Shown: piece after piece, positions 1 through 44,836 of the stretch
Numbering within the stretch: the first letter of the stretch is position 1
How the letters are laid out: each line of letters opens with the position of its first letter
Assembly (NCBI GenBank): GCA_947631535.1
Contig: CANRLU010000006.1
Coordinates: forward strand, 1 to 44,836
Direction: 5' to 3'
DNA length: 44,836 nt
Origin: an uncultured Clostridia bacterium
GTDB lineage: Bacteria; Bacillota; Clostridia; Oscillospirales; Ruminococcaceae
Notes under the pieces: generated by a model
Seen by the model: the letters and a program-made list of their open reading frames with translations, nothing else
Told to the model about the DNA's origin: nothing
Database searches by the model: none
Translations under genes and position numbers: made by a program

Positions 1-632
1 GAACGGTCCATAAATGCGCCCGGGTCGCCTTCGTCGGCGTTGCAGCAGACGTATTTCTGGTCGGCGTCGGGAACGAGGTTGCGGGCCATAGACCATTTTC
101 TGCCGGTCGGGAAGCCTGCGCCTCCGCGTCCGCGAAGACCGGATTTGAGCACTACGTCGATGACCTCTTCAGGGGTCATTTCGGTGAGGACTTTGCCGAG
201 AGCGGCATAGCCGTCCATAGCTATGTATTCGTCGATGTTTTCGGGGTTGATAACGCCGCAGTTGCGGAGCGCTACGCGGTGCTGCGCCTTATAGAAGGCG
301 GTGTCGGAAAGGGAGACGTCGGCAACGTTTTCTACCTTTTCCTCGCCGGTGTCGGCATAAACGAGGCGTTCTACAACGCGCCCCTTGAGAAGATGCTCGG
401 TTACTATCTCGGGGACGTCGTCGGGAGTTACTCTCGAATAAAACGTGCCGTCGGGATAGATGATGACTACGGGGCCTAACGCGCAGAGACCGAAGCAGCC
501 GGTCTGCACAAGTTTTACCTCCTCCGAAAGTCCGGCGATCTCTATCTGCTCGTTGAAAGCCTTCTGGATCGCCTTGGAGCCGGACGAGGTACAGCCGGTA
601 CCGCCGCATATCAGCACTTGTGAACGAATCAT
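1..632 (-). CDS. hydB: Electron-bifurcating [FeFe]-hydrogenase subunit HydB (NuoF-like), N-terminal part
   Basis: Cut by the left window edge, so only about 210 N-terminal residues are seen. The translation starts [11 protein letters not shown] and carries a thioredoxin-like 2Fe-2S domain with Cys pairs CGGTGC and CFGLC. It then enters the NuoF-type flavin/NAD fold, including a [13 protein letters not shown] stretch and the [10 protein letters not shown] motif that lines the FMN site. In the HydABC family this subunit takes electrons from NADH at FMN and passes them on through Fe-S clusters with reduced ferredoxin to make H2. A clear AGGAGG lies about 8 bases before the ATG. The gene is the ninth visible one in the operon; hydA should follow beyond the window. 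The ORF track lists only shadow frames here. HydB is favoured over respiratory NuoF because of the neighbours. Confidence 0.9.
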
Positions 633-662
633 ATTTTATATACCTCCTAATGATATTTTGGG

Positions 663-1031
663 TTACTGGTTGCTGCCGATGGTGTATTCCGAAACCACCG
701 AGCCGCCCTTGAGGTGCTTCTCGATGACCTCTTTTGCCTTTTCGGCGGTCATCTTTACATATGTGACCTTCTCCTTGCCCGCCTCGAAGACCTCGACAAC
801 GGGTTCGTACTGGCAGATGCCGATGCAGCCCGTCTGGGTGACGGTGACCTTGTCGGAAAGGCCCTCGTTGGCCACTCCCTCGACGAACGCCGAGAGGACC
901 GGACGCGCGCCCGCCGCGATGCCGCAGGTCGCCATTCCGACGACTACGCGGATATCGCCCTGACCTTCGCGGAGAACCACTCTGTCTTTCATCTTTTCTC
1001 TGATTGCTGCGAGTTCTGCTAATGATTTCAT
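663..1031 (-). CDS. Thioredoxin-like (2Fe-2S) ferredoxin domain protein of the hydrogenase operon
   Basis: A 122-residue soluble protein that resembles the C-terminal thioredoxin-like ferredoxin domain of NuoE/HydC. The second Cys pair is clear (QTGCIGICQ), but the first, normally CxxxxC, is reduced to a single Cys in VVVGMATCGIAAGA. Small proteins with this same one-plus-two Cys pattern are known to sit next to HydB in many clostridial hydrogenase operons. A predicted amphipathic N-terminus (LAELAAIREKMKDRV) precedes the fold. The gene lies 30 bases before hydB and 52 bases after the GHKL ATPase gene. It is probably an electron-transfer partner or assembly component of the hydrogenase; that role is inferred from position. 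The family assignment is more certain than the role. Confidence 0.85.
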   Translation of the reverse strand: MKSLAELAAIREKMKDRVVLREGQGDIRVVVGMATCGIAAGARPVLSAFVEGVANEGLSDKVTVTQTGCIGICQYEPVVEVFEAGKEKVTYVKMTAEKAKEVIEKHLKGGSVVSEYTIGSNQ

Positions 1032-1083
1032 AAAACTCTATCCTTTCTGCGAAATTTATAGTGAATTTAAATTGCAAACGAAT

Positions 1084-1638
1084 TTATTCCTCACCGTTAT
1101 ACTGCCCGTTAAGGTAGCCGGTTATCCACACGAGGACCTCGGCATTGTCGAGCGGGACGTCTTCGCCCAAAACTTCGCGGAGCTCTTTGGTGTCGAGCTT
1201 CACGTCAAATTCCGGCGAGGTGTGCGTGAAGAGAAAATCTATATCGGGGTTGCCCTGAATAAGCGTTACCACCGACGAGCATATGTCCCCGAGAGGGGTC
1301 ATATCAATGTGGTTTTTATAGAACAGCGCGCGGGTAACGGTCCCGTGGTCGTCGGGCGAAAGCTCCTCGGCCTTAGACTCTATCGACATATTGCCGCCGG
1401 TCTGCTCGGCTTCGAGCTTTAAAAGCGGCAGCCCCAGCCCGACGGGGCGGGTAGTCCTTGTGGTGCAAAAAGGGTCGGTAACGTTTTTGAGGAACTCCGG
1501 AGTCATTCCGCAGCCGTCGTCCGAGATCTTAAGCTCAAGGGTCTCGTCGGTCTCGGTTATCGAAATGACGACGTTCTTCGCGCCCGCTTTTACGGAATTT
1601 TTGGCTATATCCAGAACGTTGAGCGAAAGCTCTTTCAA
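1084..1638 (-). CDS. GHKL-family ATP-binding protein (histidine-kinase-like ATPase)
   Basis: A 184-residue protein with a Bergerat ATP-binding fold and no sensor or phospho-acceptor domain. The N box is LNVLDIAKNSVKAGA, the G1 box is ISDDGCGM, and a G2-like segment reads RPVGLGLPLLK. About 70 further residues follow the ATPase fold and match no domain I can name. Stand-alone ATPases of this type are a constant feature of clostridial HydABC operons. A serine/threonine or histidine kinase role toward a partner is possible, but no partner residue can be read here. It lies 6 bases after the PHP gene, so the two are probably translated together. Confidence 0.85.
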   Translation of the reverse strand: MKELSLNVLDIAKNSVKAGAKNVVISITETDETLELKISDDGCGMTPEFLKNVTDPFCTTRTTRPVGLGLPLLKLEAEQTGGNMSIESKAEELSPDDHGTVTRALFYKNHIDMTPLGDICSSVVTLIQGNPDIDFLFTHTSPEFDVKLDTKELREVLGEDVPLDNAEVLVWITGYLNGQYNGEE

Positions 1639-1644
1639 AGCGGC

Positions 1645-2379
1645 TCACTCCCCTCTCAGTTTTTCAAAGAGCCTCTTTCTCACGAGCGCCGATGAATAGG
1701 GCTCGTCGTCGAGGTCAAAATAAGCGTCGGCATCGCGGATATCCCAGAGGTAATGCGCGTCGGAGCTTATAACTATCTGCTTATCCTTTAAAATCGGGTA
1801 TTTTTCGAGGTGCGGGGTTATCTTTTCCTTGTCGTGGAGCTCGGCGCAGGTGAACTTCGGATATTCCGGAAAAGTTCCGAGAACGGCAATGATTCCGTTC
1901 GCCTGGCGGTCGATATGTGCGGGGTAGCATATGCCCCCGTATTTTTTTACGACATCCGGCGCCTCGTCAACGGTTATCTCGGTCGCGTTGGGGAGCATAA
2001 ACTCATCGGTCCCGATAACGTTCTCTTCGTCGTCCATAATAAGTTGGTCTCCGAAGATATCTACCCTGTTGGGTATCCTTATCCTCCGCGAATCGACCTC
2101 TTCGCCGAATTCGAGGGCTTTTTCGAGCTCTTCAAACAGGCATACGACGTGAATGTCCTCGGCGGTGGTGAGCTCCATTCCCGCAACCGGTATAACTCCG
2201 TAGCGCTTGCAGGCCTTGAAAAAGGCGGGACAGTTTTTGACGGCGTTGTGGTCGGTAAGAGCCATTATCTGTATCCCCGCCAGCGTTGCCGTTCCCGCGA
2301 TGTTGGCGGGGGTCATATCGTTGTCGGCGCAGGGGGAGAGGCAGGAATGGATATGCAGATCGTAGTAATATCTGCTCAT
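1645..2379 (-). CDS. PHP-domain metal-dependent phosphoesterase
   Basis: A 244-residue PHP-superfamily protein. Near the N-terminus is the HxH motif of the trinuclear metal site (YDLHIHSCLSPC), followed by ALTDHNAV, then EL in GMELTT, HIDR in the middle, and SDAHYLWDI near the C-terminus. All major metal-binding motifs therefore appear present. PHP proteins hydrolyse phosphate esters of nucleotides or sugars; the substrate cannot be read from sequence. The start codon overlaps the stop of the DRTGG gene by four bases (ATGA), which indicates coupled translation. Its place in the hydrogenase operon between a DRTGG protein and an ATPase suggests a signalling or nucleotide-turnover role, which is inference. 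Confidence 0.87.
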   Translation of the reverse strand: MSRYYYDLHIHSCLSPCADNDMTPANIAGTATLAGIQIMALTDHNAVKNCPAFFKACKRYGVIPVAGMELTTAEDIHVVCLFEELEKALEFGEEVDSRRIRIPNRVDIFGDQLIMDDEENVIGTDEFMLPNATEITVDEAPDVVKKYGGICYPAHIDRQANGIIAVLGTFPEYPKFTCAELHDKEKITPHLEKYPILKDKQIVISSDAHYLWDIRDADAYFDLDDEPYSSALVRKRLFEKLRGE

Positions 2380-2702
2380 ACGAGACCGGCTATCGCTTTT
2401 GCCGCCTCAAAGGTGGGCACCGGCGCCGAAACAATGTTCACGCCCCGCTGCTCGGCGGTGCTGATGACGTTTTCTTCGAGCGCAACGTTCTCCGAGAGGA
2501 TAATAACCGCGGTGTCGCAAAGGGTCGCGACGGCGACGATGTTTATATTCGACATTATCGTTATCCACGCCTGACCCGAAGAAGCTCTGCCCATCACCCA
2601 GCTTAAAAGGTCGCCGCAGTAGCAGCCCGATACCTCGCGTTCCGGCTCCGGCAGACACACGGCCGCAAATCCGGTCTTCTCGCAAAGCTCTTTTACGGTC
2701 AT
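2376..2702 (-). CDS. DRTGG-domain protein (copy B)
   Basis: A 108-residue protein that looks like a stand-alone DRTGG domain. Typical features are the glycine-rich region GCYCGDLLSWVMG, the AWITIMSNINIVAVATLCD strand-helix, and the repeating AVIILSENVALEENVISTAEQRGVNI segment. DRTGG domains are thought to be ligand-sensing modules and also occur linked to CBS domains. It overlaps both neighbours by four bases: the stop of the HydS-like gene upstream and the start of the PHP gene downstream. The operon encodes a second, clearly related DRTGG protein at 4457-4810. Function is unknown; it may sense a nucleotide. Confidence 0.8.
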   Translation of the reverse strand: MTVKELCEKTGFAAVCLPEPEREVSGCYCGDLLSWVMGRASSGQAWITIMSNINIVAVATLCDTAVIILSENVALEENVISTAEQRGVNIVSAPVPTFEAAKAIAGLV

Positions 2703-4003
2703 ATTCCGCTCTCCTTCCGCTCAGAGGGGTCGAATTTTCTCACGGGCTCGCCGTTTTGCAGGCGGTGAGTTCTTATTATGCAGCTTTCGAGGCTGCGCTC
2801 GCCTTTGACGACGTCTTCGGCGAACGCGCGGCAGTTCGGCGCGCCGCAGGAGCCGCAGTCTATTCCGGGAAGTTCGTCTCTCAGCTTCTGAATGTCTGAC
2901 ATCATTCGCATCGACTCGCCTATCGAGCCGCCGAGGCGGTTCATCGGCTTATAGTCGGGAATGTCTTCAAAGAAGTATTCCGGCGGGATATATTTTTTGT
3001 CGTCGGTCAAGAAGTTCTGCGACACCGGCAGATAGCGCCGAAGCGTCTGGAGCCTCGCCTTTGCGATAAACGGGTTCTCGACGGTCATAACTCCGCCGAC
3101 GCAGCCGCCCGTGCAGGCGTTGAGCTCGATGAATTCGAGCTGCGGGATAGTTCCGTTCTCTATCTGGTCGAGCATCTCGACGACGTTCTCTATGCTGTCG
3201 GCCGCAAGGTATTTGTCGTTGAATATGGCGGTAGCCTCTCCGCCCGAAGCCGCCCAGCTTATGCCTATCATGCCCGAGTTTGAAACGGGCTGCGGGGTCT
3301 TGTCGCGGCTCATAAGATTGAGAAGTGAGAAGTAGATATCGCTCATCGAGACGACGAGGTCGATATTAGACTTATACTCGCCGAAGCCGTTCTTTACATA
3401 GCTGGTTTTCGCGGGGCAGGGGGAGATGAAGCATACGCCTATGTCTTCGTCCTTGAGCTCGGGGTGAGCGGCCTTGGCGCGCTTTCTCGCCTCTATCGCG
3501 GCTATCTCCATCGGCGGGAGGATAGGCAGAAGATTGTCTTTAAGATAGGGGAACCTGAGCGCTATCAGCCTCGCGATAACGGGGCAGGCCGAGCTTATGA
3601 CCGGCTTTTTTATGCCCTCGGTCTTAAGGTAAAGGCGGGTGTATTCCGAGACTATCTCCGCCGCCTGCGATACCTCATAGACGTCGTTGAAGCCCATATC
3701 CAAAAGGCCCTGCAAAACGTAATCGACGTCTTCGAGCCCCTCGAACTGGCCGTAAAGCGAAGGCGCAGGCAAAGCTATCCTCCACTTATAGTCGTAGAGG
3801 TGATCGAGCTTGTTGCAGGTAGCTATCTTTGCGTGGTGCTGACACACCCTTATGCACTCGCCGCAGTCGATGCAGCGGTCGGGGTTGATGACGGCGTGCC
3901 CGCCGTCCACTCTTATTGCCTCGGTGGGACAGCGCTTTATGCAGGTGGTGCAGCCTGTGCAGCGCGACTCGTCGAGCGATACCGAGTGTTCGTATGTATT
4001 CAT
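2699..4003 (-). CDS. hydS: HydS-like [FeFe]-hydrogenase homologue (putative sensory hydrogenase)
   Basis: A 434-residue protein. It opens with two 4Fe-4S ferredoxin motifs (C15,18,21,25 and C44,47,50,54), followed by an H-cluster domain and a C-terminal GIDCGSCGAPNC iron-sulfur motif. The four Cys that hold the H-cluster are present: C140 in SSACP, C196 in SPCPAK, and C297/C301 in NACTGGCVGG. The Cys next to the first ligand, which shuttles protons in catalytic enzymes (TSCCP), is Ala139 here. Loss of that Cys is described for the sensory-type HydS of Thermotoga maritima. Unlike that protein, this one shows no PAS domain after the last Fe-S motif. It is probably a redox or H2 sensor rather than the main hydrogenase, which is expected to be HydA. 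Confidence 0.85.
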   Translation of the reverse strand: MNTYEHSVSLDESRCTGCTTCIKRCPTEAIRVDGGHAVINPDRCIDCGECIRVCQHHAKIATCNKLDHLYDYKWRIALPAPSLYGQFEGLEDVDYVLQGLLDMGFNDVYEVSQAAEIVSEYTRLYLKTEGIKKPVISSACPVIARLIALRFPYLKDNLLPILPPMEIAAIEARKRAKAAHPELKDEDIGVCFISPCPAKTSYVKNGFGEYKSNIDLVVSMSDIYFSLLNLMSRDKTPQPVSNSGMIGISWAASGGEATAIFNDKYLAADSIENVVEMLDQIENGTIPQLEFIELNACTGGCVGGVMTVENPFIAKARLQTLRRYLPVSQNFLTDDKKYIPPEYFFEDIPDYKPMNRLGGSIGESMRMMSDIQKLRDELPGIDCGSCGAPNCRAFAEDVVKGERSLESCIIRTHRLQNGEPVRKFDPSERKESGI

Positions 4004-4037
4004 TATTTCACCACCATACTTCAGCGGCTTTACTTTA

Positions 4038-4460
4038 TCAGAAATTTACGCACATAGTGATCTTGGTACCCTTGCCGAGTTCCGTCTCTATGTCCATTTT
4101 ATCGGTATATCTTTTCATATTGGGCAGACCCATTCCCGCGCCGAATCCGAGCGACCTTATATTGTCGGGCGCGGTGGAATAGCCCTCTTTCATTGCGAGC
4201 TCTATATTGGGTATGCCGGGGCCGTGGTCGTTGAGGATTATCTCTATCCTGTCCTCATAGACCACAACGTCGGCCTCGCCGCCGTGGGCGTGAATGACCA
4301 TATTTATCTCGCCCTCGTACATGGCTATGGATACCCTTCTTATCACATCGGCGGGTATGCCGAGCTCGCGCAGGTTCTTTTTTACCTGCACGGAAGCCTG
4401 CCCCGCAGTGGTGAAATTAGAGCCGTCAACGTTGAAATGGAATCTCAGGGATTCGCTCAT
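4038..4460 (-). CDS. RsbW-like GHKL ATPase (anti-sigma-factor-type kinase)
   Basis: A 140-residue protein of the anti-sigma-factor serine kinase type. The N box is AMYEGEINMVIHAHGG, the G1 box is LNDHGPGIP, and the G2 loop is GFGAGMGLPNMKRY. The fold ends with KGTKITM. It differs from the other ATPase in the operon (1084-1638) in having no extra C-terminal region. In this family such proteins bind or phosphorylate a small partner. No STAS-domain antagonist or PP2C phosphatase is encoded in the window. Its ATG overlaps the stop of the upstream DRTGG gene by four bases, and the HydS-like gene starts 34 bases downstream, so the three are likely one functional block. Confidence 0.87.
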   Translation of the reverse strand: MSESLRFHFNVDGSNFTTAGQASVQVKKNLRELGIPADVIRRVSIAMYEGEINMVIHAHGGEADVVVYEDRIEIILNDHGPGIPNIELAMKEGYSTAPDNIRSLGFGAGMGLPNMKRYTDKMDIETELGKGTKITMCVNF

Positions 4461-4810
4461 GACCTCACTCCGTTTCCGACGAGCCCGCTCGTGTAGAGCA
4501 GGCCGCAGGCCTCATACATTCTCTTTTCGGTGCTCATAAGCACGATGCCGCTTTCGCGCGCAAGCTCGATCATATCGGGCGTGGGCTTTTTGGAGCGCAC
4601 GAACACTATGCACACCATATCCATCATCTCCGCGGTGCGTATCACCTGAGAGTTGACGAGCCCCGTCAAAAGCACCGCCTGGTCTTTTACGTAGGCCAGA
4701 ACGTCGCTCATCATATCGCTGCCGCAGGCGGAAAAAACGTCGTGCTCAAGATTTTCGTCGCCGCAGATAACATTTGCGTCCAAAAGGGAACGGATCGCTG
4801 AGATTTTCAT
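4457..4810 (-). CDS. DRTGG-domain protein (copy A)
   Basis: A 117-residue single DRTGG domain. It resembles copy B in layout: an early NVICGDENLEHDVFSACGSDMMSDVLAY region, then LTGLVNSQVIRTAEMMD and a final segment IELARESGIVLMSTEKRMYEAC. The length and lack of other domains argue for a small ligand-binding or adaptor protein. It is the second gene of the operon, directly after hydC, and its stop overlaps the start of the RsbW-like ATPase. Two DRTGG genes in one hydrogenase operon suggest that each works with one of the two ATPases, which is inference. Confidence 0.8.
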   Translation of the reverse strand: MKISAIRSLLDANVICGDENLEHDVFSACGSDMMSDVLAYVKDQAVLLTGLVNSQVIRTAEMMDMVCIVFVRSKKPTPDMIELARESGIVLMSTEKRMYEACGLLYTSGLVGNGVRS

Positions 4811-4846
4811 AAGGCTCTCCCCTTTAATATAAATGTCGCGCCGTTA

Positions 4847-5350
4847 TCAGGCGTATTTTGCCAAAATGGTGTCTACGTCGTTTGCGGTAAGTCTTCCGTA
4901 AACGTCTTCTCCCACGGTCATAACGGGGGCAAGTCCGCAGGCGCCGATGCAGCGGCAGGCTTCGAGCGAGAATTTACCGTCGGGAGTGCACTCGCCGGGG
5001 CCTATCTTGAGGACTTCGGTGAGCCTGTCAAGAATCTGCTGCGAGCCCTTTACATAGCAGGCGGTGCCGAGGCAGACCGAGATCTGATGATCGCCCTTGG
5101 GCGAGAGAGCAAACTGCGCATAGAAGGTGGCGATGCCGTAAACTTCCTCTACCGAAACGCCCATGCCCTCGGCTATCATCGACTGTACTTCAAGAGGGAG
5201 GTAGCCGTAAATCTCCTGAGCGTCCTGCATAACCTGCATAAGAGAGCCCTCTACATGCTTCTTTTCGTTGATTATCGCCTTGAGTTTTGCCTCCTGTTCG
5301 GGTGTGCCGCGGAAGGGAACTGTGCTTGCGCGTTTTTTCATGGTATCCAT
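4847..5350 (-). CDS. hydC: Electron-bifurcating [FeFe]-hydrogenase subunit HydC (NuoE-like)
   Basis: A 167-residue NuoE-family protein. An N-terminal helical region (residues about 15-75) includes the VMQDAQEIYGYLP segment typical of NuoE. A thioredoxin-like domain follows with the 2Fe-2S ligands in the classic CxxxxC (CLGTAC) and CxxxC (CIGAC) pattern. In HydABC it passes electrons between HydB and HydA. It is the first gene of the operon and has its own good promoter about 50 bases upstream, with a GAAAGGATGG ribosome site. The length is usual for the family. HydC rather than respiratory NuoE is called because no other complex I genes are near. Confidence 0.92.
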   Translation of the reverse strand: MDTMKKRASTVPFRGTPEQEAKLKAIINEKKHVEGSLMQVMQDAQEIYGYLPLEVQSMIAEGMGVSVEEVYGIATFYAQFALSPKGDHQISVCLGTACYVKGSQQILDRLTEVLKIGPGECTPDGKFSLEACRCIGACGLAPVMTVGEDVYGRLTANDVDTILAKYA

Positions 5351-5399
5351 CCTTTCAAATATTTAAAAATGTCGTACTTTGCGGTATACATACAATAGG

Positions 5400-5428
5400 A
5401 GTATAGCATATTGCCGCGAGAATATCAA
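5400..5428 (-). promoter_or_regulatory. Sigma-A-type promoter of the hydrogenase operon
   Basis: Reading leftward: -35 TTGATA (5423-5428), a 17-base spacer, and -10 TATACT (5400-5405) preceded by TGC as an extended -10. The hydC start codon is about 50 bases downstream, and a terminator for nth lies just upstream. Confidence 0.75.
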
Positions 5429-5437
5429 GAGCAAAAA

Positions 5438-5463
5438 CAAAAAAAGCGGGGGCTAACCGCCGG
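5438..5463 (-). terminator. Probable rho-independent terminator after nth
   Basis: On the minus strand a short GC stem (GCGG/CCGC around TTAGCCC) is followed directly by seven T. The stem is weak at four pairs. A perfect 8-base inverted repeat, AAATTTCA/TGAAATTT (about 5464-5489), lies between it and the nth stop. Position between nth and the hydrogenase promoter supports the call. Confidence 0.4.
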
Positions 5464-5512
5464 AAATTTCACGCAAAAATGAAATTTTTTGCACGGTCAG
5501 CCGCCGAAAAGA

Positions 5513-6151
5513 CTATTTTTTGTGTTCGCAGAGGTCATAAAGCGGGCAGCCCTCGCATTTCGGCTTTCTTGCCGAGCAGGTGTCTCTGCCGAAATTTACC
5601 AGCCTGTGGCAGAAATCCGAAGCTCTGTCCATCGGCAGGACTTCTCTTAACTGCTTCTCGACCTTTGCGGGGTCGGTCCCCTCCGAGAGGCCGAGGCGGC
5701 CGCAGATCCTTATACAGTGGGTGTCGGTGACGACGGCGGGCTGCTTATATACGTCGCCGAGAATGAGGTTGGCGGTCTTTCTGCCGACGCCGGGGAGCGA
5801 AAGCAGGTCCTCCATATTGTCGGGAACTTTGCCGCCGAAGTCGGAAATAAGCTTCTGCGAGAGCTCGATTATGCTCTTGGCCTTTGTGTGGAAAAGTCCG
5901 CAGGGCTTTACTATCCGCTCAACCTCCGAGAGCTCGGCCGAGGCGAAGCTCTCAAGCGTCGGGAACGCCGCGAAGAGCTCTTTTGTGACTATATTCACGC
6001 GGGCGTCGGTGCACTGCGCCGAGAGGCGGACCGAGATGAGAAGTTCGTAGGGCTTTTCGTATACGAGCGAGCACTGCGCCTCGGGGTAGACCTCTTCGAG
6101 GCGGCTCACTATCCGCTCTGCGCGGGATCTAAGGTCGGTTTTTTCAGACAT
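5513..6151 (-). CDS. nth: Endonuclease III (DNA glycosylase/AP lyase)
   Basis: A 212-residue base-excision repair enzyme that removes oxidised pyrimidines and cleaves at abasic sites. The helix-hairpin-helix LLSLPGVGRKTANLIL contains the catalytic Lys, and the catalytic Asp lies in VVTDTHCIRI. The C-terminal 4Fe-4S loop has the family spacing Cx6Cx2Cx5C (CSARKPKCEGCPLYDLC). Length is normal for Nth. AGGAGGAGC sits a few bases before the ATG. The gene is transcribed alone, away from secA, from a promoter at 6183-6211. Confidence 0.96.
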   Translation of the reverse strand: MSEKTDLRSRAERIVSRLEEVYPEAQCSLVYEKPYELLISVRLSAQCTDARVNIVTKELFAAFPTLESFASAELSEVERIVKPCGLFHTKAKSIIELSQKLISDFGGKVPDNMEDLLSLPGVGRKTANLILGDVYKQPAVVTDTHCIRICGRLGLSEGTDPAKVEKQLREVLPMDRASDFCHRLVNFGRDTCSARKPKCEGCPLYDLCEHKK

Positions 6152-6182
6152 AACGCTCCTCCTGACGAATTTTGTCGCTTAT

Positions 6183-6211
6183 ACTATAGCAGATTTGATT
6201 TAAAAATGCAA
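6183..6211 (-). promoter_or_regulatory. Promoter of nth
   Basis: On the minus strand: -35 TTGCAT (6206-6211), a 17-base spacer, and -10 TATAGT (6183-6188) with an upstream TGC. It lies about 35 bases before the nth ATG. The -35 is poor, but the -10 is good and extended. Confidence 0.6.
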
Positions 6212-6776
6212 GAAGGAGTGAGAGAGGAAATGTCAAATTGAGCGGAAAACTAAAAGTTTTCGGTTGAGACTGTTATAAGAGACTTTCCGCCTGACGGGGG
6301 AGTTTTCGGCGGAGGCCGAGGTTTTTGCTTCCACACCCCCTGCCCCCTCTCCCTCATAGAGGAAGAGGGCAAGCGACGCTCCAACTGTGTTGCCTTCCCC
6401 TGCTAAACTCTGCCAAGCGGGGGCCGCTCCTTTGCCTTGGGCGGCAAAAGTCGGCGCACTCTTTCGGGTCGAGAGCGAAGCGAACGACAAATGCGGCGTG
6501 ACTATGATACCTCCCCTGCTAAACTCTGCCAAGCGGGAACCGCTCATTTGCCTTGGGCGGCAAAAGTCGGCGCACTCTTTCGGGTCGAGAGCGAAGCGAA
6601 CGACAGATGCGGCGTGACTATGACACCTCCCCTGCTAAACTCTGCCAAGCGGGAACCGCTCATTTGCCTTGGGCGGCAAAAGTCGGCGCACTCTTTCGGG
6701 GCGAGAGCGAAGCGAACGACAGATGCGGCGTGACTATGATACCTTTTTTCGACGCCGCATTGGCGCCGCATTATTG
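6212..6776. other. Long spacer between nth and secA
   Basis: No gene is supported in this stretch. It begins with an AT-rich end near the nth promoter, then a GC-rich segment (6290-6395) with a CCCTCT...AGAGGAAGAGGG inverted motif. Three 116-bp tandem repeats (6396-6743) and a TTTTTTC tract next to a GGCGCC palindrome follow. The ORFs listed here are chance reading frames through the repeats, because the 116-bp unit is not a multiple of three. Confidence 0.7.
6396..6743. repeat. Three tandem copies of a 116-bp repeat
   Basis: The copies span 6396-6511, 6512-6627 and 6628-6743, each starting TCCCCTGCTAAACTCTGCC and ending in ATGAYACC. Copies 2 and 3 differ at only two bases; copy 1 differs from copy 2 mainly in GCGGGGGCCGCTCC versus GCGGGAACCGCTCA. 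Each unit contains a short hairpin AGCGG-NNN-CCGCT and a TGCC/GGCA inverted pair. The near identity suggests recent amplification. The function is unknown: it could be a non-coding RNA unit or a genome-wide interspersed element. Confidence 0.93.
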
Positions 6777-6805
6777 TTGACAAAAGGCAGAAAATAGGAT
6801 ATACT
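6777..6805 (+). promoter_or_regulatory. Promoter of secA
   Basis: TTGACA (6777-6782), a 17-base spacer, and TATACT (6800-6805). It follows the last 116-bp repeat and gives a leader of about 50 bases before the secA ATG. Confidence 0.85.
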
Positions 6806-6861
6806 ATATCTAACTGTATATCCGTGCTTTCGGACGGAACAAATTTAAAGGAGAGTTCTCA

Positions 6862-9594
<2,733 letters not shown>

Positions 9595-9629
9595 CCGCAG
9601 CTGTAAAGGTGCCCCGATGAGGCGGAGCC

Positions 9630-9746
9630 CCCTCCGGCGGCTTCGCCGCCGGAGGGCCGCGGGGCTTGGCCCCGCGGCCGCCTGAAGCCCGCAGGGCCTC
9701 AGGGCGGGCTCCGCCCGGACGCAGGCGCCCGCATAAAGCGCCTGCG
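9630..9746. repeat. GC-rich short-loop hairpin island after secA
   Basis: Five near-contiguous stem-loops: 12-bp stem 9630-9641/9645-9656 with a TTC loop; 9-bp 9657-9665/9669-9677 with a TTG loop; 7-bp 9686-9692/9704-9710; an overlapping 6-bp GGGCGG-GCT-CCGCCC; and 9-bp 9720-9728/9738-9746. No T tract follows, so these are not standard terminators. Two similar islands occur near 31.1 and 33.3 kb. Confidence 0.85.
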
Positions 9747-9792
9747 AAAAACGCACGAACGCTTGAAAGCATATATAGAGAGGAGCAGAATT

Positions 9793-11019
9793 ATGAGATT
9801 CAGTACGGCTTTTCGCTCGGCGGACATACTCCTGCCGAAATGTGAGGATATGTCAAAGTGGTCGGTGGTCGCGTGCGACCAGTATACCTCCCAGCCGGAG
9901 TATTGGGAAAAGGTCAATGAATACGTCGGCGGCGCACCGTCGTCGCTGCGGCTCGTCCTGCCCGAGGTCTATCTCGGCCGAGAGGATACCCCGTCAAGGA
10001 TAAAGGAGATAAACGCAAATATCCGCGAATACCTCTCAAACGGGCTGTTCGAGGAGTATAAAGACTCGATGATATACGTTGAGCGCACCCAGTCCGACGG
10101 AAAAGTGAGGCGCGGACTTGTCGGCGCCATAGACCTCGAGCGGTACGATTACCGCCCCGGGAGCAGCTCGCAGGTGAGGGCCACCGAGGCCACCGTCGAG
10201 GAGCGCATACCTCCCCGCCTCGAGATAAGAAAGGACGCCGAGCTCGAACTGCCCCACATTATGATACTTATAGACGACCCCGGTTTCACCGTCATCGAGC
10301 CGCTCGCAAAGAGGCAGCTGAAAAAGCTCTACGACTTCCGCCTTATGGCCGGAGGCGGGAGCATAGCAGGCTATCTTGTTGACGGCGAAGGCATTGCCGA
10401 AGTTGACCGCGCGCTCGGGAGACTCGCAGAAAAAAGCCCGCTTCTCTTCGCGATGGGCGACGGCAATCACTCCCTCGCCACCGCAAAGGAACATTATGAA
10501 AGGTTAAAGAGAGAGCACCCGGGTGAGGACATGTCCGACCATCCTGCGAGGTACGCCCTCTGTGAAATAGTCGATCTTCACAGCGAGGCCCTCGAATTTG
10601 AGGCGATACACCGCCTCGTAAAGGTAGACGACCCCTATAAATTCGTGCTCGAAATGTCTATGGCCCTCGGGCTCACCGGCGTGCCATGTCCGCAGAAAGT
10701 CAGGATATACCGCAATTACTCCGTCCGCGAGCTCTGCATAGGCAGCCCGTCGTCGGGGCTCGCCGTCGGGAGCGTTCAGAACTTCCTCGACCAATACCTC
10801 AAGGAAAACGGCGGAAGCATAGATTACATACACGGGGCCGACGTTCTGCGGCGGCTTTCCGAGGAAGACGCCGCCATAGGTATAGAATTTCTTCCGATCA
10901 AAAAGGAAGAGCTCTTCCCCGCCGTGGAAAGCGGAGGTTCGCTGCCCCGCAAGACCTTCTCGATGGGCAGCGCACAGGATAAAAGATATTACTTAGAGGC
11001 AAGAAAGATAGTAAAATAA
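9793..11019 (+). CDS. DUF1015 family protein
   Basis: A 408-residue cytosolic protein of the DUF1015 family, whose biochemical role is not known to me. The conserved N-terminal DILLP and VVACDQYTSQPEYW segments and the MGDGNHSLATAKEHYE motif (FADGHHR-like in relatives) are present. The start used here is the ATG at 9793 rather than the ORF-track ATG at 9763, because AGAGGAG lies eight bases upstream and conserved sequence begins at MRFSTAF. DUF1015 genes are often neighbours of serA/serC in clostridia; here that pair is about 8 kb downstream. No promoter is obvious, so readthrough from secA is possible. Confidence 0.88.
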   Translation: MRFSTAFRSADILLPKCEDMSKWSVVACDQYTSQPEYWEKVNEYVGGAPSSLRLVLPEVYLGREDTPSRIKEINANIREYLSNGLFEEYKDSMIYVERTQSDGKVRRGLVGAIDLERYDYRPGSSSQVRATEATVEERIPPRLEIRKDAELELPHIMILIDDPGFTVIEPLAKRQLKKLYDFRLMAGGGSIAGYLVDGEGIAEVDRALGRLAEKSPLLFAMGDGNHSLATAKEHYERLKREHPGEDMSDHPARYALCEIVDLHSEALEFEAIHRLVKVDDPYKFVLEMSMALGLTGVPCPQKVRIYRNYSVRELCIGSPSSGLAVGSVQNFLDQYLKENGGSIDYIHGADVLRRLSEEDAAIGIEFLPIKKEELFPAVESGGSLPRKTFSMGSAQDKRYYLEARKIVK

Positions 11020-11046
11020 CGTTGCGTATAAGAAAAGAGGTCAAAA

Positions 11047-12282
11047 TTGAATAGGAAATACATATTCCGAGTGCTCACCGTCGTTCTGCTTGTCTCGGCC
11101 GACCAGCTTTCAAAGCTCGCCGCCACCCTGCTGATCGGCGATTCGACCCGCGAACTTGTTCAGCTCCGCCTGAGCGACGGCTGGTTTGTTTTCCACGTTC
11201 ACCCCGATCTTAACGTCCGAGATTCCGTCCTTATCAGCGTTCTGCTCGCGATAGTTATGTTTGCGCTTCTTGCGTCCGTCATATTCTGCGCTCGCCGAGC
11301 GAGGGCATACGCCCTTGAAGGCATCTCGGGAGCCGACGGAGTTAAAAGCTGTCCGCGATTTACCAATGCCGCCATATGCCTCCTCTTTGCGGGGGTCGTC
11401 AGCAGCATGCTGTTCGACGCTTTTCTCTGGGGCGGCTCGCTCGACTTCATCTGCTTCGAGCGCTACAAATACCTCACCGAGGGCGGCGTTCAGTATACCG
11501 ACGTCTACCGCTTCGACATAGACCTCAAGGACATTTACCTCATTGTCGGCGGCATTATGCTCTTGGTAAGATGCGCCCTCTGGGACATCTCGGTCCTAAA
11601 GCTTCCAAAGGAGGAGCGAAAGCTCGTCTCTAAAAGGCTTCGCGACCCCGTGGGGCTTATCCGCTCGGCGAGGTCAGAGAGCCGGAGCGAAGAGCCCGAA
11701 AACGGCTTTTCATTCTCTGTCGGAAGCGTTATTGACCTTATCAGCACGATAGTCTCCGGGATCCTCGCGAGCGCTGTTTTCGGGGCGGCGGCCTACTTTA
11801 TTTTCACCTTTGTTCTTCTGCCCGTCGCGGCGGAATATATAGCTCCGCTCGGCAGCTTTTTAAACGATATCGGCAGAAAATACGACGCCGAGACCGTCTA
11901 CCGCACCATTCAGGAAGCGATAACTCTTTTGGCGATCTTTCCTGCGCACTACGGGGCCAACGCCTCGGCGAAGCGTCTTGAAAAGGCGTTTATCCGCAAC
12001 ACCGAGGGCAGGCTTCTCCCCGGCGAGGGGCTCGCCTACCGGCTGAGACACAACCTTTTGTTCGATATTCTGACCGTTGCCGGAGTCGCGCTCATAGGCT
12101 TCGGGCTGAGCGCGGCGCAGGTGAAGATACCCTATCTCTGCCTGCCGTTCGACCTTATATGCCGAAACTTCGGGGTCGCCCGAGGCATAGCGGCAGCCCT
12201 GATAATAACCGCCGCAGCGCAGGTCTTCGGCGCGTTAAAGGCGCAGCGCTATTGGAGCGCGGCCTATCTTTTCAGCGATTAG
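11047..12282 (+). CDS. Divergent signal peptidase II (LspA)-like membrane protein with an extra C-terminal membrane domain
   Basis: A 411-residue multi-pass membrane protein starting at a TTG, with AAGAGG six bases upstream. Residues about 1-180 follow the LspA layout: DQLSK at 19-23, a TM segment about 61-82, then FAGVVSSMLFDAFLWGGSLDF around residues 114-134 and FDIDLKDIYLIVGGI around 156-170. These match the LspA segments that carry the catalytic Asp pair, giving D124 and D162 as candidates. The usual Asn and Arg flanking the first Asp are missing, the NxGAAF region is not recognisable, and the Asp spacing is longer than in LspA. Residues about 220-411 add several TM helices not found in LspA. 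It could be a diverged aspartyl protease or an inactive relative. It is first of a three-gene run. Confidence 0.6.
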   Translation: MNRKYIFRVLTVVLLVSADQLSKLAATLLIGDSTRELVQLRLSDGWFVFHVHPDLNVRDSVLISVLLAIVMFALLASVIFCARRARAYALEGISGADGVKSCPRFTNAAICLLFAGVVSSMLFDAFLWGGSLDFICFERYKYLTEGGVQYTDVYRFDIDLKDIYLIVGGIMLLVRCALWDISVLKLPKEERKLVSKRLRDPVGLIRSARSESRSEEPENGFSFSVGSVIDLISTIVSGILASAVFGAAAYFIFTFVLLPVAAEYIAPLGSFLNDIGRKYDAETVYRTIQEAITLLAIFPAHYGANASAKRLEKAFIRNTEGRLLPGEGLAYRLRHNLLFDILTVAGVALIGFGLSAAQVKIPYLCLPFDLICRNFGVARGIAAALIITAAAQVFGALKAQRYWSAAYLFSD

Positions 12283-12294
12283 GGGGGCGGCGAT

Positions 12295-12864
12295 ATGAAA
12301 ATACTGATACTTTGTTACTTCGCGGTCGCCGCGGTTATCCTCAAAGGCGTATACAACTGGGTGAGGGCGATAGTTCTGCGGCTGACTTTTATTTCCCGTC
12401 TCGGCAGAATATGCCGAAAAAACGGGTATGAGCTCAAAAAGCCGAGAAACATCTTCGCTTCGTTCTTTTGCCTCTCCCCGAAGCCGGACATCACCGTAAA
12501 AGTCGGCGGCACCGAATACCTCATAAGGTTCATCACCTGCCGCGCACGAAAGCGCGCCTATCACTTCGCCGACCACGAGTGGTTCGTGAGGGCAATGCGG
12601 CTCAACCTGCTTTTCTTCTTATCGCAGGGAGAAAGCCTCACGCTTTTCCGCAAATTAAAGCGCCTGCCTCCCATAGACCGTGAATACCTCACGGAGGGCT
12701 CGCAGGTGGTGCTTTTGTTCAACCCCTCGCCCGTTTCGATAACGTTCACAGGCTCTAACCGTCGCGAAACGGGGGCCGACGGCGCATATTTCGACGGCTG
12801 GCTCATCTACAGCGCAAACGGCTTTAAAAAGCTTCTGGAGCAGGTGGGCTCCGGCGGCATTTGA
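12295..12864 (+). CDS. Uncharacterised protein with one N-terminal membrane segment
   Basis: A 189-residue protein with no family I recognise. Residues 1-30 (LILCYFAVAAVILKGVYNWV) form one hydrophobic segment, followed by a basic stretch (RLGRICRKNGYELKKPRN). The remainder looks soluble with alternating beta-type segments such as ITVKVGGTEYLIRF and SQVVLLFNPSPVSITF. The topology fits a membrane-tethered protein with the soluble domain on the cytoplasmic side, judged only from the positive residues after the helix. It begins 12 bases after the LspA-like gene and is followed after 21 bases by the cysteine hydrolase gene, so the three are likely cotranscribed. Confidence 0.7.
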   Translation: MKILILCYFAVAAVILKGVYNWVRAIVLRLTFISRLGRICRKNGYELKKPRNIFASFFCLSPKPDITVKVGGTEYLIRFITCRARKRAYHFADHEWFVRAMRLNLLFFLSQGESLTLFRKLKRLPPIDREYLTEGSQVVLLFNPSPVSITFTGSNRRETGADGAYFDGWLIYSANGFKKLLEQVGSGGI

Positions 12865-12885
12865 TATCATTCACAAGGAGAACAT

Positions 12886-13497
12886 ATGAAGACGATATAC
12901 GTTATTTTTTCTTCTACCGACCTTAAAGTGGGCAGAATGATAAGGGTGTTCACCCGAAACGAATACAACCACTGCTCTATCTGCCTGCTGGAGGATCTCT
13001 CGAAATTCTATTCCTTTTCGCGGCTCTACCGCTCGAACCCGCTCGTCAGCGGGTTTACGGTGGAATCGCCGCAGCGCTACACTCTGAGCGCCCGCACCAA
13101 GCTCAAGATAGTTGCGGTGCCGGTGGAAGACGACCGCTTTGAGGACGTCCGTAAAATGATAAGGAATATGAACGAGCACGAAGACGAATACGTTTATAAT
13201 TTCTTCTCGGCTGCGGCTTACATATTCGGCAGGAAATTCACCCGCGAAAACGCCTTTACCTGCGCCGAATTCACGAGCAAGGTGCTCACGACGGCGGGCA
13301 TTGAGATGCCGAAGATGTCAAACATCGAGCAGATGGAGGCTTCGCTCGCCTGCTTCCCTGCCTGGGAGGGCAGAGCCGTTGACGGGCTTTTTGACAGCGG
13401 CTGGGGCGACGACAAATATCTTCTGCCGCTGGGCAGGCTCGAGTCGGCCGTGCAGATGTACCGAAGATTCAAGCGGCTCGTAGTCGGACGCGCATAG
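12886..13497 (+). CDS. Permuted NlpC/P60 (YiiX-like) papain-fold cysteine hydrolase
   Basis: A 203-residue protein without signal peptide. It has the circularly permuted papain-like order: a His first (H29 in NHCSICLL) and the nucleophile Cys later (C126 in FTCAEFTSKVLTTAGI). The intervening YSFSRLYRSNPLVSGF segment also resembles uncharacterised clostridial members of this fold. Known permuted NlpC/P60 enzymes cleave peptides or act on lipids and acyl groups, so the substrate is open. AAGGAG lies seven bases before the ATG. The gene closes the run that starts with the LspA-like gene and is followed at once by a strong bidirectional terminator. Confidence 0.65.
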   Translation: MKTIYVIFSSTDLKVGRMIRVFTRNEYNHCSICLLEDLSKFYSFSRLYRSNPLVSGFTVESPQRYTLSARTKLKIVAVPVEDDRFEDVRKMIRNMNEHEDEYVYNFFSAAAYIFGRKFTRENAFTCAEFTSKVLTTAGIEMPKMSNIEQMEASLACFPAWEGRAVDGLFDSGWGDDKYLLPLGRLESAVQMYRRFKRLVVGRA

Positions 13498-13504
13498 GCA
13501 TAAA

Positions 13505-13546
13505 AAAGTCAGGCGGGATAAGTCCCGACCTGACTTTGATTTTTAT
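13505..13546. terminator. Bidirectional terminator between the hydrolase and HAD genes
   Basis: AAAGTCAGG-CGGGA, loop TAAG, TCCCG-A-CCTGACTTT: a 14-pair stem with a single bulged A. A run of A precedes it and GATTTTTATTT follows, so it can stop both the plus-strand run ending at 13497 and the minus-strand gene ending at 13543. Confidence 0.88.
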
Positions 13547-14193
13547 TTAAGCTTCAGCAGCAGCTCGGTCAGCTCTGCGACGCCGTCAGCGATGTATTCT
13601 GCGCCGGCGCGTTCAAGCTCCTCGCGGGGGCCGTAGCCGTAGAGCACGCCTACGCAGCCTATGCCGTTTTCCCGCGCGCCCAGAACGTCGTAGTCGCGGT
13701 CGCCTATCATCAGAACTTCTGCCTTGTCCTCGACGCCGAACGCTTCGAGGGCCTGTGCTATCACCTGCGCCTTGGTCATATCCTCGCCGTCGAGGGGTAT
13801 GCCCTTTACCACACAGAAGTATTCCGAAAGCCCGAAGTGACGGAGTATCCTCTCGCAGTACACCTGCGGCTTAGATGTCGCCACGCCGAGGAAATATCCC
13901 GCTCGGCAAAGCGTTTGCAGGCACTCGGGGATCCCATCGTAAACGGCGTTCTCAAAAAGCCCCTTTTCGGAGAAATACTCGCGGTAAACGTCAACGGCCT
14001 CCACCGCCTTTTCTTCGGAGAACCCGCCGAACTTCATAAACGACTCTATCAGCGGCGGGCCGACGAACTTTTTCAGCGTTTCGCCGTCGGGAACGTCTTC
14101 GCCGAGCTTTTCAAAGGCGTATTTCAGGGAGTTGATTATCCCCGTCGCCGACTCGGTGAGCGTGCCGTCAAGGTCAAAAAGAAGATATTTCAC
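13543..14193 (-). CDS. HAD-superfamily hydrolase, phosphoglycolate phosphatase-like
   Basis: A 216-residue subfamily IA HAD phosphatase. Motif I is FDLDGTLTE with the nucleophile and acid/base Asp. The helical cap runs about residues 17-80, motif II is GVATSKP, and motif IV is MIGDRDYDVLGARENG. Relatives act on phosphoglycolate, pyrophosphate or nucleotides, and the sequence does not settle which. GGGGAGG is about 12 bases before the ATG, a little far. It follows glyQS by 32 bases on the same strand and is likely cotranscribed with it. Confidence 0.88.
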   Translation of the reverse strand: MKYLLFDLDGTLTESATGIINSLKYAFEKLGEDVPDGETLKKFVGPPLIESFMKFGGFSEEKAVEAVDVYREYFSEKGLFENAVYDGIPECLQTLCRAGYFLGVATSKPQVYCERILRHFGLSEYFCVVKGIPLDGEDMTKAQVIAQALEAFGVEDKAEVLMIGDRDYDVLGARENGIGCVGVLYGYGPREELERAGAEYIADGVAELTELLLKLK

Positions 14194-14225
14194 AGCTCAG
14201 CCTCCCCTGCTGCGGCTCTGGCGCC

Positions 14226-15605
14226 TTAAAAGCCTATCTTTTGGGAGATGTAGTCCCCAACCTCGGCTATAGGCATCCTCACCTGCTCCATAGTGTCGCG
14301 GTCTCTTACGGTAACGCAGCCGTCGCTCTGGGATTCGAAATCGTAGGTGACGCACCACGGCGTGCCGATCTCGTCCTCGCGGCGGTATCTCTTGCCGATG
14401 GAGCCGGTTTCGTCGAAATCGGTCATAAAGCGGGCGGAGAGCTGCTCATAGACCTTGAGGGCGTCCTCGGAGAGTTTCTTAGAGAGCGGCAGCACGGCGC
14501 ACTTATACGGCGCTACGGCGGGGCTTAAGTGAAGCACCGTTCTCACGTCGTTCTTCTCGGCGTCGATGACCTCTTCGTCGTATGCCCCGCAGATGAGCGC
14601 GAGGACGGTTCTGTCGAGGCCGTAGGTTGACTCTATTATATAAGGAATAAATCTCTCGTTGGTCTCGGGGTCGAGATAGCTCATATTTGTGCCGCTGTAT
14701 TCCTGGTGGCGGGTGAGGTCGAAGTCGGTGCGGTTGTGAGTGCCGTTTATTTCGCCCCAGCCGAACGGGAAGAGGAACTCGATGTCGCAGGCGGCCTTGG
14801 CGTAATGCGCGAGCTTTTCGTGGTCGTGGAACCGAAGGTGCTCGGGAGCAAGACCGAGGTCTTCAAAGTATTTCTTTCCGTAGGCCTTGAAGTATTCGTA
14901 GAGCTCGCCGTCGGAGCCCTCTTTGCAGAAGGTCTGGAACTCCATCTGCTCGAACTCTATCGTGCGGAAGGTAAAGTTGCCGGGGGTTATCTCGTTTCTG
15001 AACGCCTTGCCGATCTGCCCGATCGAGAAAGGCAGCTTTGCGCGCATAGTGCGTTGGACGTTCAGGAAGTTGACGTATTCGCCCTGGGCGTTTTCGGGCC
15101 TGAGATAAATAACGCTCTTTGAGTCGTTGGTAACTCCGCGGTAGGTCTGGAACATAAGGTTGAATTCGCGGATATCGGTGAAGTCGTGCTTGCCGCACTT
15201 GGGGCAGGGAATGTGGTGATCCTTTATATATTGGAACATCTCTTCCTTGGTCATTCCGTCGGCGTGGGCGTTGGGGTCAAAGGCGTCGATAAGATTGTCG
15301 GCGCGGTGACGGGTCTTGCACTCGCGGCAGTCAAGAAGCGGGTCCGAGAAGCTTGCAACGTGTCCCGAAGCCTCCCACACTCTCGGGTGCATAAGGATAT
15401 CGGCGTCTACCTCATAAGAATTTTTGCGCTCCTGGATAAAGCGTTTGCGCCAGGTATCTTTAACGTTGTTTTTGAGACGCGAGCCCAGGGGGCCGTAGTC
15501 CCAGGTGTTGGCGAGACCGCCGTAGATATCCGAGCCGGGGAAGATGAATCCCCTGCCCTTGCAAAGCTCTACTATTTTCTGCATGCTCTTTTCGGTGTTT
15601 TCCAT
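14226..15605 (-). CDS. glyQS: Glycyl-tRNA synthetase, single-chain alpha2 type
   Basis: A 459-residue class II synthetase that charges tRNA-Gly. Class II signatures include DYGPLGSRLKNN near the N-terminus, YLRPENAQGEYVNF, FRNEITPGNFTFRT, and ESTYGLDRTVLAL in motif 3. A metal-binding insertion has paired Cys (CRECKTRH and CPKCGKHD). The C-terminal anticodon-binding domain includes RYRREDEIGTPWCVTYDFES. Length fits the bacterial alpha2 form rather than the split GlyQ/GlyS enzyme. AAAGGAG lies seven bases before the ATG. The leader is only about 40 bases, so no T-box element is present. Confidence 0.97.
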   Translation of the reverse strand: MENTEKSMQKIVELCKGRGFIFPGSDIYGGLANTWDYGPLGSRLKNNVKDTWRKRFIQERKNSYEVDADILMHPRVWEASGHVASFSDPLLDCRECKTRHRADNLIDAFDPNAHADGMTKEEMFQYIKDHHIPCPKCGKHDFTDIREFNLMFQTYRGVTNDSKSVIYLRPENAQGEYVNFLNVQRTMRAKLPFSIGQIGKAFRNEITPGNFTFRTIEFEQMEFQTFCKEGSDGELYEYFKAYGKKYFEDLGLAPEHLRFHDHEKLAHYAKAACDIEFLFPFGWGEINGTHNRTDFDLTRHQEYSGTNMSYLDPETNERFIPYIIESTYGLDRTVLALICGAYDEEVIDAEKNDVRTVLHLSPAVAPYKCAVLPLSKKLSEDALKVYEQLSARFMTDFDETGSIGKRYRREDEIGTPWCVTYDFESQSDGCVTVRDRDTMEQVRMPIAEVGDYISQKIGF

Positions 15606-15645
15606 AAGTATGCTCCTTTAAATAAAAATGAAAATTTCCGCATAT

Positions 15646-15674
15646 ATTTTAGCGCGGAGAGCCCGATAAGTCAA
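15646..15674 (-). promoter_or_regulatory. Promoter of glyQS
   Basis: Minus strand: -35 TTGACT (15669-15674), a 17-base spacer, and -10 TAAAAT (15646-15651), about 40 bases before the glyQS ATG. Confidence 0.78.
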
Positions 15675-15785
15675 TAGATTTTTGAAAATCGGGCCGATAA
15701 TAGGCAATCGGAGGCAAAATCTTCGTCAAAATAGATAAACCGAAGCGCCAAAAAATAAAAAAATCACAAAATTGAAGAAAAAAGC

Positions 15786-15814
15786 TTGACAACGCTGAAT
15801 AATTGTGGCAAAAT
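15786..15814 (+). promoter_or_regulatory. Promoter of the large secreted-protein gene
   Basis: TTGACA (15786-15791), a 17-base spacer, and CAAAAT (15809-15814). The expected transcript start, near 15821, would leave a leader of about 70 bases that contains a stem-loop. Confidence 0.65.
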
Positions 15815-15828
15815 TGAAATCGTGGATA

Positions 15829-15856
15829 ACTGCCGCATAGCTGTGCGCGCGGCAGT
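15829..15856 (+). promoter_or_regulatory. 5' leader stem-loop of the secreted-protein mRNA
   Basis: Perfect 8-bp inverted repeat ACTGCCGC/GCGGCAGT with a 12-base loop, placed about eight bases from the expected transcript start. Such 5' end stem-loops are known to slow mRNA decay; that role here is inference. Confidence 0.5.
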
Positions 15857-15892
15857 ACCTGAAAAATGAATAATGATTTAGGAGGTCATTAT

Positions 15893-18800
15893 ATGGCAAA
15901 GAAAATTTTGGCAGTGCTTCTTGCGCTGGCAATGACTCTTTCTCTGTTCAGCTTCAATGTCTTTGCGGCTGATGAAGTTGTCGAATATGAGACTGCCGTT
16001 TCTCTCATTACTGACGGCAAGGGTCTGACCGGTACTGCCTTTACCGGCCCTACCATTGGTTGGGGTTCAAAGGCTATTGAGAGCACATCTGCCGAATGGG
16101 CGGATTTTGTTGAGGCTGTCAATACCGAAGGCGCAAGATTCGTATTGAAATACACCATAACCGGTGAGCCCGGAAAAAATGACAAGGGCGAAGATGACTA
16201 CGGTTGGTTCAACTTCTTCCAGGCTTCTACCGAGCCCGGCGGAACCGGCCACGTCAGCGTTCCTAACTACAGCAGTGACGCCGGTAAGTTTGTCGATACT
16301 CTCGACGGCGAAGTTATGAGCAATCAGTGGAGCCTTCTCCACGCCGGCGAGCACGTTGTTACTTACAACACCGCCGATTGGCTCGAAGTTATCACTACAC
16401 ACACCTGCACTGACCACCACCCAGATGGGGGGGTCACGCTTGATGATGTGACTAACCTTTGCTTCCAGTCCGGTATGCCTGCTTCTCTCGAAGTTGCTTT
16501 TAATAGCCTCGTTGTTGAAGTTCCTAAGACTGCAGATCCCGAGCCGGAGCCGTCAGTTACTTACGAGGAAACTGCTATAGACGGCGCAAAGGTAGTAGAC
16601 GTTAATGTTGCAGTTTCTGCGGATAAGGATGCTCCTACTCCTGTAAGCTGGGTCTTTGACCCGTCCGGAGCAGGTTTTGGAAATCAGGTCATAGACCAGT
16701 CGTTCAAAACTCCGTACGAAACAAATCCTGACGCTTATATTAAGCTCACTCTTTCTGCAGAAGGATCAGTCACCGCTATCGGCGGTTACAGCTCCCAGAA
16801 TGTGTCGAAAGACAACATCAAGTATGTTGATAATCCTACCATTATCACTGTTGCCGGCGAAGACGGCGTTACCGTTTATATTCCCGCCAAGGAAGTTGTA
16901 GACGCTTTTGGCGATATAGGCGGAATGTGGGGCATTGCTATCACCGGTACCGGAACCGTTAAGACTTTCAGCCTTGTTAATCTTAAGGAATCCGGAACCG
17001 AGCCCGATGAGCCTCCTGTCGATGAAGACGACCTTGCCCTTTCCCAGAAGTTTGAGTGGGGCCGTTGGGCGGCAGAAGCCATCAACCTGTATGAAAACGA
17101 GGAAGGCGTTGCCCGCTACAGCACTACTGTCGGCGAAATCCTCGCAAGATTCGGCACTGCCGAAATCACTTTCACTGTAAAGAGCGTTACCGGTGAAAAG
17201 GCTACCGAGACCGACGTAAGCAAAGTCTTTACCGACATCGTCGGTTCCGCAACCGATCACGGCTGGATAGCCGGTGCCAAATTCACCACCACCAACGACG
17301 GCGGCAAGGTCACCGTTACCATAGACCTTAAGTCGATCTTTAAAGATTGCAGTGCTTCTAATAAATTCAACGAGTTCAAGCTCTTTGTGCTCACCCCCGG
17401 CACTGATCCTGCCGACGAAGAAGCAAGAATCACCACCGTTATTACCGAGCCTGTACTTAGATTCGTCGAAAAGGCTCCCGAAGAAAGCGAGCCTAAGGGC
17501 TACGTCACTGATCCCGCTTTTACCGAAGCCGAGGTTACCGTTGACGAAGACGGCAACATAGTTATCACTCCCGACGGTAAGGTTGAGACTGAGGGCCTTC
17601 TCATCACCTTCGACGGCGACGGCGCTCCCGCTGACGGTACTGTTGTAGTAAATTGCGTCACCGATGACGGCGAACAGATCGAAGTCTTCAATGAACCCGA
17701 CGGCAAATCCTTTGATGACTGCGTCAATTCTTGGGACTTCTGCGGATTCGGCGGACTTTGGGGAAGAGATTGCGCCAACATCTTTGACATCACTCTTGAA
17801 AGAGTAAGGGAAATCTTCGCCACCGAAGGCGCATCGTTCGTCTACGTGTACGGCGGAACTCCCGGTTATAACAACGGCGGCACTCCCGCTGCGGTTCTCA
17901 ACGGTAACTTCGAAGCCGGCACTAACTTTGCCGTAACTGTAGAAGACGGTCTCAGAGTCGGAACCGTTAAGCTCGCTGATGTTATGGCCAAGTCCGGAGT
18001 TACTGCAGACAAGATTGATAACTTTGTTATACAGATAAGTACTGACAACTTCAAGCTTTACAAGGCTTACTTCGTTCTTCCCGGTGTTGCCGGCGCAGCG
18101 CCCGTTGAATTCAAGGCCGGTCAGAAGTATGTCGAAATTCCTACCAGTAAGAAATCTGCCATTACAAGTGTCGTCATCTCCTACGAGGGCGCAAAGGCTG
18201 AAGATATCGTTTCCGTCAAGGTCAAGTCCGAAGACGAATACAATCCCTTTGCCGGCCTGAACGGCTACACCATTCAGCTCGGTGAGGATTATCACGGCTT
18301 CCTCTTCGGCGGACACCTCATCACCCTGCCTCACACCTTCGGCGACGACAACATCTGCACCGCTTGCAGCTACGAGAGAAAGAATGTCGGCCCCGAGACC
18401 GTTGAACCCGATTGGGTCCTCGAAAAGACCGGAGGTCAGGACTTCAATGATCTTACCGTTGCCGGCGGCCTCGAGCTCGTCACTACCAACGGCAGGACCC
18501 GTCTCGCAACGAGCTGGCAGAGCGACGTTTACGGTCAGCTTGTAGACGCTCTTAACACCTACACCGATGACATAATCAAGATCACCTACACCGGAACCAT
18601 CACCGCTTTCGGTATCGAATCCGAAAATGCCGGCATTATCGACGTCGAGTGCGAAGTCACCGAGGGCGACAAGAACGTTATGACCGTCTCCGTTGCCGAC
18701 TTCCTCGAGGCCGGAAAGCCCGCCCTTGATGATTCCAGCTGGAGAAACATCTACGTAGTAGCCGAGGATGGCGCTGTTCTCTACAGCTTCGAGATCATCA

Positions 18801-19159
18801 AAGACGTTCCCGTGGAAGAGCCCAAGCCTGAGCTTACCACTCTTGACCAGGGCGATGCCTGCGTCATAGACATCTCCGATCTCGGCCTCAAGTCCGGCGA
18901 CACCGTTCACATCAAGATTGCCGGTACCGTAAGCACTTCCGTAGACGCTATCCGCCTCTTCCTCGCGACCGAGGGTGCGTTCAACAACAACGCGTCCGAT
19001 ATCGTAAATGCTGAGCTCGACGGCAACTCCTTCACCTTTGAAGGCGACCTCACTGCTCAGGGCGACATCCTCTACCTCTACCTCAAGTCGCAGGCCGGCG
19101 GCCCCGCCCTTCACCCGAACAACTTCGAATTCACCGTTTTCTCGGCTGAAAAGGCGTAA
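15893..19159 (+). CDS. Large secreted modular beta-sandwich protein, function unknown
   Basis: A 1088-residue protein. The start is the ATG at 15893, not the ORF-track 15866, because AGGAGGT lies five bases upstream and a clean signal peptide follows (MAKKILAVLLALAMTLSLFS, cleavage likely after VFA). The mature part appears to hold about six beta-rich modules of 120-200 residues. They are separated by acidic Pro/Glu linkers such as PEPEPS, TEPDEPPVDEDD and KAPEESEP, and several end in similar strands (VKTFSLVNL, VLRFVEKA, KLYKAYFVL, VLYSFEIIK). One HTFGDDNICTAC motif resembles a linker often seen in gut clostridial surface proteins. No catalytic motif, LPXTG, SLH or clear dockerin was found. 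Codons end in T more often than in neighbouring genes. Carbohydrate-binding or adhesin roles are possible. Confidence 0.8.
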   Translation: MAKKILAVLLALAMTLSLFSFNVFAADEVVEYETAVSLITDGKGLTGTAFTGPTIGWGSKAIESTSAEWADFVEAVNTEGARFVLKYTITGEPGKNDKGEDDYGWFNFFQASTEPGGTGHVSVPNYSSDAGKFVDTLDGEVMSNQWSLLHAGEHVVTYNTADWLEVITTHTCTDHHPDGGVTLDDVTNLCFQSGMPASLEVAFNSLVVEVPKTADPEPEPSVTYEETAIDGAKVVDVNVAVSADKDAPTPVSWVFDPSGAGFGNQVIDQSFKTPYETNPDAYIKLTLSAEGSVTAIGGYSSQNVSKDNIKYVDNPTIITVAGEDGVTVYIPAKEVVDAFGDIGGMWGIAITGTGTVKTFSLVNLKESGTEPDEPPVDEDDLALSQKFEWGRWAAEAINLYENEEGVARYSTTVGEILARFGTAEITFTVKSVTGEKATETDVSKVFTDIVGSATDHGWIAGAKFTTTNDGGKVTVTIDLKSIFKDCSASNKFNEFKLFVLTPGTDPADEEARITTVITEPVLRFVEKAPEESEPKGYVTDPAFTEAEVTVDEDGNIVITPDGKVETEGLLITFDGDGAPADGTVVVNCVTDDGEQIEVFNEPDGKSFDDCVNSWDFCGFGGLWGRDCANIFDITLERVREIFATEGASFVYVYGGTPGYNNGGTPAAVLNGNFEAGTNFAVTVEDGLRVGTVKLADVMAKSGVTADKIDNFVIQISTDNFKLYKAYFVLPGVAGAAPVEFKAGQKYVEIPTSKKSAITSVVISYEGAKAEDIVSVKVKSEDEYNPFAGLNGYTIQLGEDYHGFLFGGHLITLPHTFGDDNICTACSYERKNVGPETVEPDWVLEKTGGQDFNDLTVAGGLELVTTNGRTRLATSWQSDVYGQLVDALNTYTDDIIKITYTGTITAFGIESENAGIIDVECEVTEGDKNVMTVSVADFLEAGKPALDDSSWRNIYVVAEDGAVLYSFEIIKDVPVEEPKPELTTLDQGDACVIDISDLGLKSGDTVHIKIAGTVSTSVDAIRLFLATEGAFNNNASDIVNAELDGNSFTFEGDLTAQGDILYLYLKSQAGGPALHPNNFEFTVFSAEKA

Positions 19160-19200
19160 TCACTATTTGACATCATCGTAATTGTATAAACCACTTCTTG

Positions 19201-19232
19201 CGGCAGGGGCGTCCTTCGGGGCGCCCTTGCCG
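19201..19232 (+). terminator. UUCG-loop hairpin after the secreted-protein gene
   Basis: A 14-pair stem (two G-U pairs) closed as C-TTCG-G: CGGCAGGGGCGTCC, TTCG, GGGCGCCCTTGCCG. It is very stable but lacks a following T tract. It may act as a 3' end stabiliser or processed end rather than a classic terminator. Confidence 0.55.
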
Positions 19233-19305
19233 TATCTGCACGATTATTCGGCGATTCACACAAATTTAACGATTCGGTGTGCTAAAAGTTTTTGTCTTCC
19301 GTATG

Positions 19306-19334
19306 TTGACACTTGTCCGTGAGTGAAGTATAAT
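19306..19334 (+). promoter_or_regulatory. Perfect consensus promoter of serC-serA
   Basis: TTGACA (19306-19311), a 17-base spacer, and TATAAT (19329-19334): both hexamers and the spacing match the sigma-A consensus exactly. The serC ATG is about 55 bases downstream. Confidence 0.93.
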
Positions 19335-19388
19335 TTAGACTAAAGCAATATATAATTCACTACGACTATCTATACAGGAGGAAAATTT

Positions 19389-20468
19389 ATGAGAGTTTAC
19401 AATTTCAGCGCGGGGCCGGCAATGCTCCCCGAAGAAGTCCTTAGGCGCGCGGCCGACGAGATGCTCGAATACGGCGAGAGCGGCCAGTCGGTAATGGAGA
19501 TGTCGCACCGCTCGAAGGAGTATCAGGCGATAATCGACTCCGTCGAGGCGAAGCTGCGCAAAGTAATGTCGATTCCCGACAACTACAAGGTACTGTTCCT
19601 GCAGGGCGGCGCTTCGAGCCAGTTCGCGATGATCCCGCTCAACCTTATGAACGGCTCCGGCAAGGCAGATTTCGTCCTTACCGGCCAGTGGGCCACGAAG
19701 GCCTATCAGGAGGCCTCGCGCTATGGCGAGTGCAAGGTCGTCGCTTCCTCTAAGGATAAGACCTTCAGCTATATTCCCGAGCTCAACAAGGCTGATTTCA
19801 CCCCCGACGCCGACTACTTCCACATCTGCTACAACAACACCATCTACGGCACAAAGTTCACAGAGCTCCCCGAGACCGGAAACGTCCCGCTCGTCGCCGA
19901 TATGTCGAGCTCTATCCTCTCCGAGCCCGTCGATGTTTCGAAGTTCGGTATGATCTACGCCGGCGCGCAGAAGAATATGGGCCCTGCCGGTCTTACGGTC
20001 GTCATTATCCGCGAAGACCTCATCGGCCACGCCCGCGACATCACCCCGACGATGTTCAACTACAAGACCCACGCCGACAACGGCTCGATGTACAACACCC
20101 CGCCGACCTACGGGATCTATATCCTCGGCCTCGTGCTCGACTGGATTGAAGAAAAGGGCGGCCTCGAGGCTATGGCGAAACTCAACGCCGAAAAGGCGAA
20201 GCTCCTCTACGACTTCCTCGACGGCTCCAAGCTTTTCAAGCCCACCGTTCAGGGCAAGGACCGCTCGCTTATGAACGTTCCGTTCGTAACCGGCTCCGAC
20301 GAGCTCGACGCGAAGTTTGTTTCCGAAGCCAAGAAGGCCGGTCTCATCAACATCAAGGGCCACCGCTCCGTCGGCGGCATGAGAGCTTCGATCTACAACG
20401 CGATGCCGAAAGCCGGCGTTGAGAAGCTCGTAGAGTTTATGAAGAAGTTTGAAGCCGAAAATGCGTAA
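19389..20468 (+). CDS. serC: 3-phosphoserine aminotransferase
   Basis: A 359-residue PLP enzyme that turns 3-phosphohydroxypyruvate into phosphoserine, the second step of serine synthesis. The N-terminus YNFSAGPAMLPEEVL is diagnostic. FLQGGASSQF forms part of the cofactor site, and the PLP lysine is K195 in YAGAQKNMGPAG. The C-terminal GHRSVGGMRASIYNAMP binds the substrate phosphate in this family. ACAGGAGG precedes the ATG. serA follows 11 bases later, so the first two serine-pathway steps are made from one transcript under a consensus promoter; serB was not seen. Confidence 0.97.
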   Translation: MRVYNFSAGPAMLPEEVLRRAADEMLEYGESGQSVMEMSHRSKEYQAIIDSVEAKLRKVMSIPDNYKVLFLQGGASSQFAMIPLNLMNGSGKADFVLTGQWATKAYQEASRYGECKVVASSKDKTFSYIPELNKADFTPDADYFHICYNNTIYGTKFTELPETGNVPLVADMSSSILSEPVDVSKFGMIYAGAQKNMGPAGLTVVIIREDLIGHARDITPTMFNYKTHADNGSMYNTPPTYGIYILGLVLDWIEEKGGLEAMAKLNAEKAKLLYDFLDGSKLFKPTVQGKDRSLMNVPFVTGSDELDAKFVSEAKKAGLINIKGHRSVGGMRASIYNAMPKAGVEKLVEFMKKFEAENA

Positions 20469-20479
20469 GGAGAATCGAT

Positions 20480-21634
20480 ATGTTCAAGATCCTGACTTTA
20501 AATAAGATTGCCGCCTGCGGCACCGACCTCTTCGACAGGTCGAAATACACCGTTGCCGACGCGGAGGCCGAACCGGACGGCATTATGGTTCGCTCGGCGA
20601 ATATGCTCGAAGAAAAATTCGCGCCCACCCTCAAAGCGATAGCCAGAGCCGGCGCGGGCGTGAACAACATTCCGGTTGACCGCTGCTCCGAAGAGGGCAT
20701 ATGCGTGTTCAACACCCCGGGAGCCAACGCCAACGCGGTCAAAGAGCTCGTTATCGCGGGACTTCTGCTGACTTCACGCAAGATACCCGCCGCCATCGAC
20801 TGGGCAAAGACCTTAAAGGGCAAGGGCGACGAAGTCTCAAAGCTCGTTGAAAAAGGCAAGGCGGCATTTGCCGGACCCGAAATTATGGGCAAGACCCTCG
20901 GAATAATCGGCCTCGGTGCGATAGGCGTTAAGGTCGCGAACACAGCGCTCTCCCTCGGTATGGAAGTAGTCGGCTACGATCCGTTCCTCTCGGTCAACGC
21001 GGCCCTGAGTCTCAAGCCGAGCGTAAAGGTCGTGAAGACCCTCGACGAAGTCTACGCTGCGTCGGATTACATCACCCTCCACCTGCCCTATAATAAAGAC
21101 ACCAAGGACACCGTCTGCGCCGACAGCCTCGCAAAGATGAAGGACGGCGTAAGGATTCTCAACTTCGCGCGCGGCGAGCTTGTCAACACCGACGATATCC
21201 TTTCGGCGCTCGGCAGCGGAAAATGCGCGGCCTATATCACCGACTTCCCGAACGACGCGCTCATCGGCGTTGAGGGCGTGACGGCCGTTCCTCACCTCGG
21301 AGCTTCCACCCCCGAATCGGAGGACAACTGCGCTGTGATGGCGGCACAGGAGCTCATAGCCTACCTCGAGCACGGCACCGTTAAAAACTCGGTCAACCTG
21401 CCCGACTGCGAGCTCGCGAAGACCGCCGACTGCCTCGTCTGCGTTATCCACAAGAACGTGCCGACGCTGATAAATCAGATCACCGGCGCGATATCTGCCT
21501 GTGGCGGCAACATCGAGAACATCGCCTCGAAGTCCAAGAAGGACTGGGCTTACACGATGCTCGACGTGACCGGCGCCGTTGCTCCTGCCGACATCGAAAA
21601 GATAGACGGCGTGAGCGGCGTAAGAGTGCTTTAA
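20480..21634 (+). CDS. serA: D-3-phosphoglycerate dehydrogenase (ACT-domain type)
   Basis: A 384-residue enzyme that oxidises 3-phosphoglycerate with NAD as the first step of serine synthesis. The Rossmann glycine motif is LGIIGLGAIG, the catalytic Arg lies in NFARGELV, and the His in PHLGASTPESEDN. Where most family members have a catalytic Glu in DVFxxEP, this one reads TDFPNDA, with Asp in that position. This TDFP form is, as I recall, seen in other anaerobes. A short ACT domain (VCVIHKNVPTLINQIT to the end) could give serine feedback control. A good terminator follows. Confidence 0.95.
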   Translation: MFKILTLNKIAACGTDLFDRSKYTVADAEAEPDGIMVRSANMLEEKFAPTLKAIARAGAGVNNIPVDRCSEEGICVFNTPGANANAVKELVIAGLLLTSRKIPAAIDWAKTLKGKGDEVSKLVEKGKAAFAGPEIMGKTLGIIGLGAIGVKVANTALSLGMEVVGYDPFLSVNAALSLKPSVKVVKTLDEVYAASDYITLHLPYNKDTKDTVCADSLAKMKDGVRILNFARGELVNTDDILSALGSGKCAAYITDFPNDALIGVEGVTAVPHLGASTPESEDNCAVMAAQELIAYLEHGTVKNSVNLPDCELAKTADCLVCVIHKNVPTLINQITGAISACGGNIENIASKSKKDWAYTMLDVTGAVAPADIEKIDGVSGVRVL

Positions 21635-21642
21635 ACCGCATA

Positions 21643-21679
21643 AAAAATCCGCAGGAGCCGCTTGGTTCCTGCGGTTTTT
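21643..21679. terminator. Bidirectional terminator between serA and the deacetylase gene
   Basis: CCGCAGGAGCC, loop GCTT, GGTTCCTGCGG (11 pairs, one G-U), flanked by AAAAAA on the left and TTTTT on the right. It serves the two convergent genes. Confidence 0.9.
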
Positions 21680-21688
21680 GATATATGC

Positions 21689-22510
21689 TTACAGTTCGAT
21701 GAGCGCGCCGGGCTCCACGGCCACGGCATCGTCGGGGCGGCGCTCCAAGAGCACCTTTACGGCGGTGGGGTTGTAAACAAACCTGCCGTCGGCGGAGTAT
21801 TCGAGCGACTTTGCCGCGAGGTCGTACTCGCAGATCTCGATGTTGGTGGCGAACCAGATGTCTTCGCGCCCCGAGACCTTAGAGAGGATATCCTCGATAA
21901 GGCCCCAGTTTTTGTCGCGGCGGAACTCGGGAGTGTGGCCCCAGATATACATCATTCTGAGGTCGCGCGGGGTCTCGGTGAGGAATTTGTCCACGAGCTC
22001 GGGGAGCTTCGGGTCGGCGTGATGAGCCGTCGGGCGGAGCCTCAGCCAGTCGGAAGGCATATTCAGCGAGTAGTCCGACCACACCGTGCGGCAGTATTTT
22101 ATTCCGCTCTGCCTCAAAGTCTCGACGCTGCGGTCGTCAAAAGTCCCGTAGGGGTAGGCGGCGCCACGGATAACCGTCGAAAACATATTCTCGAGGTTAT
22201 GCTTGTCGGCCATTATCTCGTAAACGAGCTCGGGGCCGGTGATTTTTGTGAAGTCGCGGTGGGTGACTCCGTGAAGCGCAACCTCCACTCCGGGGCGCTT
22301 GTAGTTTTCGGTCTCGGCGCGGGTCATTCTGGGCCAGTAGCCCTCGGGCTCGGTGCCGTCGGGGCGGTAGAGCTCGGAGCTGATGTTGAACGTCCCCTTG
22401 ATATTAAGACTTGACATAAGCTCCATAAGTCTGATATCATCATAACAGCCGTCGTCGTAACTCAAGGTGAACGCTTTTTTTGCTCCGTTGGGGAATAAAG
22501 CTTTTAGCAT
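21689..22510 (-). CDS. Polysaccharide deacetylase-family protein (NodB fold)
   Basis: A 273-residue protein with NodB-type motifs: SYDDG (motif 1 with the general-base and metal Asp), HGVTH (metal-binding HxxxH), and AYPYG (motif 3). The C-terminal region includes MMYIWGHTPEF. It has no signal peptide or membrane anchor, which is unusual for enzymes that act on cell-wall sugars, so an intracellular substrate is possible. The start is taken at the second Met (22510), because AAGGAGA lies about ten bases from it but only one base from the ORF-track ATG at 22519. It has its own promoter. Confidence 0.87.
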   Translation of the reverse strand: MLKALFPNGAKKAFTLSYDDGCYDDIRLMELMSSLNIKGTFNISSELYRPDGTEPEGYWPRMTRAETENYKRPGVEVALHGVTHRDFTKITGPELVYEIMADKHNLENMFSTVIRGAAYPYGTFDDRSVETLRQSGIKYCRTVWSDYSLNMPSDWLRLRPTAHHADPKLPELVDKFLTETPRDLRMMYIWGHTPEFRRDKNWGLIEDILSKVSGREDIWFATNIEICEYDLAAKSLEYSADGRFVYNPTAVKVLLERRPDDAVAVEPGALIEL

Positions 22511-22543
22511 AGGGGGCATCTCTCCTTTCAGATATCTGATTAC

Positions 22544-22572
22544 AGTATACGATATTCCGGCAAAAATTTCAA
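22544..22572 (-). promoter_or_regulatory. Promoter of the deacetylase-family gene
   Basis: Minus strand: -35 TTGAAA (22567-22572), a 17-base spacer, and -10 TATACT (22544-22549). It occupies most of the short spacer shared with tatD, for which I could not identify a promoter. Confidence 0.75.
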
Positions 22573-22599
22573 CAGTTTTTTGAAGGGCAGGCTGATATT

Positions 22600-23376
22600 A
22601 TGGCAGAACTTTCTCATATTTTCGACACCCACTCGCATTACGACGACCCTCGATTTGAGGGCAGGGGCGAGCAGCTGATAGAAGAGCTTTTCGGCGCGGG
22701 AGTTTCGGGGATAATTCACGCAGCGACCGATTTTGAGTCCTCGCAGTTTGGTATTAAAATGGCTAAAAAATACTCTGAGTATTATACTGCAGTCGGGCTA
22801 CACCCCGAATTTGCCGATCGCTTTTCCGAAAACGACGTTTCAAAGCTTGAAGAGCTCGCGAAAGCGTCGGAAAAGGTGGTCGCGATAGGCGAGATAGGCC
22901 TCGACTACCACTACGAGGGCTACGACCGTGAGCGCCAGATAAAGCTCTTCACGGCTCAAACAGAGCTCGCCAACAGTCTCGGCCTGCCGGTGATAGTCCA
23001 CTGCCGCGACGCCGTGGGCGACTGCATGGAGATACTGCAAAGGCTCAGGCCGTGCGGGGTTATGCACTGCTTCTCGGGCTCTGCAGAGACGGCACGGGAG
23101 GTGGTATCGCTGGGAATGTATCTCGGCTTCACCGGCGCGCTGACCTTTAAGAACGCCAAAAAGGCGCAGGGAGTTGTAAGGTCGATGCCGCTCGAAAGGC
23201 TGCTTTTAGAGACCGACTGCCCCTATATGGCCCCCGAGCCCCACAGAGGAGAGGCGAGCCACAGCGGAATGATAAAATTCACCGCCGCAAAGGCCGCGGA
23301 GCTCAAGGGGATAGGCGTGGAGGAGCTCCTTGAGATAATCGAGCAAAATGCGAGGCGGCTGTTCGGGATAGAATAA
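22600..23376 (+). CDS. tatD: TatD-family metal-dependent deoxyribonuclease
   Basis: A 258-residue TIM-barrel metallohydrolase. The metal motifs are in family order: DTHSHYDD at the N-terminus, AIGEIGLDYHYE, VIVHCRDA, VMHCFSGS and LLLETDCPYMAPEPHRG. TatD proteins act as 3'-5' exonucleases or D-aminoacyl-tRNA deacylase relatives in DNA repair and quality control. Length is standard. The ribosome site (GAAGGGCAGG) is poor and about ten bases from the ATG. The gene stands alone and ends at a bidirectional terminator. Confidence 0.95.
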   Translation: MAELSHIFDTHSHYDDPRFEGRGEQLIEELFGAGVSGIIHAATDFESSQFGIKMAKKYSEYYTAVGLHPEFADRFSENDVSKLEELAKASEKVVAIGEIGLDYHYEGYDRERQIKLFTAQTELANSLGLPVIVHCRDAVGDCMEILQRLRPCGVMHCFSGSAETAREVVSLGMYLGFTGALTFKNAKKAQGVVRSMPLERLLLETDCPYMAPEPHRGEASHSGMIKFTAAKAAELKGIGVEELLEIIEQNARRLFGIE

Positions 23377-23381
23377 CAAAA

Positions 23382-23415
23382 CAGGGTACGGAGAATATCC
23401 GTACCCTGAATTTTA
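23382..23415. terminator. Bidirectional terminator between tatD and the transglutaminase operon
   Basis: A perfect 11-pair stem, CAGGGTACGGA, loop GAATA, TCCGTACCCTG, with AATTTTA on the right and ACAAAA on the left. It ends both convergent transcripts. Confidence 0.88.
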
Positions 23416-23425
23416 TGAATTTGTA

Positions 23426-25114
23426 TTACTTTTTCTGAAGTCTGAAGACGATGGTCCTCGTTCTCTTTACGCTGCCTTCCTTGTGACTGTCTCTGAGGCG
23501 GTCAACTATCTCATACTGCGAAGTGATGTCGTTGAGAATGTTCTTGGTGTAGTATGACTGGCTGTAGGTGCTCAGGACTTCGTTGAAGAGGTCTACCGAG
23601 CCGAGCATTATCCTCGCGTAGGCGTTGGTGCTGCCGCTTGCAACGGCGTCGCGAGTGGCTTTCTTGAGTATGCTCTCAACCTCGCTGAGGCTCGAAGCGT
23701 AGTAGCCGTTGAGCTTATGCCAGCTGTAGTCGTCGGAGGTGGCGGAGGGGATATTGAGGTATTTCGACAGGTCGGTGACGGAAGTTCTGGTGTTCCTGAT
23801 ATAGTCGTCGGTGACGCAGAGGAAGTCGTAGCAGACGTAGTTGTAGTCGAAGATGTTGTCGAAATCGGGGTCGCCCCAGGTGGTGTCAACGTTATACCAC
23901 TTGCCGTTAATCCTCACCTTTACCCAGGCGTGGTTCTGATTGGTGCCGTAGCCGGTGGCGTAGACGACGTCGAAGCCGGCCTTCGAGAGCAGGTAGAAGG
24001 TTCCCTTTGCGTAGCCGAGGCAGTTGGCGCCGCCCGCGACCACGGAGCCGTAAGAGGAGGACTCATAGGCGCCGCCGTAGGTATTGTTGGTGCAGAGCCA
24101 CTCGTAGATGTATTTTACCTTGTTATAATCGGAGTAGCCGCTTATATTCCTCACTATCCTGTTGGCCGCGCTCTCAAGCTCGTTCACCATTCTCTGGGCG
24201 TCGTCGTAGTTGTTCACGAAGTATTCGAGCTTCATAGTCGTGCCGGTGACGGAGGGCGAGCCCTTGAAGTAGCAGTATCCGGTGCCGACCATCTGGAGAA
24301 TGTTAGAGGCTACGAACACGGCTTCTTCGTGGTTAAGGTATTCGCCGACCGATACGCTCGGGGCCATTGCCTCTACGGCCATAGCGACCTTGTTGAGGGC
24401 GTCCTGGAATCTCGTTTCGGTGAAGAGGTTATACATATATCCGACGCCGTTTATGTCTACCCAGTCTCTGACTACGGGCTCTTCGATGTCAGAGCTGCCC
24501 GGCTCGGGAGATTCTATCGGGTCGTCGTCAACGACTTCTTCTGCGGAGGAGGCAGGAGGCTCGTCGCCTGTAGAGGGCTTTGCGGTGGTGACTGCGGCAG
24601 AGGGAGCCGTTGCTGAGAGGTAAATATTGCTCGCGTAGCCGGTCTGGCCGTCTACCGATACCTGATACCAGCCGGTAGATGCGCGGCCGGTGACTGTGAC
24701 GGCTTCGCCGGCGTCAAGGGTGGCGATGCGGTCGAAATCGGTAGAGGGGCCGCTTCTTACGTTGAGCGAGATAGTGGCATACATAGTCGCCGACATAGGC
24801 TCAACGGTAAAAGCGTTGGGGTCTTCTTTGGTGGTGGTCGGGGCCGGAGTGGTCTCGGGCGCCGCAGTTGTAACGGGTTCCGCCGTGGTGACGGGCGGCT
24901 CGGCCGTTGTGACCGGCGCGGGCTCGGCGGTAGTCTCGGGCGGAAGAGTGTCAGGCGCGGGAGTGGTCTCTTCTACGGTGCCTATAGACTGGTCAAGGGT
25001 GCCGTCAACGGGCGGAGTGTCGATGTGATCGTCGGGGACCTGCCCGCAGGCGGAGAAGACGCTCAACACCATCATCAGCGCAACTAAGAACGCCGAAAAT
25101 CTTTTCAAGTTCAT
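23426..25114 (-). CDS. Surface lipoprotein with SH3b and transglutaminase-like domains
   Basis: A 562-residue exported protein. The N-terminus is a lipoprotein signal with SVFSAC as a somewhat imperfect lipobox. Residues about 25-105 are a Thr/Pro/Glu-rich linker with TTAEP-type repeats. An SH3b domain follows at about 110-170 (SLNVRSGPSTDFDRIATL, GWYQVSVDGQTGYAS), then a second linker. A transglutaminase-like core has the Cys-His-Asp triad C365 (GANCLGYA), H395 (NHAWVKV) and D410 (YNVDTTWGDP). Such proteins may cross-link or cleave peptides at the cell wall; SH3b domains often bind peptidoglycan. It is the third gene of a three-gene series, 57 bases after the second, and the only one with an SH3b domain. 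Confidence 0.88.
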   Translation of the reverse strand: MNLKRFSAFLVALMMVLSVFSACGQVPDDHIDTPPVDGTLDQSIGTVEETTPAPDTLPPETTAEPAPVTTAEPPVTTAEPVTTAAPETTPAPTTTKEDPNAFTVEPMSATMYATISLNVRSGPSTDFDRIATLDAGEAVTVTGRASTGWYQVSVDGQTGYASNIYLSATAPSAAVTTAKPSTGDEPPASSAEEVVDDDPIESPEPGSSDIEEPVVRDWVDINGVGYMYNLFTETRFQDALNKVAMAVEAMAPSVSVGEYLNHEEAVFVASNILQMVGTGYCYFKGSPSVTGTTMKLEYFVNNYDDAQRMVNELESAANRIVRNISGYSDYNKVKYIYEWLCTNNTYGGAYESSSYGSVVAGGANCLGYAKGTFYLLSKAGFDVVYATGYGTNQNHAWVKVRINGKWYNVDTTWGDPDFDNIFDYNYVCYDFLCVTDDYIRNTRTSVTDLSKYLNIPSATSDDYSWHKLNGYYASSLSEVESILKKATRDAVASGSTNAYARIMLGSVDLFNEVLSTYSQSYYTKNILNDITSQYEIVDRLRDSHKEGSVKRTRTIVFRLQKK

Positions 25115-25171
25115 ACAAATTCCTCCATGTCTGAATATTTATCTGTATCACGGTGAACCGCGCTATCAGTT

Positions 25172-26314
25172 TTATTCCGCAGTGGGCACCGTGAAGTATC
25201 TGCTTCCGTACCTGTGGCTGTGGTCTTTTTCGAGCTGTTCGTCGGTTATCATAAAGTAGTCGTACCCGACGTAATCGGGGGCGTCGCCGGTGGGGTCGTC
25301 CCAGGTGGCGTCTATAACATACCACTTGCCGTCCGAGAGCCTCACATAGTTCCATTTGTGATAGCCGTCCTCGTGGTCGCCCATAGCCGGCACCGCGTCG
25401 AACCCGGCCCGCGAGAGCAGAAGCTGCATCGCGTGGGCATATCCCTGACAGATGGCCTTGCCCTCTATCAGCGCGCCGTAGGCGGTGTCAACGCTCTTTC
25501 CCTCATAGCTGTATGTGCAGTTTTTAACGATATAGTCGTGGAAATATTTTATTCTGTCATATTCCGAAGTGTCGGGAGCGCTCGCCACGAGCTCGTTCAC
25601 CTTGTTCTGAACGGCTTCGTTCATCACTTTTGCCTCTTTCGAGTCAACGGTGTAAACAAATTCGAGGTCGGTGACGTAGTTGTCGCTGTCGTACCAATAG
25701 GTGTAGTCGTAGTAATCGACGTGTGTGTAGCCGCAGAGGTAGTCGTGAACGAAGTGCACGAACTCCCATATCTCGCTTACCTTTACGGGGTGCTTGAGCG
25801 CGAATCTCGACTTCATATTGCGCATCGCGTTCATCATAACGGCGACGTTGTCTTTCACCTCGTCGCTGAGCTGGCTCCAGACGTATTCCATGCCGTTGTC
25901 AGATATCGGAATAAGGCTTATTCCGTTCCAGCGCTCTGTCATCGGCTCGCGCACCATAGGAACGTTCAGAGGTTTCTCGGGAGCCGTTGTGGTCGCCTCT
26001 GTGGTGGTAACGGTGGTCGCCTTTGTAGTCGTGACCGTCGTTGCCTCGGTGGTGGTGACAGTGGTCGCTTCTGTCGTAGTGACCGTTGTGGCCTCAGTCG
26101 TTGTGACTGTGGTTGCTTCTGTCGCGGTGACAGTAGTCGCTTCGGTGGCGGCAGCGGTGTTTTCGGCTTCTGAAGACTGCAAAACGGTCGCGGCAGAGGA
26201 GGTTTTGGCCTGAGTGTTATCGGGAGCCTCGGGCTCGCCGCGTGCAGGGCGCTCGCAGCCCGAAAGCAGAAGCGCCGCCGCAACGGCCAAAATTAAGATA
26301 TATTTTTTTGTCAC
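25172..26314 (-). CDS. Lipoprotein with a TEATTVTT-repeat linker and transglutaminase-like domain
   Basis: A 380-residue lipoprotein that starts at GTG, fixed by GGAGG six bases upstream. The lipobox is LLSGC (Cys20). Residues 58-110 form a Thr-rich stalk made of an eight-residue repeat (EATTVTTT). The transglutaminase-like core has C289 (KAICQGYA), H319 (YHKWNYV) and D335 (YVIDATWDDP), so the triad is intact. It lacks the SH3b domain of its downstream neighbour. It begins 16 bases after the stop of the first transglutaminase gene, which supports an operon. The stalk would hold the enzyme domain away from the membrane. Confidence 0.88.
   Translation of the reverse strand: MTKKYILILAVAAALLLSGCERPARGEPEAPDNTQAKTSSAATVLQSSEAENTAAATEATTVTATEATTVTTTEATTVTTTEATTVTTTEATTVTTTKATTVTTTEATTTAPEKPLNVPMVREPMTERWNGISLIPISDNGMEYVWSQLSDEVKDNVAVMMNAMRNMKSRFALKHPVKVSEIWEFVHFVHDYLCGYTHVDYYDYTYWYDSDNYVTDLEFVYTVDSKEAKVMNEAVQNKVNELVASAPDTSEYDRIKYFHDYIVKNCTYSYEGKSVDTAYGALIEGKAICQGYAHAMQLLLSRAGFDAVPAMGDHEDGYHKWNYVRLSDGKWYVIDATWDDPTGDAPDYVGYDYFMITDEQLEKDHSHRYGSRYFTVPTAE
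25985..26143 (-). repeat. 24-bp tandem repeat encoding the EATTVTTT stalk
   Basis: Inside the lipoprotein gene, about six and a half units of a 24-bp repeat encode eight residues each. Units differ mainly at third codon positions (GTC/GTG/GTA), with one E-to-K change. Copy number could vary between strains without shifting the frame. Confidence 0.85.
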
Positions 26315-26330
26315 GGCAGTCCTCCGTTCA

Positions 26331-27632
26331 TCACGACTTGTGCTTGAGGGTGATGATTATGGTAAGCGGGCCTTCGCCGTCTTTGTGGGCCGAATAGCGC
26401 TCCCAGGTGCCGTCGTTAAAGTCGGAGCCGTATTTTTCGTTGGCTTCCTTCATAAGAGTCTGTATCTCGCCGTCGTGAGCCTTCATAAAGAGGTTTTCGT
26501 TTACCTGAGTGTAAACGTCTTCGTCCGACATTCTGAGGTAGATATAGTTTGTGCCGTTTTTGGCGCAGAGTTCGAGCTGCTTTTCTGTGGCGGCGTAAGC
26601 CTCCTCGTAGGTGGTGCAGTAGTAGCCCATAACGTTGTGATAGCTGAGCTCCATCGAGTTGGCCGAGGGGACGGTGTAGTAGAACGGTTTGCCGTCGCGC
26701 TGCTCGTAATAGGCGTTGTCGAACTTCATCGCGTGGTCCTGAAGTATTACCTCGTCAGAGATCATAAAGTAGTCGTAGCAGATATAGTTCGGGTCGTCCT
26801 TGCCGGTGGGGTCAGACCACGTCGGGTCAACAATATACCAGTTGCCGTCGTCGAGCTTAACGTAGTTCCACTTGTGTGTGTAATTGATGTTCTCGCCCCT
26901 GCCTATGGTGTAGCAGGTCTCGAAGCCGGCGCGCGAGAGCAAAAGATGCATAGCGTCGGCATATCCCTGGCAGGTAGCCCAGCCGTCAACTATCGCGCCG
27001 TAGGCGGTAAAGGGAAGCATGCCCTCTTCACCGTAGTTGCAGTGGAGAACGAGGTAGTCATGGAGATATTTTATCTGCTCCCACTGGGTGCCGTCGGGCA
27101 TACCGGCAACTATCTCGTCGAGCTTTGCGTTGAGGTCGGCGGTAAGCTTAAGGCCGTCGTCAACATAGGTCACGGCGTCGTGATTGTAGGGAATATACAC
27201 CGTTCTCACCATTCCGTCGTCGTCATTGGGGGCGGTGAACGATGTGCCGATATAGGGGTAGTCGATGGTGCAGTGGTAGGCGAAATCGAGGAAGCGGTCT
27301 CTGTCCTCCTTGGGGAAACCAACCGTGAGGGTGGCCGCAAAGTCAAGATTTTTTACCGCGTTCATAAATTCCGCAAGGTTGAGCTTGGTGTCGTGGTCGA
27401 GCTGCTCCCAGATATAGCCGAGGCCGTTATCTTCGACAAACGAAGTGTCGATGCTGTCGAGCGGGTCGCCGGCGGGGGTGTCGTCGCTGCCGGTGACTTC
27501 GCCCTGCGTAACGTCGGCCGCAGTGGTATCCGAGGTGCTGTCGGGTATCTCGTTTTTTATCTCGTCGCCGCAGCCCGCAAGCAGCGAAGCCGCGATCACA
27601 AGAGCAATAAACAGTGCCAGAAATTTTTTCAT
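26331..27632 (-). CDS. Lipoprotein with transglutaminase-like domain (first of three)
   Basis: A 433-residue lipoprotein with lipobox SLLAGC at about Cys21, followed by a short Ser/Thr/Asp-rich linker. The transglutaminase-like core has the full triad: C221 (WATCQGYA), H253 (THKWNYV) and D269 (YIVDPTWSDP). About 160 residues follow the core and include YEEAYAATEKQLELCAKNG; the SH3b-containing neighbour has a comparable tail and the middle gene does not. It is first in the operon with its own promoter, and its leader is about 125 bases. Peptide cross-linking or cysteine protease activity at the envelope is possible; the substrate is unknown. Confidence 0.88.
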   Translation of the reverse strand: MKKFLALFIALVIAASLLAGCGDEIKNEIPDSTSDTTAADVTQGEVTGSDDTPAGDPLDSIDTSFVEDNGLGYIWEQLDHDTKLNLAEFMNAVKNLDFAATLTVGFPKEDRDRFLDFAYHCTIDYPYIGTSFTAPNDDDGMVRTVYIPYNHDAVTYVDDGLKLTADLNAKLDEIVAGMPDGTQWEQIKYLHDYLVLHCNYGEEGMLPFTAYGAIVDGWATCQGYADAMHLLLSRAGFETCYTIGRGENINYTHKWNYVKLDDGNWYIVDPTWSDPTGKDDPNYICYDYFMISDEVILQDHAMKFDNAYYEQRDGKPFYYTVPSANSMELSYHNVMGYYCTTYEEAYAATEKQLELCAKNGTNYIYLRMSDEDVYTQVNENLFMKAHDGEIQTLMKEANEKYGSDFNDGTWERYSAHKDGEGPLTIIITLKHKS

Positions 27633-27766
27633 GTTTTTAGTCCTTTCAAAATATAGTTGCCGTCACTTCTTTAGCCGTGCGGCCGTTATATGAATAAAAC
27701 GCGCACGGCGCCCGAAAAATTGCATGGCGACCTAAAATTTATCGCCGCAAATCGCCACACTATTAA

Positions 27767-27795
27767 ATAATACCCTTTAATCGCGGTTATGTCAA
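27767..27795 (-). promoter_or_regulatory. Promoter of the transglutaminase lipoprotein operon
   Basis: Minus strand: TTGACA (27790-27795), a 17-base spacer, and TATTAT (27767-27772). It lies between the BtuF-like gene and the first transglutaminase gene. Confidence 0.85.
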
Positions 27796-27821
27796 TACGC
27801 AAAAAGGAATTTCGGCAAATT

Positions 27822-28715
27822 TTACTCTTTAAGTTCCTCCGCGCAGGTGTTTATGACCTCCGCGAGCCGTGCCGACGGCCGCTCGAAGCGCTCAAAGTCG
27901 AACTTTATTATATCGGCGTAGGGGAAGTGCTTTCTTATGTCGTCGCGGTCTATGCCGGAATCGCAGAAAACAACGTCGGGCGCAAGGTCGTAAAGCTCTT
28001 CGGCCGAGGCGTAATATTCGTCGGTCCGAGCCCAAAGGTTGCTGCCGAAGACCGAGAGCATGTTTGCGCCGAGGCTGTTTTCGGGGGAGAGCATAAGTCC
28101 CTCGCCGCTAACTGCTTCGACGATAACAAAGCTTTTCGATATCCCTTTGCCCTGCGCAGAGTTCATAGCGTCGTTGAGGCCGGAAAGCGCCGAGGCGCAC
28201 ACGTCGCTGCAGTCGTTGGAGCCGAAGAATATCATCGAGAGCTTCATATAAACGTCGCACAACATTCCGTATGAAGCGGGCTGCTCTAAGCTCAGCACCC
28301 TTGTTCCCGCCTGGCGGAGCCTTAGGATATCCGTTTCGGCTATCGGCGACTGCACCACCAAAAGCTCGGGCGCGAGCTCGGTTATAGCTTCGATGTCCGG
28401 CTTTGCGGGGCTGCCGAGCTTTTTGAGGTTTTCGGCGGCATCGGGGTAGTCGCAGAAGTCGCTGACGCCCACAAGCCTGTCCGAAAGGCCGAGTTCATAA
28501 AGTATCTCCGTGACGGAGGGCGAGAGCGAAGCGACCGTCGCGGGGGCGGAGTCGAAGGTCTCGTTGTCGAAGCTTATCGGATAGGGGTCTCTTATCGGGG
28601 GCGCGTCGGTCGCGGGGGAAGTGGTCTTCTCGGGCGGCGCGCCTATTTCGTCGCCGCAGGCAGTCAAAAGCAGAGCCGCGCAGACCGCAGCGGCGGCAAT
28701 TCGCAAAAATCTCAT
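27822..28715 (-). CDS. BtuF/FhuD-type ABC transporter substrate-binding lipoprotein (orphan)
   Basis: A 297-residue lipoprotein (lipobox LLLTAC, Cys20) of the helical-backbone metal-complex binding family. Typical segments are VASLSPSVTEILYELGLSDRLVGVSDFCDYP and PDIEAITELAPELLVVQSP, then PENSLGANMLSVFG and YDLAPDVVFCDSG. Family members deliver vitamin B12, haem or iron-siderophores to BtuCD-like importers. No permease or ATPase gene is in the window, so it must use a transporter encoded elsewhere. It begins 12 bases after tsaD, with AAAGGAG overlapping the tsaD stop, and is the last gene of the dusB-tsaD series. Confidence 0.87.
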   Translation of the reverse strand: MRFLRIAAAAVCAALLLTACGDEIGAPPEKTTSPATDAPPIRDPYPISFDNETFDSAPATVASLSPSVTEILYELGLSDRLVGVSDFCDYPDAAENLKKLGSPAKPDIEAITELAPELLVVQSPIAETDILRLRQAGTRVLSLEQPASYGMLCDVYMKLSMIFFGSNDCSDVCASALSGLNDAMNSAQGKGISKSFVIVEAVSGEGLMLSPENSLGANMLSVFGSNLWARTDEYYASAEELYDLAPDVVFCDSGIDRDDIRKHFPYADIIKFDFERFERPSARLAEVINTCAEELKE

Positions 28716-28727
28716 ATAAACACTCCT

Positions 28728-29744
28728 TTAAAGGGAAATATCTTCTAAAGAAAGGGTGGCGGCGGCGTTGAGGCTTTCGTCGGCGCGGCGGCCGGCAAGA
28801 AAGTCGAAATATCCCTGCGCGCCTATCATCGCGGCGTTGTCTCCGCAGTATTTCAGTTCGGGCAGATAGAGCCGAGCTCCCAAAGAATCGCATATTTTTT
28901 TCATCTTCGAGCGTATTCCCGAATTTGCCGAGACTCCCCCCGCAACAACGATATCGCGGTAACCCGTCGCCTTTGCCGCGAGCGAGAGCTTTTCACCGAG
29001 AATGTCGGCAACCGTCTTCTGGAACGACGCCGCAACGTCTTCGCGCTTAAGCTCTTCGCCGCGCTGCTCCGCGTTATGGACGAGGTTTATGACGGCCGTC
29101 TTGAGCCCCGAAAAGCTGAAATCGTATTCGCAGCCCGTCATCTTGGGCTTCGGGAACTTATAGGCGGTCTTCGAGCCGAGTTTTGCACAGTCGTCGATAT
29201 ACTTCCCTCCGGGGTAGGGGAAGCCGAGCACACGCGCCACTTTGTCGAAGCACTCGCCGGCGGCGTCGTCGCGGGTCCTGCCGATGACGCGGTAGCTTGT
29301 AAAGCTCTTTACCTCGACGATATGGCTGTGCCCTCCGCTCACGACAAGGCAGAGAAATGGCGGCTTCAGGTCGGGGTGGGAGATGTAATTTGCCGCGATG
29401 TGCCCCGCTATGTGGTGGACGGGTATAAGCGGCTTTTCGGTTATCATAGCGAGCCCCTTTGCGTAGCTCACGCCCACGAGAAGGGCTCCTATAAGCCCCG
29501 GGGCGTAGGTGACCGCTATGGCGTCTATTTCGCCAAACGCAAGTCCGGCCTCTTCAAGAGCGCCGTTCACCACGCCGCAGATGCTCTCAATGTGCCTGCG
29601 CGAGGCTATCTCGGGCACGACTCCGCCGTAGAGCTTATGCTCTTCTATCTGCGAGGCCACTATGTTTGACAGGACCGTTCTCCCGTCTTCGACGACGGCG
29701 GCGGCAGTCTCGTCGCAGGAGGATTCGATGGCTAAGATCTTCAA
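28728..29744 (-). CDS. tsaD: tRNA N6-adenosine threonylcarbamoyltransferase
   Basis: A 338-residue TsaD/Kae1 protein that transfers threonylcarbamoyl to A37 of ANN-decoding tRNAs. The ASKHA fold starts with ILAIESSCDETAAAVVEDG. The metal-binding His pair is in PVHHIAGHIAAN, followed by LVVSGGHSHIVEV and the C-terminal YCGDNAAMIGAQGY. Length is usual. In the cell it works with TsaB, TsaE and TsaC; tsaB and tsaE often sit beside rimI and tsaD, but neither is present in this window. It follows rimI by 25 bases. Confidence 0.97.
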   Translation of the reverse strand: MKILAIESSCDETAAAVVEDGRTVLSNIVASQIEEHKLYGGVVPEIASRRHIESICGVVNGALEEAGLAFGEIDAIAVTYAPGLIGALLVGVSYAKGLAMITEKPLIPVHHIAGHIAANYISHPDLKPPFLCLVVSGGHSHIVEVKSFTSYRVIGRTRDDAAGECFDKVARVLGFPYPGGKYIDDCAKLGSKTAYKFPKPKMTGCEYDFSFSGLKTAVINLVHNAEQRGEELKREDVAASFQKTVADILGEKLSLAAKATGYRDIVVAGGVSANSGIRSKMKKICDSLGARLYLPELKYCGDNAAMIGAQGYFDFLAGRRADESLNAAATLSLEDISL

Positions 29745-29769
29745 GATATCACTTCTTTCCGCGAGCGGG

Positions 29770-30225
29770 TCAGAAAGCCGCTCTGCCGTATGTTTTTTTC
29801 ATTATTATCGCGTTCTCGACGGGCGAACTGTAGTAGTTTTTCCTGACATACACTTTAAAAAACCCGATGGAAGAATATAGCTCCTGCGCGGCGAGGTTGG
29901 ACTCGCGCACCTCTAAAAAGGCCTTTTCCGGGGAAAACATCTCTTCGAGAGCGGATATCAGCGCCCTTGCGGCGCCCATTCGTCGGTATTCCTTTTTTAC
30001 CGCGACCGAGCCTATTTCGAGCTCGCCCATTACGCAGTTTCCGCAGATGTAGCCGATTATCGCGCCCTCGCAGACGGCGCAGAGCGCGGCGAAGATGCCG
30101 CTGTCGTCGTTGGCGAGCTCTTTAAAGTCGCTGAGCGGCCAAGCCTCCGACTCAAAGCAGCTTTTTTCTATCTCATACACCGCGGGCACGTCTTCGGGAA
30201 GCATTTTTCTTATCTCAAAACGCAT
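29770..30225 (-). CDS. rimI: Ribosomal protein S18 alanine N-acetyltransferase
   Basis: A 151-residue GNAT acetyltransferase. Acetyl-CoA motif A is IGSVAVKKEYRRMGAARAL, and the C-terminal segment LEVRESNLAAQELYSSIGF is typical of RimI. The protein modifies the N-terminus of ribosomal protein S18. I use the second ATG (30225): AAAGGA is nine bases from it but only one base from the ORF-track ATG at 30234. That first ATG overlaps the rsmI stop as ATGA, so translational coupling from either start is possible. The neighbour tsaD is a very common partner, which strengthens the call. Confidence 0.87.
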   Translation of the reverse strand: MRFEIRKMLPEDVPAVYEIEKSCFESEAWPLSDFKELANDDSGIFAALCAVCEGAIIGYICGNCVMGELEIGSVAVKKEYRRMGAARALISALEEMFSPEKAFLEVRESNLAAQELYSSIGFFKVYVRKNYYSSPVENAIIMKKTYGRAAF

Positions 30226-30230
30226 AGGGG

Positions 30231-31067
30231 TCATTCCTTTTCCGCGAGCAGGGCGGAATAGAGCTCGCTCTTTGAAAAGCCGGAGGTCTTCGCGATCTCG
30301 CGGCAGGCGTCGGCGGCGCGGGCGCCGCTTTCTACAAGCTCTTTTACCCTTTCAAGCGCGTCTTCGAGCGTGAGCTCGGCTTCGGGGAGCGGCTTTACGC
30401 CCTCGACAACGAGGACGTACTCTCCGCGGGGCTTTCTGAGGTCGTCGTCATACAGGTCCACCGCCTCGGAGAGCGTTGTGCGGATGACTTCTTCGTGGAG
30501 CTTGGTGAGCTCGCGGCAGATGGAGATTCTGCGGTCGCCGAAATATTTGAGAAGGTCGGAAAGCGTGGCGACGAGCTTGTGGGGCGCCTCGTAGAATATA
30601 ACGGTGCGGGGCTCGCGGGCGGCGGCGGAAAGCGCTTCGCTGCGGGAGCTCGGAGAAGTTGAGGGGAAGCCCTCGAAAACGAACTTCGAGGTGTCGAGCC
30701 CGCTCACGGCGAGCGCGGATATCACGGCGCTCGGCCCCGGGACCACCTCCACGGGGACGCCGTTTTCGGCGCAGAGCTTAACGAGGTCTTCGCCCGGGTC
30801 GGAGATGCAGGGCATACCGGCGTCGGTGACTACGGCGCATGTCTCGCCCGAGAGTATCCGGCGGATTATCTCGTCGCCGACGTATTTGCGGTTGTGCTCG
30901 TGGTAGCTTAAAAGCGGCTTTTTTATCTCAAAGTGCTGCAAAAGCTTTCGGGTGACGCGGGTGTCCTCCGCGGCTATGAAATCGACGGAGCGAAGCGTTT
31001 CGACGGCACGGTAGGTCATATCGCCGAGGTTGCCTATCGGCGTCCCGACGACGTAGAGCTTCGACAT
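30231..31067 (-). CDS. rsmI: 16S rRNA 2'-O-methyltransferase (C1402)
   Basis: A 278-residue tetrapyrrole-methylase-fold enzyme that 2'-O-methylates C1402 of 16S rRNA. The N-terminus LYVVGTPIGNLGDMTYRA is the family signature. AAEDTRVTRKLLQHF, TDAGMPCISDPGEDLV and GPSAVISALAVSGL follow in order. A C-terminal region of about 50 residues (LEDALERVKELVESG) is usual. The gene is separated from the upstream methyltransferase gene by 190 bases filled with hairpins, and leads directly into rimI. Confidence 0.96.
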   Translation of the reverse strand: MSKLYVVGTPIGNLGDMTYRAVETLRSVDFIAAEDTRVTRKLLQHFEIKKPLLSYHEHNRKYVGDEIIRRILSGETCAVVTDAGMPCISDPGEDLVKLCAENGVPVEVVPGPSAVISALAVSGLDTSKFVFEGFPSTSPSSRSEALSAAAREPRTVIFYEAPHKLVATLSDLLKYFGDRRISICRELTKLHEEVIRTTLSEAVDLYDDDLRKPRGEYVLVVEGVKPLPEAELTLEDALERVKELVESGARAADACREIAKTSGFSKSELYSALLAEKE

Positions 31068-31116
31068 TTTATCACTTCCTTGTGTTTAGTGTGCGCCTCG
31101 GTGAGGGCGAAGCCCG

Positions 31117-31197
31117 CCGCGCACGAAGTGCGCGGCTTGCGCGCGGCGCAGCCGCGCGCAAGGGCCCGCCCGCAGGGCGGGCTCGGGCTTCGCCCGA
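31117..31197. repeat. GC-rich short-loop hairpin island between rsmI and trmN6
   Basis: Four adjacent perfect stem-loops with three-base loops: 8 bp 31117-31124/31128-31135 (GAA); 11 bp TTGCGCGCGGC-GCA-GCCGCGCGCAA (31137-31161); 8 bp GCCCGCCC-GCA-GGGCGGGC (31164-31182); 6 bp TCGGGC-TTC-GCCCGA (31183-31197). There is no T tract. The region lies inside what otherwise looks like one minus-strand transcript, so it would be transcribed. Confidence 0.85.
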
Positions 31198-31258
31198 AGG
31201 CGGGAGCCCCGACTTTGTTGCCTCGCAGCGGCGGCAAAGGAGCTCGCCGGCCGTGCGC

Positions 31259-31969
31259 TCAAATTCCGTAAATGCGCTTCATCTCGCGCGAATATTCCTC
31301 GCCCTCCATAATAAGGAGAGGGCTTTCTATCTTCATAAATCCCGAGCCGCCCAGCCTGCCCTCAAGGAGAACGAGCCACGCGGGGGAGTCGGCGTTTTTG
31401 TGGACGGTTCGCAGGCGCTTCGGCTCTATCCCGCAGCTTCGCATAGCCGATATGCAGTCGGCAAGCCGTTCGGGGCGGTTGCATATGCAAAGCCTCCCGC
31501 CGAATTTCAGGCTCCTTTTCGCCGCCTCGCAGACGTCCTGTATGCTGCACTCTATTTCGTGTCGGGCAAGAGCCTGCGCGGCGTCGGCGCTTTTGGCGCC
31601 CGTCCCTCCGCGCTTATAGGGCGGGTTACAGGTGATGAGGTCGAGCGCACGCTCGCTCCGCCATTCCCTGAGATTTGCACAGACAGGTTTCAGCCTGTCC
31701 GCACCCGAAAGCTCCTTCGACATCACTGCAAGGTCGTAAGCCTTTTTCTGAATCTCCACAGCCGTTACCTCGGCGGGAAGGTGATTTTTAAGCATAAGCA
31801 GCGCGACGATGCCGTTTCCGGAGCAGAGGTCGCAGCAAAAGTCCTTGTGCCTCGGCGCGGCGAAGTCGGCAAGCAGAAAGGCGTCGGTCCCGAATCGGTG
31901 CTCTTTTGAGATCACTACCTTGTAACCGTTACCGAGGTCTTCGGCCGAGAGGCCGTCATATTGAGGCAT
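31259..31969 (-). CDS. TrmN6-like SAM-dependent RNA adenine methyltransferase
   Basis: A 236-residue methyltransferase related to tRNA1(Val) A37 N6-methyltransferase (TrmN6/YfiC). HRFGTDAFLLADFA and the SAM motif DLCSGNGIVALLM are followed by the N6-adenine motif ITCNPPYKRGG. The start is set at 31969 instead of the ORF-track 31990: GAGGAGGT lies eight bases upstream and conserved sequence begins there. This makes the gene overlap the end of dusB by 14 bases, which points to coupled translation. The exact RNA target is not proven by sequence. Confidence 0.88.
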   Translation of the reverse strand: MPQYDGLSAEDLGNGYKVVISKEHRFGTDAFLLADFAAPRHKDFCCDLCSGNGIVALLMLKNHLPAEVTAVEIQKKAYDLAVMSKELSGADRLKPVCANLREWRSERALDLITCNPPYKRGGTGAKSADAAQALARHEIECSIQDVCEAAKRSLKFGGRLCICNRPERLADCISAMRSCGIEPKRLRTVHKNADSPAWLVLLEGRLGGSGFMKIESPLLIMEGEEYSREMKRIYGI

Positions 31970-32933
31970 TTTCGAGCACCTCCTCGGCAAGCCTTTTTAA
32001 ATCGTCGAGGGTGTTGAGCGAGCCCGACAAATTGCGGTATTTTGCCGCTCCGCGAACTCCCTTTAAATACCACGCGACGTTTTTTCGCGCCTCTCTCACG
32101 CCCTGCGCCTCGCCCTTGTATTCCACGATGCGCTCGGCGTGCTTTATCATCACCCGCAGGCGCTCTTCGAGCGGAGGCTCCGGCAAAATCTCGCCGGTCT
32201 CAAGATACCTCTTTATCTGCGCAAACACCCACGGGCGGCCGTTTGAGGCCCGCGCCAGCGAAACGAGGTCACAGCCGGTTTCAGAATACATTTTTGCGGC
32301 GTCTTTGCCGCCTAAAATATCCCCGTTTCCGATAACAGGTATCTTTACGGCCTCCTTAACCGCCTTTATGACCGACCAGTCCGACCGGCTGCTGTACATC
32401 TGCGTTCTCGTTCTCGGGTGGACGGCTACGGCGGAGGCTCCCGCCTGCTCCATCATCACGCCGAAAGGCACCGCGTTGATGCTGTTTTCGTCCCAGCCTG
32501 CGCGGAATTTCACCGTTACCGGACATTCCGCCCTCGAGACCGCCGCTTTAACGAGCTCTGCCGCGAGTTCGGGGGTCTTCATAAGTGCGCTGCCTCCCCC
32601 GGGATTTACCACCTTTGCGACGGGGCAGCCCATATTTATGTCGATGATATCGGGCTTGAAGCGGTTGACTATCTCAACGGCTTTTGCCATATATTCCGGC
32701 TCTTCTCCGAAGAGCTGTATCGCATAGGGTCGCTCGGAATTGCAGACCTCGCAGAGCTCGAGCGAGCCCGCCCCGCCGTAGCAAAGCCCTTTTGCCGAGA
32801 CCATCTCGCTGCAAAGGTAGCTCGCGCCGTATTCGCGGCATATCTCGCGATAGGCTCGGTCGGCTACAGAAGCCATCGGGCTTAAAGCGCAAGTCTTTTC
32901 TATTTTCACGTTTCCTATCGTTATGAAGTCCAT
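31956..32933 (-). CDS. dusB: tRNA-dihydrouridine synthase (DusB type)
   Basis: A 325-residue FMN enzyme that reduces uridine to dihydrouridine in tRNA. LSPMASVADRAYR at the N-terminus, IDINMGCPVAKVVNPGGGSALM with the catalytic Cys, VAVHPRTRTQMYSSRSDW, and PVIGNGDILGGKDA are in the family order. The C-terminal helical domain includes REARKNVAWYLKG. The first 22 codons and 16 bases of leader are duplicated about 195 bases upstream (33067-33142). The gene is the first intact one in the minus-strand series dusB-trmN6-rsmI-rimI-tsaD-btuF. The promoter is probably at 33428-33456. Confidence 0.95.
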   Translation of the reverse strand: MDFITIGNVKIEKTCALSPMASVADRAYREICREYGASYLCSEMVSAKGLCYGGAGSLELCEVCNSERPYAIQLFGEEPEYMAKAVEIVNRFKPDIIDINMGCPVAKVVNPGGGSALMKTPELAAELVKAAVSRAECPVTVKFRAGWDENSINAVPFGVMMEQAGASAVAVHPRTRTQMYSSRSDWSVIKAVKEAVKIPVIGNGDILGGKDAAKMYSETGCDLVSLARASNGRPWVFAQIKRYLETGEILPEPPLEERLRVMIKHAERIVEYKGEAQGVREARKNVAWYLKGVRGAAKYRNLSGSLNTLDDLKRLAEEVLENASI

Positions 32934-32947
32934 TGTATCCTCACAAA
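32872..32947 (-). repeat. 76-bp duplicated segment, copy at the intact dusB start
   Basis: Covers the leader, ribosome site (GTGAGGATA) and first codons of dusB. The same 76 bases, with five substitutions, occur at 33067-33142 in the same orientation. Confidence 0.93.
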
Positions 32948-32963
32948 AAGAGATGGCGGCAGT

Positions 32964-33128
32964 TTATATCAAAGTCGGGGTCGTCGGCGAGGAGGCGGCA
33001 GCCTCCGAGACGAAGACGGACGCGGCGGCAGTCTTGAAGTCGGCAGGAAACGCTTGACGCCGCGTTGCCATCGGGCTTAAAGCGCAAGTCTTTTCTATTT
33101 TCACGTTTCCGATAGTTACAAAGTCCAT
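32964..33128 (-). pseudogene. Truncated dusB 5' fragment fused to unrelated sequence
   Basis: From the ATG at 33128 the frame reads MDFVTIGNVKIEKTCALSPMA, as in DusB except for one I-to-V change. It then leaves homology and continues 33 residues into Ala/Ser-rich sequence before a stop, 54 residues in all. It keeps the dusB ribosome site. Of the four coding differences from intact dusB, three are silent and one is conservative, as expected if this was once part of a functional dus gene. It lies in the leader of the dusB operon and could be translated as a short upstream peptide; I treat it as a remnant. Confidence 0.8.
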
Positions 33129-33142
33129 TATATCCTCACAAA
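33067..33142 (-). repeat. 76-bp duplicated segment, upstream copy
   Basis: 71 of 76 bases match 32872-32947. All five differences lie in the half nearest the start codon and leader (33111-33131); the other half is identical. Confidence 0.92.
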
Positions 33143-33247
33143 TGCGGTGCGGAAATTTGTGTGCACAAAGAGTGCGGTTCCCGTCGGGAGGCTTAAATGC
33201 GGGTCGTCTCACTCCGGCGCGGCCCAAACTGCCTGCGGGCGCCGCCC

Positions 33248-33330
33248 GCCCCCGCTCCGCGGGGGCTTCCCCACAGCCGCGCGCCCCAAGGCGCGCGGCT
33301 GTGGGGCGCACGGCGCCGAAGGCGCCGTGC
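33248..33330. repeat. GC-rich hairpin island upstream of polA, with a 17-bp perfect stem
   Basis: Three adjacent stem-loops: 8 bp GCCCCCGC-TCC-GCGGGGGC (33248-33266); 17 bp CCCCACAGCCGCGCGCC, loop CCAA, and its exact complement (33269-33306); and 10 bp GCACGGCGCC-GAA-GGCGCCGTGC (33308-33330). It lies inside the predicted leader of the dusB operon, about 100 bases after its promoter. Confidence 0.88.
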
Positions 33331-33427
33331 AGGCGGCGCTTCCGGCAAAAGCTGCCTTTTCGGCAGAGTGTTTTCAAAGCTCACTGCTTCCGCCGCGCCT
33401 CAGGGAGCGAAAGCAATACACAAATTC

Positions 33428-33456
33428 ATTATACCACAGTTTTTTCGGTTTGTGTA
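33428..33456 (-). promoter_or_regulatory. Probable promoter of the dusB operon
   Basis: Minus strand: -10 TATAAT (33428-33433) with an extended TGG, a 17-base spacer, and -35 TACACA (33451-33456), which matches four of six. It would yield a leader of nearly 500 bases before intact dusB, through the hairpin island and the dusB fragment. Confidence 0.65.
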
Positions 33457-33493
33457 GTCTTTTGACAAAATTTAATGAATTTCCGTTTTGGAC

Positions 33494-33522
33494 TTCCCAA
33501 GGCGGCAAAAATGTGGTATACT
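33494..33522 (+). promoter_or_regulatory. Promoter of polA
   Basis: -35 TTCCCA (33494-33499, four of six), a 17-base spacer, and -10 TATACT (33517-33522) with an extended TGG. It lies about 33 bases before the polA ATG. Confidence 0.68.
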
Positions 33523-33554
33523 GTATAAAAATCCATCGGAAAGGCTATGTGACT

Positions 33555-36083
33555 ATGCGAATACTTGTTATTGACGGCAACTCGATACTCAACCGCGCGT
33601 TTTACGGCATAAAGGTGCTTACCAGCTCAAAGGGCTTCCCTACCAACGCCATAACCGGCTTTATGAACGTGTTTTTGAGAGAACGCGACCGCCTTAAGCC
33701 CGACTGCGCTGCCGTTGCTTTCGACCTCAAAGCTCCTACTTTCCGTCATAAAGCCTGCGATTTTTATAAGGCCAACCGCAAGGGCATGCCCGACGAGCTC
33801 GCGCAGCAGCTCCCCAAGGTAAAAGAGCTTCTTTTGAGCCTCGGCGTTACCGTTCTTGAGACCGAGGGCTTCGAGGCCGACGATATCCTCGGCTCCGTTG
33901 CCGCGCTCTTCTCCGCCCCCGAAGACGAGGTGTATATCCTCTCGGGAGACCGCGATACCCTTCAGCTCATCGGCGGAAACGCCACCGTCCTTCTTGCCAC
34001 TACCCGCGAGACCGTCCCCTACGACCGCGACCGCTTTTATATGGAATACGGCGTAGAGCCGATACAGCTCATAGACATAAAGGCGCTGATGGGCGACAGT
34101 TCCGACAATATCCCCGGGGTGCAGGGCATAGGCGAAAAGACCGCCAAGGCCCTTATAGCGGAATACGGCTCGGTTGAGAATCTTTATAATAAGCTCGATG
34201 CCGCAAAGCTCACGCCGTCGGCAAAAAGCAAGCTCGAAAACGGCCGCGAGTCGGCGTTTCAGAGCAAGTGGCTCGCGACCATAGTGAAAACGGCTCCCGT
34301 CCCGCAGGACAAGTCGGCATATCTCCCCTCCGAGCCCGACACCGGCGCGGCGGCGTCTCTTCTTACCGAGCTCGAGATGTTCAAGCTCCTCGACCGCCTC
34401 GGCCTCGAAAGAGCAGCCGTTATTCCGGCGGAAACTGCGGCCGAACCCGAGCGCGAAGTTTCCGCAAAGCCCCTCGAAGCCGGCGATATCCCCGAGCTTT
34501 CAAAGGAGCCAAGCTGCTTTATCTATAAAGACGGCGCGCTCGAAGTGATTTCCGGCTTCACCGTTTACACCTCCGACGACCCCGAGCTGATACTCGACTA
34601 CCTCTCGTCGGGCGGCAAAAAGACCGCTTTCTCGGCAAAGGCGGCGTATAAGCTCTGCTTTGAAAACCAAAAAGAGCTCTCCGGGCTCGAATTTATCTGC
34701 GACCTCGCCGGATATCTTCTCAATTCGCAAGCCACGGATTATACTGTGAGTAATTTGTGCGGTTCAAATAACGTTCCGTATAGTAAAAATCCCGATTATG
34801 CCGACATAATTTCCCTCCCTGCACTCTCCGAAAAGCTCCGCTCGGAGGTAGAGCGGACGGGAATGTCGTCACTTTTATACGACATCGAGCAGCCGCTCTG
34901 CGAGGTGCTCGCCTCTATGGAAGTCCTCGGCGTGCGCGTCGATTCCGACGGCATACGCGCCTTCGGCAAGAGCCTTGAGGCGGACATCTCCGAGCTCGAG
35001 CAGCGCATATATCTCTTGGCAGGGAGGCAGTTCAACATCAACTCCTCGAAGCAGCTCGGCGAGGTGCTCTTTGAAGACCTCGGCCTGCCGAGGGGGAAGA
35101 AAAACCACCGCGGGTTTTCTACGAGCGCCGAAGTCCTTGAGGATCTCGTCCCCATTCACCCGATAGCGCAGGACATTCTGGATTACAGGACTCTCACCAA
35201 GCTCCGCTCGACCTATGTTGACGGCCTGCTCGAAGAGGTCTGCCCCGACGGCAGGGTGCGCTCGGAGTTTCGGCAGACCGAGACCCGCACTGGGCGCATC
35301 TCGTCGTCCAACCCCAATATGCAGAACATTCCCGTGCGCAAGGAGCTCGGGCGGAATATGCGCAAATTCTTCATCGCTGCCGAAGGAAAGACTCTCCTTG
35401 ACGCCGACTACAGCCAGATAGAGCTGAGAGTTTTGGCCTCTATGAGCGGCGACGAAAATATGAGAGACGCCTTTTTGTCGGGGGCCGACATTCACACAAG
35501 GACGGCCTCGCAGGTGTTCGGGCTGCCGGAGGAATTCGTTGACCAGAATATGAGAAGAGCGGCAAAGGCGGTCAACTTCGGGATAATTTACGGCATAGGC
35601 GCTTTCAGCCTTTCAAAGGACATAAACTGCTCGGTCGCAGAGGCGGACAGGTATATCAAAAACTACCTCGGGACATATCCGAAGATAGACAGATTTATGA
35701 ACGAGACGGTGGAGTTTGCCCAGAAAAACGGCTATGTAACAACGCTTTTCGGCCGCAGAAGGTATATCCCCGAGCTCAAGGCCTCGAACAACAATCTTAG
35801 GTCGTTCGGCAAGCGCGCGGCGATGAATGCGCCTATCCAGGGAACCGCCGCCGACATCATAAAGATAGCGATGATAAGGGTCTACCGCCGGTTGAAGGAG
35901 GAAAAGCTCGACGCAAAGCTGATTTTGCAGGTCCACGACGAGCTTATAGTCGAGACCTCGGAGAGCTGCCGCGCCGAGGCCGCAAAGGTGCTCTCGGAGG
36001 AGATGCAGAAGGCGGCCGAGCTTTCCGTACCGCTCACGGCCGAAGTGAACGCCGGCAGGAGCTGGTATGACGCAAAGGGGTAA
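33555..36083 (+). CDS. polA: DNA polymerase I
   Basis: An 842-residue repair and Okazaki-fragment polymerase. The start is the ATG at 33555, where MRILVIDGNSILNRAF matches family N-termini and GGAAAGG lies ten bases upstream; the ORF-track start at 33147 is not supported. Residues 1 to about 290 form the 5'-3' exonuclease (GFEADDILGSVA, SGDRDTLQL, GDSSDNIPGVQGIGEKTA). The middle region has the 3'-5' exonuclease fold, but I could not see its usual acidic motifs, so proofreading is probably lost as in many Firmicutes. Polymerase motifs A (DADYSQIELRVLA), B (RRAAKAVNFGIIYG) and C (QVHDELIVE) are intact. No clear terminator follows. Confidence 0.97.
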   Translation: MRILVIDGNSILNRAFYGIKVLTSSKGFPTNAITGFMNVFLRERDRLKPDCAAVAFDLKAPTFRHKACDFYKANRKGMPDELAQQLPKVKELLLSLGVTVLETEGFEADDILGSVAALFSAPEDEVYILSGDRDTLQLIGGNATVLLATTRETVPYDRDRFYMEYGVEPIQLIDIKALMGDSSDNIPGVQGIGEKTAKALIAEYGSVENLYNKLDAAKLTPSAKSKLENGRESAFQSKWLATIVKTAPVPQDKSAYLPSEPDTGAAASLLTELEMFKLLDRLGLERAAVIPAETAAEPEREVSAKPLEAGDIPELSKEPSCFIYKDGALEVISGFTVYTSDDPELILDYLSSGGKKTAFSAKAAYKLCFENQKELSGLEFICDLAGYLLNSQATDYTVSNLCGSNNVPYSKNPDYADIISLPALSEKLRSEVERTGMSSLLYDIEQPLCEVLASMEVLGVRVDSDGIRAFGKSLEADISELEQRIYLLAGRQFNINSSKQLGEVLFEDLGLPRGKKNHRGFSTSAEVLEDLVPIHPIAQDILDYRTLTKLRSTYVDGLLEEVCPDGRVRSEFRQTETRTGRISSSNPNMQNIPVRKELGRNMRKFFIAAEGKTLLDADYSQIELRVLASMSGDENMRDAFLSGADIHTRTASQVFGLPEEFVDQNMRRAAKAVNFGIIYGIGAFSLSKDINCSVAEADRYIKNYLGTYPKIDRFMNETVEFAQKNGYVTTLFGRRRYIPELKASNNNLRSFGKRAAMNAPIQGTAADIIKIAMIRVYRRLKEEKLDAKLILQVHDELIVETSESCRAEAAKVLSEEMQKAAELSVPLTAEVNAGRSWYDAKG

Positions 36084-36151
36084 ACGGGCGGGATATTTGC
36101 CGCCAAAGGGTCGGGAAAGCGCAAAATTTCGCGGTTTTCTCTTTAAAGCCC

Positions 36152-36179
36152 TTGACAAACCTCAAAATCGTGGTATAAT
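36152..36179 (+). promoter_or_regulatory. Strong promoter of the rimP-nusA-infB operon
   Basis: TTGACA (36152-36157), a 16-base spacer, and TATAAT (36174-36179) with an extended TGG directly before it. It gives a leader of about 75 bases before rimP. Confidence 0.9.
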
Positions 36180-36200
36180 ATTACCGTAATAAGCTTATGG

Positions 36201-36237
36201 GAAAGGTTGGAATGAGTGTTCCGGCCTTTCTTGTTTG
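36201..36237 (+). promoter_or_regulatory. Leader hairpin of the rimP-nusA operon, possible attenuator
   Basis: GAAAGGTTGGAA, loop TGAGTG, TTCCGGCCTTTC: a 12-pair stem with two G-U pairs, followed by TTGTTTG. It lies between the promoter and the rimP ribosome site. It could act as an attenuator read by NusA or simply stabilise the mRNA; the T tract is broken, so strength is uncertain. Confidence 0.5.
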
Positions 36238-36261
36238 AAGGTGCCGAAAAGGAGAATGAAA

Positions 36262-36735
36262 ATGGCAGACAGCGCGACTGTAAGAAAAGTCCGTGAACTT
36301 GCGCAGCCGCTCTGCGACGAGCTCGGGCTGTTTCTGTGGGACGTAAAATTTGAGAAAGACGGCGCAAACTGGTTTCTTCGGGTGTTTATAGACAGCGACG
36401 AGGGCATAACCCTTGACGACTGCGAGGCGCTGCACCGCCCGCTCGACAAGCTCCTCGACGAATATGACCCGATACCCCAGAGCTATATCTTAGAGGTGAG
36501 CTCGCCGGGACTCGGAAGAAAGCTCGAGCGTCCAGAACACTTTGAGGTGTGCGTGGGCGACAGGGTGAAGCTGAGGTTCTTCGAGCCGAAAAACGGTTCC
36601 AAGGAGAAGTCGGGAGTGCTCGAAGAGTATTCGGGGCAGGAGATAACCGTTTCGGGCGAAAAAATAAAGCTTTCGGAATGTGCCTCCGTCAGGCTCGACG
36701 ACGACTCGGATATTTCGGTAACGGAAAATGACTGA
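36262..36735 (+). CDS. rimP: Ribosome maturation factor RimP
   Basis: A 157-residue protein needed for 30S subunit assembly. The start is the ATG at 36262, seven bases after AAAAGGAG; upstream codons of the ORF-track frame are not conserved. The N-terminal domain includes LGLFLWDVKFEKDG and the motif ILEVSSPGLGRKLERPEHF marks the family. The C-terminal SH3-like domain (VKLRFFEPKNGSKE) follows. It opens a long translation operon with nusA 42 bases downstream. Confidence 0.95.
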   Translation: MADSATVRKVRELAQPLCDELGLFLWDVKFEKDGANWFLRVFIDSDEGITLDDCEALHRPLDKLLDEYDPIPQSYILEVSSPGLGRKLERPEHFEVCVGDRVKLRFFEPKNGSKEKSGVLEEYSGQEITVSGEKIKLSECASVRLDDDSDISVTEND

Positions 36736-36777
36736 TACAACTATTATACATTAACGGGAAGGAATGGTCACAAAACT

Positions 36778-37827
36778 ATGAGCAAGGAAATTTTTGAAGC
36801 GCTGAAAATTATGCAGCAGCAGAACGGCATACCTATAGACGACCTCATCGAAAAGATAAAGGGCGGCATTATGAAGGCGGTAAAGAGGGACTACCCCGAT
36901 TCGGAGAACATAAGGATAGACCTTGACCCCGAGACCGAGACCTTTGAAATGGCTCTTTTAAAGACCGTCGTCGAGGGCGAGCCCGAAGACCCCGCCAACG
37001 AGATATCCCTCGACGAGGCGAGGACTCATCAGCCCGATATCGCCGTCGGGCAGACCTGCGAAATTATCCTCAACCCCGCCGCGTTCGGGCGCGTTGCGGC
37101 GAGCTCGGCAAAGCAGTCGATACGCTCTGACATAAAGCAGTTTGAGCGCGACAAGCTCGTTGAGCAGTATAAAGACAAAGAGCACGAGCTCGTTTCGGCC
37201 AGGGTGCAGAAGGTCGAGCCGCTCACCGGCAACGCCGTTATCACCATCGACAAGGACGAAATATACTTCCCGCGGACGGAGCAGATCCCCGGGGACAGCT
37301 TTAAGCCCGGCGACATCATTCAGGTGTACGTCGTGGGCGTGGTGAATCCCGACAAGAAGCCTACCGTAAAGGTGTCGCGCGCGCACCGCGACTTTGTGAA
37401 GCGCCTGTTTGAGCGCGAAGTCCCCGAGATATACGACGGGACCGTGGAGATAAAATCCATCTCCCGCGAGGCGGGCTCGAGAAGCAAGATAGCCGTCAGC
37501 TCGAAAAATCCCGACGTTGACGCCGTGGGCTCCTGCATAGGCCCTAAGCGCTCGAGAATATCGGCGATAGTTTCGGAGCTCGGCGGCGAAAAGATAGACC
37601 TCATTCCCTACAGCGAGGACGACGCAGAATTCGTCGCAAAGGCTCTGGCTCCGGCGGAGGTAAAGAGCGTTACGCTCGCCGAAGACGGCACCAAGAGCTG
37701 CACCGTTATCGTTCCGGCAAATCAGCTCTCCCTCGCGATAGGAAACAAGGGGCAGAACGCAAAGCTCGCCGCAAGGCTTACGGGCTATAAGATAGACATT
37801 CTGCCCGACGAGAAGGCGGAAGAATGA
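36778..37827 (+). CDS. nusA: Transcription termination/antitermination factor NusA
   Basis: A 349-residue NusA that binds RNA polymerase and modulates pausing and termination. An N-terminal RNA-polymerase-binding domain is followed by an S1 domain (about residues 130-200, LVSARVQKVEPLTGNAVITI) and two KH domains (AVGSCIGPKRSRISAIVSEL and LAIGNKGQNAKLAARLTGYKI). The acidic C-terminal repeats of proteobacterial NusA are absent, as is normal for Firmicutes. Its stop overlaps rnpM by four bases. Confidence 0.97.
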   Translation: MSKEIFEALKIMQQQNGIPIDDLIEKIKGGIMKAVKRDYPDSENIRIDLDPETETFEMALLKTVVEGEPEDPANEISLDEARTHQPDIAVGQTCEIILNPAAFGRVAASSAKQSIRSDIKQFERDKLVEQYKDKEHELVSARVQKVEPLTGNAVITIDKDEIYFPRTEQIPGDSFKPGDIIQVYVVGVVNPDKKPTVKVSRAHRDFVKRLFEREVPEIYDGTVEIKSISREAGSRSKIAVSSKNPDVDAVGSCIGPKRSRISAIVSELGGEKIDLIPYSEDDAEFVAKALAPAEVKSVTLAEDGTKSCTVIVPANQLSLAIGNKGQNAKLAARLTGYKIDILPDEKAEE

Positions 37828-38105
37828 AGCCGAGAAAGATTCCGATGCGCTCCTGCGTGGGCTGCTTCGAGTCGAAGCCCAAAAAGGAGCTTATAAGAAT
37901 AGTCCGCTCGCCGGAGGGGGAGATAAGCCTCGACCCCGTAGGAAAAAAGGCAGGAAGAGGGGCATATATCTGTCCCGATCCGGAGTGCCTTAAAAAGGCG
38001 AGAAAGGCAAAAAGGCTCGAAAAAAGTCTTGAGTGCGAGATAGGGCCGGAAGTCTACGAGGCTCTCGAAAAAGAGCTTGAAAGCAGGGTGACGCCCAATG
38101 GCTGA
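37824..38105 (+). CDS. rnpM: RNase P modulator RnpM (YlxR family)
   Basis: A 93-residue YlxR protein. The family motifs are PMRSCVGC at the N-terminus, ELIRIVRSPEG, and GRGAYICPDPECLKKA, with Cys pairs that may hold a metal. YlxR of Bacillus has been described as an RNase P-binding regulator (RnpM). It overlaps nusA by four bases at the front and ylxQ by eight at the end, so the three are translationally coupled. Confidence 0.93.
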   Translation: MKPRKIPMRSCVGCFESKPKKELIRIVRSPEGEISLDPVGKKAGRGAYICPDPECLKKARKAKRLEKSLECEIGPEVYEALEKELESRVTPNG

Positions 38106-38412
38106 CATAAGCGGTCTGCTGTCGATGTGCCGCAAGGCCGGCAGGCTCGTCCTCGGAATGGACGAGGTAAAAAGCTCATGCTTAAGGCACGAGGCGAGGT
38201 GCGTTCTGACTGCAAGCGATTTTTCGGACAATTCGCTCAGGGAAATAGAGCGCATCTGCCTGAGGACCAAAATAAAAATGATAGATCTTCCGGATACTAT
38301 GGACGGCATCGCGGCGGCGGTGGGAAAGCGCTGCGGCGTGATGTCGGTGACGGATAAGGGCTTTGCCGAAGCCATCGCAAAAAAGCTTTCCTCCAAACAA
38401 AACAACTTATAA
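38098..38412 (+). CDS. L7Ae/L30e-family K-turn RNA-binding protein (YlxQ)
   Basis: A 104-residue protein of the L7Ae/L30e fold. Family features are the N-terminal LLSMCRKAGRLVLGMDEVKSS, the central VLTASDFSDNS, and KRCGVMSVTDKGFAEAI near the end. YlxQ proteins bind kink-turn RNA and are regularly found between ylxR and infB in Firmicutes. It overlaps rnpM by eight bases and is followed after 12 bases by infB. Confidence 0.93.
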   Translation: MADISGLLSMCRKAGRLVLGMDEVKSSCLRHEARCVLTASDFSDNSLREIERICLRTKIKMIDLPDTMDGIAAAVGKRCGVMSVTDKGFAEAIAKKLSSKQNNL

Positions 38413-38424
38413 GGGGTTATGCCT

Positions 38425-40887
38425 ATGATTACAAAATACAAACTGAGCGATCTCGCAAAGGACTTAAAGCTTCAGCCCGCGGAGATAATCGAAGCTTTGA
38501 GCGCGGAATTCGGGCAGAAAAAGGCGGCGATGTCTCTTACGCCCGAAGAGGTGAATTATGTTTTAGAGCTGTTTACCCGCCGAAACGAGGTAGAGAGCTT
38601 CGAGCCGTATTTTGCCGATAAGACCGCCTCGAAAAAGCCGGAGCCCAAGCCCGAAAAGCCAAAGGCAGCCAAACCGAAGGCCGAAAAGCCCGCCGAGCCC
38701 AAAAAGGAGCCTCAAAAGCCCGCCGAGCCCAAGGCGGAGCCAAAGCCCGAGGTCAGGCAGCAGCCGGAGGCGGAGAAAAAGCCGGAGCCCAAGCCCGCCG
38801 AGCAGCCCCAGAAGCCGCGCCGCGAAGAGAAAAAGCAGCCTGCCAAGAAGCAGGACCGCGGAGAGCGCCAGAAGCTCGTTACGAGCGGGACGGGCGCATC
38901 GTCGGCGGCAAACGACAAGCAGCGCGTCGTCGATACGAGGGGCAGCTATGTAAATATCGACAAATATAACGACCGCTACGACAATCTTGCCGAAAACGGC
39001 AGAAAGAACAACGAGAACTACCAGAAAAAGCAGAAGCTCGTTCAGAAGTCGAAGCAGAAAAAGCAGCAGCTTTCCACCAAGCGCGAAACCGAGGCCGAAA
39101 AGCTCCGCAGGCTCGAGCTCGAGCGCGCAAGAAAGCAGCAGCTTAAGGTCACCATTCCCGACGAGATAACCGTAGGCGAGCTCGCCGCGCGCCTCAAGAC
39201 CGCCGCTACCGAGGTCATCAAAAAGCTTATGTCGCTCGGAGTGTTTGCGACGATAAACCAGACCGTTGACTTCGACACCGCAGCTCTCGTTGCCGAAGAG
39301 CTCGGCGCAAAGGTGGAGCGCGAAGTTGTAGTGACCATAGAGGAGCGGCTCATCGTTGACGAGGAAGACAAGGCCGAAGACCTCGAGGAGAGAAGCCCCG
39401 TAGTCGTTGTTATGGGCCACGTTGACCACGGCAAGACCTCGCTTTTGGATAAGATACGCCACGCAAACGTCACCGCTACCGAAGCGGGAGGCATCACCCA
39501 GCACATCGGCGCCTATAGGGTGTCGGTAAACGGGCGGGACATTACCTTCCTCGACACACCGGGCCACGAAGCGTTCACTGCTATGAGGCTCAGAGGCGCT
39601 ATGGTAACGGATATAGCGATACTTGTTGTCGCGGCGGACGACGGCATCATGCCCCAGACAGTAGAGGCGATAAACCACGCCAAGGCCGCGGGGGTATCGA
39701 TAATCGTAGCAATAAATAAGATGGATAAAGAGGGCGCCAACCCCGACAGGATAATGCAGCAGCTCACCGAGCACGACCTCGTTGTTGAGGCGTGGGGCGG
39801 CGACGTGGTCTGCGTACCCGTTTCGGCGAAGACGGGCGAGGGAATAGACGAACTTTTGGAGAACGTCCTCCTCGTGGCCGACGTTTTAGAGCTCAAAGCC
39901 AATCCGCACCGCCTTGCAAAGGGCTCCGTCATCGAGGCAAGGCTCGACAAGGGCCGCGGACCGGTCGCTACCGTCCTCGTGCAGAACGGCACCCTTAAGT
40001 CCGGCGACATAATCATCGCCGGAACGGCAGTCGGCAGAGTGAGAACCATGACCGACGACAAGGGCAGGAGCGTGAGCTCGGCGGGGCCGGCAGTGCCTGT
40101 TGAGATAACCGGTCTTGATGAAGTGCCCGCGGCGGGAGACGTCTTCAACGCCGTTGCCGACGAAAAGCTTGCCCGCGAGCTCGTTGAGCAGCGCAAGCAG
40201 GAGGCCAAGGAAGAGATATTCAAGCAGTATCAGAAGGTAACTCTCGACAATCTGTTCAGCCAGATATCCGAGGGCGAGATGAAGGAGCTGCCGATAATCG
40301 TTAAAGCCGACGTTCAGGGCTCGGTTGAAGCCGTGAAGCAGTCGCTCGAAAAGATATCGAACGACGAGGTCAGGGTAAAGGTGATCCACGGAGGAGTCGG
40401 CGCCGTTTCGGAGAGCGACGTTATGCTCGCCTCCGCCTCAAACGCCATCATAGTGGGCTTCAACGTAAGGCCCGACCCCGTTGCGAAGGCCAACGCCGAG
40501 CGCGACGGTGTGGATATCCGCCTCTACCGCGTCATCTATGACGCCATCGAGGAGATCCAGACGGCTATGAAGGGCATGCTTGCGCCGAAGTTCAAAGAAG
40601 TCGATACCGCGAGGGTCGAAGTCCGCCAGGTGTATAAGATCACCGGCGTCGGAGCCGTTGCGGGGTGCTACGTCCTCGACGGCAAGATCTCGCGCAACGA
40701 CCAGGTCCGCGTAGTCCGCGACGGAATAATCATCGCCGACGACAAGATGTCGAGCCTCAAGCGCTTTAAGGACAATGTCCGCGACGTCGCCGCGGGATTT
40801 GAGTGCGGCATAACCCTTGAAAAGTTCAGCGACTTCAAAGAGGGAGACATCTTTGAGGGCTACGTTATGAGCGAGGAAGAAAGATAA
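38425..40887 (+). CDS. infB: Translation initiation factor IF-2
   Basis: An 820-residue GTPase that places initiator tRNA on the 30S subunit. I choose the ATG at 38425 because AAGGGG lies eight bases upstream, against two bases for the ORF-track start at 38419. An N-terminal IF2-N domain ([19 protein letters not shown]) is followed by a long Lys/Pro/Glu linker (about residues 70-150), a second IF2-N domain, and the G domain. G motifs are [20 protein letters not shown] and NKMDKE. The C-terminal domains end at a normal position. Confidence 0.97.
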
Positions 40888-40914
40888 AAGAAAGATCCAA
40901 CGGAGGATAAGACT

Positions 40915-41280
40915 ATGGCTGATTTCAAGGCTGCAAGGCTTTCGTCCGACATTCAGCGAATAATAGGCTGCAAGTTAAGAGACCTTAAAGACCCCCGAAT
41001 CGACGCCGAAAAAATGACGGTAGTGCGCATTGAAGTCTCGCGCGACCGCTCGGTGGCAAAGGTATACGTCTCGCACCTCGGGGGAATGAGCGCCGCCAAA
41101 GAGGCCGTAAAGGGTCTCGAGAGCGCTTCGGGGCTTTTAAGGCACGAGATAGTCGCGGTATTGGGGATAAGAAAGGCTCCCGAGCTGAGGTTTATCCCCG
41201 ACGATTCGGCGGAATATTCGGCTCACATCTCGAAGATGCTCAAGGAGCTCGACCTCCCCGAAGATACGGACGAAGAATAA
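40915..41280 (+). CDS. rbfA: 30S ribosome-binding factor RbfA
   Basis: A 121-residue KH-type protein for late 30S maturation. It begins FKAARLSSDIQRIIGCKLRDLKDPRI and carries VVRIEVSRDRSVAKVYVS and APELRFIPDDSAEYSAHISKML, all family signatures. AACGGAGGA precedes the ATG. It lies 27 bases after infB, in the conserved infB-rbfA-nrnA-truB order. Confidence 0.96.
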   Translation: MADFKAARLSSDIQRIIGCKLRDLKDPRIDAEKMTVVRIEVSRDRSVAKVYVSHLGGMSAAKEAVKGLESASGLLRHEIVAVLGIRKAPELRFIPDDSAEYSAHISKMLKELDLPEDTDEE

Positions 41281-41309
41281 CATAAACCAACAGGAAAAGA
41301 GGCCTGAAT

Positions 41310-42254
41310 TTGATACTCGCCGATATTTCCGCGCTGGCGCGGAAGCTTAACGACTGCCGAAACGCGGTCATTCTCACCCACGCCCACCCCGACGGCGACA
41401 CTCTCGGGGCAGGGTTCGGGCTGTGCTGTTACCTGAGAAGCAGAGGCATAAAGGCCAACGTGCTCAATTCCGAGCCGCTGCCCGAAAAATTCTCGTTTTT
41501 ATATAAAGACTACGAACCGCAGGACTTCGAGCCGAGCTGCGTCATTTCGGTGGACGTCGCCGCGAAAGACCTTTTGGGCGACGGGCTCTCGGATTATGCC
41601 GACAGGATAGATCTTTGCATCGACCACCATTTTTCCAACAGAATGTCGGCCAAAGACTGCTATATCGACGGCGATTCCTGCGCAGTCTGCCTGATAATCT
41701 TCGAGCTCCTTAAAGAGCTCGGAGCCGACATCACCCCTCAGATAGCCAACTGCCTTTACACCGGCATAGCTACCGATACCGGCTGCTTTATGTTTGAAAA
41801 CACCTCTCCCGCCGCCCATCGCGCGGCTGCGGCTCTTGTTGAGGCGGGAGCGCAGGCGGCCGCGATAAATCGCGAGATGTTCCAGGTGAAATCGCGCGGG
41901 AGGATATTCGCCGAGCAGAGGGCGATAGGCGAAATGAAGTTCGCCTGCGGCGGAAAAGTGGCGCTTATAACCGTCACCAACGCGCTCATAGAGGGCTGCA
42001 ATATCGACAGGGCCGATCTCGACGGCTTTGCCGGCATACCCCTCTCGGTAGAGGGCGTTGAGATAGGAATAACCCTTAAGCAGCAGCCCGAAGGAGTTTT
42101 CAAGGCTTCGGTGCGCACCGTCTCGGCCGACGCTTCCGCGATAGCGCAGCGCTTCGGCGGCGGGGGCCACATAAGGGCCGCCGGCTGCACTCTCACCGAT
42201 GACCGCGAGGAGTCGGAGAGAATGATTACCGAAGCGGCGGCGGAGTTTGTATGA
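41310..42254 (+). CDS. nrnA: DHH-family phosphoesterase, NrnA-like oligoribonuclease/pAp phosphatase
   Basis: A 314-residue enzyme that degrades short RNAs and in relatives removes phosphate from pAp. The DHH domain has HAHPDGDTLGAGFGL, SVDVAAKDLLGD and the signature CIDHHFSN; the C-terminal DHHA1 domain ends with RFGGGGHIRAAGCTL. The start is TTG, supported by AAAGAGG eight bases upstream. Its stop overlaps the truB ATG (ATGA). It stands in the usual place between rbfA and truB. Confidence 0.93.
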   Translation: MILADISALARKLNDCRNAVILTHAHPDGDTLGAGFGLCCYLRSRGIKANVLNSEPLPEKFSFLYKDYEPQDFEPSCVISVDVAAKDLLGDGLSDYADRIDLCIDHHFSNRMSAKDCYIDGDSCAVCLIIFELLKELGADITPQIANCLYTGIATDTGCFMFENTSPAAHRAAAALVEAGAQAAAINREMFQVKSRGRIFAEQRAIGEMKFACGGKVALITVTNALIEGCNIDRADLDGFAGIPLSVEGVEIGITLKQQPEGVFKASVRTVSADASAIAQRFGGGGHIRAAGCTLTDDREESERMITEAAAEFV

Positions 42255-43117
42255 TATCGGGAGTCATACCCGTGGACAAGCCGGCGGGATTTACTTCGTT
42301 CGACGTTATAGCCAAGTGCCGCGGAATATTGAAAGAGCGCCGCATAGGCCATTCCGGCACCCTCGACCCTATGGCGACGGGCGTCCTGCCGCTGTTTATA
42401 GGCAGGGCCACGCGGGCAGTGGACATTTTGCCCGACACCGATAAAAGCTACCGCGCCGAGTTCAAGCTCGGCCTTTCGACCGATACGCAGGACAGCACCG
42501 GAAGCGTTCTTCTTAGGAGCGATAAGCGCGCCGAAAGGTCGGAAATAGAGGCGGCGCTTGCGGGCTTTACCGGAGAAATAAGCCAGATCCCGCCGATGTA
42601 TTCGGCGGTAAAGATAAACGGCAGGCGGCTTTACGACCTCGCAAGGTCCGGAAAGACCGTCGAGCGCGAGCCGCGAAAGATAGAGGTCTACCGCCTCGCC
42701 CTTAAGGATTTCGACGAAGAAAACCAGAGCGGAGTCCTTGAAATAGACTGCTCGAAAGGTACCTATATAAGAACGCTGATAAACGACATCGGCGAGCAGC
42801 TCGGAACGCTCGGCATCATGACCGCTCTTCGCAGGACCCGCTCACAGGGATTTTCGATATCGCAGTGCGTAACGCTTTCGCAGCTTGAAAGCGGCGCGGA
42901 AAAATATCTGATACCCGTGGAGAGCTGCTTTGAAGTCTACCCGAGGCTCGACCTCGACCCCAAGCGGGAGCGCCTTTACATAAACGGCGTCACGCTGAAA
43001 GCACCTCTGCCCGACGGGCTCGCGAGGGTCTTCGGCAGCGGGTTTATAGGGATAGCAAAGGTATCGGGCGGAGAGGTAAGGCCTTATAAGAGCTTTCGGG
43101 AGGCGGAAAATGAGTGA
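42251..43117 (+). CDS. truB: tRNA pseudouridine(55) synthase
   Basis: A 288-residue enzyme that makes pseudouridine 55 in the T loop of tRNAs. The N-terminus GVIPVDKPAGFTSFDVI and the catalytic Asp in GHSGTLDPMATGVLPL identify it. QIPPMYSAVKINGRRLYDLAR and DCSKGTYIRTLINDIGEQLG follow. It overlaps nrnA by four bases and ribF by eight. Confidence 0.97.
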   Translation: MISGVIPVDKPAGFTSFDVIAKCRGILKERRIGHSGTLDPMATGVLPLFIGRATRAVDILPDTDKSYRAEFKLGLSTDTQDSTGSVLLRSDKRAERSEIEAALAGFTGEISQIPPMYSAVKINGRRLYDLARSGKTVEREPRKIEVYRLALKDFDEENQSGVLEIDCSKGTYIRTLINDIGEQLGTLGIMTALRRTRSQGFSISQCVTLSQLESGAEKYLIPVESCFEVYPRLDLDPKRERLYINGVTLKAPLPDGLARVFGSGFIGIAKVSGGEVRPYKSFREAENE

Positions 43118-43976
43118 TGTAAGCGTTCTGCTCGGCCTCTTCGACGGGCTCCACCGAGGGCATATGAGCGCGGTCGGCGAGCTTTTGAAGTTGTCGGGGG
43201 AAAAGACCGTTTTCACCTTTAACTCCGCCTCGATGATAACAAAAGGCGAGCGCGGGCTGCTTTTGACCGACTCCGAAAAAAAAGAGCGCCTTCTTGCGCT
43301 CGGAGCCGACAGGGTCATCTCGCGGGACTTCGGGGAGCTAAAAGACCTCTCACCCGAGGATTTCGTCCAAAAGATACTCTTTAAAGAGCTTCGGGCAAAA
43401 AGGGTTATCTGCGGAGAGAATTTCCGCTTCGGCAGGGGCGGAAAAGCCGACGCCGAGGCGCTCAAAGAGCTCTGCCGAGCCTTGGGCATAGATGCGGCGA
43501 TAGTCCCGACGGTGTGTGACGGCGGCCTGCCGATAAGCACCACGAGGATACGCGGGCTCATCGAGGGCGGAGAAATAGCCGAGGCAAACCGGCTTTTGGG
43601 CTACTGCTACGGCTTCGGAGGAACTATTGAGCACGGCTCGGGGATAGGTACGAAAATGGGCATAAAAACGATAAATCTTATGTTCGAGGCCCAAAGGGTG
43701 CTCCCCAAAAAAGGGGTCTACGCCTCAAAAGTGAGCATTGACGGCGCTGCTTACGCTGGGGTGACCAATATCGGCACACGTCCGACGGTCCACTCCGACG
43801 GCAGAGTGGTGATAGAAACTCACCTTCTGGATTTTGAGGGCGACGTTTACGGAAAGAGCGCCGAAGTTGCGCTCACGGATTTTATGAGAGAAGAAAAGCG
43901 CTTCGGCGGACTTGACGAGCTCAGGGAGGCCGTGGCGAAAGATATAAAAAGAGCAAAGGAGTTATTTGAGCTATGA
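43110..43976 (+). CDS. ribF: Bifunctional riboflavin kinase/FAD synthetase
   Basis: A 288-residue enzyme that makes FMN and then FAD. The N-terminal adenylyltransferase domain has [24 protein letters not shown] and [15 protein letters not shown]. The C-terminal kinase domain has TNIGTRPTV and the Glu in [15 protein letters not shown]. The kinase motif usually written GFPTANL reads GIKTINL here, so the Pro is lost while Thr and Asn remain. FAD and FMN would serve HydB and DusB encoded in the window. It overlaps truB by eight bases and gltX by four. Confidence 0.94.
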
Positions 43977-44836
43977 ACGAAGTCAGAACGAGGTTTGCAC
44001 CCAGTCCGACGGGTTATCTTCACATCGGAGGGCTTCGCACCGCGCTGTTTACCTACTGCATCGCCAAAAAGGCGGGCGGAAAATTCATTCTTCGCATTGA
44101 GGACACCGACCAGGAGAGATACGTTGAAGGCGCAAACGAGGTTATCTACCGCACTCTCAGAGCCGTAGGGCTCAACTGGGACGAGGGCCCCGACGTCGGC
44201 GGCGACTACGGCCCGTATATCCAGACCGAGAGGCGCGGACTTTACAAGGAATACGCCGAAAAGCTGGTCGAGCTCGGCGGCGCGTATTACTGCTTCTGCG
44301 ACAAGGAACGCCTTGCGGAGCTAAAAGCCGTTCAGGAGGCTTCGGGCGTGAACCCGATGTATGACAGGCACTGCCGCGACCTTTCTCCCGAAGAGGTAAA
44401 GGCCAAGCTCGATGCGAGCGTGCCATATGTTATCCGCCAGAAGGTCCCGCTCGAGGGGACGACCACCTTCCACGACGTCCTCTACGGCGACATAACCGTT
44501 GAAAATTCCACCCTCGACGACCAGGTCCTTCTAAAGACCGACGGTCTGCCGACATATAACTTCGCCAACGTCATCGACGACCACACTATGGGTATAACCC
44601 ACGTCGTCAGGGGCAACGAATACCTCGCCTCTGCGCCGAAATACACGCTTTTATATAAGGCGTTCGGCTGGGAGGAGCCCGTTTATATCCACGTTGAGCA
44701 CATTATGAGAGATAAGCAGCATAAGCTCTCGAAGCGCGACGGCGACGCCTCTTATGAGGACTTCATCGCGAAGGGATATCTGAGCGAAGCGATCGTAAAT
44801 TACATCGCTCTTCTGGGCTGGTCCCCCAAGGGCGAG
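43973..44836 (+). CDS. gltX: Glutamyl-tRNA synthetase, N-terminal part
   Basis: Cut by the right window edge after 288 codons and missing from the ORF track. The start ATG overlaps the ribF stop (ATGA). The class I synthetase HIGH motif appears as [20 protein letters not shown], followed by [10 protein letters not shown], the specificity region [27 protein letters not shown], and the KMSKS loop as [15 protein letters not shown] and KLSKR are common GltX variants. Whether it is discriminating or also charges tRNA-Gln cannot be told from this part. Confidence 0.95.

Follow-up and report, generated by a model that had tools for sequence, protein, structure and literature searches.

Close known counterparts of the locus examined here are the group D (M2e) sensory hydrogenases (HydS). 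As far as the accessible portions of the published accounts go (PMC8163306, PMC13104023), TamHydS of Thermoanaerobacter mathranii consists of ferredoxin-like (Fer4), H-domain and FeS modules without a PAS domain, has an altered second sphere (C299 and M353 positions), and has its gene next to that of a histidine-kinase-like ATPase and together with those of a bifurcating group A hydrogenase. In the same portions, the partners and signalling route of group D HydS are called unknown (PMC8163306, PMC13104023), and open in a 2026 paper. H2 activity of TamHydS was measured after addition of the synthetic [2Fe]adt cofactor (PMC8163306, in the part accessible) and therefore does not demonstrate that HydS carries such a cofactor in vivo. 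HydS proteins of group C, exemplified by TmHydS of T. maritima (PMC10055695) and by a protein of Ruminococcus albus that has a Ser/Thr phosphatase as a neighbour (PMC6776011), contain PAS domains and are likewise presumed to be sensory. Regulatory neighbours have been mentioned for the hydrogenases of C. thermocellum (PMC3492117), and for the operon genes HydD, HydP and HisK beside NiFe-HydABCSL of A. mobile, the authors of that work assumed a part in maturation, in regulation or in both (PMC8880783).

The window analysed here is a 44,836-nucleotide stretch (contig CANRLU010000006.1, assembly GCA_947631535.1) from an uncultured Clostridia bacterium of the Ruminococcaceae. A preliminary description of this DNA had reported a six-gene signalling block lying between hydC and a ferredoxin/hydB pair, and all six open reading frames were indeed found on the minus strand between positions 4810 and 1084, with Pfam domains that agree with that description. 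The first gene of the operon in the window is hydC/BfuC (4847..5350, minus strand), encoding a NuoE-like, thioredoxin-type [2Fe-2S] subunit (Pfam 2Fe-2S_thioredx, 1.1e-50), which neighbours the block in relatives as well. It is followed on the same strand by genes for a 117-residue DRTGG protein, DRTGG-A (4457..4810; PF07085 above cut-off), a 140-residue RsbW/SpoIIAB-like GHKL ATPase (4038..4460; PF13581/PF02518, HATPase_c_2/HATPase_c), the 434-residue HydS (2699..4003; PF00037, PF02906 and PF04060, corresponding to Fer4, Fe_hyd_lg_C and FeS), a 108-residue second DRTGG protein, DRTGG-B (2376..2702; PF07085 above cut-off), a 244-residue PHP-domain phosphoesterase (1645..2379; PF02811), and a 184-residue, HisK-like GHKL ATPase whose C-terminus forms an alpha/beta domain (1084..1638; PF02518, HATPase_c). 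The ATGA overlaps reported previously are present at the DRTGG-A/RsbW-like (4457-4460), HydS/DRTGG-B (2699-2702) and DRTGG-B/PHP (2376-2379) junctions; the PHP and GHKL genes, which often overlap in relatives, are separated in the window by 6 bp, and the GHKL gene starts with TTG.

Beyond the block, still on the minus strand, lie genes for a small thioredoxin-like [2Fe-2S] ferredoxin in a HydD/TM1420-like position (663..1031; PF01257 at 3.7e-6, NCBIfam fdxn_Clost) and for the N-terminal part of the 51-kDa NADH/FMN subunit HydB/BfuB (3..632; PF01257 and PF01512), which is cut by the window edge. The operon had been assigned to a bifurcating hydrogenase; hydC, the ferredoxin and the start of hydB are present, but hydA is outside the window, since the contig ends inside hydB. 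The label of bifurcating [FeFe]-hydrogenase therefore rests on near relatives (L004-L005 and L227-L234) in which hydA comes next. A search of the window's assembly for a second H-domain protein found none. The GHKL and small ferredoxin genes are matched by HisK and HydD, the named non-subunit genes of the HydABC-type operon of A. mobile (PMC8880783), a likeness set by name and position; the DRTGG, RsbW-like, HydS and PHP genes are additional here.

A genome scan with HydS gave 590 confirmed candidate stretches, from which the 80 nearest loci were kept. The order DRTGG-A, RsbW-like ATPase, HydS, DRTGG-B, PHP, GHKL was retained in 80/80 of these loci as far as their contigs reach, including loci from Coriobacteriia/Atopobiaceae metagenome-assembled genomes (MAGs); in two loci (L068 and L080) hydC is placed between the PHP and GHKL genes and the order is otherwise kept. 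The six-gene arrangement is thus far from chance. The earlier expectation that it recurs in clostridia was borne out and extended to Coriobacteriia, and the loss of synteny in relatives that would have spoken against it was not seen. Wider contexts came from 79 neighbourhoods drawn from a sample of 399 Bacillota_A genomes, of which 174 gave a DRTGG-A profile match; this count sets a ceiling for the block, since the profile can also pick up other DRTGG proteins. One retrieved locus, L201, consisted of 100 bases of filler and was left out. Genes in the relatives' loci were called with a simple ORF picker, the genomes are largely drafts, and absence was called from profile searches. Frameshifts were seen in some single-contig genomes (L125, L139 and L171).

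HydS itself comprises an N-terminus with two [4Fe-4S] clusters, an H-domain and a C-terminal FeS ([4Fe-4S]) domain, with no PAS domain by Pfam. The four cysteines of the [4Fe-4S]H site (C140, C196, C297 and C301) are kept in 152/152 sequences, and the N- and C-terminal cysteines are all kept in 151. The position of CpI C299 is Ala in the window protein and Ala or Ser in nearly all relatives, that of M353 is a hydroxyl residue (Ser or Thr) in nearly all HydS, and the K358 equivalent is present in 150/152. The protein therefore resembles group D (M2e) HydS, and we term it group D-like because the M497 position, Leu in TamHydS, is Asn in the window and varies among relatives (N, Q, L, D and further residues). 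One locus (L128) was considered as TamHydS itself and rejected: C20 matches, whereas C379 does not (C387 in L128). Group C HydS share with this protein the H-domain, a presumed sensory role and signal-transduction neighbours; in place of a PAS domain and a PP2C phosphatase, however, the locus here offers an RsbW-like ATPase, two DRTGG proteins, a PHP protein and a GHKL ATPase.

H2 sensing is the published hypothesis for group D HydS, and in that case HydS with a complete H-cluster would bind H2 and relay the signal to the hydrogenase operon by way of the DRTGG proteins and ATPases. The domain make-up shared with TamHydS/M2e (no PAS domain, a C-terminal FeS domain, substitutions of the C299A and M353S type), the retention of the K358 equivalent and the fact that most classified loci (48/64) include HydA all agree with this explanation. 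The distribution of the H-cluster maturases does not. HydG was found above cut-off in 55 of 80 genomes searched (six from the window's genus, the rest with a DRTGG-A profile match), and the HydG-less genomes also lack HydF, with the exception of G338, in which HydE and HydF are present. Outside the window's genus, profile searches, many of them on drafts, detected neither HydF nor HydG in 15 or more genomes that carry HydS, among them G235 (one contig, 98% complete) and G052 (three contigs, 99%). Together with the occurrence of the block beside formate dehydrogenase or Rnf in some genomes (below), this leads us to regard a dedicated H2 sensor as unlikely.

We also looked for marks of cofactor loss in the proteins themselves. 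Loss of H-domain cysteines in maturase-less genomes was sought and not seen, and relaxation of the [2Fe]-pocket residues in HydG-less genomes amounted to a weak trend only (K358 equivalent in 21/23 versus 48/48; W250 in 20/23 versus 48/48). This conservation of the pocket suggests that an H-cluster may be made to this day, or was made in the past, in some of the HydG-less genomes.

Within the window's own genome, profile searches found no HydE, HydF or HydG. HydS was found in 13 of 21 members of its genus, HydG in no member searched, HydF in 0/18 and HydE in 0/12 other members. An H-cluster-free, BfuA-like HydA in this genus was considered and is not supported, as its HydA keeps the [2Fe]-site residues intact where these could be read. 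Either the MAGs of the genus systematically lack maturase genes, or the H-cluster is made or acquired in another way, or the proteins work without one. The preliminary description had called the HydS-like protein an H-cluster sensor: the protein is present and its H-site cysteines are kept, but the block also occurs in genomes in which HydF and HydG were not detected and beside formate dehydrogenase or Rnf, and the label is unproven in the window's genome because HydE, HydF and HydG were not found there or in the genus members searched.

The complexes encoded downstream of the block fall into three settings: HydABC; a formate dehydrogenase that contains selenocysteine and shares the HydBC core; and Rnf. 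The HydA-type setting is the commonest among classified loci, so H2 may be the main signal in many species. Formate dehydrogenase replaces HydA directly downstream in six loci (L114, L121, L123, L125, L174 and L198) and lies in a neighbouring divergent operon in four others (L152, L165, L195 and L196). In 10/10 cases it appears as two open reading frames split by an in-frame UGA within the motif DHCARL-U-H, where selenocysteine is expected. Rnf is downstream in two loci with HydS (L172 and L184) and in two without it (L144 and L146), and the small ferredoxin, found between the GHKL and hydB genes in the window, precedes rnfC in L144, L146 and L172. HydG was absent from 8/10 formate dehydrogenase-type loci versus 3/40 HydA-type loci; this comparison excludes the window's genus, scores G338 as a positive and makes no correction for relatedness (Fisher p = 1.2e-5). 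On a HydS tree of 50 sequences, built by a quick method and partly unresolved, target type needs at least six changes and maturase presence eight; a formate dehydrogenase-type locus without HydG (L114) and a HydA-type locus with HydG (L167) pair as sisters in a single family. Hydrogenase is not the block's only companion. The Complex1_51K domain is common to HydB and RnfC, and what the targets share is ferredoxin/NADH chemistry at the 51-kDa flavoprotein.

The two DRTGG proteins share a D-x-x-S...T signature, which is consistent with a common kind of ligand: D32, S35, T49 and Q55 of DRTGG-A are nearly invariant across 161 sequences, and D31, S34, T48 and N54 of DRTGG-B are kept in 129/129. CBS and DRTGG modules are also paired in the CBS-DRTGG inorganic pyrophosphatases (PRK14869 family), and by analogy we infer nucleotide binding by these modules here. 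DRTGG-A matches that family weakly; unlike in PRK14869, the modules at these loci are paired across proteins that are either separate or fused, and a GHKL ATPase takes the place of the pyrophosphatase as effector.

That effector, the RsbW-like ATPase, retains N-box Glu49 in 162/163 sequences and Asn53 in 163/163, and D78, G80, G82 and G105-G111 are invariant. It matches the SpoIIAB PDB chains 1tid and 1til at 1e-7. SpoIIAB is also its best NCBIfam match, although below cut-off (60 bits against 135 for spIIAB; 29 against 145 for RsbW). A long N-terminal extension occurs in nine loci (L127, L144-L147, L149, L172, L188 and L192); it is a CBS pair by Pfam in L145 and L172, and the other sequences viewed look similar. 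The SpoIIAB-like fold and the N-box, G1 and G2 residues, including the catalytic Glu and Asn, invite a partner-switching explanation in which the kinase would phosphorylate a STAS antagonist and so free a sigma factor, SpoIIAB being its nearest solved and named relative. We consider this very improbable: all NCBIfam matches fall below their cut-offs, and the neighbours are DRTGG and CBS proteins; the limited set of neighbours annotated with Pfam contained no gene for a STAS protein, a PP2C or a sigma factor. SpoIIE-type phosphatase domains in the window genome lie on other contigs (C123 and C57) and do not adjoin the block.

The putative metal ligands of the PHP protein (H9, H11, H44, E69, H77, H155, D207 and H209) are kept in 147-150 of 150 sequences and Cys17 in all 150, and its AF2 model (pLDDT 95.8) gave Foldseek matches to EndoQ, RNase AM and 2yb1. 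The 184-residue GHKL protein, in which D10 and N14 of an Asp/Asn N-box are kept in 146/146, has as nearest PDB folds of its AF2 model (pLDDT 91.1) N-terminal fragments of PMS2/MutL. It contains an ATPase domain and a C-terminal alpha/beta domain only; no DHp/phospho-His domain was found in it, and with a MutL-like model the label of histidine kinase was rejected. In one locus (L176), RseC was observed beside the GHKL gene.

Natural fusions join DRTGG-A to the RsbW-like ATPase in six loci (L133-L137 and L139), PHP to GHKL in four loci of one family (L152, L165, L195 and L196), HydS to DRTGG-B in L170, and GHKL to the small ferredoxin in L117. The block had been read as two kinase/ligand-domain pairs; we rejected this reading, as the fusions pair the genes otherwise and MutL/PMS2 are the nearest folds to the GHKL model. 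Protein–protein contacts were deduced from these fusions and from operon order.

A MutL-type ATPase, a block without a DNA-binding output gene and the assumed maturation and/or regulation role of the HydD, HydP and HisK neighbours in A. mobile (PMC8880783) would also suit a machine for assembly, activation or repair, in which the two ATPases serve as ATP-driven chaperones or clamps for Fe-S/FMN cofactors, HydS and the ferredoxin donate electrons, and PHP is a processing enzyme. Regulation is instead suggested by the CBS/DRTGG input to the RsbW-like ATPase; HydS-less versions of the block (L145 and L147) stand apart from all three complexes, and the DRTGG-A family is missing from about half of the sampled Bacillota_A genomes. 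We judge such a machine improbable.

The conserved parts suggest that sensing (HydS, DRTGG, CBS) is coupled to ATP-driven switching (RsbW-like, GHKL) and a metallo-phosphoesterase. We favour, over H2 sensing, assembly and anti-sigma control, a redox/energy-status signalling cassette for ferredoxin-linked complexes that contain a 51-kDa-type NADH flavoprotein (HydB/BfuB or RnfC), because ferredoxin/NADH chemistry at that subunit is what the targets have in common; we give this an even chance of being correct. Since the block has several ferredoxin/NADH enzyme partners and some genomes lack maturase genes, it probably responds to the cell's redox and energy state and not to hydrogen in itself. 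HydS is best read as a sensor of the Fe-S type for which the diiron cofactor is not required. Ferredoxin would pass electrons to its N-terminal [4Fe-4S] clusters, and HydS would report redox state to DRTGG-B, and H2 too in species able to make a full H-cluster. An adenine-nucleotide signal would reach the RsbW-like ATPase, acting as a protein kinase or ATP-gated switch, from DRTGG-A or from the CBS pair on some RsbW homologues. PHP, GHKL and the small ferredoxin would serve at the NADH-flavoprotein complex as the arm for output or reset. The operon's own complex would thereby be adjusted, in activity and/or expression; the ligands, phosphotransfer, output and targets in this scheme are all inferred. 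Rex, an NADH-responsive repressor, is encoded directly upstream of DRTGG-A in several families, with frames that sometimes touch or overlap. A bolder version can be put forward only tentatively, and we would not expect it to hold as readily: that the 'sensory hydrogenase' of group D is in essence a sensor of ferredoxin redox state with [4Fe-4S] clusters only, within a portable six-gene cassette that takes redox and adenylate input and controls any 51-kDa-flavoprotein complex (HydABC, bifurcating formate dehydrogenase or Rnf), H2 sensing being later or optional.

Group D HydS, its bifurcating-hydrogenase neighbours and a flanking ATPase were already known (PMC8163306, in the part accessible). 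The DRTGG/RsbW/PHP/GHKL block, the formate dehydrogenase and Rnf settings and the maturase-less genomes do not appear in the accessible portions of the group D accounts (PMC8163306, PMC13104023). What appears to be new is the cassette of six genes with its fusions, the versions of it that accompany formate dehydrogenase or Rnf, and HydS in maturase-less genomes, for none of which a description was found in the open-access literature searched, in keeping with the earlier remark that the mechanism seemed undescribed. Literature searches for DRTGG proteins with hydrogenases gave nothing, and the literature searched held no cassette of this kind with an Rnf, CBS or anti-sigma link.

That HydS persists where no maturases are detected, next to formate dehydrogenase or Rnf, calls its assumed role as an H2 sensor into question. 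The fusions name partners that can be tested directly (DRTGG-B for HydS, the RsbW-like ATPase for DRTGG-A, GHKL for PHP), and in anaerobic bacteria of the gut and elsewhere the cassette may widely serve as a point at which electron flow is controlled.

HydE, HydF and HydG were not detected in the searched members of the window's genus (genomes G000, G399-G410 and G419-G425; loci L227-L234). Many members of the genus nevertheless possess HydABC with intact H-cluster residues together with HydS, which is present in 13 of 21. Two additional [FeFe]-hydrogenase-like proteins were observed in one member, G410 (locus L235). Within the window, near-identical direct repeats of ∼116 bp (cctcccctgctaaactctgccaagcggg...) were noted by eye at positions 6340-6760, between nth and secA.

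At three loci in related genomes (L145, L147 and L149), the block lacks HydS and comprises DRTGG-A, an RsbW-like ATPase with an N-terminal CBS pair, DRTGG-B, PHP and GHKL, and no HydABC, Fdh or Rnf genes were recognised close to it; the gene that follows it in L145 looks like a cell-wall amidase. At two further loci, DRTGG-A and RsbW without HydS lie upstream of formate-tetrahydrofolate ligase and RnfC-like genes (assigned by Pfam for L194, and by similar gene sizes for L113), which is a Wood-Ljungdahl setting.

In most block operons, HydA (L004:13039-14793, for example) contains serine where CpI has C300, which ligates [4Fe-4S]H, and cysteine in place of the SSAKSP alanine. These two positions covary in nearly all block-operon HydAs: the C300/A combination is found in L120, L175, L177 and L191, while the S/A combination in L168 departs from the pairing. 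A. woodii HydA1 (PDB 7q4v) has the identical Ser-300/Cys pair, which suggests that a ligand swap has taken place.

Follow-up and report, generated by a model that had tools for sequence, protein, structure and literature searches.

An [FeFe]-hydrogenase-like gene whose product has alanine in place of the proton-relay cysteine and no PAS domain raises the question of which hydrogenase class it belongs to, which proteins would carry its signal and whether its host can build an H-cluster for it. The gene, hydS, lies in a stretch of 44,836 nucleotides from an uncultured Clostridia bacterium of the Ruminococcaceae (GenBank assembly GCA_947631535.1, contig CANRLU010000006.1). This stretch, here called the window, is the whole contig and ends inside hydB. 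A preliminary description had placed the reading frame at 2699-4003; the coordinates are right but the strand is the minus one, with an ATG at 4003, a stop at 2699 and 434 codons for amino acids between, the plus-strand reading of the same interval being interrupted by stops.

The encoded protein begins with two [4Fe-4S] motifs (Fer4, PF00037 twice), continues with the H-domain (Fe_hyd_lg_C, 1.8e-24) and ends in a PF04060 FeS domain (2.5e-14). No PAS domain was matched in Pfam. The four H-cluster ligands that had been read from the sequence, C140, C196, C297 and C301, are all present, as is Ala139 at the proton-shuttle position in the context ISSACP, and the ligand cysteines and Ala139 are invariant across 57 relatives. 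The C-terminal motif, earlier called CxxC-type, is an Fe-S motif but in full a four-cysteine site, C383-x2-C386-x4-C391-x16-C408 (Cx2Cx4Cx16C, [4Fe-4S]). An AlphaFold2 model built on 34 relatives (pLDDT 84.7, pTM 0.84) matches solved [FeFe]-hydrogenases in Foldseek (best E 2.3e-17), and this match, together with the invariance of the ligands and of Ala139, argues that the features did not arise by chance.

Judged by its sequence, HydS is a typical [FeFe]-hydrogenase of group D (M2e), resembling TamHydS of Thermoanaerobacter mathranii. Land et al. 2020 described group D as having no PAS domain, a non-conserved C299, a C-terminal Cx2Cx4Cx16C cluster, Ser in place of M353 and Leu in place of M497, its genes often sharing an operon with a group A enzyme and with a histidine-kinase-like ATPase alongside (PMC8163306); Cabotaje et al. 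2023 added the TamHydS residues A137, E252, E289, D265 and S249 (PMC10407848). HydS shares with TamHydS the domain layout, the C-terminal cluster, the missing PAS domain and the replacement of Cys299, M353 and M497 (CpI numbering), here by A139, S194 and L294. The pathway residues E252, E289, D265 and S249 correspond to E256, E293, D269 and S253 when matched via the numbering offset. Among further residues named for TamHydS (PMC13104023), R31, K59, D382, E396 and D397 match in HydS, whereas R32, K35 and D403 are replaced by D33, H36 and S407. Both genes adjoin a histidine-kinase-like ATPase in an operon with HydABC-type genes, but the other flank of TamHydS is an AraC-type regulator (PMC8163306), whereas that of HydS is a DRTGG-domain gene.

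The preliminary description had proposed a tree as a check. In a maximum-likelihood tree of 38 sequences, with groups labelled by domain layout and motifs and with no named TamHydS or TmHydS sequence included, HydS falls inside the D clade (support 100/99), which is sister to PAS-bearing group C (98/94) and separate from groups A and B. Forcing HydS into group A costs 92.6 log-likelihood units (AU p=2e-101) and forcing it into group C costs 38.1 (AU p=0.0016). Group A membership is thus rejected by this test and by Ala139, which replaces the relay Cys of the TSCCP motif; group C (M2f) membership is rejected by the test, the missing PAS domain and the pocket residues. The earlier label "HydS-like" was therefore well chosen, and the absence of PAS was correctly seen. 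What does not hold is that alanine and the missing PAS domain are anomalies, or that PAS is expected in this class, because HydS shows the sequence traits of group D listed above and for group D both are normal (PMC8163306, PMC10407848). The yardstick used, TmHydS of Thermotoga maritima, is a group C (M2f) protein; it too is a putative sensor with a relay alanine and a C-terminal [4Fe-4S] cluster, but its group differs in the pocket and in having a PAS domain, and the tree separates the PAS-bearing sequences from group D.

The genes around hydS are collected in Table 1.

Table 1. Features of the hydS neighbourhood, by position in the window
Feature	Position	Strand	Evidence or remark
HydB (NuoF-like), 5' part	1..632	-	gene cut by contig end
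Thioredoxin-like [2Fe-2S] protein, fourth HydABC-type subunit	663..1031	-	PF01257 3.7e-6
Histidine-kinase-type HATPase (HATPase2) without HisKA domain	1084..1638	-	PF02518 2.6e-13
PHP-domain phosphoesterase, 244 aa	1645..2379	-	PF02811 1.5e-10
DRTGG-domain protein 2 (DRTGG2), 108 aa	2376..2702	-	PF07085 7.2e-6
HydS, group D (M2e) [FeFe]-hydrogenase, 434 aa	2699..4003	-	domains, motifs, tree, AlphaFold2 model
SpoIIAB/RsbW-like GHKL ATPase (possible Ser/Thr kinase or anti-sigma factor)	4038..4460	-	PF02518/PF13581
DRTGG-domain protein 1 (DRTGG1), 117 aa	4457..4810	-	PF07085 2e-6
HydC (NuoE-like [2Fe-2S] subunit), first operon gene	4847..5350	-	PF01257 1.1e-50
Possible sigma-70 promoter, extended -10 (TTGATA-17-TATACT), upstream of hydC	5400..5428	-	consensus match only

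Read along the minus strand, the genes are hydC, DRTGG1, ATPase, hydS, DRTGG2, PHP, HATPase2, the thioredoxin-like gene and hydB, with 4-nt overlaps at three junctions (DRTGG1/ATPase, HydS/DRTGG2 and DRTGG2/PHP). The flanking genes are those of a HydABC electron-bifurcating (group A3) operon. Since the contig ends inside hydB, hydA lies off it; in genus relatives whose loci run on, hydA comes after hydB, and we do not conclude that this organism has lost it. Contigs repeatedly end inside hydB (the window, L038, L039, L065, L100 and others), and hydA is missing from them.

Across 80 named genome loci, with HydS 56-93% identical, the neighbours barely change: DRTGG1 adjoins the ATPase in 77 of 78, the ATPase adjoins HydS in 79 of 80, HydS adjoins DRTGG2 in 77 of 79 and DRTGG2 adjoins PHP in 75 of 77. 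At two loci (L123 and L135) the genes from DRTGG1 to PHP form one block ahead of hydC-HATPase2-Trx-hydB-hydA, an order in which HATPase2 travels with HydC and HydB and not with HydS, and one relative (G028, locus L045) has the five genes without any hydABC block. The sensor and hydrogenase modules can therefore be told apart: hydS sits in a nearly invariant five-gene module that can stand apart from the HydABC genes, although usually found with them in one apparent operon. Four bins labelled Atopobiaceae, Coriobacteriales or actinobacterium (L082, L093, L098 and L114) carry the same operon, with HydS 67-68% identical to that of the window, by gene transfer or as mixed bins. A literature search within open-access coverage, with most subscription journals outside it, gave nothing on point about DRTGG or PHP proteins beside hydrogenases. 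Elsewhere in the window, 6396-6744 holds three tandem copies, 96% alike, of a 116-bp unit between an endonuclease III gene and secA, and 15866-19159 holds a 1097-aa frame without a match in Pfam, opposed on the other strand by an open frame of 782 aa.

The ATPase next to hydS scores 2.2e-16 and 60 bits against the spIIAB profile, under its curated cut-off of 135, and its closest solved structures are those of anti-sigma F (1tid/1th8). It is a GHKL protein like the SpoIIAB/RsbW anti-sigma kinases, with the N, G1 and G2 nucleotide-binding boxes intact and the motifs YEGEINMVIHA, GPGI and GFGAGMGLPNM invariant; in contrast to those systems, the operon has no sigma factor or SpoIIAA-like antagonist. 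The ATPase may thus work like SpoIIAB, although its score lies outside the family. In the PHP protein the metal-ligand residues are invariant (DxHxHS, TDHN, G-E-TT, H77, H155 and SDxH). DRTGG1 gave no match to solved structures. What the PHP and DRTGG proteins may do is guessed from their domains.

Taken together, we consider it likely that HydS is a sensory-type group D [FeFe]-hydrogenase serving as the sensor subunit of the module formed by DRTGG1, the SpoIIAB-like ATPase, HydS itself, DRTGG2 and PHP. With its Fe-S clusters, and with the H-cluster where one is made, HydS would sense the redox state of the ferredoxin/NADH/H2 pool and relay it through contact with another protein, most probably the SpoIIAB-like ATPase. 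The latter would phosphorylate or sequester a partner, a signal that the PHP protein would undo or modulate. The preliminary description had already supposed that output goes through another protein, which seems probable; its choice of the adjacent ATPases agrees with our favoured candidate but is not new, as the same was proposed for TamHydS (PMC8163306). TamHydS is a slow yet real H2 enzyme in vitro, so HydS may have a catalytic side role as well.

That description had also assumed an H-cluster in HydS. The diiron part of this cofactor is ordinarily assembled by the maturases HydE, HydF and HydG (PMC6212873). These were sought by six-frame HMM searches, on which the absences given here rest, with profiles for HydG (TIGR03955), the HydF C-terminal domain (PF18133) and HydE (TIGR03956). 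None of the three was found in any of 19 sampled genomes of the genus (G000-G018), 16 of them at least 95% complete, and the [FeFe]-hydrogenase domain is present in 18 of the 19. Nine genus genomes searched at E<=0.001 yielded no HydG match whatever, and in the five tested with the HydF profile the only matches had scores typical of generic GTPases. Among 31 relatives, HydE, HydG and the HydF C-terminal domain co-occur in the same seven, as in the T. maritima control, and are jointly absent from the rest. The lack of maturases in the genus, a difference from TamHydS, places the assumed H-cluster in doubt.

The gap extends beyond the genus. In a survey of 245 genomes of the order, PF02906 was found in 181 of the 185 near-complete genomes and HydG in 85 of the 185, which leaves at least 96 near-complete genomes with the hydrogenase domain but no HydG, more than half of those bearing the domain (at least 96/181). 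Group D HydS was met in 50 genomes, draft bins of unstated completeness, of which 13 have HydG. Among these 50, HydF is also missing in 26 of 30 HydG-less genomes tested and present in all eight HydG-bearing genomes tested. Genomes in few contigs behave alike: G255 (3 contigs) and G206 (10 contigs) have HydS without HydG and HydF, and G186 (1 contig) lacks HydS as well as HydG and HydF. Six genomes (G122, G236, G275, G282, G289 and G291) have the HydF domain and no detectable HydG, whether by partial loss or as mixed bins. Within open-access coverage, which is incomplete, we found no report of bacteria with an [FeFe]-hydrogenase and no maturases. The eukaryote Blastocystis ST1 likewise keeps a hydrogenase gene without HydF and HydG, and it was suggested to serve some purpose other than making H2 (PMC5608401); that enzyme differs in class and context, whereas here a whole bacterial genus is concerned and the operon is intact.

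HydS is under strong purifying selection in the genus, with dN/dS of 0.05-0.07 among close relatives at dS >1, where near saturation makes the ratio approximate. A decayed gene was rejected on this ratio and the invariant ligands, and a TGA that appeared to lie inside the HydS of G197 was only its natural stop codon. A139, S194, K199, E256, D269, E293, L294 and the ligands do not vary among 42 HydS of HydG-less genomes and 15 of HydG-bearing ones. Maturase presence switches at least nine times on the HydS tree, a count that incomplete bins and gene transfer may confuse. In a single case, locus L157 of G191 (without HydG and HydF), HydS no longer has the pocket Lys and Ser and reads VPCSSQ instead of SPCPAK; its tree neighbour L156, from HydG-bearing G256, retains PCPAK.

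The HydA of all HydS operons examined carries Ser in place of the proton-relay Cys (TSCSPGW instead of TSCCPGW; e.g., L032:8927-10684), two TSCCPGW rows in the comparison lying outside HydS operons; HydS itself stays outside the group A clade. The corresponding change, C298S, left CaHydA below detection (PMC3485046). As TSCSPGW occurs with and without maturases, it was discarded as a marker of their loss; the motif has been mentioned for Melainabacteria ACD20 (PMC3787301). In each of two maturase-less genomes, G002 and G001, the neighbour of a HydB-like gene (L047:3738-5186 and L048:4579-6027) encodes a protein of 482 aa with a hydrogenase domain. The L1 motif of these proteins is degraded (QSACAP) and their branch in the tree very long; the H-domain may have been co-opted for another function here.

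Given that no HydE, HydF or HydG was found, our leading reading is that HydS of this genus is a redox sensor which may work on [4Fe-4S] clusters alone. It would never receive [2Fe], would signal the redox state of its [4Fe-4S] clusters and would keep the pocket for the sake of the cubane site and the fold. We lean to this only tentatively, at somewhat under an even chance, and favour it over an unknown maturation route, the remainder falling to missed genes, a relic and catalytic readings. Besides the genus-wide absence, it draws on the decoupling of HydS from maturase presence along the tree, on the relay Ser of the partner HydA, since that change strongly impairs CaHydA, and on the loss of pocket residues in maturase-less G191. 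However, the [2Fe] pocket is otherwise invariant even without maturases, which argues against a purely cubane-only HydS, and TamHydS with [2Fe] is H2-responsive. In G028, moreover, HydE, HydG and HydF lie side by side, away from the HydS module, and no hydrogenase-domain protein other than HydS was detected; a complete HydEFG set kept, it appears, for this one protein suggests that group D HydS uses an H-cluster with its diiron site there. The same invariant residues, K199, E256, E293, S194, D269 and the ligand cysteines, and the strong selection speak for an H2 sensor as proposed for TamHydS, with a complete H-cluster whose [2Fe] site comes from another source, through unrecognised maturation or maturases that have diverged beyond detection. 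The spontaneous uptake of synthetic [2Fe] by TamHydS in vitro (PMC8163306) also favours this alternative. It is rather unlikely in our estimate: nine genus genomes hold no HydG-like protein at the threshold above, the three maturases come and go jointly among relatives, and no candidate replacement enzyme was encountered in a search that was non-systematic.

Two further readings seem very improbable. That HydS is a plain catalytic, group A-like subunit would suit its H-domain and its place in a hydrogenase operon, but the tree rejects group A, the relay Cys and both flanking Met are replaced, and relatives have a dedicated HydA in the same operon. Decay of the whole hydrogenase operon since the loss of HydEFG would fit maturases missing genus-wide and absent in scattered fashion across the order; open frames, invariant ligands, the low dN/dS and an operon intact across relatives make such a relic hard to credit. 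Returning to the redox-sensor reading and its H2-sensing alternative, it is on balance probable that, lacking HydE, HydF and HydG, a gut Clostridia lineage runs HydS together with a HydABC-type enzyme whose relay Cys is replaced by Ser, either as pure Fe-S redox devices or with an unknown diiron route.

For the family, the five-gene module names probable partners for the signal output of group D HydS. The maturase gap is the part most worth following, as the genus-wide lack of HydEFG amounts to a natural experiment on the HydS cofactor. Should HydS function there with no diiron site, a "sensory hydrogenase" would not have to sense H2; should it possess one, a maturation route awaits discovery. 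Tallies of hydrogenase genes from gut metagenomes may also overestimate the ability to form or consume H2.
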